Below, piece by piece: positions 1 through 64,000 of a DNA stretch of 64,000 nt. The position numbers were made by a program, and so were the translations under genes. Below the pieces are notes generated by a model. It had not been told where the DNA came from and ran no database searches. It saw nothing but the letters and a program-made list of their open reading frames with translations. Every line of letters starts with the position of its first letter. The stretch's first letter is position 1. The stretch covers positions 1-64,000 of the forward strand of contig NZ_FONA01000010.1 of NCBI RefSeq assembly GCF_900112795.1, read 5' to 3'. The DNA comes from Thermophagus xiamenensis. GTDB lineage: Bacteria > Bacteroidota > Bacteroidia > Bacteroidales > Marinilabiliaceae.

Positions 1-96
1 CTTTTTTTAGTTATACATTTTGGTTTTTCGTTTGTAAAACTAACCTGAGAAGACCTTTTTTATTCCTTTTCAGACACACTTTTTTAAACAGTATCA

Positions 97-426
97 GTTA
101 TCCCGACGGTATGTAAAGGTTATCCCAATGGTATGTAAAGGTTATCCCAACGGTGTGTAAAGGTTATCCCAACGGTATGTAAAGGTTATCCCAATGGTAT
201 GTAAAGGTTATCCCAACGGTGTGTAAAGGTTATCCCAACGGTGTGTAAAGGTTATCCCAACGGTGTGTAAAGGTTATCCCAACGGTGTGTAAAGGTTATC
301 CCAATGGTATGTAAAGGTTATCCCAACGGTATGTAAAAGTTATCCCGACGGTGTGTAAAGGTTATCCCAATGGTATGTAAAGGTTATCCCAACAGTGTGT
401 AAAGGTTATCCCAATAGTGTGTAAAA
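97..426. repeat. 22-bp tandem repeat array, 15 copies
   Basis: Fifteen head-to-tail copies of a 22-bp unit (consensus GTTATCCCAAcGGTgTGTAAAG) run without spacers. Variation falls at a few fixed columns: AAT, AAC or GAC after the CCC, and GGTAT versus GGTGT. There is no open frame of note through it. It lies downstream of rpoD and beyond that gene's terminator. What precedes it lies outside the window. It is a minisatellite and not a CRISPR, because no unique spacers separate the copies. Function unknown. Confidence 0.95.
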
Positions 427-590
427 ATTTATCCCCGGGTTATAACGTATTGCCAATTACGGTATAATGTTTAATCGAAAGGACTAAAAAGTAAAGCTTT
501 TCATTAGAGAATACTTCTTTGGAGTTTCCTTTTAATTAAATCAGTGCTGTGAGTTTATAAATTCAAGTTTTGTACGAAAAATAACCGGAA
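427..590. other. Non-coding stretch between the array and the rpoD terminator
   Basis: AT-rich sequence with no supported gene. With positions 1-96 and the tandem array it forms the roughly 590-bp non-coding left end of the window. Confidence 0.5.
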
Positions 591-629
591 ATAAAAAGAC
601 CTGTCCAAGAAATGAACAGGTCTTTTTAT
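591..629 (-). terminator. Intrinsic terminator of rpoD
   Basis: A perfect 14-bp inverted repeat (AAAAAGACCTGT pairing with ACAGGTCTTTTT, extended by AT pairs) closes an 11-nt loop. It begins about 17 bp past the rpoD stop codon. On the minus strand the right arm ends in a T-run, as expected for a Rho-independent terminator. Confidence 0.85.
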
Positions 630-646
630 TAGTTAAATTCATATTC

Positions 647-1507
647 TTATCCGAGATAAGATTTTAATAATTTACTTCTGGACGTATGCCTTAATCTTCT
701 GATAGCTTTTTCTTTGATTTGACGTACGCGTTCACGTGTTAGACCAAATCGTTCACCTATTTCTTCCAGGGTCATTTCTTGGCATCCAATACCAAAAAAG
801 AGTTTGATAATATCGCTTTCTCTTTCTGTCAAGGTTGCCAAGGCTCTTTCAATTTCACGCGATAAAGATTCATTTATCAGCGTTTTATCTGCATTGGGTG
901 AATCGTTGTTCACCAATACATCCAGCAAACTATTGTCTTCACCTTCAACGAAAGGCGCATCCACAGAGATGTGCCGACCAGATACGCGTAAGGTATCTGC
1001 CACTTTTTCTGCCGGTAAATCCAGCTCTTCAGCTAACTCTTCAGGCGAAGGCTTTCTTTCATGTTCCTGTTCAAATTTTGAATACGCTTTGTTAATTTTG
1101 TTAAGTGAACCTACCTGGTTCAAAGGTAACCGGACAATTCTTGATTGTTCGGCCAAAGCCTGAAGAATTGATTGACGAATCCACCATACCGCATAAGAAA
1201 TAAACTTAAATCCTCGGGTCTCATCAAATTTTTCAGCAGCTTTAATGAGACCGAGATTCCCCTCATTGATTAGGTCAGGAAGGCTGAGTCCTTGGTTTTG
1301 GTATTGTTTGGCCACAGACACTACAAACCGGAGATTGGCTCGCGTTAATTTTTCCAGGGCTACCTGGTCACCCTTTTTTATCCGCTGGGCCAACTCCACT
1401 TCTTCTTCTACGGAAATTAGGTCTTCACGTCCAATTTCCTGAAGATACTTGTCCAAAGACGCGCTTTCGCGATTGGTGATTGATTTTGTAATTTTTAATT
1501 GTCTCAT
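647..1507 (-). CDS. rpoD: Primary RNA polymerase sigma factor, sigma-70 family
   Basis: 286-residue sigma-70 protein that directs core RNA polymerase to housekeeping promoters. It begins almost directly with region 1.2 ([13 protein letters not shown]) and has no long acidic region 1.1, the usual form of the Bacteroidetes housekeeping sigma. Region 2 is complete ([12 protein letters not shown], the [13 protein letters not shown] core-binding segment, then [15 protein letters not shown] for -10 recognition). Region 3 follows, then region 4 with the helix-turn-helix near residues 245-275 ([19 protein letters not shown]). The ATG has a GGAGGG sequence three bases upstream, unusually strong for this phylum, and a good TTG/TAnnTTTG promoter just before it. 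It appears monocistronic. Confidence 0.96.
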
Positions 1508-1510
1508 AAA

Positions 1511-1516
1511 CCCTCC
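1511..1516 (-). promoter_or_regulatory. Strong Shine-Dalgarno of rpoD
   Basis: GGAGGG on the minus strand, three bases before the rpoD ATG. Most genes in this window have no recognisable Shine-Dalgarno, so this purine block stands out, although the spacing is short. Confidence 0.6.
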
Positions 1517-1529
1517 AAAAATTTCGCCG

Positions 1530-1560
1530 CAAAATTACAATATTTATTGCACTATTACAA
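1530..1560 (-). promoter_or_regulatory. Bacteroidetes-type promoter of rpoD
   Basis: The minus strand shows TTG, then 20 bp, then TAATTTTG. This matches the Bacteroidetes -33/-7 consensus (TTG, 17-23 bp, TAnnTTTG). The expected transcription start is about 15-20 bp upstream of the rpoD ATG, giving a very short leader. It is the best promoter match noticed in the window. Confidence 0.65.
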
Positions 1561-1582
1561 GATTAATCGGCCTTTCGAATTA

Positions 1583-3052
1583 TTAATAGTCCAAATTTAT
1601 GGCATAATAAGCCACCTGTCCATTCGGATATATTCCTGACAGGAACAATCCATCTTCAACCATTTCAACTACTTTTCTAAAGTCTTCAATGCTATTTATT
1701 GGAACACGGTTGGCTTTTGTAATTATATAGCCTTCCTTAATTCCTACCTCGCGGAATTTACCAGGCATAACCTTTGTAACCTTAATACCATGAGATATTC
1801 CTAGACGCATTTTTTCTTTTCTGGGAACTTCTTCAAACGAAGCACCTAATAAGTTAAATGGTTTGTCTGCTTTTACAACGTCTGTAGAGCCGTAAATGTT
1901 TCGTAAAGTGACAATAAAATCTTTCTTTTTGCCATTTCTGATAACGGTTACATTAACTTTATCCCCCGGACGGTGTCTGCTAATCTTTTCCTGAAGCTCA
2001 GAAACCTTTGTTACTGCTTCATTCTCTACCTGAATGATGACATCGCCCTCTTTTATGCCAGCTTCTTCAGCACCACTGCCACTAACCACTTCTACAACAT
2101 AAGCACCTTGGGTTGTCCCAAGATTCAATTCCTCATTCAACTCACTATCTACATCACGGATACTAACCCCCAGAACAGCCCGTTGTACCTGACCATATTC
2201 CATTAAATCGGCTACTACTTTTTTTACAATGCTTACGGGAACCGCAAATGAGTAACCGGTATATGAGCCCGTTTGTGATGCAATGGCTGTGTTTATACCA
2301 ACCAGCTGGCCTGAAGTGTTTACCAACGCACCGCCACTGTTCCCCGGATTCACTGCCGCATCGGTCTGTATAAACGATTCTATACCCAATTTCCCCTGTC
2401 CCTGACGAATAATGTTAATGTTTCTTGACTTGGCACTTACAATCCCTGCGGTGACGGTTGAGGTGAGGTTAAAAGGATTTCCTACTGCCAATACCCACTC
2501 ACCAATTTTTAGAGCATCTGAGTTTCCATATTCCAGATAGGGCAAATCCTTGGCGTCAATTTTTAGAAGGGCTATATCCGTAGCAGGGTCCGTACCTACC
2601 AAAGTCGCTTTAAAGGTGCGATTGTCATTTAAGGTAACCTCGATATTGGTTGCATCTTCTATTACATGGTTGTTGGTGACGATATAACCGTCGGAGGTAA
2701 TAATTACGCCTGACCCCGAGCCCATAACTGGTTGTTGTTTGGGCATGGGTATGCCAGGGCCAAAAAAGAAATCATAAAGTGGATTTCCTGAATAATTGGT
2801 CGTTTGAGTGGAAACAGTCTTTACGTGTACTACCGAATGAACAGACTTTTCGGCAGCGACCGTCAAATCTGGTAACTGCCCCTTTTGCGAAGATGAGGCA
2901 GGTATCGACATATATTGTGCCGCCGGGTAAACCGCACGGGGAACTTCCACTACAGTTGGTTCTGGTTTTACAATATAAGAATAGGCTACAACAGCTACAA
3001 AAGCACTCAACACTGACACTGAAAAGAGTGTGAATATCTTTTTCGTATTCAT
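1583..3052 (-). CDS. HtrA/DegP-family periplasmic serine protease, Do-like
   Basis: 489-residue trypsin-fold protease with chaperone-like quality-control roles in the cell envelope. An N-terminal hydrophobic segment (residues 6-28) is a signal peptide or signal anchor. The catalytic triad is intact: His129 in TNNHVIED, Asp159 in TDIALLKID and Ser239 in NPGNSGGAL. Two PDZ-like regions follow: a clear one at about 300-380 (GVSIRDVD onward, with EEAGIKEGDVI) and a shorter C-terminal one at about 400-485. Length and order fit the Do family (S1C). It lies 75 bp upstream of rpoD on the same strand, but rpoD has its own promoter. Whether it corresponds to DegP or DegQ cannot be told from sequence. 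Confidence 0.93.
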   Translation of the reverse strand: MNTKKIFTLFSVSVLSAFVAVVAYSYIVKPEPTVVEVPRAVYPAAQYMSIPASSSQKGQLPDLTVAAEKSVHSVVHVKTVSTQTTNYSGNPLYDFFFGPGIPMPKQQPVMGSGSGVIITSDGYIVTNNHVIEDATNIEVTLNDNRTFKATLVGTDPATDIALLKIDAKDLPYLEYGNSDALKIGEWVLAVGNPFNLTSTVTAGIVSAKSRNINIIRQGQGKLGIESFIQTDAAVNPGNSGGALVNTSGQLVGINTAIASQTGSYTGYSFAVPVSIVKKVVADLMEYGQVQRAVLGVSIRDVDSELNEELNLGTTQGAYVVEVVSGSGAEEAGIKEGDVIIQVENEAVTKVSELQEKISRHRPGDKVNVTVIRNGKKKDFIVTLRNIYGSTDVVKADKPFNLLGASFEEVPRKEKMRLGISHGIKVTKVMPGKFREVGIKEGYIITKANRVPINSIEDFRKVVEMVEDGLFLSGIYPNGQVAYYAINLDY

Positions 3053-3450
3053 GTTTGTATATTTTTTTGTTTACAATTGATGAATTCATGTGTTGCTCTC
3101 ATCAAATGATATGCCTTTCTTGTTATTATTGATTTCGTTAACTTTTTTTAATTCATATTTTATGTTGTTTGGTTGTCAGGGGGTTGAATATATTTCTAAT
3201 AATTTAAGAATATAATTTATTTTAAGCAATCAAATTATCTTTAGTACTGCGTTTTTATTGCCAATAAGAATGTTCTTGTGGAAGACTTAACATTTATTGT
3301 GCCAATCTTTAGGGAATCAATAGGTTGAAATATTGATATATAATTTTTTAATTTGGGTGGCAATTTTATAGTTTTGAAGCTAGTATCAGTTTTAGTTCAA
3401 CTTTATTAACTTTGAAATTTTATAAAAATCGACCACTTTAAATTATAACA
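3053..3450. other. Divergent intergenic region htrA/dapF
   Basis: 398 bp between htrA and dapF with no open frame of note. A -7-like box TAACTTTG lies at 3407-3414 on the plus strand, about 37 bp before dapF. No convincing -33 TTG sits at the right distance, so it is only a weak promoter candidate. Confidence 0.4.
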
Positions 3451-4242
3451 ATGAAGAAAATTCACTTTTATAAATATCATGGTACCGGAAATGATTTTGT
3501 ATTGATAGATAACAGAGATAAATCTTTTAAAAGTTCAGACGTTCAGTTGGTTGAATCTATCTGTCATCGAAGGTTTGGTGTAGGTGCTGATGGTTTAATG
3601 CTGCTCGAAGAATCGGATAAAGCCCTTTTTTTTATGCGGTATTACAATAGCGATGGCAAAGAGTCATCGATGTGTGGCAACGGTGGGCGATGCATCGCCG
3701 CTTTTGCGGCTGATTTGGGTATTGCCCCCCGAGGTGAGTATTTTCGTTTTTTTGCTGTTGATGGCATTCACGAAGCATTTGTTGATGAAGAAAATGAAGT
3801 GAAACTGAAAATGACAGATGTTAGCGGAATAAAAAAAGAAATGGATGGGTGGTTCTTGGATACCGGTTCTCCACACTTTGTCAGAATGGTAGATGATCCT
3901 TCAGTAATAGATGTTGTTAAGGAAGGACGATATTGGCGAAATCATGAGCGGTTTGCCCCTGCAGGTACCAATGTTAATTTTGTGGGTCAACCACAGGATG
4001 GGAAAGTGGTCATGAGAACATATGAACGGGGCGTAGAAGATGAAACTTGGTCTTGTGGTACAGGAGCAGTGGCTTCGGCTATTGCAACGTTTGTGAGCAA
4101 TAACAAGTGCGGAAATCATTTTTTAATGAAAGTGCCAGGAGGAGAATTGAAAGTTCATTTTGAATCTCGCCGGGACGGAGGCTTTGAAAACATATGGCTG
4201 ATTGGTCCTGCCAAATATGTATTCGAGGGCACATGGGGTTAA
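3451..4242 (+). CDS. dapF: Diaminopimelate epimerase
   Basis: 263-residue cofactor-independent racemase converting LL- to meso-diaminopimelate, for lysine and peptidoglycan synthesis. Both catalytic cysteines are visible in their usual settings: Cys75 in SSMCGNGGRC and Cys202 in WSCGTGA. The N-terminal YHGTGNDFVLID motif and the two-lobed pseudo-symmetric layout also fit, and length is normal for the family. The ATG at 3451 is the first in frame. uvrB begins 10 bp after the stop, so the two genes are probably co-transcribed. Confidence 0.96.
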   Translation: MKKIHFYKYHGTGNDFVLIDNRDKSFKSSDVQLVESICHRRFGVGADGLMLLEESDKALFFMRYYNSDGKESSMCGNGGRCIAAFAADLGIAPRGEYFRFFAVDGIHEAFVDEENEVKLKMTDVSGIKKEMDGWFLDTGSPHFVRMVDDPSVIDVVKEGRYWRNHERFAPAGTNVNFVGQPQDGKVVMRTYERGVEDETWSCGTGAVASAIATFVSNNKCGNHFLMKVPGGELKVHFESRRDGGFENIWLIGPAKYVFEGTWG

Positions 4243-4252
4243 AGGGATAGCT

Positions 4253-6280
4253 ATGGAATTTAAAATAGAATCGGAATTTAAACCTACCGGTGACCAACCT
4301 GAAGCCATTGAACAATTGGTTAATGGCATTAAAAACAATGTTCCGTTCCAGACTCTCTTGGGGGTAACAGGATCAGGAAAAACATTTACAATTGCCAATG
4401 TCATCAAACGGGTACAAAAACCAACCTTGGTGCTGAGCCATAATAAGACCTTGGCCGCACAGTTATATGGGGAGTTTAAAAATTTTTTCCCCAACAATGC
4501 GGTAGAATATTTTGTTTCTTATTACGATTACTATCAACCCGAAGCATATATTCCTGTAACCGATACATATATTGAAAAAGATTTATCCATTAATGATGAA
4601 ATTGAAAAGTTGAGGCTGAGTGCCACGTCGGCATTGTTGTCTGGGCGTCGCGATGTTATTGTGGTTTCATCTGTCTCTTGCTTGTATGGTATTGGTAACC
4701 CTGAAGATTTTCACGCAAATGTTATTTCTCTAAAAACAGGACAGTCAATAGGGCGGAATAAATTTTTGCGTCATTTGGTTGATGCCCTTTATTCACGGAA
4801 TGAAGTTGAGTTTAATCGTGGCAATTTCAGAGTTAAAGGGGATACGGTTGAGGTATTTTTGGCTTATGCCGACCATGCATGTCGTGTCATCTTTTGGGGT
4901 GATGAAATTGAAACCATTGAAACCTTTGACCCCGTAAACAATCAGACTCTTTCGTCTGTCGACCAGATATTGATTTATCCCGCTAATATTTTTGTTACTA
5001 CCAAGGAAAGAATTAATAATGCCATTAAAGCGATTCAGGATGATTTGGTTAAGCAGGTGGCGTTTTTTAAAGATGCCGGAAAGCATGTTGAGGCTAAGCG
5101 TCTGGAAGAAAGGGTTAATTATGACCTGGAAATGATTAGGGAACTGGGGTATTGTCCGGGAATTGAAAATTACAGCAGGTATTTTGATGGCAGGGCAGAG
5201 GGGACCCGACCTTTTTGCCTGCTCGATTATTTCCCTTCCGATTTTCTTATTGTTGTGGATGAAAGTCATGTTACGATACCGCAAATTCGAGCCATGTATG
5301 GTGGCGATTATAGTAGAAAACAGAACCTGGTAGAATATGGTTTTCGATTACCTGCAGCATTAGATAACAGACCCTTACGGTTCGAGGAGTTTGAAAAAAT
5401 GATTCATCAAGCCATTTTTGTAAGTGCTACGCCTGCAGATTATGAAATTGAGAAAAGTGAGGGAGTTATTGTTGAACAAGTAATTCGTCCTACCGGACTT
5501 CTGGATCCCAAAATTGAAGTAAGACCTACTTTGAATCAGATTGATGATTTATTGGAGGAAATTCAACAACGCATCCGGGTCAATGAGCGAGTTTTGGTAA
5601 CTACCCTTACAAAAAGGATGGCTGAAGAATTAACCAAATATCTTCAACGGCTGGATATTAAATGCCAATATATTCACTCCGATGTTGATACACTGGATCG
5701 TGTACGTATTATGGAGGATTTGAGAAATGGCGTTATAGATGTACTGGTAGGGGTCAATCTATTAAGAGAAGGTTTGGATTTGCCGGAAGTATCTCTGGTC
5801 GCTATTTTGGATGCCGATAAAGAGGGCTTTTTGCGGTCTACACGTTCGTTGACGCAAACGGCGGGGAGAGCAGCCAGGAATTTAAATGGTTTGGTGATTA
5901 TGTATGCCGATACCATAACGCGTTCTATGCAGTCGACGATCGATGCTACTAATTATCGTCGTGAAAAGCAGCTCGCTTACAATGAGAAGCATGGAATAAC
6001 TCCTGCGGCTATTATTAAAAAACGAGGTAGCACTTTTGCCGATAAAGAGAATGATTCTCAAAAAAAGGCATCGTATGGTTATTCCGGGCCTGAAGATCAG
6101 GATGTTGATGTTGCGGCTGACCCTGTATTGTCATACATGAGTATTGAAAAATTGGAAAAGGCCATTGAACAAACGCGCAAGGCTATGCAAAAGGCTGCTA
6201 AAGAATTGGATTTTATTCAGGCTGCTCAATACCGGGATGAGATGTTTCGATTGGAAAAACTATTGAAAAAGAAAAAATGA
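4253..6280 (+). CDS. uvrB: Excinuclease ABC subunit B
   Basis: 675-residue DNA-damage-binding helicase of nucleotide excision repair, working with UvrA and UvrC. Motifs in order: Walker A GVTGSGKT (37-44), the damage-probing beta-hairpin YYDYYQPEAYIP (about 90-102), DESH Walker B, helicase motif VI QTAGRAARN, and the C-terminal UVR domain (AAQYRDEMFRLEKLL) that contacts UvrC. An in-frame ATG at 4202 would add 17 residues overlapping dapF. The ATG at 4253 is preferred because it follows an AAAGGG block and gives the family's normal MEFKIES start. It is translated downstream of dapF. Confidence 0.96.
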   Translation: MEFKIESEFKPTGDQPEAIEQLVNGIKNNVPFQTLLGVTGSGKTFTIANVIKRVQKPTLVLSHNKTLAAQLYGEFKNFFPNNAVEYFVSYYDYYQPEAYIPVTDTYIEKDLSINDEIEKLRLSATSALLSGRRDVIVVSSVSCLYGIGNPEDFHANVISLKTGQSIGRNKFLRHLVDALYSRNEVEFNRGNFRVKGDTVEVFLAYADHACRVIFWGDEIETIETFDPVNNQTLSSVDQILIYPANIFVTTKERINNAIKAIQDDLVKQVAFFKDAGKHVEAKRLEERVNYDLEMIRELGYCPGIENYSRYFDGRAEGTRPFCLLDYFPSDFLIVVDESHVTIPQIRAMYGGDYSRKQNLVEYGFRLPAALDNRPLRFEEFEKMIHQAIFVSATPADYEIEKSEGVIVEQVIRPTGLLDPKIEVRPTLNQIDDLLEEIQQRIRVNERVLVTTLTKRMAEELTKYLQRLDIKCQYIHSDVDTLDRVRIMEDLRNGVIDVLVGVNLLREGLDLPEVSLVAILDADKEGFLRSTRSLTQTAGRAARNLNGLVIMYADTITRSMQSTIDATNYRREKQLAYNEKHGITPAAIIKKRGSTFADKENDSQKKASYGYSGPEDQDVDVAADPVLSYMSIEKLEKAIEQTRKAMQKAAKELDFIQAAQYRDEMFRLEKLLKKKK

Positions 6281-6464
6281 TTTTTTAATTCTTGTCCTTT
6301 AAATCCTTATCTTTTCTCTGGCAATGCTATTTGTAATTTCTGTTTGTGTTTTTAATTATGTCTAACGGGATTAACTAACCTGGAGATAAATGTATAATGT
6401 GAAATATTCGGTAATGCAGCTTGAAAAATAAGATTTGATTTTAACTTTCTTGGACTGTTCTCAT

Positions 6465-6503
6465 AAAAAACGACACCATCAGAGGGTTTATCCTCTGTGG
6501 TGT
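6465..6503 (-). terminator. Intrinsic terminator of the 6522-7406 gene
   Basis: The hairpin arms are ACACCA(T)CAGAGG and CCTCTGTGGTGT, with one bulged base and a 6-nt loop. On the minus strand the stem is followed by CGTTTTTTATG, a good T-tract. It begins about 19 bp beyond the stop codon of the outer-membrane protein gene and also separates it from convergent uvrB. Confidence 0.8.
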
Positions 6504-6521
6504 TCATAATAAAGAAATAAA

Positions 6522-7406
6522 TTAAAAGAACAAGAATTTCTTTTGCCCCGGTCTTTTAAAAGAACGCCGTTTGTTTTTTGTTTTGTAATAGTGGCGAGTT
6601 TTAATATAGGACTTTCTATTATATCTGGAGCTGTTCGAAAATTTGCTTTGGTCAATCATGAAAGAAACACCTACAGTAAAAGTATAATAAAAGTCATTTG
6701 GATTGGTGGTTTGAGCGTTTACTTTGTTTTCCCAATCTTCATAGGTATGGTACCAAACATCATGAACATCTAATTGATCAGAAAAAGCCAGGGAGCCGGT
6801 TAATTCAAAATTTAGACTTACTATAGGGCTAATCCATACAGAAGTACCTCCTCCCATTGTGACGACCGGTGAAACTCCTGACGCTGACCGCCATTCTTCG
6901 CCTGGTGTTCCCTGACTGGCCGGACCCCAATATTCAGTTGCACTAAAATATACTAATCCCGCATTAAGGTGGGCATAAGGTTGGAATCTTCTTTCTCGAA
7001 AATATCCCAGAAGGTGATTTAGCGGTTTATAAGCACCCCCTACCGTAAATTCGGTATAAAAGTTGTCAAATTCGGCATAGACAAGACCTGACGTCTGAAA
7101 AACTTGCTGTCCCTGCATGGTCCCTCCAATTAATTGTGTTCTGAGGGATAGAAAATTAGACATTTCTCGGTCTGCTACTACGCCCAGGGATATACTTCCG
7201 CGTGATTTGTCAACCAGGTCTCCAAAAAAAAGATTATAACCCACTTTGGGAGTTATGGTTAGACCTTCACCCAAACTAAAATCTCCTCTTTTTCTTTGTG
7301 CAGAGGTATTTATGCTGGATGAAATTATCAATATACAAATTACTGCTATTGCTAATCGCACTATATTCATGAAACCAATAATATTTGGTGTTTTATTCCC
7401 ATTCAT
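6522..7406 (-). CDS. Outer-membrane beta-barrel-like protein
   Basis: 294 residues (282 if translation starts at the second ATG, position 7370). A signal peptide is clear (hydrophobic stretch ending near SSSINTSAQ). The mature part alternates aromatic/polar strands typical of small outer-membrane barrels (SISLGVVADREMS, TEFTVGGAY, VSLNFELTGSLAFSD, YYTFTVGVSFMID). After the apparent last strand there is an unusual 40-residue basic tail rich in Lys, Arg and Tyr, which barrels normally lack. Both candidate ATGs sit in copies of a 17-bp direct repeat. The family and substrate are not recognised. A strong terminator follows. Confidence 0.7.
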   Translation of the reverse strand: MNGNKTPNIIGFMNIVRLAIAVICILIISSSINTSAQRKRGDFSLGEGLTITPKVGYNLFFGDLVDKSRGSISLGVVADREMSNFLSLRTQLIGGTMQGQQVFQTSGLVYAEFDNFYTEFTVGGAYKPLNHLLGYFRERRFQPYAHLNAGLVYFSATEYWGPASQGTPGEEWRSASGVSPVVTMGGGTSVWISPIVSLNFELTGSLAFSDQLDVHDVWYHTYEDWENKVNAQTTNPNDFYYTFTVGVSFMIDQSKFSNSSRYNRKSYIKTRHYYKTKNKRRSFKRPGQKKFLFF

Positions 7407-7417
7407 GAAACCAATAA
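7365..7417. repeat. Direct repeat duplicating a start-codon context
   Basis: The 17-bp sequence ATTCATGAAACCAATAA occurs at 7365-7381 and again at 7401-7417, offset by 36 bp. On the minus strand each copy carries TTTCATGAAT, so the barrel-protein gene has two equivalent in-frame ATGs 12 codons apart. A 7-bp inverted repeat (AACCAAT / ATTGGTT, 7409-7435) overlaps the upstream copy and could fold in the mRNA just before the first ATG. Confidence 0.8.
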
Positions 7418-7613
7418 AACCTATTTAAATTGGTTATGTTTGGTTAGGGCTTTTTTCCAGACTGTAAAAATGATAAAAACTTTGATAATACAAAAATAGC
7501 ATACGTTGATTTTGGTATTATGGTGTCAAATTTGTACTTTTTTTTTACAAATTGTAGAAATTATTATTTCATTGGCACTAATCTATTGATGTATTTATGT
7601 TTCAACAATATTG

Positions 7614-9521
7614 TTAATTAAGGTATTTGGCTAAATTCTCCTTGTTTTTTTCTGAAACAAATTCTCGACCTTGAGGAGTGTATAAATAATCTATTTCGGC
7701 CTTATAATATTCTTCTACCTTTCGTCTAACAACTTTCATAGTGCTGTTAATCATCTTATTGGCCTCTGTAAATGGTTCCGGAAGTATAATAGATGCTGCT
7801 GGCAGCCATCTTTGAGGAAAAAGGTTTTCTAGTTTTCCTCCTTTTTTAAATTGGGATAGTTCCTCTTGAATGGCCAATAAAGTTTTCTCCAATTTTTGTT
7901 CCTTGGTTAAATGATTACTTAATGATTTAAAATATTGAACAACTTTCTCTGCGTTGGGAACAATTAATCCAATAGTGTAAGGATTTTGATTGTTATGTAA
8001 TACACATTGGTCAATTAATTCGCAATGGTCAATCACGGCCTCTTCAATACCTTCCGGGCTATATTTTTCCCCGTCAGAGCTAATAAGTAGGCTTTTGAAG
8101 CGTCCCAATACATAAAGGTAACCATCCTTATCCAGGTAGCCAAGGTCGCCGGTGTATAGCCATCCATTTTTTATGGTTTCTTTCGTTGCTTCTTCATTTT
8201 TCCAGTATCCCAACATTACATTTTCGCCTTTAATGACAATTTCGCCCGATTGGCCTGGGGGTAAGGCTTTACCTGACTCATCGCATATTTTTATGTCAAG
8301 GTTGTTGACCGTACGACCGGATGAACCCATTTTATGATGTGCCGGGGTGTTAGCGGAAATAATAGGGGAGGCTTCACTTAATCCATAACCTTGATACATG
8401 GGAATACCAATGGCATAAAAGAATTTTTGTAATTCAATATCCAATAGGGCTCCTCCGCCTATGAAAAATTGTAGATTGCCACCAAAATTTGCTCTAATTG
8501 TCTTAAATATTAAATTGTCAAATAAATAATAAAGTGGATAGGTCAATTTTTTCAATCCTTTCCCTCTGTTGTTGCCGGTTCCGTTGTACCAAACGGCATA
8601 TTTCATGGCTACCCGAAACAGTGTGTAAATTACTTTGCCCTTGGCCATAACACCTTTTTCAATATTTTTTCTAAAGTTTTTGGCTATGGCGGGGACACTC
8701 ATTAAAACATGCGGCTTAATTTCACGAATGTTTTGAGCAAAATTTTTCAACGTTTCCAATTGTGTTTTCCCAGCTTGTACCGATGCGATAGATGCACCTC
8801 TGTACATAAATGCATAAAGGGCGGCCGTATGTGCAAATGCATGATCCCACGGCAATACCGCTAGCGTACGATAGTGGGAGGGAATATCAATATAGCTGAA
8901 AGCCTGCTCTACATTCGCGGTATAATTTCTATGGCTAAGCATGATGCCCTTAGGCTGGGCGGTGGTCCCTGAGGTATATGAAATATTGGCCACATCATTG
9001 TAGTGAATCTCTTTCCTTCGGTCCTCTACGGATTTTGAATTGGTTTCCAAAAATTGTGTCCCTCTTTGATATATTTCTTGAAGTAAAACTTCCTTTTCTT
9101 CCAGACTATCAGTCTCGTCAAAAACTATAATCTTTTCAATTAAAGGTATTTCCTGAATGATCTGTCTAATCTTGGGCAATTGAAAGCCTGAAACCATTAT
9201 CATGCGGCTTTCTGAATGGTTCAGGCGGAAAATTAGATCCTGATCAGCTTCCAATTTGGTGGATAGGGGCACATTGATGGCTCCGCATCGGAGAATCGCC
9301 AATTCGGATATTAACCAATCGTTACGTCCTTCGGACAATAAGGCTATTCTGTCGCCTTTCTGGATACCCAAATATAATAACCCTGCGGCTAAAGTAATTA
9401 CTTGTTCATTAACCGCTCGATAAGTGGTCGGTTGATATTTTCCTTGTTGTTTCTCCCAAAGTAGGGGATTGTTGGGATATCTTTTTACCTTATCTTCGAA
9501 ATAATCGATAATACTTATCAT
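7614..9521 (-). CDS. Long-chain acyl-CoA synthetase (AMP-binding)
   Basis: 635-residue ANL-superfamily adenylate-forming enzyme, predicted to activate long-chain fatty acids to acyl-CoA through an acyl-AMP intermediate. The P-loop YTSGTTAQPKGIMLSH, the A5 motif YGLSEASPI, the A7 motif WLYTGDLGYLDKDGY and the A8 hinge GRFKSLLISSDGEKYSPEG are all present. Length and the GxGLSE-type motif fit the long-chain (FadD/FAA-like) branch. The canonical C-terminal catalytic lysine region is divergent (NSTMKVVRRKVEEYY), as in many long-chain members. It starts 6 bp after galM ends and is probably translated from the same transcript, though the pairing has no obvious pathway logic. Confidence 0.88.
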   Translation of the reverse strand: MISIIDYFEDKVKRYPNNPLLWEKQQGKYQPTTYRAVNEQVITLAAGLLYLGIQKGDRIALLSEGRNDWLISELAILRCGAINVPLSTKLEADQDLIFRLNHSESRMIMVSGFQLPKIRQIIQEIPLIEKIIVFDETDSLEEKEVLLQEIYQRGTQFLETNSKSVEDRRKEIHYNDVANISYTSGTTAQPKGIMLSHRNYTANVEQAFSYIDIPSHYRTLAVLPWDHAFAHTAALYAFMYRGASIASVQAGKTQLETLKNFAQNIREIKPHVLMSVPAIAKNFRKNIEKGVMAKGKVIYTLFRVAMKYAVWYNGTGNNRGKGLKKLTYPLYYLFDNLIFKTIRANFGGNLQFFIGGGALLDIELQKFFYAIGIPMYQGYGLSEASPIISANTPAHHKMGSSGRTVNNLDIKICDESGKALPPGQSGEIVIKGENVMLGYWKNEEATKETIKNGWLYTGDLGYLDKDGYLYVLGRFKSLLISSDGEKYSPEGIEEAVIDHCELIDQCVLHNNQNPYTIGLIVPNAEKVVQYFKSLSNHLTKEQKLEKTLLAIQEELSQFKKGGKLENLFPQRWLPAASIILPEPFTEANKMINSTMKVVRRKVEEYYKAEIDYLYTPQGREFVSEKNKENLAKYLN

Positions 9522-9527
9522 GCCTTG

Positions 9528-10577
9528 CTATTCGTTTATTCCAAATTTAAAAACTGTTGTATGGTTGTAGGGCCTTTCCGGTCCAAAAATGCATGAGGGG
9601 AAATTACTTTTATTGGGTGAATCAGGGTAATATTGAGTCTCGAAACACATGCCTGAAAATTTGTCAAATGAACGTTGTGAGTTTTTATAAGTCCCATCAA
9701 GAAAACTTCCAATATAAAACTGCATCCCTGGCATGGTGGTATAAATTTCCAGGGTTCGACCCGAGTCCGGCTCCCTGACTATGGCTGCACGTCGCAATTC
9801 TCCTTCATTCCCATTTATGACAAAATTATGGTCGTAGATGTCATCGTTGAGTTGTTCCAAACGTTCACCTACTTTATGAAAATCCTTAAAATCAAAAGGT
9901 GTGCCTTGAGTAGGAATGATTTCCCCTGTGGGAATGTCGTTTTCTTTTGGAGTGTATGAATCAGCAAAAATCATGACTTCGTGGTCTAAAATGTCTCTAT
10001 CTTTTCCACTTAAGTTAAAATAGCTGTGATTTGTTAAATTAATTGGCGTAGGAGAATCGGATAAAGCTTGATAATTTATTATCAATTCGTTGTCGGATGT
10101 TAAGGTGAAAGTGACTTTAGCCTTTACATTTCCGGGGTAGCCCTCATCATTGTCTGGGCTTGTCAAAGACATTTCTAATTTTTCATTTTGCTGGTCATTA
10201 ATAATTTTCGCTTCCCAGATTTTGGTATGATACCCTGTAGGGCCACCGTGCAAATGGTTATTGCCGTTATTGATTCTTAGTTTAAAACTTTTTCCGCCCA
10301 AATTGAATTTCCCATTGGCAATTCGATTGGCAAACCGACCTATTGTGGCTCCCAAAAAAACACAGTTATTTAGATAATTGGGTTCAATATAATTTTCGGG
10401 ATCATCAAAACCCAGAACAATGTCTGAAAAAAGGCCGTTTTTGTCTTGAGTGGTAATTTTTGTAATGGTTGCGCCGACATTCGTTATTTGAACTGTTGTT
10501 CCGGAATTATTTTTTAATTCAAATAACTTTATGTTTTTATTTTGGTGGTTGGGCAGGTGGATTTCTTGAATTTTCAT
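9528..10577 (-). CDS. galM: Aldose 1-epimerase (mutarotase)
   Basis: 349-residue mutarotase interconverting alpha and beta anomers of aldoses such as galactose and glucose. Family motifs are visible: the GRFANRIANGKF substrate-binding arginine region, NGNNHLHGGP, the catalytic-histidine segment NLTNHSYFNLSG, and the C-terminal ETQYYPDSPN region carrying the catalytic glutamate. There is no signal peptide, so it is probably cytoplasmic. It is first in a two-gene unit with the acyl-CoA synthetase 6 bp downstream. Confidence 0.94.
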   Translation of the reverse strand: MKIQEIHLPNHQNKNIKLFELKNNSGTTVQITNVGATITKITTQDKNGLFSDIVLGFDDPENYIEPNYLNNCVFLGATIGRFANRIANGKFNLGGKSFKLRINNGNNHLHGGPTGYHTKIWEAKIINDQQNEKLEMSLTSPDNDEGYPGNVKAKVTFTLTSDNELIINYQALSDSPTPINLTNHSYFNLSGKDRDILDHEVMIFADSYTPKENDIPTGEIIPTQGTPFDFKDFHKVGERLEQLNDDIYDHNFVINGNEGELRRAAIVREPDSGRTLEIYTTMPGMQFYIGSFLDGTYKNSQRSFDKFSGMCFETQYYPDSPNKSNFPSCIFGPERPYNHTTVFKFGINE

Positions 10578-11431
10578 TGGATAAGTATTTATTTTCGGTT
10601 GTGTTTTATAATTAATTTCACAATAAATGTATATGGTTGGTTAAGGGACTATTAGAAACTAATTATCATCTGGTCAATCCTTTTTTTATCATTGAACAAA
10701 TAACTAAAAATTGCTCGATTTGTTTATTGTTAAAATCCAATAAACAATCGAGGCACTGCAAAAATAACCTGCAAATGGGAATAAACCTAACTTTAAGTTT
10801 TAGTGTTTGAAAATAATCAATTTAAAACTCTCATGGAAATTTTGAATGATCTTGGAATTTAAATGGGAATATCCATAAATATTAAATGCCTTACTGGAAA
10901 ATTATTTTTTTACTTAAAATCAGAGCAGTGTATCTTTTTATGCATCTACTAGTGATTTTTTATAATCTAACTTTAGCATAATGACTAATAATAGCAATTG
11001 CTTTTATAATTTATTTGTCTGGTTAACAAGAAACTAAAAAAACGGGAACTATCTCAATTGATAGCTCCCGTTCCTAACTTTAACCCTAACCCAAAATTAT
11101 GAAAATCTATATTTTTAAACAGGTAATATTATCAAAGGTTTAAAGAAAGAGATAAATTTAATGCATATTCCCGAATTTCCAGTAGAAAATGTTATCTCTT
11201 TCTTTATAAATTGTTTAACCTAAACCCTTTTATGAAGAAAATATTGCCCTTTATAACGAAATATTTCTTTAAAAGTTACATATTAGTTACAAAAGATTCC
11301 TTAAGGTCTATACAATGTGAAATTACTTTTTTATTGTTTTGGGATTTAATGTCCAAATAAAATTCATTTACTGGTTGCTTCTATTAAAAACTGAATAGAT
11401 TCCTTGTCCGTTCTTTTTTGATAATTAAGAT
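10578..11431. other. 854-bp intergenic region with an orphan leader-like element
   Basis: No gene of normal size is supported on either strand. The one structured element is a hairpin followed by a C/A-rich leader and a 14-codon open frame (see 11041-11143). The rest is AT-rich without recognisable coding or RNA signals. Confidence 0.6.
11041..11143 (+). other. Hairpin plus CTAACCC leader and 14-codon open frame
   Basis: A 13-bp stem with one mismatch (AACGGGAACTATC / GATAGCTCCCGTT, 11041-11072) is followed by TAACCCTAACCCAAAATT and an ATG at 11099. The frame encodes MKIYIFKQVILSKV and then stops. This arrangement resembles leaders seen upstream of SusC-type receptor genes in this bacterial group, but no receptor gene follows. 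It may be a relic left after deletion of such a gene, or a small RNA. No -33/-7 promoter was identified. Confidence 0.4.
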
Positions 11432-12637
11432 TTATAATTTAAGCTTCTTTTTGATGTTTTTAGGTAAAGCTTCTTTATTGATCATGATTGAAATGGTTTT
11501 GAGCCTGACAAAATTTTCGGAAGCATAAAGGTACCCTTTATATTTATTGTCGGTGTTCCAGGAATTTTTTACTTTATAATAGATTGTACCATTCTGATCT
11601 TTAGCCATGCCAACGATATGCATACCATGATCATCCGTGGTTTGGTAGTTATCAAATCCTTTTTGTCGTAATTCAGGGGTTACTTCTTTTTCCGGAACCG
11701 GGGCTTGGAATGAATAAATTTGTTTGATTCTTTCGGCTTCAGGAAGTTTTTCCCACCGGGATCGTTCCGTATCACTCAATTCTTCAGGATCTTCTTCCGG
11801 TACTATTGCCAGGCCGTTTTTGTATGAAAATCCTTTTTCGCTAACATCGCTAGCCCAGGCTACGGTATAACCTTTTTCTAATGAATGGTTTATTATCTCT
11901 ATTAATTCTTCTAGTTGTACGTTATAAACTTCGCCCCACAACCAATTATCGGGAACTTCTATAATGAATGGTTTATAATATGGGTGATGGGTAAACGACG
12001 ATACCTGAATATAGTCATCCGGGTTGAGACCAACAACTTCTTTGGCAAACGAAACGGGAGTATATTCTTGCCCTTTATATTCAAATGACTCAGGCAGTTC
12101 GCCCAAATAGGCATCTAATATCCCTTCATAACCATCTAACCATGCCGTACTTAATTCTTTGTTTCTGTTTTTTATCACACCTTCAACATAGTCTTTTAAA
12201 ACTTCATCCATCTCTCCATGTACATGCTTTTCGGTACCATATTTAAGGCCGCTGTATACTTCTTCTGGTACAGCACCGAAATTTTTCAAAACAAACAATA
12301 CATCGTGAAAGGCTCCGCCGGCACCGAAATTTAAATGGCCGTGAAGTCTAACAAATTTTTGTGCTTTTTCTGCATAGCAATGGCGAACGATAAACATTTC
12401 GGATAAGTCAACAGGTTCTTTCCCTATCCGCATCATCTCGGATTCTAAAAACGACACTCCTGAGAAACTCCAACAGGTACCACTACGATGCTGGTCTTTA
12501 ACACTTGTTGTTGGCAAATCAATTATAGTCTCAAATTGATATCCTTCCGATTGCGTGGCTTTTTCTTCTTGCGCAATACTATTTAAATATCCACCGAATA
12601 GAAATAATGAAATAAAAATTACTGATAACCTTCTCAT
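11432..12637 (-). CDS. Secreted C1-family cysteine peptidase (bleomycin hydrolase-like)
   Basis: 401 residues with a signal peptide (MRRLSVIFISLFLFGG, cleavage near SIAQ). The papain-fold catalytic residues are visible: the oxyanion Gln in VKDQHRSG, Cys55 in SGTCWSFSG, the His region DDHGMHIVG, and Asn in VKNSWNT. The long insert between Cys and His and the C-terminal layout fit the aminopeptidase C / bleomycin hydrolase branch (C1B), common in Bacteroidetes as an exported enzyme. It probably degrades peptides in the periplasm. It stands alone, with no neighbour on the same strand nearby. Confidence 0.88.
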   Translation of the reverse strand: MRRLSVIFISLFLFGGYLNSIAQEEKATQSEGYQFETIIDLPTTSVKDQHRSGTCWSFSGVSFLESEMMRIGKEPVDLSEMFIVRHCYAEKAQKFVRLHGHLNFGAGGAFHDVLFVLKNFGAVPEEVYSGLKYGTEKHVHGEMDEVLKDYVEGVIKNRNKELSTAWLDGYEGILDAYLGELPESFEYKGQEYTPVSFAKEVVGLNPDDYIQVSSFTHHPYYKPFIIEVPDNWLWGEVYNVQLEELIEIINHSLEKGYTVAWASDVSEKGFSYKNGLAIVPEEDPEELSDTERSRWEKLPEAERIKQIYSFQAPVPEKEVTPELRQKGFDNYQTTDDHGMHIVGMAKDQNGTIYYKVKNSWNTDNKYKGYLYASENFVRLKTISIMINKEALPKNIKKKLKL

Positions 12638-13153
12638 AATAACTTAAATGTTTTAGTTTGTCATTAATGATAATGCTGCAAAGAAACTAAAATAGCGAAT
12701 TTGTGTGGGGTTAAAAAATGATAATCTTCATTAGAGAGGAAAATTTTCTTCAGTTGTGCATAAAAAAAGCGTTTTTTTTTCTTGTTTCCTTGCACGTTGT
12801 TAAGGAATATTTCTTTAGTCTCTTTTAAGTTGGGAAAGAAGAATTTAATTTTGGTGATTTAAATACTTGTTTTTGCCTGGTGATTGACTTCTATTGAAAC
12901 CTTTTGAAAAGGTAAAATGCCTCTGCGGGAAATTTATTTTTCTTAATTAAAAAAAAAGGTCTGTCACGAGGAGCAGACCTTTAAAAACAGGACAATTAAC
13001 AGAACTGGATAATAGAACCAGACTTGCCATCGTTATGGCAATTTAGTGATAGTGTTCTCCATAAAAAGGGTTGTCTTGTTTTTTACGGTTTTAATTAATT
13101 ATGGAAAAATGAATTGGGGATTTCCCTAATGTGTTATGAACTTTTGCATAGGT
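12638..13153. other. 516-bp intergenic region with terminator and small hairpin
   Basis: No gene is supported. It holds the terminator at 12953-12982 and a compact perfect hairpin, TTGCCAT-CGTT-ATGGCAA, at 13024-13041. Both lie downstream of amtB on the minus strand. Confidence 0.6.
12953..12982 (-). terminator. Intrinsic terminator downstream of amtB
   Basis: The stem AAAGGTCTG / CAGACCTTT encloses a 10-nt loop. On the minus strand it is followed by a run of nine or more T residues. It lies about 170 bp past the amtB stop codon, so the ammonium operon transcript would have a fairly long 3' untranslated region. Confidence 0.75.
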
Positions 13154-14389
13154 TTATGATATGTTGTCATAAGCTGTTTCACCATGTTCATAAACATCGA
13201 GTCCTTCCTCTTCAACGCGCTTGGGGACTCTTAAGCCTACCGTAGCTTTCAGTGTTTTGAAAAGAATAAAACCTAACGCTAATGACCAGGCAGCGACAGC
13301 AACAACACCAAGAGCCTGAACGCCTAGCAGAGATGCACCTCCTCCGTAGAAAAGTCCACCATCTGTAGCTAACAAACCTACCATTAATGTACCTACGGCA
13401 CCACTAAATCCGTGAACTGAAACTGCACCTACAGGGTCATCAATTTTTAATGCATCGAGTAATTCTACACCAAAGATTAAAACAAAACCTGCAACGATGC
13501 CTATAATGACGGCCCCACCTGGCGTTACAATATCACATCCGGCAGTAATGGCAACCAAACCGGCTAATGCACCGTTTAGAGACAAGCCTAACGAAGGACG
13601 TTTATACCGAATCCAGGATATAACCATGGCAGTAACGGTACCAGCTGCAGCTGATAGGTTTGTTGTGACAAAAATAGATGCTACTGCAGAAATGTTTTCC
13701 AAACCACTGGCGGCTAGTTGTGAGCCGGGGTTGAAACCAAACCATCCAAACCACAGGATAAATACACCCAATGCTCCAATAGTTAAATTGTGGCCGGGAA
13801 TAGCTTTTCGCTTGCCGTTGTATTTTCCTAGACGGGGACCAATAATGGCTGTTCCCACTAAACCTAACCATGCACCAACTGAGTGAACTACAGTTGAGCC
13901 GGCAAAATCGTGAAATCCTAATTCACTTAACCAGCCACCGCCCCAGACCCAGTGACCCGAAATGGGATAAATAATTGCTGTAATAAAGAAACTGGCAATT
14001 ATATAGGCTGAAAATTCGGTACGTTCTGCAATTGCTCCCGAAACAATAGTCGCCGCTGTGGCTGCAAATACTGTTTGAAATATAAGCATGGCGTAATCAA
14101 CATCATTTCCATAACTGCCGGAAAAAAACAAATCCGGCATCCCTATAAATCCGCCTAAGTCTGTGCCAAACATTATGCTAAAGCCTACTATCCAGAAAAT
14201 AAGCGAACCCACTGAGAAATCCAGGAAGTTTTTCATTAATATGTTCGCTGTATTTTTTGCCCTGGTGAATCCAGCCTCTACCATCGCAAATCCCGGCTGC
14301 ATAAACATTACCAGCGTTGCTGCTATTAATACCCATAAAATATCTAATGAGACTGATAATTCTGATATGTTTTTAGTAATTTCTTCCAT
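13154..14389 (-). CDS. amtB: Ammonium transporter, Amt family
   Basis: 411-residue inner-membrane channel for ammonium with about eleven hydrophobic segments. Signature segments are intact: the N-terminal MFMQPGFAMVEAGFTRAKN, the DFAGSTVVHSVGA region carrying the first pore histidine, and SVHGFSGAVGTLMVG with the second. It has no cleavable signal peptide of the kind seen in E. coli AmtB. It is the third gene of a minus-strand set, 43 bp after glnK, whose product normally plugs the channel under nitrogen excess. Confidence 0.95.
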   Translation of the reverse strand: MEEITKNISELSVSLDILWVLIAATLVMFMQPGFAMVEAGFTRAKNTANILMKNFLDFSVGSLIFWIVGFSIMFGTDLGGFIGMPDLFFSGSYGNDVDYAMLIFQTVFAATAATIVSGAIAERTEFSAYIIASFFITAIIYPISGHWVWGGGWLSELGFHDFAGSTVVHSVGAWLGLVGTAIIGPRLGKYNGKRKAIPGHNLTIGALGVFILWFGWFGFNPGSQLAASGLENISAVASIFVTTNLSAAAGTVTAMVISWIRYKRPSLGLSLNGALAGLVAITAGCDIVTPGGAVIIGIVAGFVLIFGVELLDALKIDDPVGAVSVHGFSGAVGTLMVGLLATDGGLFYGGGASLLGVQALGVVAVAAWSLALGFILFKTLKATVGLRVPKRVEEEGLDVYEHGETAYDNIS

Positions 14390-14432
14390 AATTCTTTCTT
14401 TTTTTTGTTAAACCTGTTTTATTCCCTCTGAT

Positions 14433-14789
14433 TTAATCTTCCTCTCCCTTAATGTACAATGATTCATCTCCGGTTTCGCCGGTTCTTATGCGGTAGGATT
14501 CTTCAATATCTACAACGAATATTTTCCCGTCACCTATCTCGCCGGTTTTGGCAGATTCCAGAATAGCATTAATGGTACTTTGCAGGTTTTTGTCTCTTAC
14601 TACTATTGACATTTTGATGCGCTCTATTGAGCTGGTGTCGTACACAATTCCCCTAAAGGCACGTTCTTCACGTGATTTCCCTATGCCGCGTACTTCCCAA
14701 TATGAAAAGAAGTCGATGCCTACTTTACTTAGTGCTTCTTTGACATCGTCAAATTTTGTTTTCCTTATTATGGCTTCAATTTTCTTCAT
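14433..14789 (-). CDS. glnK: Nitrogen regulatory protein PII (GlnK-type)
   Basis: 118-residue PII trimer subunit sensing ATP/ADP and 2-oxoglutarate and controlling AmtB. The B-loop TGEIGDGKIFV and C-loop YRIRTGE, which form the nucleotide site, are conserved. The T-loop is atypical. Where enteric PII has the uridylylated tyrosine (ELYRG), this protein has Phe45 (RAFRG), so GlnD-type uridylylation at that position is not possible. The T-loop is also shorter. Linkage to amtB supports the GlnK assignment. It sits between the porin-like gene (55 bp upstream) and amtB. Confidence 0.93.
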   Translation of the reverse strand: MKKIEAIIRKTKFDDVKEALSKVGIDFFSYWEVRGIGKSREERAFRGIVYDTSSIERIKMSIVVRDKNLQSTINAILESAKTGEIGDGKIFVVDIEESYRIRTGETGDESLYIKGEED

Positions 14790-14844
14790 ATGTGTTTTAT
14801 TTTTTGTTAATGACAGCCTTTTTGTAATTTTTGATTAGGTCCTT

Positions 14845-15507
14845 TTAGAACGAAACCCCAACTACCAGGAATAGACTTTCACTTTCCGGATTCAGAATGA
14901 TTGACCCCGATAATGGCAATGTGAAATAGTCGGTAAATTTGATATCTTTCGAGGTTCCAATACCTATGTTTACTATGCCAAAGTCACCGTCGGTGGTGTA
15001 GACTTCATCGCCGGCCCCCACAAATACATTGCCTATTCCAAAATCATAACCGGCTTCCAGGTATAGCGACTTATCGTCGGCACCCGCAAAAAACTTTCCA
15101 ACAAGAAGACTGAATTTATCTATTGTTAGTGTTCCACTGATTTCTAATGAGTGGTTTTCATCAAAGTCAAAATATTTTACAGATAGAGTGTCGTCAGAAG
15201 GAAAGTAATAGTCTGTTAATGTTATGCCGAATACATCACCGAAAGAATAACCGGCGTACAAGTCGGCTTCCTGAGCACCCGGTAGGTTGGTGGTATATGC
15301 ACCCCAGGCGCCTAAAACGAAATTGCCGGCTGACATCTCCAGGTAAGGTTGAATACTTGGAGATCCACCAAAGTCAGTACCTCTCCATACATAACGACTC
15401 ATTAAATCGGCACCTACGTTCAATTCGACTTGAGCCGTGCTTTTCGGGCTAAGCAGGAATAGTGTCATGATAACCATTCCAATTTTTAACATGTTTCTTT
15501 TTCTCAT
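14845..15507 (-). CDS. TorF-like putative porin linked to ammonium transport
   Basis: 220 residues with a signal peptide (hydrophobic stretch 8-22, cleavage near STAQ) and an all-beta mature part. The start of the mature chain (VGADLMSRYVWRGTDFG) and the strand pattern match the conserved gcw_chp/TorF-like family of putative outer-membrane porins. Those are often found beside amtB-glnK, as here. It is the first gene of the operon and probably assists outer-membrane passage of ammonium or another nitrogen compound; that role is inference from context. A second in-frame ATG (codon 6) is a possible alternative start. Confidence 0.8.
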   Translation of the reverse strand: MRKRNMLKIGMVIMTLFLLSPKSTAQVELNVGADLMSRYVWRGTDFGGSPSIQPYLEMSAGNFVLGAWGAYTTNLPGAQEADLYAGYSFGDVFGITLTDYYFPSDDTLSVKYFDFDENHSLEISGTLTIDKFSLLVGKFFAGADDKSLYLEAGYDFGIGNVFVGAGDEVYTTDGDFGIVNIGIGTSKDIKFTDYFTLPLSGSIILNPESESLFLVVGVSF

Positions 15508-15622
15508 AATGGTTAGTTTAAAATGTTTGGTAATTTAAATATTGCCCCATTTTTGGTGGGGGTAATTCTTGTAAATTGTCTAAATTTTGATAATGTACCC
15601 TTGTTATTTTGGGGGTATGGTG

Positions 15623-15630
15623 CAAATATA
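15623..15630 (-). promoter_or_regulatory. Candidate -7 box of the porin-glnK-amtB operon
   Basis: The minus strand reads TATATTTG followed by C, an exact TAnnTTTG match, about 115 bp upstream of the porin-like gene. No TTG was found at the usual distance, so only the -7 element is supported. Confidence 0.4.
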
Positions 15631-15882
15631 TGTAATTTTTGAATTTGAAACCTAATTTTTGAGGGGTTAATTTGATTAATTAGTAAAAATTAAGGATTAT
15701 ACCCCTGTTTAGATAGGGTTGAATTGGTGAAAAGATGAAAAATAGAAAATCTGTCCTGGGTAAATAATAGGGTGTGATTTTAATTTATATAATTTTTGAT
15801 GGTCGTTTTTTGAAGTTTAATTTGAAAATTGAATTATCTCGGAAAAAGTTGAAAAAAAGTAGAATGGATTTATATAAATTAT

Positions 15883-15890
15883 TACATTTG
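15883..15890 (+). promoter_or_regulatory. Candidate -7 box of the 15923 gene
   Basis: TACATTTG matches TAnnTTTG 33 bp upstream of the ATG. The -33 element is not convincing. Confidence 0.4.
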
Positions 15891-15922
15891 GTAAAAACAT
15901 ATTTTTAATTAAAACTGAAATA

Positions 15923-16402
15923 ATGAAGAAAATTGAATTGGGTAAAGGCCTCGACAATTTATATTTTGGCATGAGTCGCGATGAATTTAAATCGATTATG
16001 GGTGAGCCCGATGAGGTTCAAACAATAGAAAATGAACAATTACCGGATGATGTGTCCGAAGCCTGGCATTACGATGATGTTGAGCTTTCTGCTTCCTTCG
16101 ATAAATTGGAAGATTGGAAATTGACTTCTTTAGCTGTTAGTTCCGATAGTTATTCTTTTGAAGGAATTGACTTAATTGGACTAAGCCAACAGGAAGTTTT
16201 GGAACAAATTGAATTAATGGGCCTTGGTGATGTCTATTTGGAAGATTTGACTGACAATGAGGAGAGTAGCCAGCAAATTGCCACTGTTTTAGATGTTAGT
16301 TTAAACCTGTGGTTTGATAATGGAATACTTACCGAAATACAGTGGGGTCCATTTTGGGATGAAGAGGAAGAAGAATTTATTTGGCCGGATAAAGAAGATT
16401 AA
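15923..16402 (+). CDS. Acidic protein with two SmpA/BLIP-like half-repeats
   Basis: 159-residue acidic cytoplasmic protein with no signal peptide. The family is not recognised with confidence. Two related halves are visible. Residues 5-75 begin LGKGLDNLYFGMSRDEFKSI, with GEPDEV and then a strand-rich part ending LTSLAVS. Residues 79-150 begin FEGIDLIGLSQQEVLEQI and end LNLWFDNGILTEIQWG. The pattern of a short helix (GMSxxEvxxxxG.P) followed by beta strands recalls the SmpA/BamE or BLIP-like fold, and some immunity proteins use that fold. No toxin gene is adjacent. Function unknown. Confidence 0.7.
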   Translation: MKKIELGKGLDNLYFGMSRDEFKSIMGEPDEVQTIENEQLPDDVSEAWHYDDVELSASFDKLEDWKLTSLAVSSDSYSFEGIDLIGLSQQEVLEQIELMGLGDVYLEDLTDNEESSQQIATVLDVSLNLWFDNGILTEIQWGPFWDEEEEEFIWPDKED

Positions 16403-16490
16403 AAAATTAACGGAATATTTTAGCTTTTGATGTTTGAAATATTAAACCTTTATATATTTTTACTCCGTAATTTTATTAGAGACTAAGATT

Positions 16491-16685
16491 ATGGAAAAGA
16501 GCATTTTAAAGGTTGATCCAGTGGCTTTTAGGTATGATGATCCCGAATTCGACGAGGATGTCTTTGAGGATGACGATGATTATGAATGGGATGATGATGA
16601 CCTCGACTTGGATTATCAGGAAGATTTGGATGATGATTTTATTGAAGAAGATTTGGATGAAGATTTGGAAGATGACGAATTCTAA
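16491..16685 (+). CDS. Extremely acidic small protein
   Basis: 64 residues, of which 35 are Asp or Glu and only 3 are Lys or Arg. The acidic half starts at about residue 16 and is punctuated by single Tyr, Trp, Phe and Leu. It is predicted to be disordered, and no family is recognised. The ATG follows an AT-rich leader, and the frame is bounded downstream by a strong 13-bp terminator hairpin, which supports it as a real transcribed unit. It lies 88 bp after another acidic unknown on the same strand. A 70-codon frame overlapping it in another phase is rejected. Confidence 0.65.
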   Translation: MEKSILKVDPVAFRYDDPEFDEDVFEDDDDYEWDDDDLDLDYQEDLDDDFIEEDLDEDLEDDEF

Positions 16686-16992
16686 AGGATATTTATTTTC
16701 GTCAAGCTTTTTTGATCAAATTTAGTTGTTCTTCTTTGGAAAATGTAAGTGAGAGACTTGTGTGTTATGTTCAAACAAGTCTCTCACATCTATAGGTCTA
16801 TTTTATTTAAACGAGCATGAGCTATTATTAGGTGTGCTCCGTTGTAATCTTATTTAGTGCATTCGTCTATCTGCTGAATTTTTTCTCCAATCAAAGCATC
16901 CACTGGTTTTGAAATGAAGTTGATTAATTGGGTAGAAAACCATCAATCAGACACATATCTATGGTTCCATTCTTTCAACCTTTTTTTAATAA
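16686..16992. other. 307-bp convergent intergenic region
   Basis: Apart from the hairpin at 16749-16787, nothing is recognised between the acidic small protein and the convergent surface-protein gene. Confidence 0.5.
16749..16787 (+). terminator. Intrinsic terminator after the acidic-protein genes
   Basis: A perfect 13-bp stem, GTGAGAGACTTGT / ACAAGTCTCTCAC, encloses a 13-nt loop, followed within about 15 bp by TTTTATTT. It lies 64 bp past the stop codon at 16685. It may also end transcription arriving from the convergent gene at 16993. Confidence 0.75.
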
Positions 16993-18309
16993 TTAATTAT
17001 CATTCATCCGTTCCAATTTTCGTTGTATTTTCTTTATGGCCGATTCTATGGGTTGCTCTGGTTCGATGACATTATAATCACCCCAAAAATTTGGGTCTGA
17101 AAACCCTGATACTTCGTCTTCCAGAATTGCATTTATTTTCAGTCTTTCCGAGCCTTTAAAAGGTTTGTCTTCCGTATAGGCCCAGTCGGTTACTGCCATC
17201 TCAAGAGTAGTGTGATAATTGGTGTTGAATAATTTTCGCTTCCAATTTACTTTAAAGGATGCCTGACCTCTACTGTATCCAAAATACCATTTGCCATTTT
17301 TATCTTGACGGTACGTTACAATATATGATGCTTCAGTTGGATAAACCTTGGCACCAAGAGGTTTCTTTTTAATAAACATGCGGGATACTTCTTCTTTGTC
17401 TTCGGTGTTCATATTAAAAATTGCCTGAGTAATGGCCAGGTTTTGGGTATCGATATATAACCTTCCATAAAAGAGAGGGATTGTAATATTAGGCTTTTGC
17501 TCAAAACTCAGAACGTAAATTGTACGGTCTTCAATACGTGTTATGTTGCTGATTTTAAAATTATAATAATCAATGGTCGCTTTGTCAAACAACAAATAGG
17601 GGTCTTTCATGATATCTAACATTGTTGCAGTATAAGGTCCCCCTTGAAGTTTGAATACTAATGTATCCAGTTTGTTGTAGTCTGTACTTTTTCTCCCTAT
17701 TTTCAGACGTATTCTGTCTTCTTTAGGTTCATTGTAAGCTGGTTTATGAATTTCCACTACTGCTTCGGAAAGTGATACGTAGCTCCAGCCTTTTTTTATG
17801 GTTTCTCTGTAAAAGGCAGTCATCCTCGTCGGTTGATTGAGATAGTTCTCATCCCTGCGATTCATTACTGCTTTTATCAACAGATTTGGGTCCGACGGGA
17901 ATACACTTACCTCTACCAGAGGTACCGTTATCATTTTTAACTTAACTTTATAACGTTTATCTTTAAATGCACTGACAGGAACAAATTTCTTTTCGTATCC
18001 GATAAAGGAAAATCGAATGTCCTTATCTGTCATGTTTTTGGGTACTTTTAATAGAAAGTCCCCTTTGGAGTTACTTACAGTTGCAATATTGCTTTCTTCT
18101 ATCGTTATGGTTGCAAAGGGCAAAGGGGTACCGTTATCTTCATCTTCTACCGTACCACGAAGAAGAACATATTCCGTTGTATCATTTGGCTCTTGATCTT
18201 CATTAATAACAGATCCGTAAGCCATTTCAGGAAGTGACAGGAAGATTATGGCTGATAATACCAGAATCCACCGACAAAGTCTTTGGTAATTTTTTACTGA
18301 AGTTTTCAT
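16993..18309 (-). CDS. Exported protein with carboxypeptidase-regulatory-like domain
   Basis: 438 residues. A signal peptide is present (hydrophobic stretch about 13-30). Residues about 48-130 form a carboxypeptidase D regulatory-like beta-sandwich (LRGTVEDEDNGTPLPFATITIEES, then SNSKGDFLLKVP and RFSFIGYEKK), the domain found at the front of many Bacteroidetes surface and TonB-receptor proteins. The remaining 300 residues, rich in beta strands and aromatic residues, belong to a conserved Bacteroidetes type of unknown function that lacks a recognisable TonB barrel or catalytic motif. It is probably periplasmic or attached to the outer membrane. It is a single gene without operon partners. Confidence 0.75.
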   Translation of the reverse strand: MKTSVKNYQRLCRWILVLSAIIFLSLPEMAYGSVINEDQEPNDTTEYVLLRGTVEDEDNGTPLPFATITIEESNIATVSNSKGDFLLKVPKNMTDKDIRFSFIGYEKKFVPVSAFKDKRYKVKLKMITVPLVEVSVFPSDPNLLIKAVMNRRDENYLNQPTRMTAFYRETIKKGWSYVSLSEAVVEIHKPAYNEPKEDRIRLKIGRKSTDYNKLDTLVFKLQGGPYTATMLDIMKDPYLLFDKATIDYYNFKISNITRIEDRTIYVLSFEQKPNITIPLFYGRLYIDTQNLAITQAIFNMNTEDKEEVSRMFIKKKPLGAKVYPTEASYIVTYRQDKNGKWYFGYSRGQASFKVNWKRKLFNTNYHTTLEMAVTDWAYTEDKPFKGSERLKINAILEDEVSGFSDPNFWGDYNVIEPEQPIESAIKKIQRKLERMNDN

Positions 18310-18560
18310 GGCATCTTATTTTTTATTTGAAGTTTTTCTAATTGCTGATTAATTTTTCAGCCTTTTCAGTATTAAGACACCATGAATTTGTAAAACCCTT
18401 ATTCGCTTCCTTATTTAATGTACGAAAGGATGTTTCTGTTCTAATGTGTTTTGTAAGCTAAGGGCTTATGCACTGCAAAAATTATTGGAATTGTTTGAAT
18501 TTTTAATTTCCGAACTAATTGTTGAGGGTTTAACTCGTTTCGATTAGGAAAAACTTTATA

Positions 18561-19160
18561 CTAAACTAGAACCGTTTTATAGTATTGGTTTACGTCAGTG
18601 ACTTGCATCCCTGCTTCACGTGCTGCTTGCATCCCCAATATTCCATCTTCAAAAACCTGACATTGATGTGGAGGAATGCCCATTTGCTCAGCACAGGATA
18701 GAAAAGTTTCAGGATGGGGTTTCGGATGGGTAATGTCATCAGATGAGACAATTATATCAAAATATTTATCCATTTCTACCACTTTTAATGTCTCTTTTGC
18801 TACAGAACGCTGGCCCCCTGTTCCTACAGCCATCGGTAAGCGTCCGTGGTAGTTCCGGATAATTTCTGCAATGGGTTCTATTACTTTTGTTTGAGAAAGA
18901 GTAGACATAAAAAGTTCTTCCTTTTCATTACCAACCTTTTGTGGATCCATATTAGTCCCAAAAATTTGGTTTAATTTCTCTACAGTCTGATACAGAGGAA
19001 TCCCGGCAAGTTGCATAAACAACTCTTTGGTGAAATTGATTCCATAAGGTTCACATGTCTGTTTCCATGCTTGAAAATGTGCAGGCATAGTGTCAGCTAT
19101 GGTGCCATCTAAATCAAATATTAAACCTCGGGTAGTGGAATGTATCAGAATTTCGCACAT
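18561..19160 (-). CDS. HAD-superfamily phosphatase, beta-phosphoglucomutase-like
   Basis: 199-residue cytoplasmic HAD hydrolase of the subfamily with a helical cap. Motif I is IFDLDGT with nucleophile Asp16 and acid/base Asp18. Motif II is the GTGGQ segment, motif III is the lysine in ITHPKPHPETF, and motif IV is FEDGILGMQAA. The cap type and motif spacing resemble beta-phosphoglucomutase and YqaB-like fructose-1-phosphate phosphatases. The substrate cannot be assigned from sequence. It has no operon partner. Confidence 0.85.
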   Translation of the reverse strand: MCEILIHSTTRGLIFDLDGTIADTMPAHFQAWKQTCEPYGINFTKELFMQLAGIPLYQTVEKLNQIFGTNMDPQKVGNEKEELFMSTLSQTKVIEPIAEIIRNYHGRLPMAVGTGGQRSVAKETLKVVEMDKYFDIIVSSDDITHPKPHPETFLSCAEQMGIPPHQCQVFEDGILGMQAAREAGMQVTDVNQYYKTVLV

Positions 19161-19799
19161 AAGACTGGTTTTATCTATAATCTTGGTTGAGGCAACAAAT
19201 ATAAGGATTACTTCAGTATTCTTTATTTTACACTTATTTAAAGGCTGTTAATATTGTTCAATGAAGATGAATTTTGTAATGAACTGTAAGAATTAGTTTG
19301 AAATTTTTGCTTTTTCGTCAAAAATGCTCTTTTTTTGGTGACCAATTACAGAGGATTTTGACACTATGGAGATGCAGAATCCGGAAGTAAGAGTATCTCT
19401 TCTTTCGAAAAAGATTAACTCAGTTTTATGAGTTTCGTCCGGGTATGGAACTTTAATTTTACTTCGGCAACAAGTATCTGTGCCTGGTATTTAGCCCTTT
19501 GGGGATTTTGTCATTCTTTTAATGTATTGATTTAATCAGGTTGATGTTTTCCTTATTCTTTCCTGTACATTAAGGAACGCTTAGGGATCCCTTTTTGAAT
19601 TTTGTTTGCTAAATAACAATATAATCGGAGTTGGATTTGACTCTTATATAATATTTTGAAATATTTTAATTGTTTGTTAATGTGTATATTGCATAGATTT
19701 TAGTTTAAATGCATGCATGTTTTGTGGCAAAAAACCGCTAAATGGTTTTGTTGTAAAATGTCCGAATAGAAACCCAAATTTTAGACTTATTTCATTATT
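19161..19799. other. 639-bp divergent intergenic region
   Basis: No gene, repeat or structured RNA was recognised between the HAD gene and the XRE-cupin gene. Both flanking genes point away from it, so it should hold both promoters, but I could not place a convincing -33/-7 pair. Confidence 0.5.
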
Positions 19800-20366
19800 A
19801 TGAAACCTGGAGAAAAGATTAAATTACAGCGAGACATTAAGGAGCTCACTCTATCCGAGGTAGCACAAAATGCTCAGATCGAAGAAAAACTTCTTGTTGA
19901 CATTGAAAAGGGTGAAGTAGATCCACCTCTTGGCATTTTGATAAAACTTGCCAAGGTGCTTGGGGTAAGGCCGGGAACTTTCCTTGATGACCAGCAGGAA
20001 AAGGGAGTTGTGGTCACCAAAAAAGGTGAAGAAAAGAGTCTTAGTAAAATGAATGCCTCCGGAAATCACGAAGTTGAAAACCTGGCTTATCTGTCTCTTG
20101 CTCGTCAGAAAAGCAACCGAAACATGGACCCCTTTCTTATTGAAGTCTTGCCCGACCATGAGTCATCCCGACAAACATTCTCGGCTCATGAGGGTGAAGA
20201 ATTTATCTACGTATTAAAAGGAAGTATTGAAGTTATTTATGGTAAAGAAGTCTATCATTTGGAAACAGGTGATAGTATCTATTACGATTCTATTATCGAC
20301 CACAGAGTCAAATCATTAAATAATGATAAAGCCTTGGTGCTTGCTGTGGTTTATTTGCCGGTTTAA
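19800..20366 (+). CDS. XRE-family regulator with C-terminal cupin domain
   Basis: 188 residues. Residues 1-65 are an XRE helix-turn-helix (GEKIKLQRDIKELTLSEVAQ, with LLVDIEKGEVDPPLGILIKLAKVL). Residues about 115-186 are a small cupin barrel (HEGEEFIYVLKGSIEV, then LETGDSIYYDSIIDHRV). This two-domain form is a common repressor or activator type, sensing a small ligand in the cupin. It precedes an acyl-CoA synthetase gene by 24 bp on the same strand, suggesting it regulates that gene and senses a related carboxylate or CoA-ester; this is inference. The histidines of the cupin are partly conserved. Confidence 0.88.
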   Translation: MKPGEKIKLQRDIKELTLSEVAQNAQIEEKLLVDIEKGEVDPPLGILIKLAKVLGVRPGTFLDDQQEKGVVVTKKGEEKSLSKMNASGNHEVENLAYLSLARQKSNRNMDPFLIEVLPDHESSRQTFSAHEGEEFIYVLKGSIEVIYGKEVYHLETGDSIYYDSIIDHRVKSLNNDKALVLAVVYLPV

Positions 20367-20390
20367 TTCACTTCCTCAATCTTTTAAATT

Positions 20391-22040
20391 ATGTCTAATA
20401 CGTTTCAACCGATAGAAGATACATTGGGCCAATTGCTTGAGCAATGGGCCGACAAATTACCTGATCACGATTTTATGGTTTATCCCGATCGTGGGCTTAG
20501 GTTTTCTTACAGCGAATTTAACCAACGTGTCGATAATCTGGCCAAAGGCCTCATGGCTATTGGTGTTCAAAAAGGGGATAAAGTGGGGATTTGGGCTAAT
20601 AATGTCCCGGATTGGACTACTTTAATGTTCGCTACAGCCAAAATCGGGGCTGTATTGGTCACTATTAACACCAATTATAAACTTGCTGAACTTGAATTTT
20701 TGATTAAAAATGCTGATCTCAACACTCTGTGTTTAATTGATGGATATAGGGATAGCGACTATGTAGATATGATTTTTCAGTTAGTTCCCGAATTAAAAAC
20801 TGCCCCCCGAGGAAAACTTAAAAGTAAAAAATTTCCACAATTACGAAACGTGGTTTTTTTAGGTCCACAAAAACATCGGGGAATGTATAATACACCTGAG
20901 CTGCTTTTGTTGGGAACGCAAGTGGATGATATGGAACTGCTTAAAAGAAAAAGTGAAGTCTCTTGTCATGATGTGGTTAATATGCAGTATACTTCAGGTA
21001 CAACAGGCTTCCCTAAAGGGGTTATGTTGACGCATTTCAATATTGTTAACAATGGAAAGGGTATTGGCGACAATATGCAATATACGCCTGATGATCGGCT
21101 TTTATTGTGTGTGCCATTGTTCCATTGTTTTGGATGTGTGCTTGGAGTCTGTGCCGTTATTACTCATGGTGTGAGCATGGTAATTACAGAGGATTTTGAT
21201 CCTCTCAGAGTCTTAGCTGCTGTTCAAAAAGAAAAATGCACTTCTATTTATGGGGTCCCCACTATGTTTATAGCCGAAATGAACCATCCGATGTTTGATA
21301 TGTTCGATCTCTCATCATTACGAACAGGTATTATGGCCGGTTCTCTTTGCCCCATAGAAACCATGAAGCAGGTCATGACAAAAATGAATTGTCGGGATAT
21401 TATCATTGTTTATGGTCTTACGGAGGCTTCACCTGGAATGACAACTACCCATATAGATGATTCACCCGAAATCAGGGCAACTACAGTAGGTAAAGAATTG
21501 CCCGGAGTTGAGGTTAAAATTTTTGACCCAGATACCGGTGAGGAATTGGGACCTAATCAACAGGGTGAAATTTGTTGCAGAGGATACAATGTGATGAAAG
21601 GGTATTATAATGATCCACAGGCTACCCGTGAGGCTATCGACGAAGATGGATGGTTGCATTCGGGCGACCTGGCTGTCAAAACCGAAGATGGCTATTATAA
21701 AATTACCGGTAGAATTAAGGATATGATTATTCGTGGTGGCGAAAATATTTATCCCAGAGAAATTGAGAATTTTCTTTACAATATGCCGGAAATCGAAATG
21801 GTTGAAGTAGTAGGGTTGCCCGATGAAAAATATGGGGAGATCGTTGGTGCTTTTATTAAATTAAAAGAAGGTGCTTTCCTTACCGAAGAAGAAGTTCGGG
21901 ATTTTTGCAGAGGAAAAATTGCCCGTTATAAAATCCCAAAACACGTATTTTTTGTTGATGATTTTCCCAAAACAGCTAGCGGAAAGATTCAAAAATACAA
22001 GCTCAGGGAATTGGGCGCTCAGTTGATTGCGTCAAAGTAG
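20391..22040 (+). CDS. Acyl-CoA synthetase / AMP-dependent ligase
   Basis: 549-residue ANL-superfamily enzyme activating a carboxylic acid (probably a medium- or long-chain fatty acid) to acyl-CoA. Motifs: P-loop [17 protein letters not shown]5 [13 protein letters not shown]7 [17 protein letters not shown]8 hinge [20 protein letters not shown], and A10 [12 protein letters not shown] with the catalytic lysine. Unlike the larger ligase at 7614-9521, it has the complete A10 motif. It is translated from the same transcript as the XRE-cupin regulator 24 bp upstream and ends at a strong terminator. Chain-length preference cannot be read. Confidence 0.9.
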
Positions 22041-22070
22041 TGATTAAGTTTAATCCGTGATTGAATTTTC

Positions 22071-22116
22071 TTTTCCTGCTGTTCCGCCACTAGGCGAAAT
22101 GGCAGGAAAATTTTTG
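22071..22116 (+). terminator. Intrinsic terminator of the XRE-cupin/acyl-CoA synthetase operon
   Basis: The outer stem TTTTCCTGC / GCAGGAAAA contains an inner stem TTCCGCC / GGCGAAA. The structure is followed by TTTTT, 30 bp after the synthetase stop codon. Confidence 0.85.
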
Positions 22117-22286
22117 CTATGAGTTTTCAATTTTTAAAGATTGAGAAGGAAGAGGATAGGCTTTTAATTTTTTTTTGTTTATTAGATCGGGCTTGGATAT
22201 TTTCCATTCAAAAAAAAGAAAAATATTGATTTTAGTAAATGGCACCCTTTTTATTAATTAGTTGGGTATATTGACTCATAGTCAAT

Positions 22287-23375
22287 TTAGACTTTGCTTT
22301 TATCTCCACTGAAATAAAAACAGGTCCCTTTATTCAGTTCCGATTCAAACCAAATTTTACCGCCTAATAGTTTGGCTATTTTTGAGGCTATGGTTAATCC
22401 CACACCAATCCCGGGATAGAATTTCGTTTGGCTGGGAGAAACTTTTTCAAATGCATTGAATATTATTTTTTGTTTTTCCGGAGGAATCCCAACACCGGTA
22501 TCTTTAACAAAAAAGATCGGCGCGCCTTTTTCATCCAAATAACATCCAAATTCTACCGACCCCGTTTCGGTAAACTTTATGGCATTGTTTATTAAATGGA
22601 TTAGAATTTCCTTCAAAAAGGATAAATTGAATTTAATGTGGTAATTGGATGGTAAATTCATTTTATGATACAGGGCAATATGCTCTTTTTGATAGTTTGC
22701 CCGCATTTTTTTTGCTCGATCCGTTAATTCCTGACAAAGTTTTTGAGGATCTAATTCTTCATTCTCTATATCAGAAAATTCTCCCGATTCTATTTTTGAA
22801 AGGTTTAGTAATGAATCCACTAAATGCAGCAACTCATCTGTTTTAGAATGTAATAGTGCCGCAAATTTCATTTTGTCTTCATTTGATAAATCAGAATAGA
22901 TCAAGATTTCTGAAAGGCCCTGAATGGCATTTAGCGGTGTCCGAATCTCATGCGATATATTCCTTATAAATTCTTCTTTGATTTTTTCATGCGACGAAGC
23001 ATTTTCCGTTTTAATAAGATCTTTGGTGCGTAATTGTCCTAGTGTCCCTATAAGCTTATCCTGAGATAAGACACCGTAAAAGTTTTGGTTTTGATCCAAT
23101 ACCGGAAGAGCCGGAAGCTTGGTGGTGAAAAGTAAATTCATGGCCTGATCGATGGTCGAATCAGGTGATAAACTGGGCTTGGGTAATAAACAATCTGCCA
23201 CTAGTTTTTTCTTTCGTGCCAATACATCAGAAACCGTTAGCATCCCCATGTATTTGTCGCTTTCTTCCATTACAATGAAAAAGCGCCGATTGATTAATTC
23301 TTCCTCGATTTCATTGACACCTTTAAAGGGTGCCGTTTTGGGGTAGTTCTTTTCGATGTAAGGTCTTATTAACAT
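22287..23375 (-). CDS. Soluble histidine kinase with N-terminal CBS pair
   Basis: 362 residues with no membrane segment. Residues about 5-118 look like a tandem CBS pair, with repeats around MGMLTVSDVL and YGVLSQDKLIG. The kinase core follows: H-box RNISHEIRTPL with His142, N-box HLINNAIKFTETG, G1 DTGVGIP and G2 GIGVGLTIA. CBS pairs commonly bind adenosyl nucleotides, so an intracellular nucleotide input is plausible. A TTG at 23399 would add 8 residues and overlap the upstream gene. The ATG at 23375, 7 bp after that gene's stop, is preferred. No response regulator is adjacent. Confidence 0.85.
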   Translation of the reverse strand: MLIRPYIEKNYPKTAPFKGVNEIEEELINRRFFIVMEESDKYMGMLTVSDVLARKKKLVADCLLPKPSLSPDSTIDQAMNLLFTTKLPALPVLDQNQNFYGVLSQDKLIGTLGQLRTKDLIKTENASSHEKIKEEFIRNISHEIRTPLNAIQGLSEILIYSDLSNEDKMKFAALLHSKTDELLHLVDSLLNLSKIESGEFSDIENEELDPQKLCQELTDRAKKMRANYQKEHIALYHKMNLPSNYHIKFNLSFLKEILIHLINNAIKFTETGSVEFGCYLDEKGAPIFFVKDTGVGIPPEKQKIIFNAFEKVSPSQTKFYPGIGVGLTIASKIAKLLGGKIWFESELNKGTCFYFSGDKSKV

Positions 23376-23382
23376 ATGAAAA

Positions 23383-23730
23383 TCATATTTCCAAATCAAT
23401 TATTTCGTAATCAATTTTTAATTTGAATTCTACTCTAAGTATTTCGGATGGCGAAATATACGGAAAAACTTTATCTTTTAATATCTCTATTACTTTTTCT
23501 GCTTCAATTTTTTTTAATATATTTCTATTAATGTATACAGCTTCTATATTGGGATCCTCTACTTCTATGGTCGCAAATTCGTTGGGAACAAGTATGTCAA
23601 ATAGTTTCGACATGCCTATCTTGCCTTGGGGCGACTTTTTCCCTATTACCAATATGTCTTCAAATGGTGGAAATTTTATCTCCTCGAATCCTAATTTTAT
23701 CCTATATCTTAATGTTGTATCCTGTTCCAT
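23383..23730 (-). CDS. Hypothetical protein upstream of the CBS-kinase
   Basis: 115 residues, no signal peptide or membrane segment. Hydrophobic and charged residues alternate in a way that suggests an alpha/beta fold (RYRIKLGFEEIKFPPFEDILVIG, with FATIEVEDPNIEAVYINRNI and a C-terminal RVEFKLKIDYEI). No family is recognised. Its stop codon lies 7 bp before the start of the CBS-domain histidine kinase, so the two are almost certainly co-expressed, and it may be a partner or modulator of the kinase. Confidence 0.65.
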   Translation of the reverse strand: MEQDTTLRYRIKLGFEEIKFPPFEDILVIGKKSPQGKIGMSKLFDILVPNEFATIEVEDPNIEAVYINRNILKKIEAEKVIEILKDKVFPYISPSEILRVEFKLKIDYEIIDLEI

Positions 23731-23934
23731 CTTCTAAATTATCTATTTTTTATTAAGTTGGTGTGGATTTATCAATAAAATAATATATGGTTACATACAG
23801 CAAATTGGTTTAATGGTTAAATTCCTCATTTCGTTGTTGTAGAATGATCTCATACGAGTTCAATTGCTCTCTTGTTTCAGAATATTGGAAAAATAATGCT
23901 TTAATTTTTGTCTTCTCCTTTTTTATTTTGATAA

Positions 23935-25077
23935 TTATCCCATTCGCCTTTTATAATCCTCATAATCGAATTCCCGCAGAAGCTTTAAGCCACTGTCTTC
24001 ATTCCATATAGCTATTGATGGATGGGGGACGCCATTAAACATGGTTGTCTTTACTATTGTATAATGAATCATATCTTCAAATACTATTCGGTCACCGGGT
24101 TTTAGCGGTTCATCAAAACTCCAATCTCCCACAAAATCACCTGCCAGACAGCTGTTGCCGCCCATCCGGTAAGTGGGTAAGCCTTCTACCGGTTGCTGGT
24201 GGGCACCTCTTATCTCGGGTTTGTATGGCATCTCCAGACAATCAGGCATGTGGGCCGTAAAACTAACATTCAATATGGCCGTCTGTATTCCGTTATTATT
24301 TACTATATCCGCTACTTCTGCTACCAATACGCCTGTTTGCCAGGCAAAGGCGCTTCCTGGCTCCAGTATCACATGTAAACCCCACTTTTCTTTAAACCTT
24401 TTCAGTGTTTTTATTAAATGTTCTACATCATAATCTTTTCGTGTTATCAGATGGCCACCGCCCATATTTATCCAATCTATTTGTTTTAAATAGTGGCCAA
24501 ATTTTTCTTCAACATTCTTAAGTACTTTTTCCAGCTCATAACTTGATGATTCACAAAGCGCATGGAAATGCAAGCCTTCTATTCCCTCCGGTAATTCTTC
24601 CGGCATTTGATTGTCCGGAATTCCTAATCTTGACCCTGGAGTACAGGGATTGTATAAATCGGTTTTAACACCTGAATATCCCGGATTTATTCGCAATCCG
24701 GCCGAAATGTGTTTGTCACTTTTTTGCAAAAAATCTCGAAATCGATGATATTGATTCACAGAGTTAAAGGTGATGTGGCTGCTATAGCGCATTATTGTTG
24801 GAAATTCTTTTTCAGTATAGGCCGGACTATAGGTGTGTGCCGGACTTCCCATCTCTTCAAAGGCTAAGCGTGCCTCATGAACCGAGCTCGCCGTGGCCCC
24901 TTTTACATATTCCCGTATTATCGGAAACGTGGGCCATAATGCGAAGGCTTTGAATGCAAGTATTATTTCTATATCGGCTTCAGTGCCTACGTATTGTATC
25001 AATTCCAAATTTCGGCGTAATAACTTTTCTTCAACCACATAACATGGGGTTGGTACTTGACTTATTTCTATTCCCAT
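23935..25077 (-). CDS. nspC: Carboxynorspermidine decarboxylase
   Basis: 380-residue PLP-dependent alanine-racemase-fold decarboxylase converting carboxy(nor)spermidine to (nor)spermidine. The PLP lysine is Lys43 in LAFKAFALW. Other conserved features are the GGGHLITRKDYD segment, EPGSAFAWQTG and the GNSCLAGDF cysteine motif contributed across the dimer. The N-terminal TPCYVVEEKLL start is typical. Its pathway partner, a carboxynorspermidine-synthase-type dehydrogenase, is encoded 10 kb away at 35364-36557, so the usual pair is split. Together they form the aspartate-semialdehyde route to spermidine-like polyamines. Confidence 0.93.
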   Translation of the reverse strand: MGIEISQVPTPCYVVEEKLLRRNLELIQYVGTEADIEIILAFKAFALWPTFPIIREYVKGATASSVHEARLAFEEMGSPAHTYSPAYTEKEFPTIMRYSSHITFNSVNQYHRFRDFLQKSDKHISAGLRINPGYSGVKTDLYNPCTPGSRLGIPDNQMPEELPEGIEGLHFHALCESSSYELEKVLKNVEEKFGHYLKQIDWINMGGGHLITRKDYDVEHLIKTLKRFKEKWGLHVILEPGSAFAWQTGVLVAEVADIVNNNGIQTAILNVSFTAHMPDCLEMPYKPEIRGAHQQPVEGLPTYRMGGNSCLAGDFVGDWSFDEPLKPGDRIVFEDMIHYTIVKTTMFNGVPHPSIAIWNEDSGLKLLREFDYEDYKRRMG

Positions 25078-25654
25078 TTCTTATTAATTCAGCGGTTCTT
25101 CTTTGCTAATTTTTCAAACAAATATAACTGAGTTTCGTTTGATCACAAATTTTTCATTGCAATTAAATTTATTTTTGAGGCTTTTTGAATTTTAGCTATT
25201 TTCAATCAAATAATTGTTAACCAGAAATAATAGTTAGGTTAAAAAACAAAGTAATGTTCCATCAATTGATGAAGGTCTGCTATCACTAACTCATGTATAA
25301 AAGTACAGAGGTAGAAGTGCACAGGCTAAAGTAGCATTTTTCAATTTTTGCCTTTTGATTTGATGGCCTGCAGGATATTGCCTTCGAAAGAGTTAATACC
25401 AGGCTTTTATGTTTCCTTATAAGCTCTGTCGAATACGGTTTAGAAGTGAGCGTGGCCCATAATGGGTTTTAAACTAAATATATAAGTTTAATTTATGGGA
25501 ATATTAATATGAATTTATTGCACAAACTGTAGGAGAGGGGACTTGGTCTTTTGTCCTAAGTTCTTTGTGCCCTGTTTGGTTCAGAATAATTTTTTCAGAA
25601 AAAGTAAACAAAACTCAGTTTGTATCAATTTTAGGACAACGTAAATTTTATGCC
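25078..25654. other. 577-bp intergenic region upstream of nspC
   Basis: No gene is supported. It contains one copy of a dispersed element (25297-25330) also found upstream of the second polyamine gene at 36871-36903. The rest is AT-rich without recognisable signals. Confidence 0.55.
25297..25330. repeat. Dispersed 34-bp element, copy 1 (upstream of nspC)
   Basis: It reads ATAAAAG then ACAGAGG then TAGAAGTGCACAGGC, and matches positions 36871-36903 at most columns, including 14 identical bases AGAAGTGCACAGGC. A weaker second block of similarity (GATTTGATGGCCTGCAGG here, GATTGAATGGCTTGAAG there) follows in both places. It is non-coding, and its role is unknown. Confidence 0.6.
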
Positions 25655-26428
25655 CTATAGTGAATGTTCCTCACCGGAAAAATAATTCATAAGTACTGGT
25701 TTCATCGTCTTACTAACGGGAATGCTTTGCCCGCCCACTTTGACCATATTCCCATTAATTTCCGATATCTTATCCAGGGCTACTATGTATGATTTATGTA
25801 TCCGCATAAATTGGTCAGATGGAAGTTCTTTTTCTAATTTCTTCAAAGAAAATAAACCCATATATTTTGATGAGGTACTATGAAATATTACATATTCCAA
25901 TGCCCCTTCGATAAATAAGATATCTTTGTATAAGAGTTTAACTATTTTACGCTCCGATTTAACGAGGATAAAATTTTTATCTTCATTTTTAGAAAGAGGT
26001 TCAGCACTATTAGCTTTTTGTGGTAATTCTACTGTTTTTAGCCTTTGACGATAATTGAGAATGGTGGTGATTTTATTTACTGCCTTTATAAAACGAGGGA
26101 AAGAGACGGGTTTTAGTAAATATTCTACGGCATTAACTTCAAATCCCTGGACTGCATATTGGGGATATGCTGTTACGAAAACAATGAGTGGTGACGAGGG
26201 AAAAGTGAGGTTTTTAATAAAGTCCATCCCCGACATATCCGGCATTTCTATGTCTGTAAAAATTACGTCTATTTCACCTTTCGATATGGTATTAATGGCT
26301 GCCATGGGCGTATCAAAGGATGCTACCAAATTAAACTGAGGTATCTTGGAAATATAGTCGGCCATAAGTTTTCGCGCCAGATATTCATCGTCGATAACTA
26401 CACAGTTGTACTTGCCCTCTTCTGTCAT
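25655..26428 (-). CDS. LytTR-family response regulator
   Basis: 257-residue two-component response regulator. The receiver domain (8-125) carries acidic pocket DD13-14, phosphoacceptor Asp59 in FTDIEMPDMSG, the TAYPQYAVQGFEV segment and LLKPVSFPRF. The C-terminal LytTR DNA-binding domain (about 155-250) has the typical FIEGALEYVIFHS and MRIHKSYIVALDKI motifs. LytTR proteins bind pairs of direct repeats spaced by about two helical turns. Its start codon overlaps the kinase stop in a TAATG arrangement, indicating translational coupling. The nearest divergent target is the efflux operon beginning at 27881. Confidence 0.93.
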   Translation of the reverse strand: MTEEGKYNCVVIDDEYLARKLMADYISKIPQFNLVASFDTPMAAINTISKGEIDVIFTDIEMPDMSGMDFIKNLTFPSSPLIVFVTAYPQYAVQGFEVNAVEYLLKPVSFPRFIKAVNKITTILNYRQRLKTVELPQKANSAEPLSKNEDKNFILVKSERKIVKLLYKDILFIEGALEYVIFHSTSSKYMGLFSLKKLEKELPSDQFMRIHKSYIVALDKISEINGNMVKVGGQSIPVSKTMKPVLMNYFSGEEHSL

Positions 26429-27453
26429 TATTTATATAATTTTAGTATTACTTTGTAGGTGTTTTTTTCATTGATAATTTTTAATTTATGCTTGTTGGGA
26501 TATACCAGATTTAATCGGTTTTTTACGTTTTCAATACCAATGCTTCTTTTATTTTGAGTTTTAGGGAAAAGAGTTTTTGGAGGAATGCTATTCTCCACCC
26601 GGAAACAAAATTCTTCTGAATTTTGATTTAGCGCTATGTTTACAAATCCCGTTTTGTCTTTTTCAATTTTGCTATGTTTAAAAGCATTTTCAACAAAAGT
26701 AACCAATAACATAGGCGCAATTTGGTAATTTTCATCGTACGATCCAACGTCAAAACTTATATTTTGTCTTTTCTCGGTTTTTAGTTGTTGAAATTCCAGA
26801 AAACTGTTTATGTAATCCACTTCTTTATAAAGTGATATCATATCCGATTCACAATCATACAATACATAGCGCAACATATCCGATAGCATGGTGATTTTTT
26901 CAGGCGTTGATTCATCACCTGTATAGGCCATCGAATAAATGTTATTCAGGGCATTGAATAAAAAATGAGGATTTATTTGGGTTTTAAGAAATTTAAGTTC
27001 ACTTTCGGCCTTTTCCCGTTTTAAAGTTTCTATTTCCACTTTGTTTTTTTCTTGCTTATCCGCCAAATATTTGTTCATGCTTACCCAAAATGCCATCAAG
27101 CTAAATATGGTGTGGAATATAAACGGGGCAATCAAACTTTTGTTCGGAGGCGCCAAGGATGGATAGTATTGGTAGAAAATCTTTTCAGTAAAACCTACCA
27201 TGAGAACCAAAAAAGAAATCATTAAAATATTGTAAAGTCTGAATTTCCTTTTGTGCTCGTCATAATAACGGGGCATTAAAAATTTTAGGTTTACATTATA
27301 AATTGTGAATTGCATCGGCGTCAGTAATACCGACAATAAAATTCCTTTTATTGGACTTATCTGAGCCCCGAATGAGAAATAAAATAAGGCTATCATTACC
27401 CATATCGCATAGGATGGTAATGATTTATACCAGGCAGGAAGTTTTGAAAACAT
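26428..27453 (-). CDS. LytS/YehU-type sensor histidine kinase
   Basis: 341 residues. Four hydrophobic segments between residues 15 and 125 form the membrane sensor. A charged coiled segment (about 130-155) follows. Then comes the His_kinase domain with phosphoacceptor His163 in QINPHFLFNALNN, and an ATPase domain with the N-box FVENAFKHS. The C-terminal G-box is abbreviated, as is common in this family. It is first in a two-gene operon, overlapping the LytTR regulator by one base. Confidence 0.92.
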   Translation of the reverse strand: MFSKLPAWYKSLPSYAIWVMIALFYFSFGAQISPIKGILLSVLLTPMQFTIYNVNLKFLMPRYYDEHKRKFRLYNILMISFLVLMVGFTEKIFYQYYPSLAPPNKSLIAPFIFHTIFSLMAFWVSMNKYLADKQEKNKVEIETLKREKAESELKFLKTQINPHFLFNALNNIYSMAYTGDESTPEKITMLSDMLRYVLYDCESDMISLYKEVDYINSFLEFQQLKTEKRQNISFDVGSYDENYQIAPMLLVTFVENAFKHSKIEKDKTGFVNIALNQNSEEFCFRVENSIPPKTLFPKTQNKRSIGIENVKNRLNLVYPNKHKLKIINEKNTYKVILKLYK

Positions 27454-27880
27454 ATTTAAATTATTTATTTGTTCTGACAGCCAGGGCGTGTTTTATCTTT
27501 TGATATTGGTGAGATAGATTGAAAAAACAAATCATTTTGAATTATCACCCTATGATGAGTTTAATTTTTTTGGTTCATTTTAGCAAAAATAGTTAGAACA
27601 ATCACCACCAGTCTGCAAAATTATCATATTATCCTAACTCTCACCTCAATTTTCAATAATCGGACAAATCCTTCAATAAACGGACGTTTTTTTCAAGAAT
27701 CTGATTACCTGATTCAATACTACTTTTTATTGAAAACTATTGCAGTTTCCTTGATTCTTTTTTTTTACTCCCATTATTGCCACGATATTTGGCCCTCAAT
27801 TTTATTCCTTTTTTAGCACTTACTCTTTTTCAGGTGTTTGTGATGATGGATAACTCTTGGATAACTAAATTTTATTTGAC
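27454..27880. other. 427-bp divergent control region kinase/efflux operon
   Basis: No gene. It contains four phased direct repeats at 27652-27726, described separately. It must hold the promoters of both the two-component operon and the efflux operon. Confidence 0.6.
27652..27726. promoter_or_regulatory. Four direct repeats phased at 20-21 bp, candidate LytTR operator
   Basis: TTCAATAATCGGAC (27652), TTCAATAAACGGAC (27672), TTCAAGAATCTGAT (27692) and a partial TTCAATA (27713) start 20, 20 and 21 bp apart, on one face of the helix. Copies 1 and 2 match at 13 of 14 bases. LytTR regulators typically bind direct repeats spaced by about two turns, and a LytTR operon borders this region. The assignment as its operator is inference. 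Confidence 0.55.
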
Positions 27881-29170
27881 ATGCGAAACCGGATTATAAT
27901 TTTTATGGCGATTCTTTCTTTTTCCTTTGCGAATGCCCAGGAAAAAATATCTCTGTCGCTTGAAGATGCTCAAAAATATGCTTTGGAGCATAACAGAACC
28001 TTGAAAAATGCTTCGTTGGAATTTCAGAAGGCTGAAGCAAGTCGTTGGCAGTCTATCGCTACTATGCTGCCACAGATTTCCGCTTCTGCTGAATACGACA
28101 ATATGTTTGGATATAAAATGGATTTGGGAGAATTTCAAATATCTATGCCAAATTCTATTACCTACGGAGCAACTGCTTCGGTGGCCCTCAGCGGTGCTCA
28201 GGTGGTGGCCGTGCAAATTAAAGATATTTCAAAGAAAATGGCTGACATCTCTCAGCAGCAAACTGAACAACAAGTCACTGACCAGGTGAAAACTCTCTAT
28301 TATTCTGCACTGGTGCTCGAAAAAACGGCTGCTCTTTTAGAAGAAAACCTTAAAAACCTTCAAAAACTTCTCGTTTTTACTCAAAAGTCGGTTGATGTGG
28401 GAATGGCTGAGCAAACCGATGCCGATATCATTTCAGTTCAGGTGGCTTCCATGAAAACCAATGTGAATGCTACGCGTCGTTCCCTCGAAATGGCATATAA
28501 TTCCCTCCGGCTGCAACTCGGCCTGGATGTCGATACCAACATTGAACTTACTCAATCAATTGACGAATTGATGGGGGTCGATAGTTCTTTGGCCATTCTT
28601 AATAGCTCTTTTGACCCGGAAAACAATTTTGACTTCCAGTTGATGCAACAAAATCTGCAGCTGGCAAAAAAACAAGTCTCAGCACAAAAGTGGGCATATG
28701 CTCCTTCTTTAACGGCTTTTTATCAATATACCCAAAAAGAATATATGAGCGATGAAGCTACAATGAATTCTACACCGCCTAATATGTTTGGAGTTTCTCT
28801 TAGTATCCCAATTTTCTCCGGTGGAAGCAGAAAAAAAGCTGTCAAGGAGGCTGCTCTCAATTTCCAACAACAACTCAATACTTATGAAGATACCAGGGAA
28901 TCTTTGATTATTCAGCATCGTCAGCTGGTATACAATCTTAAGTCTAATTTCGAAACATATGAAACTCAGTTACAAAATCTCAAAGTCGTACAACGCCTCT
29001 TTGATAACATTGCGCGAAAATATGAACAAGGAGTTGCTTCAAGTCTCGATGTCACAAATGCCGGCTCTGACCTCATTGATGCACAAAATTCCTATGTTCA
29101 GGCACTGCTTCAGGTAGTTAACGCTCGAATCGAACTGGAACAGCTGCTTAATGTGGATAACGAAAACTGA
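27881..29170 (+). CDS. TolC-family outer-membrane efflux protein
   Basis: 429 residues. A signal peptide (MRNRIIIFMAILSFSFANAQ) is followed by two related helical-hairpin halves typical of TolC/OprM outer-membrane factors: SLEDAQKYALEHNRTLKNASLEFQ at the start and FDNIARKYEQGVASSLDVTNA at the matching point of the second half. It is expected to form the trimeric exit duct for the adaptor and RND pump encoded next. It is the first gene of the plus-strand efflux operon, separated from the adaptor by 122 bp. Confidence 0.93.
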   Translation: MRNRIIIFMAILSFSFANAQEKISLSLEDAQKYALEHNRTLKNASLEFQKAEASRWQSIATMLPQISASAEYDNMFGYKMDLGEFQISMPNSITYGATASVALSGAQVVAVQIKDISKKMADISQQQTEQQVTDQVKTLYYSALVLEKTAALLEENLKNLQKLLVFTQKSVDVGMAEQTDADIISVQVASMKTNVNATRRSLEMAYNSLRLQLGLDVDTNIELTQSIDELMGVDSSLAILNSSFDPENNFDFQLMQQNLQLAKKQVSAQKWAYAPSLTAFYQYTQKEYMSDEATMNSTPPNMFGVSLSIPIFSGGSRKKAVKEAALNFQQQLNTYEDTRESLIIQHRQLVYNLKSNFETYETQLQNLKVVQRLFDNIARKYEQGVASSLDVTNAGSDLIDAQNSYVQALLQVVNARIELEQLLNVDNEN

Positions 29171-29292
29171 GGGGCTTGCCTTTTTTTCAGGGGGTGTTTT
29201 CACTGATAATTTTAGCCCTCCTGTAATAATGCTTTTGGCCTTCCATAGTGAGGGTAGAATGTTAATGTATAAAAACAATAAACTGAAATAGC

Positions 29293-30315
29293 ATGAATTC
29301 ATTTTTGAAAATCTTGGTAGTCATTGGTATCTCTTTCTGGATGGCTGCATGCTCAACATCTGAAAATAAGACTAATACAAAATCTCTGGAAAAAAGAGCT
29401 GAAAAAGTTAAAGTAACTACATTAGAAAAGCGGTTGATCGCCCGAAAATTAGAACTTTCAACCACTTTGCAGGGGTATGAATCGGTTAATATCGCCCCTT
29501 CAATTACCGGTACTATTGAGCATATTTTTGTGGATGTGGGTACTAAAGTCAAAAAGGGCGATCTTTTAGTACGACTCGACCAACAACAATACAATACTGC
29601 ACGTCTGACTTTTTTAAATGCTAAAACCGATTTTGAGCGGATTAAGGTTTTAAATGAAACGGGTACTGTTTCGCAACAAGAATTTGACCAGGCCAAACTG
29701 GCTTTTGACCAGGCTAAAGAAAACCTGGAGTTCCTCGAAGCCAATACTTTTGTCAGAGCACCTTTTAATGGTGTCATTGCCGCTAAAAATTATGAAGATG
29801 GAGAGCTCTATAGCGGTACGCCTATTTTAACCCTTACGCAAACTCACCTGCTCAAAGCTTATGTTAGTATTCCTGAGTCTTATGTCCCATTTGTTAATGA
29901 GGGGATGGAAATAAATGTCTTCTCCGATGTTTTTCCGACAGATACTTTTCCCGCTACGGTAGAAATTGTTTATCCTACTGTAGACTCGGATACTCATACT
30001 TTTCAGACTAAAATTCGCATTCCCAACCCCGATTTAAAGCTTCGGCCAGGTATGTTTGTTCGAACTACTATGAAGCTTAATGAAGTGGAAGCACTTTTGG
30101 TTCCCTATCAGGCTGTTTTGAAGCTCACCGGTTCCAATAATCGCTATCTGTTTGTCAATAATAATGGCGTGGCTAAACGTGTGGATGTAAAACTTGGACA
30201 ACGTTTTGATGAATTGATTGAAGTGTTCTCGGATGACTTAAAAGAAGGAGACCTGATAGTAACTGTAGGACAAGCCAAATTGGTTGATGGGACACCACTG
30301 GAGGTAGTAAAATAG
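29293..30315 (+). CDS. RND efflux periplasmic adaptor lipoprotein
   Basis: 340-residue membrane-fusion protein. The signal peptide ends in a lipobox (WMAAC), so it is anchored by lipid, probably to the inner membrane. The layout is that of HlyD/AcrA-type adaptors: a biotinyl-lipoyl-like half (VNIAPSITGTIEHIFVDVGTKVKKGDLLVRLD), a short helical hairpin, the second lipoyl half (FVRAPFNGVIAAKNYEDGEL), then a beta-barrel and a membrane-proximal domain (KLRPGMFVRTTMKL). It bridges the TolC-type duct and the RND pump. The spacing to the pump gene is 97 bp. Confidence 0.93.
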   Translation: MNSFLKILVVIGISFWMAACSTSENKTNTKSLEKRAEKVKVTTLEKRLIARKLELSTTLQGYESVNIAPSITGTIEHIFVDVGTKVKKGDLLVRLDQQQYNTARLTFLNAKTDFERIKVLNETGTVSQQEFDQAKLAFDQAKENLEFLEANTFVRAPFNGVIAAKNYEDGELYSGTPILTLTQTHLLKAYVSIPESYVPFVNEGMEINVFSDVFPTDTFPATVEIVYPTVDSDTHTFQTKIRIPNPDLKLRPGMFVRTTMKLNEVEALLVPYQAVLKLTGSNNRYLFVNNNGVAKRVDVKLGQRFDELIEVFSDDLKEGDLIVTVGQAKLVDGTPLEVVK

Positions 30316-30412
30316 GTTATCTTTTCTTGTTTTTTTGGTTTTACCCGGGCTTATACTGCTTTTTTATCGGTTCTCTTCCGGGTTTCTCTTATCATAAAAG
30401 AAAAATTGAAAT

Positions 30413-33400
30413 ATGAGTATATTTAAAACATCTATCAATAAACCTGTTACAACAGCTCTTATTTTTGTGGCAGTTATGGTGGTAGGGTTGTTTTCTCTCA
30501 AACAACTGCCTATTGACCAGTATCCAGAAATAGACCCCCCATATATATCGGTTATGACCTCATATCCCGGGGCAAACGCCAGCGAAGTAGAAACTAATGT
30601 TACCCGGTTGTTGGAAAATAGTCTTAACTCTGTGGATGGACTTAAGAATTTGACATCCAAATCTCAGGATAACATGTCTTTAATTACCCTTGAGTTTGAA
30701 TGGGGGTTAAATCTCGATGAGGTTGTTAACGATGTTCGGTCATATATCGATATGACTAAAGATGAATTACCTGATGGGGCCGGTACACCTTTGATCTTTA
30801 AGCTTAGTACCAGCTCTATGCCTATTATGATGTACGCCGTTACCGCTAAAGAAAGTTATGCCGGGCTCGATAAGCTTCTTAATGATATTGTCATGCCTCA
30901 ATTAAATCGCGTCGATGGCATTGGTAATATCTCATTATCGGGTTCCCCTGAACGAAGAATCTATGTCGATATTGATCAGGAAAAAATTGATGCTTACGGT
31001 ATCTCGCTTGAAGATGTCGGAACGGCTATTAGTAACAACAATATTAATAGTACTTCGGGTACCGTAAAGATGAACAAAGAACAATACCAGTTGGAGTTGA
31101 GAAGTGAGTTTGTTGAAAGTGACGAAATAAATAATATTGTTGTAGCAACCTATGATGATGGCCGCCAAATTTTCGTCAAAGATTTGGCTACCGTCCGTGA
31201 TACCATTAAAGATTTAACTCTTGATGAGAAAATTGACGGACAAGATGGAGTGCGTGTGGTTATTTCCAAACAATCCGGGGCTAACACGGTAGAAGTCTGT
31301 GAAAAGGTTAACCGGGAAATGGCAAAAATTAAAGAGCTTTTGCCTGCCGATGTGGATATCAGGATTATTTTCGATTCTTCCGACAATATTAAAGACTCCA
31401 TTCGCAGTTTGGAGGAATCCATTATGTATGCCCTTTTATTTGTGGTGTTGGTAGTTCTTTTGTTTCTGGGGCGTTGGAGGGCTACACTCATTATTGGTAT
31501 CACTATTCCCATTGCTTTGGTGGTATCCTTTATTTACCTGGCTTTTGTCGATAGCTCACTCAATATAATTTCATTATCTTCTTTAACCGTAGCTATTGGT
31601 ATGGTTGTCGATGATGCCATTGTTGTGCTCGAAAATATTACCAGACATATTGAAAGGGGATCGAGTCCGCGTGAGGCCGCAATTTATGCTACCAATGAAG
31701 TGTGGGTGTCGGTTATTGCTACTACTTTGGTAATTGCTGCTGTTTTCGTCCCATTAACCATGTTGGGCGGATTGGCCGGTATAATGTTTAAAGAGTTAGG
31801 ATGGATCGTTACAATTGTTGTGGTTACTTCTACATTAGTTGCCATTTCTTTAACACCAATGCTCTCATCTAAATTGTTGAAATCAAGACCGGTTAAGGTT
31901 GATGAATTCGGACACTTGATTTTTGAAGAGCCCCGGAAAAATTGGTATCAAAAATATGTGGTGGGCGCATTGGACCGGATCGATGCCTGGTACTCACGGG
32001 TGTTACGCTTTTCTTTAACCCATAAGAAATTAACCATGGGTGTCGTTCTGGTAGTCTTTTTCCTTACTTTGTTGCCCATGTTTTTGGGACTAATTGGTAC
32101 CGACTTTATGCAGCAAAGTGACCATGGGCGACTGACTGTTACCGTTGAACTTAACAGAGGAACACGTATTGAAGAAACACTGAAAACCGCTCGTAAACTG
32201 GAAGCGCGTTTTCTGGAACTGGCGCCCGAGATTAAAATTATCTCCACTTCTGCCGGATCCCGTGATGATGCCAGTATTTCAGCGTTATTTTCTTCTACTA
32301 ATAACAATACCATTTCTATGGTTGTGGTATTAAAAGACAAAGACCAAAGGGAACGCTCTATTTTTGAAACGGCGGAAATTCTTAGGCAGGAAATGGCAAA
32401 TTATCCTGAAATTATTGAATATCAGGCGCAGGTAGCTTCCGGTATGGGTGGCAACGGACCATCTACCGTCGATGTGGAAATTTATGGACATGACTTTGAC
32501 CAGACAAACATTCTAGCTGAAAAAATACAACGAATTATCCAGGAAAAAGTTGAGGGAGCCAGAGACGTTACCATTAGTAGGGACGAAGACAGGGCCGAAT
32601 TAAAAATTAACGTCGATAAGGAAAAAATAGCACGACATGGTCTTGACGCCTCTACCGTAGCAACTTTAGCCTATAACAGAGTTACCGGTATGACCGCCGG
32701 ATATTTGAAAGAAGATGGTGACGAATATGCAATCGTGGTACGGCTGCTTGAAGAAGACCGCAATTCCATATCCGATATCGAAAACCTTTCTATTCCTACT
32801 GTTAAAGGAAATATTAAGCTTAGTGAAGTCGCAGATGTTGAAGAGTATTGGGCGCCACCTACAATCGAACGGAAAAGCCGGCAGAGAATCGTGACCGTAT
32901 CGGCTACCCCTTTTAAGATTTCATTGGGAGAATTGGCGGTAGATATTAAAGCTGCATTAGAGCAGGTCGATGTTCCGCAGGGTATAACCATCCGGTTGGC
33001 CGGGGATTACGAAGACCAACAGGAAACTTTTGCGGATATGGGGCTTTTGTTATTGCTCATCGTATTGCTCGTTTATATCGTGATGGCATCACAGTTTGAA
33101 TCAATGTCTAAACCCTTTATTATCATGATGTCGGTGCCATTCGCTATCTCTGGGGTTGTCCTCGCTCTTTTTGTTACCGGTATTTCTCTCGACATGATTG
33201 GTGCTCTTGGTGTTATTATGCTTGTGGGGATAGTGGTGAAGAACGGTATTGTATTGGTTGATTATATTAACCTTATGAGAGACCGCGGGTACGAGTTAAA
33301 TGAAGCTATCGCTCTTTCCGGTGCTTCTCGTTTGCGGCCGGTGTTAATGACTGCATTTACTACAATCTTAGGTATGTTGCCTATGGCACTCAGCAGCGGA

Positions 33401-33589
33401 ACCGGTTCCGAAGCCTGGAGACCTATGGGAGTCGTTGTTATTGGAGGACTACTCGTTTCTACATTTGTAACACTCATCGTGGTTCCTTTACTTTACGGCA
33501 TTATGTCTAAACATGGTGAGAGAGATAAAAACGAACAAAAACGAAAAGAGTTCTTCTTTTTACAAATTGCCGATGATGAGGATAAATAA
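30413..33589 (+). CDS. RND multidrug efflux transporter, HAE-1 type
   Basis: 1058-residue proton-driven inner-membrane pump of the AcrB/MexB class, with 12 predicted membrane segments and two large periplasmic loops. TM4 carries the paired aspartates of drug pumps (AIGMVVDDAIVVLENI) in place of the different arrangement of metal (CzcA) pumps. TM10 has the relay lysine (GIVVKNGIVLVDYINL). The start FKTSINKPVTT and the internal repeat are typical. It is the third gene of the tolC-adaptor-pump operon. Substrates cannot be read from sequence. Confidence 0.95.
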   Translation: MSIFKTSINKPVTTALIFVAVMVVGLFSLKQLPIDQYPEIDPPYISVMTSYPGANASEVETNVTRLLENSLNSVDGLKNLTSKSQDNMSLITLEFEWGLNLDEVVNDVRSYIDMTKDELPDGAGTPLIFKLSTSSMPIMMYAVTAKESYAGLDKLLNDIVMPQLNRVDGIGNISLSGSPERRIYVDIDQEKIDAYGISLEDVGTAISNNNINSTSGTVKMNKEQYQLELRSEFVESDEINNIVVATYDDGRQIFVKDLATVRDTIKDLTLDEKIDGQDGVRVVISKQSGANTVEVCEKVNREMAKIKELLPADVDIRIIFDSSDNIKDSIRSLEESIMYALLFVVLVVLLFLGRWRATLIIGITIPIALVVSFIYLAFVDSSLNIISLSSLTVAIGMVVDDAIVVLENITRHIERGSSPREAAIYATNEVWVSVIATTLVIAAVFVPLTMLGGLAGIMFKELGWIVTIVVVTSTLVAISLTPMLSSKLLKSRPVKVDEFGHLIFEEPRKNWYQKYVVGALDRIDAWYSRVLRFSLTHKKLTMGVVLVVFFLTLLPMFLGLIGTDFMQQSDHGRLTVTVELNRGTRIEETLKTARKLEARFLELAPEIKIISTSAGSRDDASISALFSSTNNNTISMVVVLKDKDQRERSIFETAEILRQEMANYPEIIEYQAQVASGMGGNGPSTVDVEIYGHDFDQTNILAEKIQRIIQEKVEGARDVTISRDEDRAELKINVDKEKIARHGLDASTVATLAYNRVTGMTAGYLKEDGDEYAIVVRLLEEDRNSISDIENLSIPTVKGNIKLSEVADVEEYWAPPTIERKSRQRIVTVSATPFKISLGELAVDIKAALEQVDVPQGITIRLAGDYEDQQETFADMGLLLLLIVLLVYIVMASQFESMSKPFIIMMSVPFAISGVVLALFVTGISLDMIGALGVIMLVGIVVKNGIVLVDYINLMRDRGYELNEAIALSGASRLRPVLMTAFTTILGMLPMALSSGTGSEAWRPMGVVVIGGLLVSTFVTLIVVPLLYGIMSKHGERDKNEQKRKEFFFLQIADDEDK

Positions 33590-33625
33590 TTTTTTACCGG
33601 TATCGGTAGCTCTTTGATTATAATG

Positions 33626-33706
33626 TATGGTAGTTAGAGTTTAGTTTTTTGTCGATTAATTTGTATTAGGACAGCTTTTTCAGCCAAACAAACCCTAACT
33701 ACCATA
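33626..33706. repeat. Imperfect long inverted repeat after the RND gene
   Basis: The arms TATGGTAGTTAGAGTTT (33626-33642) and AAACCCTAACTACCATA (about 33690-33706) pair at all but one position around a 47-nt centre, which itself has a small stem. It lies 36 bp past the pump stop codon and before the PII-like gene. It could be a terminator or processing structure, or a remnant mobile repeat. There is no T-tract directly after it. Confidence 0.6.
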
Positions 33707-33803
33707 TCTAATAATCTAACATCTAACATCTAACATCTAACATCTAATAATCTTATATCTAACATCTAACATCTAATAATCTTATATCTATAATCTTATA
33801 TCT
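33707..33803. repeat. Simple repeat of ATCTAAC / ATCTAATAATCTTAT units
   Basis: About 97 bp made of tandem 7-bp ATCTAAC units alternating with ATCTAATAATCTTAT, running up to the ATG of the PII-like gene. It forms that gene's whole proximal leader, and no Shine-Dalgarno is visible in it. Confidence 0.85.
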
Positions 33804-34097
33804 ATGAAAGCAGTCTTTATAGTATTTAACCAAGCCAACACCGAACGGATTGAGTATATGTTGGACCAGTTAAAAATCCGAGGCTTTACCTTTTGGGAAC
33901 AAGTACAGGGCCGGGGAACGGTTGATGGTGAACCCAGAAGGGGAACGCATACTTGGCCCGAAATGAATTCCGCCATAATTACTATGGTGGAGGATGACAA
34001 AGTGGATTTGTTGCTCAAAACGGTTCATAAACTGGATATGCGGAATAAGGCAATTGGTGTACGTGCCTTCGTTTGGGATATCACCAAGCATTATTAA
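33804..34097 (+). CDS. PII-like protein linked to an RND efflux pump
   Basis: 97-residue small alpha/beta protein with a PII-like ferredoxin-fold pattern: strand MKAVFIVFN, helix ERIEYMLDQLKI, a shortened loop with GRGTVDGEPRRGTHTWPE, strand SAIITMVEDD, helix VDLLLKTVHKL and strand IGVRAFVWDI. It lacks the canonical B-loop and C-loop signatures of GlnK, so nucleotide binding would differ. PII-like proteins beside efflux pumps are known as a separate group of the superfamily (PII-NG, as I recall). The gene lies 214 bp after the pump gene and 51 bp before a TetR gene, suggesting a sensing role for the pump. The exact function is not established. Confidence 0.75.
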   Translation: MKAVFIVFNQANTERIEYMLDQLKIRGFTFWEQVQGRGTVDGEPRRGTHTWPEMNSAIITMVEDDKVDLLLKTVHKLDMRNKAIGVRAFVWDITKHY

Positions 34098-34148
34098 TGC
34101 AACATATTTTCAATTCTGATAGTTTTTTATTAGCTAAACCGAAGGAAG

Positions 34149-34745
34149 ATGCAAAGTAAGGGGTTTGACTTGAACCACATCAAAAAAATGTTCTATAAAT
34201 ACGGGGTGAAGAATCTCACAATGGATGATGTGGCTCACGAATTGGGCATTTCGAAAAAGACACTCTATCAGCAGGTGAAAACCAAAAACGATTTGGTATT
34301 TGCTGTATTAAACGATGATTTTGAAAAATTCAAAAAGGATGTGGGGAAGATGGTGACGTCAACCGCTGGTGCTATTCCCAGATTGTATGAATTGTATCGC
34401 TTGTTTCAGGAGAGCACCAAATTCATAACGCCGGTTTTTGTCTTCTCCCTTTCCAAAACCAATCCCGAATTGGCATCTGACATTCGCAAAAAGTACCATA
34501 ATTTCATTATTGATGTGGTTAGTGATATTATGGATGCGGGACAAAAAGATGGGGACTTTATTGCTGCCTTTAAAGAGGATTTTCCACGTTTGGTAGCGGG
34601 CTATATTTTGCAATCAGGAACCTGGCATTTGGAAGAGAGAGGCGAAAATATTGAGTTTAACAGTGCCTTTTATCTGCAAATTGGAGGTATTTGCACCGAA
34701 GAGGGTAAAAAAACGCTGGACCGCTTTATAAAAAAATCCCACTAA
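34149..34745 (+). CDS. TetR/AcrR-family transcriptional regulator
   Basis: 198 residues. The N-terminal helix-turn-helix is clear (MFYKYGVKNLTMDDVAHELGISKKTLYQQVKTKNDL, about 12-48), followed by an all-helical ligand and dimer domain. The ATG follows GAAGGAAG, a good Shine-Dalgarno. Lying at the end of the tolC-adaptor-RND-PII-like row, it is the likely local repressor of the efflux genes. TetR regulators of RND pumps are usually divergent or first in the operon, so the 3' position is less usual. A hairpin terminator follows. Confidence 0.88.
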   Translation: MQSKGFDLNHIKKMFYKYGVKNLTMDDVAHELGISKKTLYQQVKTKNDLVFAVLNDDFEKFKKDVGKMVTSTAGAIPRLYELYRLFQESTKFITPVFVFSLSKTNPELASDIRKKYHNFIIDVVSDIMDAGQKDGDFIAAFKEDFPRLVAGYILQSGTWHLEERGENIEFNSAFYLQIGGICTEEGKKTLDRFIKKSH

Positions 34746-34772
34746 ATCCCCGCATCCCAAAACACTTTTTAT

Positions 34773-34815
34773 AAAAAGGAGATGTCTGTTTTGAAAAGAG
34801 CATGCGTCTCTTTTT
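34773..34815 (+). terminator. Intrinsic terminator after the tetR gene
   Basis: AAAAAGGAGATG pairs imperfectly with CATGCGTCTCTTTTT across a loop of about 15 nt. The right arm ends in a T-run, 28 bp after the TetR stop codon. Confidence 0.65.
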
Positions 34816-34954
34816 GTTGTCTTTAAAGGATGTCGGAAACGTGGGACTTTTAACCCCGTAATCTTTTAGAGAACAGTAAAAAACTATACTAAAATAGGTT
34901 CGGCCAAAGATTATTTCCCAAAATTATCCTATCATAAAGTTTTTCATTCCCGAC

Positions 34955-35345
34955 CCCTTACCAAGTGAAAGCGTTTCCCCTTACCGAGGGAAAGTGTTTC
35001 CCTTTACCGAGGGAAAGCGTTTCCCCTTACCGAGGGAAAGGGTTTCCCTTTACCGAGGGAAAGTGTTTCCCTTTACCGAGGGAAAGCGTTTCCCTTTACC
35101 GAGGGAAAGTGTTTCCCTTTACCGAGGGAAAGCGTTTCCCTTTACCGAGGGAAAGTGTTTCCCTTTACCGAGGGAAAGCGTTTCCCTTTACCGAGGGAAA
35201 GTGTTTCCCTTTACCGAGGGAAAGCGTTTCCCTTTACCGAGGGAAAGTGTTTCCCTTTACCGAGGGAAAGCGTTTCCCCTTACCGAGGGAAAGCGTTTCC
35301 CCTTACCGAGGGAAAGGGTTTCCCTTTACCGTGGGAAACACTTTC
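34955..35345. repeat. 23-bp tandem array of short palindromes, 17 copies
   Basis: Seventeen contiguous copies of CCtTTACCGAGGGAAAGNGTTTC. Each unit junction holds the palindrome GGGAAA-GNG-TTTCCC, so every copy can form a 6-bp hairpin. Copies 5-14 strictly alternate TGT and GCG at the loop, revealing a 46-bp higher-order unit. The first and last copies are degenerate. Because 23 is not a multiple of three, all three forward frames stay open across it. The array lies between the convergent tetR and dehydrogenase genes and ends 18 bp from the latter's stop codon. Confidence 0.95.
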
Positions 35346-35363
35346 CCATAATTGAGTGAATTG

Positions 35364-36557
35364 TTACAGTTCAATATCCACATCGTGTAATTCATTCCAT
35401 GGCAGCCCGCGTTTATTCAATTCTTCCATGAATGGGTCAGGGTCGAACTCTTCCACATTGAATACGCCCGGAGCTTTCCATTTTCCTGTCAGGTACATCA
35501 TGGCTCCAATGGTGGCAGGCACACCCGTGGTATAGCTTACCGCCTGGGTACCGGTCTCTTTATAGGCAACCTGGTGGTCGCAGTTGTTATAGATATAATA
35601 GGTTTTTTCCTTTCCGTCTTTAATGCCTCTGATACGGCATCCGATAGAGGTTTTGCCTTTGTAATTTTCACCCAGTTCTCCGGGATTGGGTAGTACCGCC
35701 TTTAAAAATTCTATGGGAACAATATCAACCCCTTTGAATTTAACGGGATCGATTCGGGCCATCCCGATGTTTTGAATCACCCTCAGATGGGTTAGATATT
35801 CTTCCCCGAAAGTCATCCAGAAACGTGCGCGTTTTATCGTCGGAAAATTCTTTACTAACGATTCCAATTCCTCATGATATATTAGGTACGATTCTCTGGA
35901 ACCTATTTCAGGATAGGTTAGTGGTTTATGAATCTCATGAGGTTCTGTGGTAACCCATTGTCCATTTTCCCAGTATTTTCCTTTTTGCGTCACTTCCCGA
36001 ATATTTATTTCCGGATTAAAATTGGTTGCAAACGGTTTCCCATGGTCACCGGCATTACAATCGACTATATCCAGATAATGAATTTCGTCAAAGTGATGTT
36101 TGGCGGCATAGGCCGTAAATATCGATGTTACACCCGGGTCAAAACCACAACCCAGAATGGCGGTTATCCCAGCATCCTTATAGCGGTCGTGGTAAGCCCA
36201 TTGCCATTTGTATTCAAATTTTGCTTCGTCTTTGGGTTCATAATTGGCCGTATCCAAATAAGCAACACCCGTTTCTAAACAGGCATCCATTATCGTCAGG
36301 TCCTGGTAGGGTAGAGCAACATTTACCACGATGTCCGGTTTGAACGAATTGATTAACTCTACCAATTCTGGTACCTTGTCTGCATCTACTTGAGCCGTCT
36401 GAATGCGATTCCCACCAATTTTTTGGGCGATGGCATCACACTTACTTTTGGTTCGGCTGGCAAGCATGATCTCCGTAAATACTTCCGGCATTGAGGCCAT
36501 TTTGTGGGCGACAACGGTACCAACACCGCCTGCGCCGATAATCATTACTTTGCTCAT
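35364..36557 (-). CDS. Saccharopine-dehydrogenase-like carboxynorspermidine synthase
   Basis: 397 residues. An N-terminal Rossmann fold binds NADPH (VMIIGAGGVGTVVAHKMA, with LASRTKSKCDAIA). The middle (NVALPYQDLTIMDACLETGVAYLDTANYEP) and the catalytic domain match the saccharopine dehydrogenase family branch that condenses aspartate semialdehyde with a diamine to form carboxy(nor)spermidine. The presence of nspC in the same window supports this role over true saccharopine metabolism, though the two genes are about 10 kb apart. The 23-bp hairpin array begins 18 bp beyond its stop codon. Confidence 0.87.
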   Translation of the reverse strand: MSKVMIIGAGGVGTVVAHKMASMPEVFTEIMLASRTKSKCDAIAQKIGGNRIQTAQVDADKVPELVELINSFKPDIVVNVALPYQDLTIMDACLETGVAYLDTANYEPKDEAKFEYKWQWAYHDRYKDAGITAILGCGFDPGVTSIFTAYAAKHHFDEIHYLDIVDCNAGDHGKPFATNFNPEINIREVTQKGKYWENGQWVTTEPHEIHKPLTYPEIGSRESYLIYHEELESLVKNFPTIKRARFWMTFGEEYLTHLRVIQNIGMARIDPVKFKGVDIVPIEFLKAVLPNPGELGENYKGKTSIGCRIRGIKDGKEKTYYIYNNCDHQVAYKETGTQAVSYTTGVPATIGAMMYLTGKWKAPGVFNVEEFDPDPFMEELNKRGLPWNELHDVDIEL

Positions 36558-36870
36558 TTTTCCTAAGTTTTAATTAATTCAGATACTAATTTCTTCCGGC
36601 ATGTCGTTAGGTCGGATTGGTAAAATTAAGCCGGGGGTATACCATTTAGTCATTGCTGATTTTTGGTGTTGCAAAGAAATACTTTTTTTGCATTTTCTGT
36701 GATGGTGTTTTGTCAAATTTCCCCGAAATTTTTGAAAAAAACAATTGAGATGGCCAATCAACTAGTGCAAAGGGCATAGTGCTTGGAGATAGAAAGACTG
36801 TATCGGGCTTGACAATTAAGGTTTTTTACAAAGAAACGAGCATGGCGACTTTTGCCGCAAAAGTACATAT

Positions 36871-36903
36871 ATAAAAGACAAAGGCAGAAGTGCACAGGCA
36901 GAA
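36871..36903. repeat. Dispersed element, copy 2 (upstream of the synthase gene)
   Basis: It reads ATAAAAGACAAAGG then CAGAAGTGCACAGGC, corresponding to 25297-25330. It lies 314 bp upstream of the carboxynorspermidine-synthase-type gene, as copy 1 lies 220 bp upstream of nspC. Confidence 0.6.
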
Positions 36904-36904
36904 A

Positions 36905-36942
36905 AGGCCGATAGGCCATTAGGTCAATAGGCCAATAGGTTA
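36905..36942. repeat. 8-bp tandem repeat, ATAGGCCA type
   Basis: About five imperfect units of (A)ATAGGCCA / TTAGGTCA / ATAGGTTA in a row. Confidence 0.8.
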
Positions 36943-37000
36943 TTTTGTTGTTAAATGATGAGATTGAATGGCTTGAAGAGTTTGGTAAGATAGACAATTA

Positions 37001-37039
37001 ACTAACCACTAATGACTATTGACTAACCACTAACGACTA
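37001..37039. repeat. 18-bp direct repeat ACTAACCACTAANGACTA
   Basis: Two copies (37001-37018 and 37022-37039) differ at one base and are offset by 21 bp. In style it resembles the ATCTAAC repeat before the PII-like gene. Confidence 0.85.
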
Positions 37040-37337
37040 CTCATAAGAAGCAATATATCAATAAAGTAAGTAAATTTTATACTGATGAAAAGTGTATAAA
37101 GATCTGTAAGCCAGGTTCAATCCAACTAAAACTTAGTTTTATTTTGTACGGATTCAAATAATTGGTTGATGTAGCAAGGGTGGTGATACTGTCGAATAAT
37201 TTTAGACGGAAAGGTTATTTTGCTGTATGGTGGATAGATGATTGCATTTATTTTGTCGATCACGATTTCATAACTAATGATTTTAAATCCATAACTCAAA
37301 AGCCTAAATACAAAACCCAAAACATTTTACAAATAAT

Positions 37338-37369
37338 CTGCAAGCCTAAAGCAGAAACACTTATATTTG
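37338..37369 (+). promoter_or_regulatory. Candidate promoter of the nuclease-like gene
   Basis: TATATTTG (37362-37369) matches TAnnTTTG exactly, with CTG in place of TTG 21 bp upstream. The predicted leader is about 20 nt. Confidence 0.45.
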
Positions 37370-37397
37370 TGGACTTCACTTTTTTATTGTAAACAAC

Positions 37398-38432
37398 ATG
37401 AAGTACTTGAAAAATCTGCTTTGGTTAGTTGGCATTCTATTTTTGATGCTGCCCATTGGTTGTCGTTCCATTCATTCACCTAAGATGGTGGCTTTCTATA
37501 ATGTGGAAAATTTATTTGATACCATTGATACGCCCGGTGTCAACGATTCGGAGTTTACTCCGGAAAGTAAAAAAGTATGGAATACAGGTCGCTATCACCG
37601 AAAGCTGGAAAATATTTCTTCTGTCATTGCAGAACTGGGGCGGGAAGCACAAGTGGAAGCCCCCGCAGTTATGGGGTTGGCTGAGGTGGAAAACAAAAGG
37701 GTGGTGGAAGATTTGGTTTCATCAATACCTTTAGAAAGATTCAATTACAGGATTATTCATAAAGACTCGCCGGATAAACGTGGCATTGATGTAGCGTTGA
37801 TCTACCGTCCCGGTTATTTTAAGCCCAAACATACGCGGTTTGTTCCCCTACATATTCAAGACGAAGAAGGTGAACCAATTCCTACACGCGATATTCTGGT
37901 GGCTTCAGGAAAATTTGCTGGTAAGAAGCTTCACTTTATTGTTTGTCACTGGCCGTCACGCTACGGAGGCCAGGAACGGAGTATCCCTCTGAGAGTTGCA
38001 GCGGCTGAGGTGACCCGGTCTATTGTCGACTCTCTTAGAACGGAAGACCCTGCTTCCTGCATTGTGGTGATGGGTGACCTTAATGATGATCCCATCGATA
38101 CATCGGTAAAAGATTATTTAAAGGCGGGTCTTTTCCCTCAGCCGGCTCAAAGCGACAGTCTCTATAACGCTACGGCTTCCATATTCCTGAAAGGCCGGGG
38201 AACCCTCTGTTATCGTGGAAAGTGGAATCTTTTTGACCAGTTTATCCTTTCGCCTAACTTCCTTTCGTCAAGAAAAGGAAATCTGCAGTTGATTGAAACC
38301 GGCATCTTTAACAAACCTTTCTTGTGGCAACAGGATGGCGACTACCGGGGATACCCTTTTCGGACCTTTGTGGGTAATTGGTATCATGGTGGCTATAGCG
38401 ACCATTTCCCGTCCTATATCATTGTTCAATAG
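37398..38432 (+). CDS. Endonuclease/exonuclease/phosphatase-family lipoprotein
   Basis: 344 residues. The signal peptide ends in a lipobox-like LPIGC, so it is probably an outer-membrane or periplasmic lipoprotein. The DNase I-like fold is shown by the motif series FYNVENLFD (metal Asn), GLAEVEN (metal Glu), SPDKRGIDVALIYRP, CHWPSR (catalytic His), MGDLNDDP (Asp and Asn) and C-terminal SDHFP. Family members cleave nucleic acids, phosphoinositides or sphingomyelin. The ENLFD subtype in Bacteroidetes is usually annotated simply as endonuclease-like. The substrate is not determined. It stands alone. Confidence 0.88.
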   Translation: MKYLKNLLWLVGILFLMLPIGCRSIHSPKMVAFYNVENLFDTIDTPGVNDSEFTPESKKVWNTGRYHRKLENISSVIAELGREAQVEAPAVMGLAEVENKRVVEDLVSSIPLERFNYRIIHKDSPDKRGIDVALIYRPGYFKPKHTRFVPLHIQDEEGEPIPTRDILVASGKFAGKKLHFIVCHWPSRYGGQERSIPLRVAAAEVTRSIVDSLRTEDPASCIVVMGDLNDDPIDTSVKDYLKAGLFPQPAQSDSLYNATASIFLKGRGTLCYRGKWNLFDQFILSPNFLSSRKGNLQLIETGIFNKPFLWQQDGDYRGYPFRTFVGNWYHGGYSDHFPSYIIVQ

Positions 38433-38591
38433 ATTGTTTTGGTTGCTGGGTGATGATTCCCCGGGTGGGAAGATTACATTCTTCCAACATTATTGGCTGC
38501 CAATAACTTTCATTTTATGCGAACTCTTATTGATACGGCATTGCGCAGAAAGTTCGTCTTTAGTTTTTGTAGTGAGATGCCAAAGATGATG

Positions 38592-39098
38592 CTAATATTC
38601 AATTCCCTCTCTCGAAGTTAATCCCTTTTTGAAATAGTGTTTGATTTCTTTCATCTCCGTAACCAGGTCGGCCCTGTCTATAAGTTCCTGCCTTGCATAC
38701 CTTCCGGTGATAACCACTTCGGTATCGGTTGGGACAAAATCTAAAAAAGCCAGAATTTCTTCTACGGTTAAAAGGTTATATTTAATGGCAATATTAAGTT
38801 CATCCATGATGATGAGCTGATACTCACCTGAGAGGGCAACTCTTTTAAGCTTTTCCAGTCCATTTTTTGCGGCTTCGTGGTCTTCGGGCAGCGGTTCCCG
38901 GCCAAAGAAACAGCCTCGCCCAAACAACTCATGCTCAATTTGTGGTATTTGCCGGCGGATTAACGCTACCTCATTATAGGCCATATCTTTTACAAACTGA
39001 CCGAAAAATATCCTCTTGCCGGCACCTGCAGCTCTGATAGCCAATCCAATGGCTGCCGTGGTCTTCCCTTTTCCGTTACCTGTGTATATATGTATCAT
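38592..39098 (-). CDS. cobO: Cob(I)yrinic acid a,c-diamide adenosyltransferase
   Basis: 168-residue CobA/CobO/BtuR-type ATP:corrinoid adenosyltransferase, making the cobalt-carbon bond of adenosylcobalamin. The modified P-loop GNGKGKTT is at residues 7-14. IIMDELNIAIKYNLL and the VVITGRYARQELIDRADLVTEM segment are also typical. The usual N-terminal extension of CobA is absent, giving a shorter protein. Other cobalamin genes are absent nearby, so it may serve salvage. A TATTTTTG box ends a few bases before the ATG, which would give a leaderless or nearly leaderless mRNA. Confidence 0.92.
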   Translation of the reverse strand: MIHIYTGNGKGKTTAAIGLAIRAAGAGKRIFFGQFVKDMAYNEVALIRRQIPQIEHELFGRGCFFGREPLPEDHEAAKNGLEKLKRVALSGEYQLIIMDELNIAIKYNLLTVEEILAFLDFVPTDTEVVITGRYARQELIDRADLVTEMKEIKHYFKKGLTSREGIEY

Positions 39099-39102
39099 AC
39101 CA

Positions 39103-39110
39103 CAAAAATA
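39103..39110 (-). promoter_or_regulatory. Candidate -7 box directly before cobO
   Basis: The minus strand reads TATTTTTG followed by TGGTATG, where ATG is the cobO start. If used, transcription would begin at or next to the start codon. No -33 element was found at the usual distance. Confidence 0.3.
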
Positions 39111-39259
39111 GTATATACTTCGATTTGTTTAATATTTTTCTGTCGCAACAAATAAACATTTATTTTTATGCATAAAAAGTATCGTTAACTTATTGCTCCA
39201 AATAAAATCGGCTTGACCAAAAATATTTTTTTTGTTAAAGCTTTTTAAACTTTGTAGTT

Positions 39260-40375
39260 ATGCCTAAAATCTTTTCCCTTTTTGCAATTCTTTTGCTTTT
39301 TAGCTGTAATGGTTCTGACGAAAAAATTCCGGTCCATGCTTGGCTTAGTGGACCAGGAAAGGCCACCAATCAGGAAATATTAGATTATTTTGTTGAGCTA
39401 AAAAATAAAGGTATTGATGCTTTAATGTATAGTGCCGGTCATGATCCTGCTACATATGAACGGGTGGGCAAATTGGCTCATCAGGCCGGTTTGGAATTTC
39501 ATGCCTGGATTCCTGCCATGGTTCAACGATATTCCCAAAAGTTAGATTCATCCTGGTATGCCATTAATGGCGAAGGGAAATCTGCCCTTACCCATCCTGC
39601 TTATGTCTCTTATTACACTTTTTTATGTCCAAATAGGGAAGGGGTATATCATTTCCTTGAGGACTTATACGTTAGTATCGCTAGAGTGAAAGAGGTGGAT
39701 GGAATCCATCTGGATTATATCCGATTCCCTGATGTTATTCTGGCTCGCGGTCTTTGGGATAAGTATGGTTTGGTAATGGATAGGGAATATCCTGCTTTCG
39801 ATTATTGTTATTGCGATTCATGTGTGGCTGATTTTGAAAAACTTTCAGGCATCAATATCCGTCAGGTGGACGACCCTTCAACCGTGCAAGAGTGGAAACA
39901 GTTTCGGTATGACTTGATTACCTCTATAGTTAATCGATTGGCCAAGGCCGTCCATAGAGAAGGCAAAGAGATTTCGGCCGCTGTCTTCCCTGGTCCGGCA
40001 TCCGTCGCTAAGAAAATTGTTAGGCAAGAATGGGATAAATGGAATATCGATGCTTTCTGTCCCATGAACTATAACGATTTTTATCTGGAAGAGCCTCAGT
40101 GGATCGGTGACGTAACGCGTGAAGGTGTGAAGGCATTAAATGGGAAAGGACCTCTTTACAGCGGGTTGTTTATTTGTCCTAATCCCGACAAAAAAATGAA
40201 TGAAAAGGATCCCGAAAACCATGGACTTACCCCCGAACAGTTGGAAGTGGCAATTAAGGCTTCTATGGATAACGGGGCCAATGGCATTTGCCTATTCACA
40301 CCCGCCCGTATGACCCAGGAACATTGGGAGGTGTTTTCTAAAATGATATACAATTATCATAAATTCAATAAGTAA
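39260..40375 (+). CDS. Glycosyl-hydrolase-like (GHL10) lipoprotein
   Basis: 371 residues. The signal peptide ends with a lipobox (LLLFSC). The TIM-barrel glycosidase-like family is recognised by GIDALMYSAGHD, the LEFHAWIPAMV strand and DGIHLDYIRFPD (the hallmark of the GHL10 family), with SAAVFPGP and DAFCPMNYNDFY later. An unusual cysteine group, YCYCDSCVADF, sits after the signature as in some relatives. It is probably a surface- or periplasm-anchored glycan hydrolase of unknown specificity. It lies just before the glycan-degradation island but is separated from it by about 500 bp. Confidence 0.82.
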   Translation: MPKIFSLFAILLLFSCNGSDEKIPVHAWLSGPGKATNQEILDYFVELKNKGIDALMYSAGHDPATYERVGKLAHQAGLEFHAWIPAMVQRYSQKLDSSWYAINGEGKSALTHPAYVSYYTFLCPNREGVYHFLEDLYVSIARVKEVDGIHLDYIRFPDVILARGLWDKYGLVMDREYPAFDYCYCDSCVADFEKLSGINIRQVDDPSTVQEWKQFRYDLITSIVNRLAKAVHREGKEISAAVFPGPASVAKKIVRQEWDKWNIDAFCPMNYNDFYLEEPQWIGDVTREGVKALNGKGPLYSGLFICPNPDKKMNEKDPENHGLTPEQLEVAIKASMDNGANGICLFTPARMTQEHWEVFSKMIYNYHKFNK

Positions 40376-40872
40376 AGGGTAATTAACTTAGAACTTGCTA
40401 ATTCCTTTTATCTAACCTTTTGGCTTAAATTTTAGAGTAGATACAGAGACCTTTTTAGCGATTAAAAACTGGTTGGACTACGGTTCAATGTCAAAAACAA
40501 TAATCAATGTCAATAAAATCAAACAAATAAAACCACTTATAATTGTTTTTGTAATACCTCCCCTGGTCACTGTGATGTAGATCATAGCTAATATTTTGTA
40601 GACTGAAGTAAAGATAATTTCGACCGAAGCTATAATAATTAAATCTGAAGCAATTATAATGTAACTAAAAGCAAGAATATTGTAAATAGAAGAAATAGCA
40701 ATGGTGTTAGAAGCAATATTTGGTTGGTAAAAGCAACCTCATTAATTTTAGGGAGGGAATGTTCGGTTAAACAATTGCAGCTGATGAGCAAAAGTATGCA
40801 ACTCTGGCAAAACTTACGTAGTTATGGGGATAGGAGATAGGAAATCTTAATTTCGTAGTCTAAGTCTGGTGA
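40376..40872. other. 497-bp intergenic region, possible membrane-protein remnant
   Basis: No gene is supported. On the minus strand a frame lacking a normal start runs from about 40742 to 40478 and encodes strongly hydrophobic sequence (SGFICLILLTLIIVFDIEP at its end; the only ATG, 40585, gives 35 codons). It may be a remnant linked to the rearranged gene upstream (40873-41625), or chance in AT-rich DNA. Confidence 0.4.
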
Positions 40873-41625
40873 TTAAATCAATGCACGAAATAGTTTAACA
40901 GGACGATTTCTAAACTTTGGCTTTAATTTTTTTACCATTTTACCCGCATTTTTGATCCCTTTTTTATACCCGCCAATCAATGGGAATGCATAAATCTTTA
41001 GTTGGTTGTTGGCTTTGTCAATATAAATCGCGGCGCCTGAATTATTTTTAAATATTCTGATTTTGTCTCTAACTTTAATGGTTGTATTGCTTTTATAAGT
41101 GACTATAAAATCGTTTTCTAAAGACTTTATAAAGCGAGCAATATCAAATTTTTCAGCATTAATGTTTTCTTTCTCTTCAATATGCCCAAATCGTTTTTCA
41201 AGCGGCAAGTCCGACTCTAAAAAGGAAAGTTTAGGTTTAATGGTGTGATATAATACCAGCCCTTGAAAGAATGTAAAGGCAGTTGTAATAATTAGAGATT
41301 CTATGGCTAAGTCAATGACCTTTATCCATTCATTATAAATTAAAAAATGAAATAATAATTTTATAGGTGCATATACAACTATACTGTCTGAATAATGATA
41401 GCCCGAACACCAGTCCCAACCTTTCACATAGTTTGTAGGTCCCGGTTGCACAGCACCAAACGGAACATTGGCTCCCCAAAAAACATGTCCATGGTATCCT
41501 GTTCCTATGTATGGGTCAACATATTGCGTAAGATCTGGCTGAGGTATTGTTTGTTCTGCCTTAGAACATGATAATAATACGGCTGGCAATAATAGTAAAA
41601 TAAGAACTTTTGTTAGTTTTTGCAT
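40873..41625 (-). pseudogene. Truncated GH92 mannosidase fused in frame to a foreign membrane segment
   Basis: The frame encodes 250 residues made of two unrelated parts. Residues 1 to about 83 are the start of a GH92 alpha-mannosidase lipoprotein: a lipobox (VLLSC), then YVDPYIGTGYHGHVFWGA, VPFGAVQPGP, and WDWCSGYHYSDSIV. In GH92 enzymes a GFSHTHLSG-type motif should follow. The sequence instead changes to YAPIKLLFHFLIYNE, one or two membrane segments and a charged 120-residue domain of no recognised family. All GH92 catalytic regions are missing, so the enzyme is dead. The clean in-frame junction (near 41376) points to a deletion or insertion. It follows the GH3 gene by 60 bp. Confidence 0.75.
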
Positions 41626-41685
41626 GGCCTTTATGTTTTTGGACGATATAATATTGCTTGAAATAAACGGATTTATTTTTGTGAA

Positions 41686-43848
41686 CTAATTCACTTTAAA
41701 GGAATACTCTAACTTTGGTACCAGTGCATTTTGAGATACCTGAATCTTATATTTTCCTTTGTATAACTTCCATCTGTTATTTTTTGAATCCCATTTTTTT
41801 AAATTTTTAACCGGTATTTGTATATCTGTGTTTTGGGTTTGTCCGGCCTTAATATGTATTCGACTGAAACCTTTAAGTTCTCGTAGTGGCATTCTTTCTA
41901 TATCAGGGTATACAATGTAGACCTGTATCACTTCGTCGGCATCCATAGTCCCCGTGTTTGTAACTGCAATATTTACCGATATAATATCGTCTTCAGAAAC
42001 TTTTGTGGATGGTTTAGATAGCCATTCATAATGGAATGACGTATAGCTAAGTCCATATCCAAATGGATATAATACATCACCTTGAAAATATCGGTATGTC
42101 CGGTTGGTCATATTATAATCGTGGTAAGGTGGCAAATCCTTTATGTCTTTATAAAAGGTTATGGGCAGACGGCCTGAAGGGGATACTTCCCCAAAAATTA
42201 AATCGGCCAGTGCGGTACCGCCCTGTTCGCCAGGATACCAGGCATATATTATGGCATCGGCATATGGCTCTATGGCTGATATATCCAGTGCACTACCTCC
42301 CGTAACCACTGCAATGACGGGATGATTATGACTTTCTCTTAATTTTTTTAGATATATTTCGTGGGAACGTGGCATCCTAAGGTCTTTTTTGTCGCCACCC
42401 CAATTTGAGAGAAAAGCATCGCCGTGTTCTCCTTCCAACAAAGGACTTAATCCAATTACGGCAATGGTTACATCCGTGAAACCTGCGGCCCATATCCCCC
42501 CAAAATGTGACGTGTCAGCAAAACTGCACCCATAATCATATTGTACCGACATTCCCGGGCCTCCGGCCTTCACCAACCCTTCCACAAAGGTTACCATATT
42601 GCCCGACAGGCCGTGATAATTTCCTGTTAGGGCACTTATTGATGCGGCATTTTCTCCCACCACCATTATTGAACTTATTGTATCCTTTTTCAAGGGTAGA
42701 ATACCGTCATTTTTGAGTAATACCATGCTTTTTTCTGCAGCTTCTTTGGCAAGGGAAATATGGTATGAATTGTTTACACTGTCAATCCCGTAATGGCGAT
42801 AAGGTGAATGTGAAGGATCATCGTAAAATCCAAGCTTTAATTGTGTTTGTAGGGTAGGTAGTAGGGCACTATCAACTTGTTCAAGAGTAAGTAATCTTTT
42901 TTCGATGGCATCCTGAACATCTTCCTGAAGGATATTGGCACAATCAAGATTAACACCCGCTTTTACTGCCGCAGCAGCTACCTCTACCCGGGTGGGAATG
43001 GTTTTGTGCCGTAACCAAATATCATCCAACGCCCAGCAATCGGTTACCACCTGTCCTTTAAAGCCCCACTCATCGCGGAGTATATCTTGTAACAGTGTTT
43101 TGCCTGTGCAGCAGGGCTCACCATTTACTCTGTTATACGCGCACATGATGGTCGTGACACCATTTTCTACTAATGCTTTAAATGCCGGCAAATAGGTTTC
43201 TCTAAGGTCCTTCTCGTCAACAACAGCATTGAAATGGTGCCGGTCGGCTTCAGGTCCACTGTGTACGGCAAAGTGTTTGGCGCCGGCAGCTGTTTTAAGT
43301 CGGCGTTCGGGCTCAGATCCTTGTAACCCTTTTACAAAAGCTTTACCCATGGATGCCGTTAGAAATGGATCTTCCCCATATGTTTCCTGTCCACGCCCCC
43401 ATCGGGGATCCCGGAAAATATTGATATTAGGTGTCCAGAAGGTGATGCCTAAATATTGATTCTGAAAGCCTTTGGAACGGTTTATATTGTATTTGCTCCT
43501 GGCCTCTGTTGATATGGCATCCGCAATTCTATAAACCAGCGTGGTGTCAAATGTGGCGGCCAGCGCAATGGCTTGAGGAAATACGGTGGCTTCCCCAGCC
43601 CTGGCAACGCCATGCAGGGCTTCGTTCCACCAGTTGTAGGCAGGAATTTGCAGCCGTTCAACTGGCGGATTGTTGTAGCCTAGCAATGAAATTTTTTCCT
43701 TTAATGTTAACTCACTTAATAGGGCTTTGGCCCTGGTTTCAATATCTAAAGCTTCATCCCTGAAATTTGTTGATTGACCTTGAAGCTCAACAACTGCAGT
43801 GCACTGTAGTAATAAAATTATTAAAACTAAATTTATTGCCTTTTCCAT
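41686..43848 (-). CDS. GH3 glycosidase, beta-xylosidase-like
   Basis: 720 residues with a signal peptide (a cysteine at residue 16 might make it a lipoprotein, but the context is not a strong lipobox). The GH3 layout is complete: a TIM-barrel domain with PAYNWWNEALHGVAR, DPRWGRGQETYGEDP and KHFAVHSGPEADR, the nucleophile Asp in VTDCWALDDI near residue 270, an alpha/beta sandwich (MVVGENAASISALTGNYHG), and a C-terminal fibronectin-like domain. The NWWNEALHGVA signature is typical of the beta-xylosidase branch. Specificity for xylose over glucose is inference. It is the second gene after cutC (25 bp gap). Confidence 0.9.
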   Translation of the reverse strand: MEKAINLVLIILLLQCTAVVELQGQSTNFRDEALDIETRAKALLSELTLKEKISLLGYNNPPVERLQIPAYNWWNEALHGVARAGEATVFPQAIALAATFDTTLVYRIADAISTEARSKYNINRSKGFQNQYLGITFWTPNINIFRDPRWGRGQETYGEDPFLTASMGKAFVKGLQGSEPERRLKTAAGAKHFAVHSGPEADRHHFNAVVDEKDLRETYLPAFKALVENGVTTIMCAYNRVNGEPCCTGKTLLQDILRDEWGFKGQVVTDCWALDDIWLRHKTIPTRVEVAAAAVKAGVNLDCANILQEDVQDAIEKRLLTLEQVDSALLPTLQTQLKLGFYDDPSHSPYRHYGIDSVNNSYHISLAKEAAEKSMVLLKNDGILPLKKDTISSIMVVGENAASISALTGNYHGLSGNMVTFVEGLVKAGGPGMSVQYDYGCSFADTSHFGGIWAAGFTDVTIAVIGLSPLLEGEHGDAFLSNWGGDKKDLRMPRSHEIYLKKLRESHNHPVIAVVTGGSALDISAIEPYADAIIYAWYPGEQGGTALADLIFGEVSPSGRLPITFYKDIKDLPPYHDYNMTNRTYRYFQGDVLYPFGYGLSYTSFHYEWLSKPSTKVSEDDIISVNIAVTNTGTMDADEVIQVYIVYPDIERMPLRELKGFSRIHIKAGQTQNTDIQIPVKNLKKWDSKNNRWKLYKGKYKIQVSQNALVPKLEYSFKVN

Positions 43849-43873
43849 AGCCTATTAACTAATAGTGGTATAC

Positions 43874-44587
43874 TTAAAAAGTGTCCAGAATTTTTCTCAT
43901 TTTAATAATTTGTTCTTCATTACAACTAAGCTGATTTCCAAAGCCCAAAAAATCCATCTTGGGATCTTCATTGGGTATTGTAGTTCTGACGGATGCATGA
44001 ATCTCTTGAACTCCTGTTTGTTCTACTATGCTTTTTACATTTTCGGGATTTATTCCTGAACCAGCCATTATAGATATCTTGTTGCCGGCTATTTTAACAA
44101 GTTTTTTCAAAAGAGGAAGAGCTTGCGTTGCTCTGTTCGCCTGGCCTGATGTCAGAATTCGATGACATCCGGACTCTATTATCGAAATAAGTGCTTTTTG
44201 TGGATCCGGGGTGACGTCAAAAGCACGGATAAAGGTTACTTCTAACGGTTCTGCCAAAATTACCAATTCCTTTAGGCGCTTTTCATCAACTGTATGGTCT
44301 CGGTTAAGAATGCCGGTGGCTATTCCATCACATCCACTTTCTTTAGCAAATCTTATGTCTTCTTTCATTATTTCGAATTCAGCGTCACTATAACAAAAGT
44401 TCCCTCCTCTTGGTCGAATAATAGGGAATATTTTCAGATTGCTAATTTTTCTGGCCGCTTTGATTAAGCCTATATTGGGGGTAGTTCCACCATCGGCCGG
44501 ATTGGCACATAATTCTATTCTATCAGCACCTGACTGAGATGCTTTTATGGCTGCTTCGAGAGAAAAAACGCATATTTCCAGTTGCAT
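43874..44587 (-). CDS. cutC: CutC family protein
   Basis: 237-residue TIM-barrel protein. Family features: LEICVFSLEAAIKASQSGADRIELCANPADGGTTPN at the start, IRPRGGNFCYSDAEFEIM, THIRAFD-like VTFIRAFDVTPDP, and MAGSGINPENV near the end. CutC was named for copper homeostasis, but in Bacteroidetes it is often found with glycosidase genes, and its real activity is unclear. Here it is the first gene of a minus-strand row with GH3 and the broken GH92, and it lacks a signal peptide, so it acts in the cytoplasm. Confidence 0.92.
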   Translation of the reverse strand: MQLEICVFSLEAAIKASQSGADRIELCANPADGGTTPNIGLIKAARKISNLKIFPIIRPRGGNFCYSDAEFEIMKEDIRFAKESGCDGIATGILNRDHTVDEKRLKELVILAEPLEVTFIRAFDVTPDPQKALISIIESGCHRILTSGQANRATQALPLLKKLVKIAGNKISIMAGSGINPENVKSIVEQTGVQEIHASVRTTIPNEDPKMDFLGFGNQLSCNEEQIIKMRKILDTF

Positions 44588-44976
44588 CTTTTGTGTTATA
44601 AATTTAATTGTTGAATGCCTAATTAATTTTGGGGATTTTGAACTATATATTTGTGTAATTTACATATATCTTTTGGTTTTGAGGATTATTTCAATATTAT
44701 TTGAGATTTTTCGCAGTAAATAGTTTTTTTACTTTTTTTAGTTTCGACTTAATTGGCTTCTAGATTTTTAGTTTGTTTCCTTTGTAATTATTAAGTTTAA
44801 TGTGTTAAATTTTGGAAATTTTGTATAGCAATGTGATTGAAATACTGGATTGCTTACTGTCAAATTTATGTGAATTTCGTATGGCGAATATATAAAAAAT
44901 AACAAAAAAGAAAATTCTTTAGTAAAAAAATTAAAGAAGATTTTGTGAAAAGGAAAAAATATTAGTTCTTTGCAAT
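44588..44976. other. 389-bp divergent control region cutC/ROK
   Basis: No gene. It includes a near-palindrome TGTAATTTACA (about 44653-44665) preceded by an exact TATATTTG box on the plus strand (44646-44653). It is the natural place for control of the cutC-GH3 row and of the ROK gene, but no operator can be named. Confidence 0.4.
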
Positions 44977-46269
44977 ATGGTTTTAATTGATATTATGGAA
45001 AATTATTTGATTAATACTTATTTGTTTGAGGCATTATCTGATTTGGAAAAAAAGAAATATCAGCTTTCGATTAGAATACTCAAGTATCTTTATTTTCAGG
45101 GACCGAAAGCTATAGCTGATATTTGTAATTATTTGAAAGTTAGTACTCCCAATGGAAATTCTATTCTTGGAATACTAATGTCCAAAGGGTTAATTGAGAA
45201 AAAAGGGTATGGATTGTCCAAAGGTGGCCGCAAACCTGAATTGTATGGGTTAAAGAAGGATGTTTTTTATGTGGTTAGTGTTGATATGAACATTCATCAA
45301 ACCCAATTATCAATTTTTGATAGTTCTAATTCAAGGGTAACGGAAATTGAGGCCTTCGCCTTGGAAATGGACAATGAAATTCACACCCTGGATAAACTTC
45401 TGGAAAGAATTCATAACCATATTAAGAAATCCGGAATAGACAAACAAAAGATTGTTGGGGTGGGTGTTAGTTTCCCTGGATTAGTTGATTCCTCAGGAGG
45501 ATTCAATTATTCTTATTTTAATTTTGGAGATAAGCCTGTAAGAAGTATTCTGCAAGAGCAACTGTGTTTACCTGTCTTTGTTGAAAATGATGCTAAGGCA
45601 GTGGCTTTAGCTGTTTGGAGATTTGGTATTGCTCAAAACCAAAAGGATGTGCTCGTCCTGTTTTTGGATTGGGGTATCGGCTTAGGAATGATTTTGAATG
45701 GTAAGTTATATCGAGGAAATGAGGGGTTTGCCGGTGAATTTAGTCACATCCCTATGGTAGAAAATGGAGATTCATGCATTTGTGGTAAAAACGGATGTTT
45801 ACAAACACTTGCCGCCGGTTCAACTCTCGTTCAACGTGCAAGAGAGGGAATTCTGAAAGGTAAAAGTTCTCTTATGGCTCAATATTCAAAAGAAAATATT
45901 AAGGATGTTGATCTGCAGACAGTTGTGTCGGCTGCTCTGAAGGGAGATCAATTTTCCATTAATCTGCTTTCTGAGATTGGAGAACAGCTGGGAAAGGGTA
46001 TTTCCATCCTTATTCAACTATTTAATCCCGGAATGGTCGTCTTAACGGGTAAAATGGCTGAAGCCGGACAGTATTTAACTATTCCTATACAACAAGCAAT
46101 CAATACTTATTCTATGCATCGGATTAGCGAAAGTATGAAAATTAAACACTCCAACATGGGTAAACAGGTCGGTTTAAATGGGGCCTTAGCGGTTGTTATG
46201 GAGGATATTTTTGATGTTTTAGGCAAAACTTTAAGTTCAAAAAAACTTGTCAGAAAACTTGTAAATTAA
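44977..46269 (+). CDS. ROK-family transcriptional regulator (NagC/Mlc-like)
   Basis: 430 residues (or 424 from an ATG at 44995). An N-terminal winged helix-turn-helix (YQLSIRILKYLYFQGPKAIADICNYLKVSTPNGNSILGIL) is followed by a ROK sugar-kinase-like domain with GVGVSFPGLVDSSGG, the FVENDAKAVALA strand and the zinc-site segment GDSCICGKNGCLQTLAAG. These regulators respond to sugars or sugar phosphates. It lies between two outward-facing halves of the glycan-degradation island and is the best candidate for its regulator. Confidence 0.9.
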   Translation: MVLIDIMENYLINTYLFEALSDLEKKKYQLSIRILKYLYFQGPKAIADICNYLKVSTPNGNSILGILMSKGLIEKKGYGLSKGGRKPELYGLKKDVFYVVSVDMNIHQTQLSIFDSSNSRVTEIEAFALEMDNEIHTLDKLLERIHNHIKKSGIDKQKIVGVGVSFPGLVDSSGGFNYSYFNFGDKPVRSILQEQLCLPVFVENDAKAVALAVWRFGIAQNQKDVLVLFLDWGIGLGMILNGKLYRGNEGFAGEFSHIPMVENGDSCICGKNGCLQTLAAGSTLVQRAREGILKGKSSLMAQYSKENIKDVDLQTVVSAALKGDQFSINLLSEIGEQLGKGISILIQLFNPGMVVLTGKMAEAGQYLTIPIQQAINTYSMHRISESMKIKHSNMGKQVGLNGALAVVMEDIFDVLGKTLSSKKLVRKLVN

Positions 46270-46373
46270 GATGGCCTATGGCATCCATGGTGCGAAAATA
46301 ATTGATTTATTCATGTATTCTTTTTGATATGTTGCGCATTTTGACATTTTGTAATTATTAATATTTTCGGACA

Positions 46374-47276
46374 ATGGCGAAAAATTGGTTTTCGATTCTT
46401 TTTTTGACGATATTTCTTTTGGCTTGTGGGAAAAACGAGTCGTTTTTTAATAATGATTCTATTCGTGAAAACCTTCGGGCGAAAGTGGAAATGCAAAAAG
46501 AAATTGCCGCCGGAAGGTATCAACAACTTTTTTCAGTTTTGGATAATAACTCTTTAACCTCTCTGGAAAAAGAAGCCTTGAGTTTTTTGTTTGCCTATAT
46601 GCCATTGTCTGATCTTGCTAATTATAATGGTGATTTTTTTCTGAATCAGGTGCGATATTCATTAAAGGCCAGAGAATATTTTCCTTGGGGAAAAAAGGTG
46701 CCGGATGATCTTTTTCTTCATTATGTTTTGCCATATCGTGTTAATAATGAATATCTGGATACCGCCAGGGCAGTTTTTTTTGAAGAATTAAAAAAAAGAC
46801 TTAAGGGTCTTAATATGAAAGAGGCGGCCCTGGAAATTAACCATTGGTGTCATGAAAAAGTTACCTATCAATCTACTGATTATAGAACAAGCTCTCCATT
46901 AAATACCATAAAAACTGCTTTCGGCCGTTGCGGAGAACAATCTACTTTTACCGTTACAGCAATGAGGGCAGCAGGAATTCCTGCACGCCAAATTTATACC
47001 CCACGCTGGGCACATACCGATGATAACCATGCTTGGGTTGAAGTGTGGATCGATGGTCAATGGTTTTATATGGGAGCATGTGAACCGGAACCGGAACTCA
47101 ATATGGGATGGTTTGAAGGTCCTGCCACAAGAGCTATGTTATTGCACCATAAAACTTATGGAGAAGTTTTGGGGCCTGAGGAAATTAATTCTGTCAATAA
47201 CTGTTATACTGAAATTAATGTTTTGGACCGATATGCTCCTGTGAGAAGAGTAATGGTTAAAGTTTTGGATAGTTAA
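46374..47276 (+). CDS. Transglutaminase-domain lipoprotein, N-terminal part before a premature stop
   Basis: 300 residues ending at TAA (47274-47276). The signal peptide ends in a lipobox (FLLAC, Cys18). A transglutaminase-like cysteine-protease core follows, with Cys186 in GRCGEQSTF and His219 in DDNHAWVEVW. The third catalytic position would fall in GACEPEPEL. Immediately after the stop the same frame continues with fully coding-like sequence for another 586 codons, so the original gene spans 46374-49034. This fragment keeps the whole catalytic core and might still be made. The family is common in Bacteroidetes glycan and glycoprotein gene clusters. It lies 105 bp after the ROK gene. Confidence 0.75.
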   Translation: MAKNWFSILFLTIFLLACGKNESFFNNDSIRENLRAKVEMQKEIAAGRYQQLFSVLDNNSLTSLEKEALSFLFAYMPLSDLANYNGDFFLNQVRYSLKAREYFPWGKKVPDDLFLHYVLPYRVNNEYLDTARAVFFEELKKRLKGLNMKEAALEINHWCHEKVTYQSTDYRTSSPLNTIKTAFGRCGEQSTFTVTAMRAAGIPARQIYTPRWAHTDDNHAWVEVWIDGQWFYMGACEPEPELNMGWFEGPATRAMLLHHKTYGEVLGPEEINSVNNCYTEINVLDRYAPVRRVMVKVLDS

Positions 47277-49034
47277 GGAAAACCAGTAAAAGGTGCAAAT
47301 GTTGAGTTCAAATATCCCAATTATGCGGAATTATATCCCTTGACATCAACTTCCGCCAACGATTACGGTTCATGTAATTTAATGACCGGTAAGGGCGATG
47401 TGCTTGTTTGGACATATCACCAGGGAAAATTTGCCTGGAAAATTTCTAATGCTGCAGATAGCGATACTTTGGTTTTAAAATTGGGAAACCCTGTTTTAAA
47501 TGATAGAGTGTATAATTATTTATTTCATGCCCCACCACCGTCGCAGACTATAGATCATAGCCATGTTGATCGAAGTAATCACATAAAGCGGTTACATCAA
47601 GAGGATTCCATCCGAACGGCTTATGAAAAGACTTTTATCGATTCTATTTCTGCAATTGAGATAGCCAGAAAATATGATCTTGATCCTAAGAAAACATTTC
47701 TTTTATTTAAACTGAGTAGAGGTAACTGGAGGGTTGTGAAACAATTTTTGAATTATGCTGCTCCCATTGATGGCGAAAAGGCCTTGTCGCTGCTATCTGT
47801 TATTTCACATAAAGATTTGCGGGATACACCTTTTAAGGTACTAAAGGATCATTTCGATAATTCACATAATCCCAAAGGATTCGATTGGGATATTTACCGT
47901 CAATATGTTTTAAATCCCAGAATACGTAATGAGTTAATTTCAGTTTATAAAAGCTATTTCCAAAAGCAGTTTTCCCCTTCATTCCAGGAAATGGCAAGGA
48001 ACGACGTCAGACATTTACTTACCTGGATCCGTGACAGCATAAAAATTGTTAATGGACTTAATCCTTGGGATGTGCCTCAATTGCCTCGAGGAGTATTTGA
48101 AATGAGAGTTGCCGATCAAAATTCTATTAACATCTTTTTTGTAGCTGTTGCCAGAAGTTTGGGAATTCCTGCACGTATTGATTTTGTGCGCAATCAGCCT
48201 CAGTTTTTTTCGGAACGATATTGGTTGGATGTAAATCTTCAATATGGCTCAATTGATAATACACAAAAAGGAACTCTTGTGCTTGATTTTAAGCAGGACA
48301 ACCATTCTGATGAACTACCTGCTTATTTCAAAAATTTTACCATTGCAAAGTTAGTGAAAGGTAAGTTTAAAACTCTGGACTACAGTTATACAAACTTATT
48401 TAATGACTTCCCTGTTAAGTTGGAATTGGATACTGGCATTTATTTGTTGACCTCTGTTAAAAGACTTGCAGATGGATCGGTTAAGACAAGATTGCATTTC
48501 TTTGACATAAAAAAACATGATTCTTCCTTCATAAAGTTAATTTTCCCTGATTCAGGTATTGAGACTAATAAATATGAAAAGGTTAAATTGAATTTAGATG
48601 TAACAGTCCAGAATTGTGATACCAGACAAAATCTTTTGCTGAATGATTTGGTTGAGGATAATGGGTTGGTTTTAGTTTGGTTAGATCCTTCTCTTGAACC
48701 ATCAAAGCATCTTTTGAACGATTTTATCCGATTGAAAAGTAATTTTGATAATTGGAACGGAAATATTGCTTTATTAATCGATTCTGTTAGATTGTCAAAA
48801 AGTTTTAATTCAAAGCAATATGAAGGACTTCCAAAAAAATCTATTTTTTTGATTGATAATTTAAACTTGCTGAAAGAATATATAAAGTTTAATGGTAAAG
48901 TGGGCAATTATGATTTACCTTATGTTTTGGTTTTAAACTCTGACCATGAGGTGATCTTCGAATCTAAAGGGTATAGAATCGGTATCGGTGATGAGATTAT
49001 TGGTAAGGTCGAGAAAATTTGCCGAATCCCATAA
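47277..49034 (+). pseudogene. Transglutaminase-domain lipoprotein, C-terminal part after an in-frame TAA
   Basis: It continues the frame of the preceding 300-residue part with no further stop until 49034. The joint reads VKVLDS-stop-GKPVKGANVEFKYPNY: a beta-sandwich domain (VLDxxGKPVxGAxVEF) is cut in two. Beyond it lie a second, degenerate transglutaminase-like domain (NSINIFFVAVARSLGIPAR), a beta domain and a C-terminal thioredoxin-like domain (LVLVWLDPSLEP, with YVLVLNSDHEVIF). No ATG with a plausible ribosome-binding site lies near the break; the first alternatives are TTG at 47340 and ATG at about 47379. A single base change, for example AAA, CAA or GAA to TAA, explains it. Confidence 0.8.
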
Positions 49035-49067
49035 GGATTACATTGATAATATAAATTCCAAATTTCT

Positions 49068-50549
49068 ATGAGAGTTATTATGAAATATGGATATTGGCTA
49101 CTTTTAGTGTTACTAGTGAACTATAGCATAGATTGTCTGAGTCAGGCAATTTATGAAGATGAACGATATGTTCCCGAAACAGATACGCTTGTATTAAAAA
49201 AATTGGAGCAATGGCAGGATTTAAAGTTTGGTTTACTCATGCATTGGGGACCATACAGTCAATGGGGAATTGTTGAATCCTGGAGTATCTGTGGAGAAGA
49301 TGAAGATTGGTGCAGAAGACCGTATGAAAATTATAATGCTTATAAAAAGGAATACGAGAATTTAATTACAACTTTTAATCCTGTAGATTTCAAACCTGAA
49401 AAATGGGCCAAAGCAGCCAAAAAGGCGGGAATGAAATATGTCATTTTTACGACTAAACATCATGATGGTTTTTGTATGTTTGATTCAAAATTTACTGACT
49501 ATAAAATTACATCCGATAAATGTCCGTTCCATGCTCATAAAAGGGCTAATATAACTTTGGAAATATTTGAGGCTTTTCGTGCCGAGAATTTTTGGGTAGG
49601 TGCATATTTTTCTAAGCCAGATTGGCACAATGAAAACTATTGGTGGCCTAATTTTCCTACTCCCGACCGTAATGTAAATTATGATCCAGCTGCTTATCCA
49701 GAAAAATGGGAGGCTTTTGTTCAGTTTACTCATAACCAAATCATGGAATTGATGACAGATTACGGTGATATCGATATTCTTTGGCTTGATGGGGGATGGG
49801 TTGCTAAGAAATCGCCTGAAATGATCATGAAGGCCTACGAAAAAAAACTGAAAAATTCTCCAACTGGTTTTATTAAAGCAAGAGTGATTAATCAGGATAT
49901 CAGAATGGATGATTTGGTGCAAAAAGCTCGTCAAAAACAACCCGGGTTGATCGTTGTGGATAGGGCGGTTTATGGCAAAAATCAAAATTATTTAACACCA
50001 GAGAATCGGGTGCCTGAGAACCCCTTGCCTTTTCCTTGGGAATCTTGTATCATTTCCGGAGGGGGTTGGTCTTTTACGCCAGATGCTAAGTATATGACTG
50101 GACAAGAGGCCATACATTTATTGATTGATATTGTTGTTAAGGGAGGAAATTTATTGCTTAATATAGCGCCTAGACCTAATGGTGATTGGCAATCAGGTGC
50201 TTATCAATTACTTCAAGAGATGGGTTTATGGATGAAAGTAAACAGTGAGGCCATTTATGGAACACGACCCTTAGCCCCTTACAAAGAGGGTAATATTGGG
50301 ATGACCCAAAAAAATGGAACTGCTTATTTTATCTTTATGGATGAAAAAGGGGGGAAAGAGTTACCTGAAATTATTCGTATAAAGTCACATCAACCCATTG
50401 AGGGAGCTTCTGTAACCCTGTTAGGATGGAACCAGCCTCTTGATTGGGAACCAAGTGATAAAGGATTTAATGTCATTATTCCTTCTAAGTTGAGAAATAA
50501 TCCACCTACAAAATATGCTTGGGTTATTAAGGTGTCTGCTATAAAATAA
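49068..50549 (+). CDS. GH29 alpha-L-fucosidase
   Basis: 493 residues (489 from the ATG at 49080), with a signal peptide ending near CLSQ. GH29 catalytic-barrel motifs are intact: DLKFGLLMHWGPYSQWG, TTKHHDGFCMFDS, GAYFSKPDWHNENYWW and the nucleophile Asp241 in DIDILWLDGGW. GGNLLLNIAPRPNGDW follows, then a C-terminal beta-sandwich. GH29 enzymes remove alpha-linked fucose from N-glycans and other glycans by a retaining mechanism. It lies 33 bp after the broken transglutaminase gene and before a PNGase F-like gene, which suggests action on fucosylated N-glycans; that is inference. Confidence 0.93.
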   Translation: MRVIMKYGYWLLLVLLVNYSIDCLSQAIYEDERYVPETDTLVLKKLEQWQDLKFGLLMHWGPYSQWGIVESWSICGEDEDWCRRPYENYNAYKKEYENLITTFNPVDFKPEKWAKAAKKAGMKYVIFTTKHHDGFCMFDSKFTDYKITSDKCPFHAHKRANITLEIFEAFRAENFWVGAYFSKPDWHNENYWWPNFPTPDRNVNYDPAAYPEKWEAFVQFTHNQIMELMTDYGDIDILWLDGGWVAKKSPEMIMKAYEKKLKNSPTGFIKARVINQDIRMDDLVQKARQKQPGLIVVDRAVYGKNQNYLTPENRVPENPLPFPWESCIISGGGWSFTPDAKYMTGQEAIHLLIDIVVKGGNLLLNIAPRPNGDWQSGAYQLLQEMGLWMKVNSEAIYGTRPLAPYKEGNIGMTQKNGTAYFIFMDEKGGKELPEIIRIKSHQPIEGASVTLLGWNQPLDWEPSDKGFNVIIPSKLRNNPPTKYAWVIKVSAIK

Positions 50550-50672
50550 TTTCATTGTCTAAATGATTTTTGAGCGTCTTTTAACGGTGTAAGGTTTTAT
50601 CGTAGTTGAATTATAAGAGTTACAGTATTTGGGCAATTGCATGCTTATGAGTCTAATTTAATTCGAATAAAA

Positions 50673-52595
50673 ATGAAGTCGATAATAAATTCTTGTTGTT
50701 TTTTTTTATTAAGCTTTTTTGCTCCCTCTACAGTTTTGCCACAGGACATTATTAATGTTACAACACATGACCACATATTTATTAATACAAATGTCAAAAC
50801 AGGCGAGAATTACTTTTTGGGTTGGGGAAGATTTCCTGGAAACAATGTTGATATCCGACGTATTAAAATGCAAGTAACTTTAGGCCATCCCGATTCTGCA
50901 GCGATTGCTCACTGGGATTACCTGGATTTTATTAATCTTCGTCGAGTAGGAGGGAAATCTGGAGTTTCAAAAGACATTGAGTTAGGACGTTTAATTACCC
51001 CTTATGGTAGTAGTTTTACCAAAGACTGGAGCTTTACCTGGGAGGTCGATGTCACCGATTTTGCAATGTTCCTTCGGGATAGTGTTGAAATTGAATATGT
51101 ACATACAGGCTATGAACCACAAAAATTAGGGTGGTCTCTTACAATTAACTTCGAAATTCATCTAGGTGCACCTATTGCCAATCCCATTGCTTTAACTGAA
51201 CTTTATAAAGGATCATTCCCTTATGGTGATAAGAATGATCCAATTGAGAATTATTTAAAACCCGTTTCAGTTACTTTTAATGACAATGCCGATTTTGGAC
51301 GTATAAGAATTCAACACACAGGCCACGGATTCGGAAAGCCTGATTTTTGCAGTGAATTTTGTAATCGTTGGCGGAAAGTGATTGTTAATGGGGAAGTTAT
51401 TGACAAAAGAGATCTTTGGAAAGATTGTGGAAATAATCCTTTATATCCTCAGGGAGGAACCTGGATATATGACCGTGGCCACTGGTGTCCGGGTGACTTA
51501 CAGAAACCTGACGTGTTTGATATTAAAGCTGAAAATAAAGAGAATATTATTGATATCGATATGATGCCTTATGTCGATTCTGTAGAAAATGTTGACGGGA
51601 AAGAAGTTGTTACAGCATATTTTATAGAATATACAGCACCCAATAAGCAATATGATGTTGCCATAGAGGACATTGAAGTTCCAACCAATAAACAAATTTA
51701 TAGTAGACGAAACCCATCGGTATTTAATCCCATTATTAGGATAAAAAATTTAGGTAGTCAACCTTTAAAAAAATTAAAAATTAAGTATCGCACCCAAGGT
51801 TTTGATTTCAAAACTTACCAATGGAAAGGGAATTTGAGCTTTTTTGAAGAAGAAACTATTATCCTGCCTGGACCTGTTGACTTTAAAGATGGTGAAAATT
51901 TGTTCGAAGTTGAACTTTTAAAACCTAATGGAAAAATAGATCAATGGCCACACGACAATACATTGGTTTCTACATTTCACTCTCCCAAGAAACTTCCCCT
52001 GGATATTGTTGTTGCTTATAAAACCAATAAAAGACCTGAAGAGAACATGTTTTTTCTCGTTAATTCCAATCTCGACACTGTATATCAACGTAGGCCCGAA
52101 CAATGTGAGCCAAATTCATTTTACACTGATACATTGCATTTAAAACCTGGTGTTTACGAGTTTGAGTTGTTGGACAAAGGCGGCAATGGCCTGGAATTCT
52201 GGGCCGAACCAAAACATGGCTATGGATATTTGCGGTTTCACGATTTAAATGGAAATATTCTTCATCATTTTATTAGTGACTGCGGGAATGGGCAATTTTT
52301 AGCATTTGAGGCGGTAGAGGAGGCCAGACCCGATACTTTGGTCTCTCAAAATGCTTTTTTCATTTATCCTAGACGAACCGAGGATAGGTTGGAGCTGGAT
52401 GCTTTTCTTGACAGTCCTCAAAAATTAAGAGTTCAGTTTATGTCCGACGGTGAACCGGTAGAAATACATGAATATCATCAATTTAAATCCGGTACTTTCG
52501 AGTATTATATTGGGTATCTTCCTAAAGGAAGGTATGTCGTTGAAATATATGTTGACGATAAACTTGTTCATAAAGATAGGATTAACCGAGATTAA
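50673..52595 (+). CDS. Peptide-N-glycosidase F-like amidase, exported
   Basis: 640 residues. A TTG at 50637 would add 12 residues; the ATG at 50673 starts a good signal peptide (MKSIINSCCFFLLSFFAPS). PNGase F-like jelly-roll domains are suggested by WDYLDFINLRRVG, FTWEVDVTDFAMFLRD, the cysteine-rich HTGHGFGKPDFCSEFCNR and LYPQGGTWIYDRGHWCPG. PNGase F releases whole N-glycans by cleaving the GlcNAc-Asn bond. The C-terminal 75 residues (FFIYPRRTEDRLELD, with YLPKGRYVVEIYVDDKL) look like a type IX secretion sorting domain. A CBM9-like gene follows after 10 bp. Confidence 0.88.
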   Translation: MKSIINSCCFFLLSFFAPSTVLPQDIINVTTHDHIFINTNVKTGENYFLGWGRFPGNNVDIRRIKMQVTLGHPDSAAIAHWDYLDFINLRRVGGKSGVSKDIELGRLITPYGSSFTKDWSFTWEVDVTDFAMFLRDSVEIEYVHTGYEPQKLGWSLTINFEIHLGAPIANPIALTELYKGSFPYGDKNDPIENYLKPVSVTFNDNADFGRIRIQHTGHGFGKPDFCSEFCNRWRKVIVNGEVIDKRDLWKDCGNNPLYPQGGTWIYDRGHWCPGDLQKPDVFDIKAENKENIIDIDMMPYVDSVENVDGKEVVTAYFIEYTAPNKQYDVAIEDIEVPTNKQIYSRRNPSVFNPIIRIKNLGSQPLKKLKIKYRTQGFDFKTYQWKGNLSFFEEETIILPGPVDFKDGENLFEVELLKPNGKIDQWPHDNTLVSTFHSPKKLPLDIVVAYKTNKRPEENMFFLVNSNLDTVYQRRPEQCEPNSFYTDTLHLKPGVYEFELLDKGGNGLEFWAEPKHGYGYLRFHDLNGNILHHFISDCGNGQFLAFEAVEEARPDTLVSQNAFFIYPRRTEDRLELDAFLDSPQKLRVQFMSDGEPVEIHEYHQFKSGTFEYYIGYLPKGRYVVEIYVDDKLVHKDRINRD

Positions 52596-52605
52596 AGTAC
52601 TGGTC

Positions 52606-53742
52606 ATGACAAAAAGGTGGCTTATTCTAGCCGGTTTATGGGCCGTTTATTTTTCTGTAACTCAAAATTGTTTGGTTTTTTCACAGAAAAATAATTTTAA
52701 TGATTTAATATTGTGGAAATCAGAGATTAATATTCCTCAATTTGATCCGCGCAGCTATGTTTGCTATAAAGTAAGCTCACCAATTGTTGTGGATGGTAAA
52801 TTAAATGAAGAGGCCTGGCAATTAGTTCCTTGGACTGAACCTTTTATGGATATTAGGGGTGGAAATTTTCCCGCCCCACCTTTTGAAACAAAGGTTAAAA
52901 TATTATGGGATAATAATTTCCTGTATATAGCTGCTCAATTAGAAGAACCTCATGTCCATGCTTATATAACTCAAAGAGACGCAGTTATTTATCAGGATAA
53001 TGATTTTGAAGTTTTTATTGATCCCGATGGAGATACTCATTTGTATTACGAATTGGAAATTAATGCGCTTAATACAATATGGGATTTATTGTTGGTTAAG
53101 CCTTATCGTGACGGTGGTCCGGCTATCAATGGCTTCGATACAAAGGGATTAAAAACCGCTGTTTTTATTGATGGTACTTTGAATAATCCGTCCGACATTG
53201 ATGTTGGATGGTATGTCGAAATTGCTATTCCCTTTAATGCATTAGCCGAGATTAATAATAATCGAAAACCCAAAGTGGGTGATCAATGGAGAATTAATTT
53301 TAGTCGTGTTCAATGGCATACAGAGGTTATCCATGGTAAGTATGTTAAAGTTAAAGATAAAATTACAGGAAAAAAATTGAGTGAAGAAAATTGGGTTTGG
53401 TCTCCTCAGGGGGTTGTTAATATGCATCGACCCGAAACTTGGGGGTTTGTGCAATTTGCTGATAGTTATGTTGGCAATGCTGAAGTTGAGTTTGACAATA
53501 AATTAGTGGAAAAAGTAAAGTGGGTATTGCGAAATATCTATTTTGCTCAAAAAAGGTATTATTCCAAATTTGGTGAATATGCTGAAGAGATGAAGCAACT
53601 TTCAACAATTGGGTTTATTCCGCAAAATATTCCTTTCCCCTTCGAAATTCGAAAAGGGTGGGGCAGTTATGTTGTTAAAATAGAAACAATACATGGAATT
53701 TGGTTTATTAATAATATCGGGAAAATATGGTCTGATGGTTAG
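52606..53742 (+). CDS. Carbohydrate-binding family 9-like exported protein
   Basis: 378 residues. A longer frame from 52468 overlaps the PNGase F gene. The ATG at 52606 is chosen because it begins a signal peptide (MTKRWLILAGLWAVYFS) and lies 10 bp after the preceding stop. The CBM9-like beta-sandwich is shown by VDGKLNEEAWQLVPWTEPF, VKILWDNNFLYIAAQLEEP, DFEVFIDPDGDTHLYYELEIN, WYVEIAIPF and DQWRINFSRVQWH. The C-terminal 90 residues form a separate helical part. It probably binds sugar released or exposed by the neighbouring enzymes. It is the last gene of the plus-strand island. Confidence 0.87.
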   Translation: MTKRWLILAGLWAVYFSVTQNCLVFSQKNNFNDLILWKSEINIPQFDPRSYVCYKVSSPIVVDGKLNEEAWQLVPWTEPFMDIRGGNFPAPPFETKVKILWDNNFLYIAAQLEEPHVHAYITQRDAVIYQDNDFEVFIDPDGDTHLYYELEINALNTIWDLLLVKPYRDGGPAINGFDTKGLKTAVFIDGTLNNPSDIDVGWYVEIAIPFNALAEINNNRKPKVGDQWRINFSRVQWHTEVIHGKYVKVKDKITGKKLSEENWVWSPQGVVNMHRPETWGFVQFADSYVGNAEVEFDNKLVEKVKWVLRNIYFAQKRYYSKFGEYAEEMKQLSTIGFIPQNIPFPFEIRKGWGSYVVKIETIHGIWFINNIGKIWSDG

Positions 53743-53852
53743 AAGAAGGATTTTATAGCGGTAAATGTCTTATCATTTGATTGATGATATTTTCTTGTGA
53801 TTTGTGTAAGGATTAAAAGTTAGTGTTAAATTATAATAGAAAGCCGGTAAAA

Positions 53853-55073
53853 TTAATAACCTCGTGTCATAATCAGCATAGGATCGCCAATTAAATTCTC
53901 ATAAATTGGACGGTATCTGTTTGTATCATAGAATTTTTTAACGTTGACTTTTTTGATGCTTTCACCTTTTGGGTCTTTTTTTACCACTTCAATAGGAACA
54001 TGGTCATAGAGTCCGTTACGGATGCATACCATTTCTCCCGATATTCCCTGGGCGATTAAGTCTAAAGCCAGATTCCCATAAGCGGTTGGAACAATTGAGT
54101 CCATTGCATCGGGTTGTCCCGATCGCACCAGATAGCCAAGTTTTTGATATATGATATTTATTTCTTTGCCTTTATTATATTTTGAAGAAAGTTTTTTGAG
54201 TTGACTGGCAACAATATCGCCAATTCCTCCAAGCTTTTTGTGCCCGAAACTATCGGTTTCATGGCTTTCGAAAATCTCTGATTGGCCTTTTATCTTGGCA
54301 CCCTCCGATACCAATACAATTGAATAGTTGCTTGGATTGTTGTTTCTGTCTTCAACCATTAGCTCTGTTAATTTTTCCATATCAAAAGGGTGTTCAGGAA
54401 TAACACAGCGATCAGCTGCACCACCCAATGTGGGAAGTAGGGCCGAAAAGCCCGCATTGCGGCCAAACACTTCCAATACCAGGAAGCGTTCATGTGACCC
54501 GGCGCACGTTCGCAAAGCATGGGTCAGTTCTATGGTGCGGGTAACACATGTGCTAAAGCCAATGCAATATTCCGTTCCCGGGACATCGCCGTCCATAGTT
54601 TTGGGAATGGCTATTATTTTTACACCTTCTTTATGTAAGCGAAAGGCATAGCTTAAAGTGTCGTCGCCTCCTATTGGAATTAGATAGTCGAGGCCGAGCC
54701 ATGAAATAGCTTTCAGTGCTTCCGAGGTGAGATCGTTGAGTTCTTTTGTATATTTCCCTTGCAAATGCTCCGGTAAGTCTTTGAAAGCAACTTTATCGGC
54801 TTTCGTTCGGCTGGAGTGAAGAAAAGTACCCCCACTTCTTCCAATGCGCGATACAATATTCTCATTGAGTTCAATGCAATACTCTTGCTCACTTAATGGT
54901 TTGGAAGGGTCAATGGAAATTAAGCCTTTCCAACCGTTTTTTATGCCTATTACCCGATACCCTTCTCGGATAGCTCTCAATGTTGTGGCGCGGATGGCCG
55001 GATTTAATCCGGGTACGTCTCCGCCGCCAGTTAGAATACCTATAGTTTTGGAATTCTTTGAGGAGTGAATCAT
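53853..55073 (-). CDS. 6-phosphofructokinase, PPi-type residues
   Basis: 406-residue phosphofructokinase: nucleotide or PPi loop GILTGGGDVPGLNPAIRA, then GGDDTL (135-140), PKTMDGD (157-163), GRNAGFSA and the sugar-phosphate-binding VSEGA and YLVRSGQPDAMD segments. ATP-using enzymes such as E. coli PfkA have glycines at two key positions (GGDG and PGTID). This protein has Asp138 and Lys158, the pair that in characterised enzymes indicates pyrophosphate as phosphoryl donor. Annotation pipelines often call this subgroup ATP-dependent, so the donor needs testing. It is divergent from the second phosphofructokinase, 621 bp away. Confidence 0.88.
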   Translation of the reverse strand: MIHSSKNSKTIGILTGGGDVPGLNPAIRATTLRAIREGYRVIGIKNGWKGLISIDPSKPLSEQEYCIELNENIVSRIGRSGGTFLHSSRTKADKVAFKDLPEHLQGKYTKELNDLTSEALKAISWLGLDYLIPIGGDDTLSYAFRLHKEGVKIIAIPKTMDGDVPGTEYCIGFSTCVTRTIELTHALRTCAGSHERFLVLEVFGRNAGFSALLPTLGGAADRCVIPEHPFDMEKLTELMVEDRNNNPSNYSIVLVSEGAKIKGQSEIFESHETDSFGHKKLGGIGDIVASQLKKLSSKYNKGKEINIIYQKLGYLVRSGQPDAMDSIVPTAYGNLALDLIAQGISGEMVCIRNGLYDHVPIEVVKKDPKGESIKKVNVKKFYDTNRYRPIYENLIGDPMLIMTRGY

Positions 55074-55694
55074 TGCTTTGAGTAGTTATATTTGCTGAAC
55101 TAAAAAAATTAATTTTGTATCAAAACTCAGATACCCGATTCAAGGTAAGGAATTAATAGTTATATTTCAATAATTATTTGAGATATTAATAATGATTCAT
55201 TTATTATGTAATAGTTCCTGAAAATTTATTACATTGCATCTTGAATCGGTTCAATAATAAAGAATTTGCGTCCATAAGCGTTCTGAAGTTTAGTCTAACA
55301 GCGAAGATCGTAAAATGGACGCAATTTTTTTAAGGAATCTTTTTTTAAAATGACTTTTCAGATTTCTTTCCTTCTAATTTCCTAAGGATCTATATGTTTT
55401 GTCTCTTTTCAGCGGATTTTTGAGGAAACTCCAGTTTATTATAGGATCTATGGAATAAAAGCTCATTTTTTGATTCGTTTTCTGGCATTGAAAAATATTG
55501 TTGAAATAGCCAAGTGTATTAGATTTAGTTTTATTTTTCTTTTTTTAGGAAGGTTGTTTCCAATTCTGAAAAAATATTTTCAAATTTGCAGCTGGAAAAT
55601 CAGGCAGTTGTGAAGGTGTAAAGTAATCCGGCTTTTTGCCTTCAATTTGTAAGAATATTACCCCATTTTGATTATAAAAAATCAATAAATCATT
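55074..55694. other. 621-bp region between the two phosphofructokinase genes
   Basis: No protein gene is supported. It contains a terminator-like hairpin on the plus strand (55266-55331) in what would be the leader of the second phosphofructokinase gene. Confidence 0.5.
55266..55331 (+). terminator. Terminator-like hairpin with no gene before it
   Basis: TTGCGTCCAT and ATGGACGCAA form a perfect 10-bp stem with a 39-nt interior, followed by TTTTTTT. The only upstream gene points the other way, so this may end a small RNA or attenuate transcription toward the pfp gene at 55695. Confidence 0.5.
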
Positions 55695-57344
55695 TTGAAT
55701 ATGATAAAAAGTGCACTCCAAATTGCAAGGGAAAAATACATTCCCAAAGTTCCTGCCGCATTGAAAGGCAGCGTGAAAATTGTAGAAGGGGAAAAAACTC
55801 AATCTGTTGCCGACCAGGCCGAAATTGAGAAAATGTTTCCTCATACCTATGGTTTGCCTGTTTTGTCCTTTGAGACTTCTGATGAAAAAAAAGATTATCC
55901 TGCTATAAAAGTAGGGGTTATTCTTTCTGGTGGTCAGGCGCCTGGTGGACATAACGTTATTTCAGGCTTATTTGACGGAATCAAGCGGCTTAACAGCAAC
56001 AGCCAATTATATGGTTTCCTTGGAGGACCTAGTGGCTTAACCGATAACGTTTATAAGGAATTAACTTCTGATATCATCGATTGTTACCGCAATACTGGAG
56101 GATTTGATATTATTGGTTCCGGAAGAACCAAACTGGAAGAAGAATGGCAATTCGAAAAAGCCTTGGAAAACTGTAAAAAGCTTGGTATAAAGGCTTTAGT
56201 TATTATTGGTGGTGACGATTCTAATACCAATGCCGCAGTTTTAGCAGAATATTTTATGGCCAAAGGTGCAGGAATTCAGGTTGTTGGAGTCCCAAAAACC
56301 ATTGATGGTGACCTGAAAACCGAAATGATCGAGACTTCTTTTGGTTTCGACACCGCTTGTAAAGTTTACAGCGAACTCATTGGTAATATCCAAAGAGATG
56401 CTAATTCTGCTAAGAAATATTATCACTTTATCAAATTGATGGGTCGGTCTGCTTCACACATTGCACTCGAATGTGCTTTGCAAACACAGCCTAATGTTAC
56501 CATAATTTCAGAGGAAGTTGCAGCCAAAAATATGACCCTCGATGATGTTGTGAATCAAATTGTGGATGTGGTCGTTAAGAGAGCCGAAAAAGGAGAAAAC
56601 TTCGGTACCGTTCTTATCCCTGAAGGATTGGTTGAATTCATCCCAGCTATGAAGACTCTTATCGGGGAATTAAATGACCTTCTGGCTAAATTTGAATCTG
56701 AAGTTAATAATTTGGAAAGCAATAAGGAACGTCGTGAATTTGTTGCAGGAAAATTATCAAAAGAGTCGGCCGAAGTCTTTACACAACTCCCAAATAGCTT
56801 TGCCAATCAATTACTTCTTGACAGGGATCCACATGGTAACGTTCAGGTTTCTATGATTGAGACTGAGAAGTTGTTGATCGATATGGTCAAAGCTAAAGTT
56901 AAAGCTCTTAAGAAAGAAGGTAAATTTAAAGGTAAATTTAAAGCTCAGGCCCACTTCTTTGGTTATGAGGGTCGTTGTGCTGCTCCTTCTAATTTTGATG
57001 CCGATTATACTTATTCTTTGGGTAATGCTGCCGCTATTCTTATTGCTGAAGGAAAAACTGGTTATATGGCTTCCGTGCGCAATTTGACTGCACCTGCCGA
57101 TGAGTGGTTGGCTGGTGGTGTGCCCATTACCAGCATGATGAATCTGGAACGTAGGCATGGGGTTATGAAACCTGTTATCCAGAAGGCACTGGTTAACCTT
57201 GACGGAGCTCCCTTTAAGAAATTTGCAGAAAATCGTGATGACTGGGCCTTGAATACACAGTACATTTATCCTGGTCCTATTCAATACTTCGGGCCCTCTG
57301 AAGTTTGTGATTTGCCAACCAAAACATTGGCTTTAGAGCGCTAA
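55695..57344 (+). CDS. pfp: Diphosphate-fructose-6-phosphate 1-phosphotransferase
   Basis: 549-residue large-type PPi-dependent phosphofructokinase (reversible glycolytic enzyme). Motifs: [36 protein letters not shown] (170-180) with the PPi-type Asp, [11 protein letters not shown] (197-206) with the Lys, [17 protein letters not shown], and [20 protein letters not shown]. The alpha-helical insert (about 300-380) is typical of the long (Clade II) enzymes found in Bacteroides and plants. It is monocistronic and ends in a strong terminator. Confidence 0.95.
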
Positions 57345-57372
57345 AAGTAATTTAAGTTATACACCTTTTTAT

Positions 57373-57430
57373 AACCCGTACCTGCGATGCATTCCATTTT
57401 TCGAGGTACGGGTTGATTTTGTTTTTTTAT
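57373..57430 (+). terminator. Intrinsic terminator of pfp
   Basis: A perfect 11-bp stem, AACCCGTACCT / AGGTACGGGTT, has a 20-nt loop and is followed by GATTTTGTTTTTTT. It begins 28 bp after the pfp stop codon. Confidence 0.85.
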
Positions 57431-57457
57431 TCTTGCCTGTCATTAGCCATTTTTTCT

Positions 57458-57856
57458 ATGGGAAATATATTTGCTCTTACTGAAGCTGCTTCAATCGGTC
57501 TTCATAGCATGGTTTTGATTGCACGATCCAATGAGATGCTAAATGTTAATCGTATTGCAGAGTTTATTGGAAGCTCGCGTCATCATGTCGCCAAAGTAAT
57601 GCAACGACTATCTAAAGAAGGGTTTGTAACTTCTAACAGAGGGCCTACTGGTGGGTTTAAGTTAAAAAAGCTTCCGCATGAAATTACCCTGTTAGATATT
57701 TATGAAGCTATTGAAGGGCCCTTAGTTGTTCAGACTTGCCCCATGAACCATGATCATTGTCCCTTTGGCCAATGTTTGATGGGTGATCTTTCACCAAATG
57801 TTTCAAAGCAAATTAGAGATTACCTTGCGGAACATACACTGAAAGACTATTTGTGA
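57458..57856 (+). CDS. Rrf2-family regulator with three conserved cysteines
   Basis: 132 residues from the ATG at 57458. A TTG at 57413 lies inside the pfp terminator and is rejected. The winged helix-turn-helix is clear (NVNRIAEFIGSSRHHVAKVMQRLSKEGFVTSNRGPTGGFKL). Three cysteines in TCPMNHDHCPFGQC are placed like those that bind a [2Fe-2S] cluster in IscR and NsrR, so it is probably a redox, nitric-oxide or iron-sulfur sensor. No obvious target gene is adjacent. Its 3' end overlaps convergent rsmE by 10 bp. Confidence 0.88.
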   Translation: MGNIFALTEAASIGLHSMVLIARSNEMLNVNRIAEFIGSSRHHVAKVMQRLSKEGFVTSNRGPTGGFKLKKLPHEITLLDIYEAIEGPLVVQTCPMNHDHCPFGQCLMGDLSPNVSKQIRDYLAEHTLKDYL

Positions 57857-58569
57857 AGACTTTCCATCAGTCTTACGGTCATGCAGGCCGAGATTCCAGC
57901 GGTTTCGGTCCTTAGCCGATTTCTACCTAATGAAATGGGAATGAATCCTTGGTCTATGGCAATCGTTACTTCTTCTTCCGTAAAATCCCCTTCAGGGCCA
58001 ATTAAAATTAGCACACTTTGGGTTTTGTCACGATCCAATAATTGGGCGGATAACGGTTGACGTTCGACCTTTTCATCACAATAGGCAATAAATTTTAATT
58101 TTTCGGGATGATTTGCCAATAGAAAATCTTTTAAATTGGTTAATTCTGTTATTGACGGTTTCCAAAAACGTAGCGATTGCTTTGTGGCCGAAATAATCAC
58201 CTTTTCCAGCCTTGATAACCTAATTTGTTTTCTTTCCGATTGATGGCAAAGAATTGGCGTTATTTTGTCAATCCCCAGCTCCGTACTTTTCTCTATAAAC
58301 CATTCGAAACGATCAATGCTTTTGGTTGGAGCAATGGCTATATGGCATACAGTGGAACTTTTTTTTGCTGATTCCCGGCTCTCTATTTTAAGTCGGCATC
58401 TTTTGACGGAAGCTTCGATAATGGTACAGGTATAACATTCACCCTGACCGGTGATGACCTTTATTAAATCTCCTTCTTTATGTCGAAGTACTTTTACGCA
58501 ATGCCTGGATTCTTCTTCATTGAGAATTCCACTATTATTTAATATGTCGGGATCGTAGAATACGTGCAT
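57847..58569 (-). CDS. rsmE: 16S rRNA (uracil1498-N3)-methyltransferase
   Basis: 240-residue SPOUT-fold methyltransferase. An N-terminal PUA-like domain (EEESRHCVKVLRHKEGDLIKV) is followed by the knotted SAM-binding domain: AIAPTKSIDRFEWFIEKSTELGIDKITPI, then ILIGPEGDFTEEEV and the C-terminal SLGRNRLRTETAGI. These are the standard RsmE motifs, and length is normal. Its last 10 bp overlap the Rrf2 gene tail to tail. Confidence 0.95.
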   Translation of the reverse strand: MHVFYDPDILNNSGILNEEESRHCVKVLRHKEGDLIKVITGQGECYTCTIIEASVKRCRLKIESRESAKKSSTVCHIAIAPTKSIDRFEWFIEKSTELGIDKITPILCHQSERKQIRLSRLEKVIISATKQSLRFWKPSITELTNLKDFLLANHPEKLKFIAYCDEKVERQPLSAQLLDRDKTQSVLILIGPEGDFTEEEVTIAIDQGFIPISLGRNRLRTETAGISACMTVRLMESLHK

Positions 58570-58753
58570 AGAACATTTTAATTGTCTCTATTTTGTCTTG
58601 TTGTCGAATGTGGAATAATTTTTTATTGTGTCTTGCAAAATTCAAAAGTAATAATTTTAAATTTTGGACTAATAAAATGTTATATCATAATTCAATTTCG
58701 TCGCTTTGATTTGCGTGATTGGATTTGTATCAGTTCATGTTAGTTATTTTTCC

Positions 58754-58761
58754 TACCTTTG
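58754..58761 (+). promoter_or_regulatory. Candidate -7 box of purB
   Basis: TACCTTTG, an exact TAnnTTTG match followed by C, 24 bp before the purB ATG. The nearest upstream TTTG is 26 bp away, slightly too far. Confidence 0.4.
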
Positions 58762-58785
58762 CCAGGGCAAAAAAGTGATTAAATT

Positions 58786-60141
58786 ATGACAGATCTTCAT
58801 TTACTCACAGCCATATCTCCCATCGACGGACGTTATCGGTCCAAAGTGGATGGTTTGGCTTCTTATTTTTCGGAATATGCACTAATCCGTTACCGGATTT
58901 TGGTAGAAGTTGAATACTTTATTGCTTTATGTGAAATTTCTCTGGAACCTCTGAAAAGTTTTGATTCGGATCTTTTTGAATCGCTACGAAGCATATATCG
59001 TAACTTTAAATTAGAAGATGCCGAAAAGGTAAAAGAAATTGAAAACATAACTAATCATGATGTAAAAGCTGTTGAATACTACCTTAAAGAAAAATTCGAC
59101 GAGCTTGGTTTGCAAAAATATAAAGAGTTTATTCATTTTGGTTTGACTTCTCAGGATGTGAATAATACAGCTATCCCGCTTTCTTTGAAGGATGCGGTCC
59201 ATGAAGTATATTATCCCTTTTTGGAAGAGCTGATAGCCAAATTAGATTCCTTATCTGAGGAATGGAAAAATATTCCAATGCTGGCACGTACGCATGGGCA
59301 GCCTGCTTCTCCAACACGCTTGGGTAAAGAAATTCGCGTTTTTGTGGAGCGATTAGTGCGCCAGTTGCAATTATTAAAAGAGCTCCCTTGTTCAGCCAAG
59401 TTTGGTGGTGCTACCGGTAATTTTAATGCCCATAAGGTGGCTTTCCCAAATATTGATTGGGTCGAATTTGCCAATGGTTTCGTGCGAAATAAACTTCGGC
59501 TGGAACGTGAGCAAGTGACTACTCAAATTTCACATTATGATAACCTTGGTGCTATCTTTGATAATTTCAAAAGAATAAATACCATCTTGATCGATTTGGC
59601 CCGTGATTTCTGGTCCTATATCATGATGGAATATTTCAAGCAAAAAATTAAAAAGGGTGAAGTAGGTTCAAGTGCCATGCCACATAAAGTAAACCCCATC
59701 GATTTTGAAAATGCCGAAGGTAATTTGGGTGTGGCCAATGCTTTGTTTGAACATTTATCGGCTAAACTTCCAATATCCAGACTTCAGAGAGACTTAACTG
59801 ATAGCACCGTGCTGAGAAATATTGGTGTGCCGTTGGCTCATTCCATTTTGGCTATGCAATCGTTGAAAAAAGGTCTGGATAAATTATTAATTAATGAAAC
59901 TGCCATTGAAAAAGACCTTGAAAACAATTGGGTTGTAGTAGCCGAAGCAATGCAAACTATTTTAAGGCGAGAAGGCTTCCCTAAACCTTATGAAGCTTTG
60001 AAAGAATTGACTCGTACAAATGAAAAAGTCAATGAAGAGTCTATTGCGCGCTTTGTCGATACATTGGATGTTAGTGATAAAGTAAAGGAAGAACTTAAAA
60101 AGATATCGCCCGGGAACTATACGGGTGTCGATTTATATTAA
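58786..60141 (+). CDS. purB: Adenylosuccinate lyase
   Basis: 451-residue fumarase/aspartase-superfamily lyase acting twice in purine synthesis (SAICAR to AICAR, and adenylosuccinate to AMP). Signatures: ISPIDGRYRSKV at the start, HFGLTSQDVNNTA, RTHGQPASPT with the catalytic His, and the mobile signature loop GSSAMPHKVNPIDFENAEGN near residue 290. The length fits the E. coli-like PurB subtype. It has its own likely promoter and a gap of 217 bp to the next gene. Confidence 0.96.
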   Translation: MTDLHLLTAISPIDGRYRSKVDGLASYFSEYALIRYRILVEVEYFIALCEISLEPLKSFDSDLFESLRSIYRNFKLEDAEKVKEIENITNHDVKAVEYYLKEKFDELGLQKYKEFIHFGLTSQDVNNTAIPLSLKDAVHEVYYPFLEELIAKLDSLSEEWKNIPMLARTHGQPASPTRLGKEIRVFVERLVRQLQLLKELPCSAKFGGATGNFNAHKVAFPNIDWVEFANGFVRNKLRLEREQVTTQISHYDNLGAIFDNFKRINTILIDLARDFWSYIMMEYFKQKIKKGEVGSSAMPHKVNPIDFENAEGNLGVANALFEHLSAKLPISRLQRDLTDSTVLRNIGVPLAHSILAMQSLKKGLDKLLINETAIEKDLENNWVVVAEAMQTILRREGFPKPYEALKELTRTNEKVNEESIARFVDTLDVSDKVKEELKKISPGNYTGVDLY

Positions 60142-60358
60142 TGTTACCAGGCCTTGATTCTCCCACTTTTTTGCAGTTGACAAATTTTATTTTTTAAGGC
60201 ATCATTTGGGTTATAGATAGAAGAATCGTTTAAAATAAAGTTTAATAGACGTAGAATAGTCACTACAATTTTATGGTGCTGGTTTTATACGGCTTTTTTA
60301 TGGGGTGCAGCCCATATGTTGTGTGGCGTTTTATGAAAAAGAAATTAATTGTCTTTTA

Positions 60359-62179
60359 ATGAGAGATTTTTGGTTTATAATGAAGCGGTATTTACCGCCT
60401 TACAAACATTTGTTGGTTTTAAACTTTCTGTTTAATCTCCTTTCGGGGTTATTTGCTGTTTTTTCCGTTGCTTTAATGATTCCTATGTTGGAGATAATTC
60501 TTTCTCAGGAAAGTGAGGTTTTCACTTTAGTTGAATGGAGCTTCAATTTTAGTGATATTAAACACAATTTATACTATTATATTACTCTTTTAAAAACGAA
60601 TTATGGACCCGGTTGGTCCCTTTTGTTTGTAGGAGTGTTTTTGATAATAGGAACTTTTTTGAAAACAGGCTTCACTTATTTGGCCTCTTATGCCAGTATT
60701 GGTATTAGAAATGGTGTGGTAAGAGACCTTAGACAACAAATTTATCGTAAAATATTAGATCTGCATAACGGATATTTTAGTGATGAACGAAAAGGGGATA
60801 TCATTGCTCGTTCCACAGGTGATGTTCAAGAAGTTGAAAATTCTATTATGTCATCACTCGATATGTTCCTTAAAAATCCGGTGCTTATCGTTGTTTTTCT
60901 TGCCGCCATGCTGATTTTCAGTGTAAAGCTTACGCTTTTTGTTTTGGTGGTTTTACCGCTCGCCGGATTAATTATTGGAAGGGTAGGGAAAAGCTTGAAA
61001 AAAACTTCCAGATCCGGACAAAATAAAATGGGAGACTTAATGGGGATAATTGAAGAGACCCTTTCCGGACTAAGGATTGTAAAAGCTTTTAATGCAGAAA
61101 AGAGAATGAATCAGCGTTTTGAAGGCGAGGTGGAAGAATATCGATCTATAATGGATCGATTGATGCGGCGTCGAGACCTGGCTCATCCCATGAGTGAATT
61201 TTTGGGAACTATCGTTGTTGTTATTTTGGTCTGGTTTGGTGGTACCCTTATTCTGACTGAAACAAACACTATTAGTGCCGCCGGCTTTCTGGCCTATTTG
61301 GGGATATTTTATCAGGTAATAAATCCTGCCAAGAATTTTTCAAAGGCTCTCTACAATATTCAGAAAGGGTTGGCAGCCTATGATCGTATAGATAATCTTT
61401 TAAGTGCCGAAGTGAAGATTAAAGAAGTGGCTAATGCTAAAAGCATTAATGATTTGAAAGAGGGAATAGAATATAGAAATGTTACCTTCGCTTATAATCA
61501 TACCCCTGTTTTAAAAAATATTTCTCTTTATATCCCCAAAGGGAAAACAATAGCCCTGGTTGGTCAATCAGGAAGCGGTAAATCAACTTTTGTTGATCTG
61601 CTTCCTCGTTTTTATGATGTGCAGGAAGGTGCCGTTTTAATTGATGGAATCGATATACGGCAGTTAAAAATACATGACCTGCGAAACTTAATGGGAAATG
61701 TGAATCAGGATGCGCTACTTTTCAACGATACAATATTTAATAATATTGCTTTCGGCGTCGAAAATGCCACTCTTGAGGAGGTTGAAGAGGCCGCAAAGAT
61801 TGCCAATGCGCATGATTTTATAATGGCAACCGAGAAAGGATATGATACAGTTGTTGGCGACCGTGGCAGCCGTTTATCAGGTGGCCAACGTCAGCGTATC
61901 AGTATTGCTCGTGCGGTTCTGAAAAATCCACCAATACTCATTTTGGATGAAGCCACATCTGCACTCGATACCGAATCCGAAAAGTTGGTTCAGGACGCCC
62001 TGGAAAAACTGATGGCCAATCGTACATCCATAGTGATAGCTCACCGACTCTCTACTGTTAGAAATGCCGATTGCATCTACGTTTTCCAGGATGGAGAAAT
62101 TGTAGAAACTGGAAATCATGTAGAATTAATAGAAAAAGGTGGCGTTTATAAAAAACTACACCAATTACAAATGGGGTAA
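60359..62179 (+). CDS. ABC transporter, MsbA-like exporter half-transporter
   Basis: 606 residues. A GTG at 60305 would add 18 residues; the ATG at 60359 is preferred. About six membrane segments occupy residues 1-320, with the intracellular helix region LRIVKAFNAEKRM. The ATPase domain has Walker A VGQSGSGKSTFVDLL, Q-loop VNQDALLF, ABC signature LSGGQRQRISIARA, Walker B ILILDEATSALD and H-loop IAHRLST. It forms homodimers typical of lipid A/lipid flippases or drug exporters. MsbA function is plausible but unproved. Confidence 0.92.
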   Translation: MRDFWFIMKRYLPPYKHLLVLNFLFNLLSGLFAVFSVALMIPMLEIILSQESEVFTLVEWSFNFSDIKHNLYYYITLLKTNYGPGWSLLFVGVFLIIGTFLKTGFTYLASYASIGIRNGVVRDLRQQIYRKILDLHNGYFSDERKGDIIARSTGDVQEVENSIMSSLDMFLKNPVLIVVFLAAMLIFSVKLTLFVLVVLPLAGLIIGRVGKSLKKTSRSGQNKMGDLMGIIEETLSGLRIVKAFNAEKRMNQRFEGEVEEYRSIMDRLMRRRDLAHPMSEFLGTIVVVILVWFGGTLILTETNTISAAGFLAYLGIFYQVINPAKNFSKALYNIQKGLAAYDRIDNLLSAEVKIKEVANAKSINDLKEGIEYRNVTFAYNHTPVLKNISLYIPKGKTIALVGQSGSGKSTFVDLLPRFYDVQEGAVLIDGIDIRQLKIHDLRNLMGNVNQDALLFNDTIFNNIAFGVENATLEEVEEAAKIANAHDFIMATEKGYDTVVGDRGSRLSGGQRQRISIARAVLKNPPILILDEATSALDTESEKLVQDALEKLMANRTSIVIAHRLSTVRNADCIYVFQDGEIVETGNHVELIEKGGVYKKLHQLQMG

Positions 62180-62199
62180 TGTTGGGTTAAGGTTCATGT

Positions 62200-62919
62200 T
62201 CAGAATCTGGCCAGTATATCGGCAATATGAATGGTTTTTATGGGTAAGTCGTGTTTCCGGATATAACTTTGAATGTTCAGTAGACATGATGCTTCTGTTG
62301 AAACAATATATTCGGCTCCGGTTGATAAGGCATTTTCAACTTTTTGTTCAACCATTGCGGTGGAAACAGGTACGAATTTGACCATAAATGTACCTCCAAA
62401 TCCGCAGCAAGTGGTATTTTCAGGTAATTCTTTAAATTCAAGACCTTCTACATGCGATAATAACCGACGCGGTTCATCTTTGATACCATATTCACGAAGC
62501 GCTGAACATGCATCGTGATAGGTTACTTTATGGTGAAAACTGGCTTCAAAATTCTCTTTCTTTAAATGGTTAACTAAAAAATCGGTTAATTCTACCACAT
62601 TTTTACAAACCCTGTTCACTTCGTCCTGCATTGAAGCGTCATCTTTGAATAATTTAGGGTAGTGATTGCGGATATATCCTGCACATGAAGCCGAAGGGAC
62701 AACAATGGGGCGGTCATTGGAAAAATCGCGGATAAACTTTTGGGCTATTTTTCTTGATTCTTTCCAGTATCCACTATTGAATGTGGGTTGACCACAACAT
62801 GTTTGCCGGGAATTATAGTTTACTTCAACACCCGCTTTTTCAAGAATTTTTACCACATTCCAGGCGGTATCAGGATATAGCTGATCGATGAAACAAGGAA
62901 TAAATAAATCTACTGTCAT
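62200..62919 (-). CDS. LutA/YkgE-like (Fe-S)-binding oxidoreductase subunit
   Basis: 239 residues with two cysteine-rich CCG domains: PCFIDQLYPDTAW with TCCGQPTFNSGY, and HDACSALREYGI with TTCCGFGGTFMVKF. This is the layout of LutA (lactate utilisation) and of related heterodisulfide-reductase-type subunits. Normally lutB and lutC follow in an operon. Here the gene ends 20 bp from the convergent ABC gene, and no partner lies downstream. The partners may be elsewhere in the genome. Confidence 0.88.
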   Translation of the reverse strand: MTVDLFIPCFIDQLYPDTAWNVVKILEKAGVEVNYNSRQTCCGQPTFNSGYWKESRKIAQKFIRDFSNDRPIVVPSASCAGYIRNHYPKLFKDDASMQDEVNRVCKNVVELTDFLVNHLKKENFEASFHHKVTYHDACSALREYGIKDEPRRLLSHVEGLEFKELPENTTCCGFGGTFMVKFVPVSTAMVEQKVENALSTGAEYIVSTEASCLLNIQSYIRKHDLPIKTIHIADILARF

Positions 62920-62937
62920 GTTATTTTTTATTTATTG

Positions 62938-62945
62938 CAAATTTA
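62938..62945 (-). promoter_or_regulatory. Candidate -7 box of the LutA-like gene
   Basis: TAAATTTG followed by C on the minus strand, 19 bp before the ATG. It matches TAnnTTTG, but no -33 TTG is clear. Confidence 0.4.
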
Positions 62946-63153
62946 AGGTTTCATCAGTAATTGACACCTTTTATGGTGATGATATTTTGATGGGTTATTA
63001 AGTTTTGCAACCAATGCGTTTGTTACATAAATAAGGTTTTGAAATTAGGCTTTCCTTTCTGATGTAAAAACATAATTCTGATTTTTAATGGTTTAAGTTT
63101 GGTGGTTTTTAAAAGGTTTTCTAATTTAACGGCAAAATTTTAAAGTTGTGCGG

Positions 63154-63687
63154 ATGAAGAAATTTTACCTGGGAATGTTTTTATTGGTTCTTTCTGTTAA
63201 TCTTTTCGGTTTCAATGTTGTATACGACGATGTCACTTTGAAATCGAAGGGATGTATTAATGGTGTGGATGATTGTTTTTCAGGCCAGACCATTGAATTT
63301 ATAGAATCCGACGAACATAAGGGTGCTTTGAGGCAACTAAAAAATGATCTGTTTTTTTATCATGCAGAAGATGTTTTCGGGAATAATATTTTATCAACCA
63401 ATGAGGACTTCGATTTTATTTCTTTAAGTGAGAAAATGGACCAATCTACTTTTAAGATTTGGTATAGTAAAAATGATAATCAAATTGTTGTAACGACTAA
63501 GGAAAATATTAGGTTTTCAGGAGTTCTTTTTGATATTACCGGCACAATTGTATCAGACCAACGTAAAAAATTTGTTGAAGAGAGATTGATTTTTCAAACT
63601 TCTGGGTTAAAAAGAGGCATCTATGTTGTGACTTTATATGGCCCGGGAGGTACTGTTTTAGTTATTTCTAAGATCGTAGTAAATTGA
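63154..63687 (+). CDS. Small exported protein with type IX sorting-like C-terminus
   Basis: 177 residues from the ATG at 63154 (a GTG at 63148 is an alternative). The signal peptide is MKKFYLGMFLLVLSVNLFGF. The short middle region has two cysteines (GCINGVDDC) and no recognised family. The last 70 residues (IVVTTKENIRFSGVLFDITGTIV, then SGLKRGIYVVTLYGPGG and SKIVVN) have the pattern of the T9SS type A sorting domain, which ends in a short strand with Lys-Ile-Val. It may be a nearly bare sorting domain or carry a tiny cargo. Confidence 0.65.
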   Translation: MKKFYLGMFLLVLSVNLFGFNVVYDDVTLKSKGCINGVDDCFSGQTIEFIESDEHKGALRQLKNDLFFYHAEDVFGNNILSTNEDFDFISLSEKMDQSTFKIWYSKNDNQIVVTTKENIRFSGVLFDITGTIVSDQRKKFVEERLIFQTSGLKRGIYVVTLYGPGGTVLVISKIVVN

Positions 63688-63749
63688 TTCTTCTTTTTAC
63701 CGGAATGGATAGCAGGCATAGATATGTAATGATAGCCCAAGTGATAAAT

Positions 63750-63789
63750 CCCGGCAGAAAATTATTCCTTTTTTAAGGAATCTGCCGGG
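63750..63789. terminator. Strong hairpin overlapping the msrB stop codon
   Basis: CCCGGCAGA / TCTGCCGGG (9 bp, perfect) encloses an inner TTCCTT / AAGGAA stem. The msrB stop codon (63762-63764) and its last codons lie inside it. It sits between the convergent 63154 gene and msrB and could serve both. T-tracts after it are weak. Confidence 0.6.
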
Positions 63790-64000
63790 ATGAAATTTAA
63801 AGAGATACTATTCACACAATGGCGAGTGTTTTTTGGGGTGAAACCTTCGCCTGTAAAGACATGCCCTAAATGGCCACCGCATTTGGCACAGATAATTTCG
63901 GTACGTCGTCCGTCGGCATCGGGAACTCGCTTTACAGCCCCTTCTATTTCATCATCAAAACTGGGCCATCCACAACGGGCATCAAACTTATCGTTACTTC
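63762..64000 (-). CDS. msrB: Peptide-methionine (R)-S-oxide reductase, 3' part only
   Basis: The frame runs from the window edge to TAA at 63762-63764 and gives the C-terminal 78 residues of an MsrB domain. Visible are [15 protein letters not shown], a zinc CxxC pair in [13 protein letters not shown], and the catalytic cysteine in [12 protein letters not shown]. The N-terminus, with the other CxxC, lies beyond the window. The enzyme repairs R-form methionine sulfoxide. Whether it is fused to MsrA cannot be seen. Confidence 0.93.

Follow-up and report, generated by a model that had tools for sequence, protein, structure and literature searches.

Transcription is commonly regarded as the main level at which drug-type RND pumps are controlled. 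RND permeases form trimers and expose one face to the cytosol. Direct docking of a PII-like protein on a transporter has been described for SbtB-SbtA, where the two trimers lie on a common threefold axis and the T-loops of the PII-like protein reach into the transporter, an arrangement likened in the same work to that of GlnK on AmtB (PMC8352866). Genes for PII-like proteins of the PII-NG group lie at metal pumps of the CzcABC type (Sant'Anna 2009, cited in PMC7726332). PG0541 has been listed among the proteins specific to the Bacteroidales or part of that order (PMC1887533) and was about 2-fold up in the rat oral cavity (PMC4493947). XepCAB, an RND xenobiotic pump of Porphyromonas gingivalis, exports rifampin, puromycin and ethidium (PMC4790292), and PG0538 and PG0539 are discussed in connection with efflux in PMC12382797. 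By number, the locus tags PG0538 and PG0539 fall just before PG0541. XepCAB, presumably PG0538-PG0540, resembles the pump described below in being a tripartite RND drug pump of the Bacteroidales, a likeness drawn from its description and locus-tag number; summaries of the XepCAB work make no mention of a PII-like protein. A search of the open-access literature found no functional study of the PG0541 family.

The window, a stretch of 64,000 nucleotides from Thermophagus xiamenensis (contig NZ_FONA01000010.1), encodes on its plus strand a protein of 97 amino acids with an ATG start codon (33804..34097). This protein matches the whole of the NCBIfam profile NF045581 (120.8 bits against a cut-off of 45; positions 1-91 of 91), which is the NCBI curated "PG0541 family transporter-associated protein", and scores 34.2 bits against Pfam P-II (PF00543; cut-off 25). 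As a phmmer search against the PDB sequences yielded chance matches only, a structural search was required. The monomer predicted by AlphaFold2 (AF2) from a family alignment of 53 sequences (mean pLDDT 84.4, pTM 0.77) shows the ferredoxin-like order b-a-b-b-a-b with a long T-loop, and Foldseek aligned it with GlnK, GlnB, CPII and PotN in the PDB at E values of about 1e-6 and TM-scores of about 0.7-0.78. The PII-like alpha/beta pattern proposed in an earlier sequence-only reading of the locus is thus borne out by Pfam, model and structural search alike, the predicted fold being that of PII. Assignment as a PII-fold protein of the PG0541 family can be regarded as virtually certain. The full-length match and the position of the gene after an RND permease leave no difference between this locus and the family, which has already been named by NCBI and is, to judge from the literature searched, uncharacterised; the locus is a good lead, not a discovery.

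The PII-like gene follows a TolC-MFP-RND set and is itself followed by a TetR gene. A TolC-type outer-membrane channel (27881..29170, plus strand; PF02321, 177 bits) and the periplasmic adaptor (MFP) of the pump (29293..30315, plus strand; TIGR01730, 214 bits against a cut-off of 94.9) precede an HAE-type RND permease of 1058 amino acids (30413..33589, plus strand), which is recognised by ACR_tran (857 bits) and its place in the pump tree. The drug-type Asp-Asp pair already noticed in TM4 was located in the motif VVDDAIVVLEN as Asp400-Asp401 (31610..31615, plus strand), and sequence comparison places the third proton-relay residue, Lys943, in TM10 (33239..33241, plus strand). Since the best NCBIfam model, RND_permease_2, is matched at 777 bits, below the curated multidrug subfamily cut-off of 1250, the pump is HAE-type by motif, its exact subfamily being without a curated model; the CusA/CzcA model scored 496 bits, under its cut-off of 701. 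Between the pump stop codon and the PII-like start codon lies an AT-rich array of 7-bp repeats (ATCTAAC-like; 33704..33804, detected with TRF) of a dispersed kind; similar stretches recur at over 20 further sites of the genome. This array may separate the PII-like gene from the pump transcript.

Among close relatives the PII-like gene lies directly after the RND permease in 80 of 80 loci, a set that is not independent because it was chosen by similarity. A phylum sample of 296 genomes yielded 18 places above the NF045581 cut-off in 17 genomes, and all 18 are directly after an RND permease; the weaker matches examined in this sample are not, one of them lying beside an SbtA-like gene. The order sample contains the PG0541 family in 69 of 149 genomes, at 77 places, with an RND match directly upstream at 74 of them and an RND fragment at a contig end upstream of the place in genome G296. 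With G440:C120 set aside because it is cut by the contig start, 75 of the 76 assessable places are directly after an RND gene, at a median gap of about 70 bases. Viewed from the pump, 61 of the 64 RND places scoring at least 900 bits against the window pump are linked; another runs off its contig, and the true exceptions are G325 and G438, where no PII-like gene occurs nearby. The 30 RND places listed with scores under 566 bits include no independent linked pump, their one linked member being the second part of a linked pump that is split, and none of the further HAE-type RNDs sampled from the order had a PG0541 gene attached. In the pump tree, built with a quick method and with modest support for its deep forks, G325 and G438 appear as nested losses inside a single clade of linked pumps, and seven further linked pumps, from more distant members of the phylum, make up a second clade. 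The gene context is therefore kept with the pump rather than scattered, and genetic linkage between PG0541 and its RND pump is near-obligate. The expectation that the partner would differ from the classical metal setting holds in that the pump is of the drug type, but the pairing is a family trait across the Bacteroidales and related groups and no peculiarity of this locus.

Because it travels so constantly with one kind of pump, the PG0541 protein probably serves that pump as its dedicated regulator. That it is tied almost always to one pump clade across the Bacteroidales further points to metabolic control of the pump itself, and direct regulation of the pump by the PII-like protein is given a little better than an even chance. 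Counting against direct regulation are the two clade pumps with no such gene nearby and a PG0541 gene standing alone at L178 (6421-6714, G438:C118); as this last genome also carries one of the unlinked clade pumps, the pair can evidently separate. The near one-to-one linkage would also be expected of an assembly or stability factor, that is, a structural subunit of the pump that senses no ligand, and the loss of the canonical residues for ATP and 2-oxoglutarate in the B- and C-loops also fits such a role. This explanation is nevertheless considered improbable in view of the conserved Thr29, GxG and Arg/His 87, which suggest from sequence that PG0541 proteins have kept a cleft.

The PII-like gene had been described as sitting between an HAE-1 pump and a TetR regulator. 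This order is found in the window, where a TetR-type protein of 198 amino acids (34149..34745, plus strand; PF00440) is encoded directly downstream, but the adjacency is incidental. A TetR resembling that of the window was found only beside the genes of close Marinilabiliaceae relatives and most loci are without one; it is a local neighbour, and a TetR link was rejected as a trait of the family. Several other PG0541 loci carry a TetR gene upstream of TolC. Known binding partners of PII proteins include regulators in addition to transporters, and the PII-like protein could accordingly control expression of the pump, for instance by binding TetR or another regulator and so passing a metabolic signal on to transcription. 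It is, however, the RND permease and not TetR that is the near-constant neighbour, and with a similar TetR missing at most loci, control through expression is regarded as unlikely.

Loops were compared in an alignment of the PII-like protein with GlnK and three PII-NG-like proteins of its own genome and with E. coli GlnB as a reference. In this alignment the canonical B-loop (GDGK) and C-loop (RIRTGE) are absent from the PII-like protein, as the earlier reading had it; Thr29 and the GxG of the T-loop base are both kept. PG0541 proteins carry Arg or His at position 87, close to where the B-loop Lys would lie. The region of Lys58, the 2-oxoglutarate residue, contains Asn55 and no Lys, in a register made ambiguous by an alignment gap. 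The T-loop (residues 35-54, QGRGTVDGEPRRGTHTWPEM; 33906..33965, plus strand) is well conserved in the family alignment A1 and is the expected target-binding element. Its pattern in PG0541 proteins is G-x-G...P..GTH.WP..N, with G36, G38 and P52 invariant in the 53 sequences of alignment A1, while His49 is replaced by Arg and Trp51 by Phe or Tyr in subgroup D. The T-loop is the part of the AF2 model with the lowest confidence and is thus probably flexible. Its length also bears on whether the protein could be a SAM-lyase-like enzyme of the PII superfamily whose substrate is a small molecule that leaves the cell through the pump. SAM and SAM-AMP lyases of PII fold do exist (PMC12255297), but in these the T-loop spans 10-12 residues and terminates in a catalytic Glu; in the window protein it is about 20 residues long, and Glu53 is confined to the subgroup of the window, making an enzymatic role highly improbable.

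Two PG0541 proteins are encoded in the genome, each at an HAE-type pump, with the second copy on C41, along with four other PII proteins. One of these is a canonical GlnK (14433-14789) encoded beside AmtB (13154-14389) on the minus strand of the window, and three (L141 on C39, L142 on C54 and L143 on C16), assigned to PII-NG by context and not against a reference set, are encoded at metal-efflux gene sets, which on C39 and C54 include a CusA/CzcA-family sequence. On these two contigs the RND frame continues into a TolC-like domain. PII-NG and PG0541 proteins share the PII fold and a gene beside an RND pump, and His49 of the T-loop, present in 46 of the 53 family sequences, would suit a PII-NG or CutA-like metal sensor on a metal-exporting pump, as might also be suggested by the PII-NG proteins at CzcABC-type pumps (PMC7726332). 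Unlike PG0541, however, the PII-NG-like proteins of this genome occur in metal-efflux sets, retain the GDG of the B-loop and keep both B- and C-loops, and in the PII tree they form a separate clade (support 100/99) from the PG0541 proteins (one clade, 98/92). PII-NG assignment of the window protein was rejected on context, loops and tree. With His49 replaced by Arg in subgroup D and the Asp-Asp and Lys of the pump differing from the metal-type TM4, a metal-sensing role is held to be very unlikely. The three PII-NG-like proteins group with GlnB, and the PG0541 clade falls on the SbtB-like side of the tree, its exact sister group being unsure because of long branches. An SbtB-like protein encoded beside an SbtA-like gene scores under the PG0541 cut-off. 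An SbtA-like gene with an SbtB-like gene after it was seen at L132 (6132-7397), in a genome that belongs to this phylum and not to the cyanobacteria.

Direct regulation of the pump, the reading preferred here, would take its form from known complexes. GlnK-AmtB and SbtB-SbtA resemble the PG0541 pair in that a PII-fold protein is dedicated to a trimeric transporter, with contact through the T-loop to be expected. They differ in that the PG0541 partner belongs to another superfamily (RND) and exports rather than imports, and in that the canonical B- and C-loop residues are missing from the PG0541 protein. Given the docking seen in these two complexes and the trimeric nature of RND permeases, the simplest reading is that of a further such pair. 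A PII trimer of the PG0541 protein, itself cytosolic, would rest against the inner side of the permease trimer, and its conserved T-loops would contact either the cytosolic loops of the pump or its tail. Whether the pump is slowed or released would depend on a small ligand from the cytosol, occupying the inter-subunit cleft of the PII trimer. Docking of trimer on trimer through the T-loops, with inhibition as the default effect, is inferred by analogy with the GlnK-AmtB and SbtB-SbtA complexes. The wider proposal, that PG0541 represents an additional PII-transporter pair beside these two, in which a metabolite-responsive trimer acts from the cytosol to gate an RND pump of the drug type directly, such that multidrug efflux in the Bacteroidales could be switched by metabolic state with no new transcription, is put forward tentatively, its likelihood being placed somewhat short of even. 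The gene pair is small enough for direct testing, and the same genome offers matched comparisons in GlnK-AmtB and the PII-NG-like proteins at the metal pumps.

A candidate docking site on the pump may be its cytosolic C-terminal tail (33512..33586, plus strand), which bears the motif RKEFxF(M/L)Q. The motif is common to the subclade nearest the window and missing from more distant linked pumps, and the tails of pumps without a PII gene resemble those of their linked neighbours; as a general docking site it was therefore rejected. Positions that mark the linked pump clade showed no significant cytosolic enrichment (p = 0.08 versus the periplasm and 0.39 versus the membrane). With the tail motif confined to one subclade and the cytosolic enrichment weak, the docking surface remains a candidate. 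The Asp-Asp and Lys residues occur in all linked pumps examined except L187, L188, L189, L190 and L191, which have Asp-Asn in TM4 and Asn in TM10, possibly reflecting, to judge from these residues, a different coupling ion. The PII-like partners of these five pumps have lost the GxG at the T-loop base. Elsewhere in the window, two spacerless tandem arrays occur at 97-425 and 34954-35338, with units of 22 and 23 bases in about 15 and 17 copies, respectively, and 92-93% matches.
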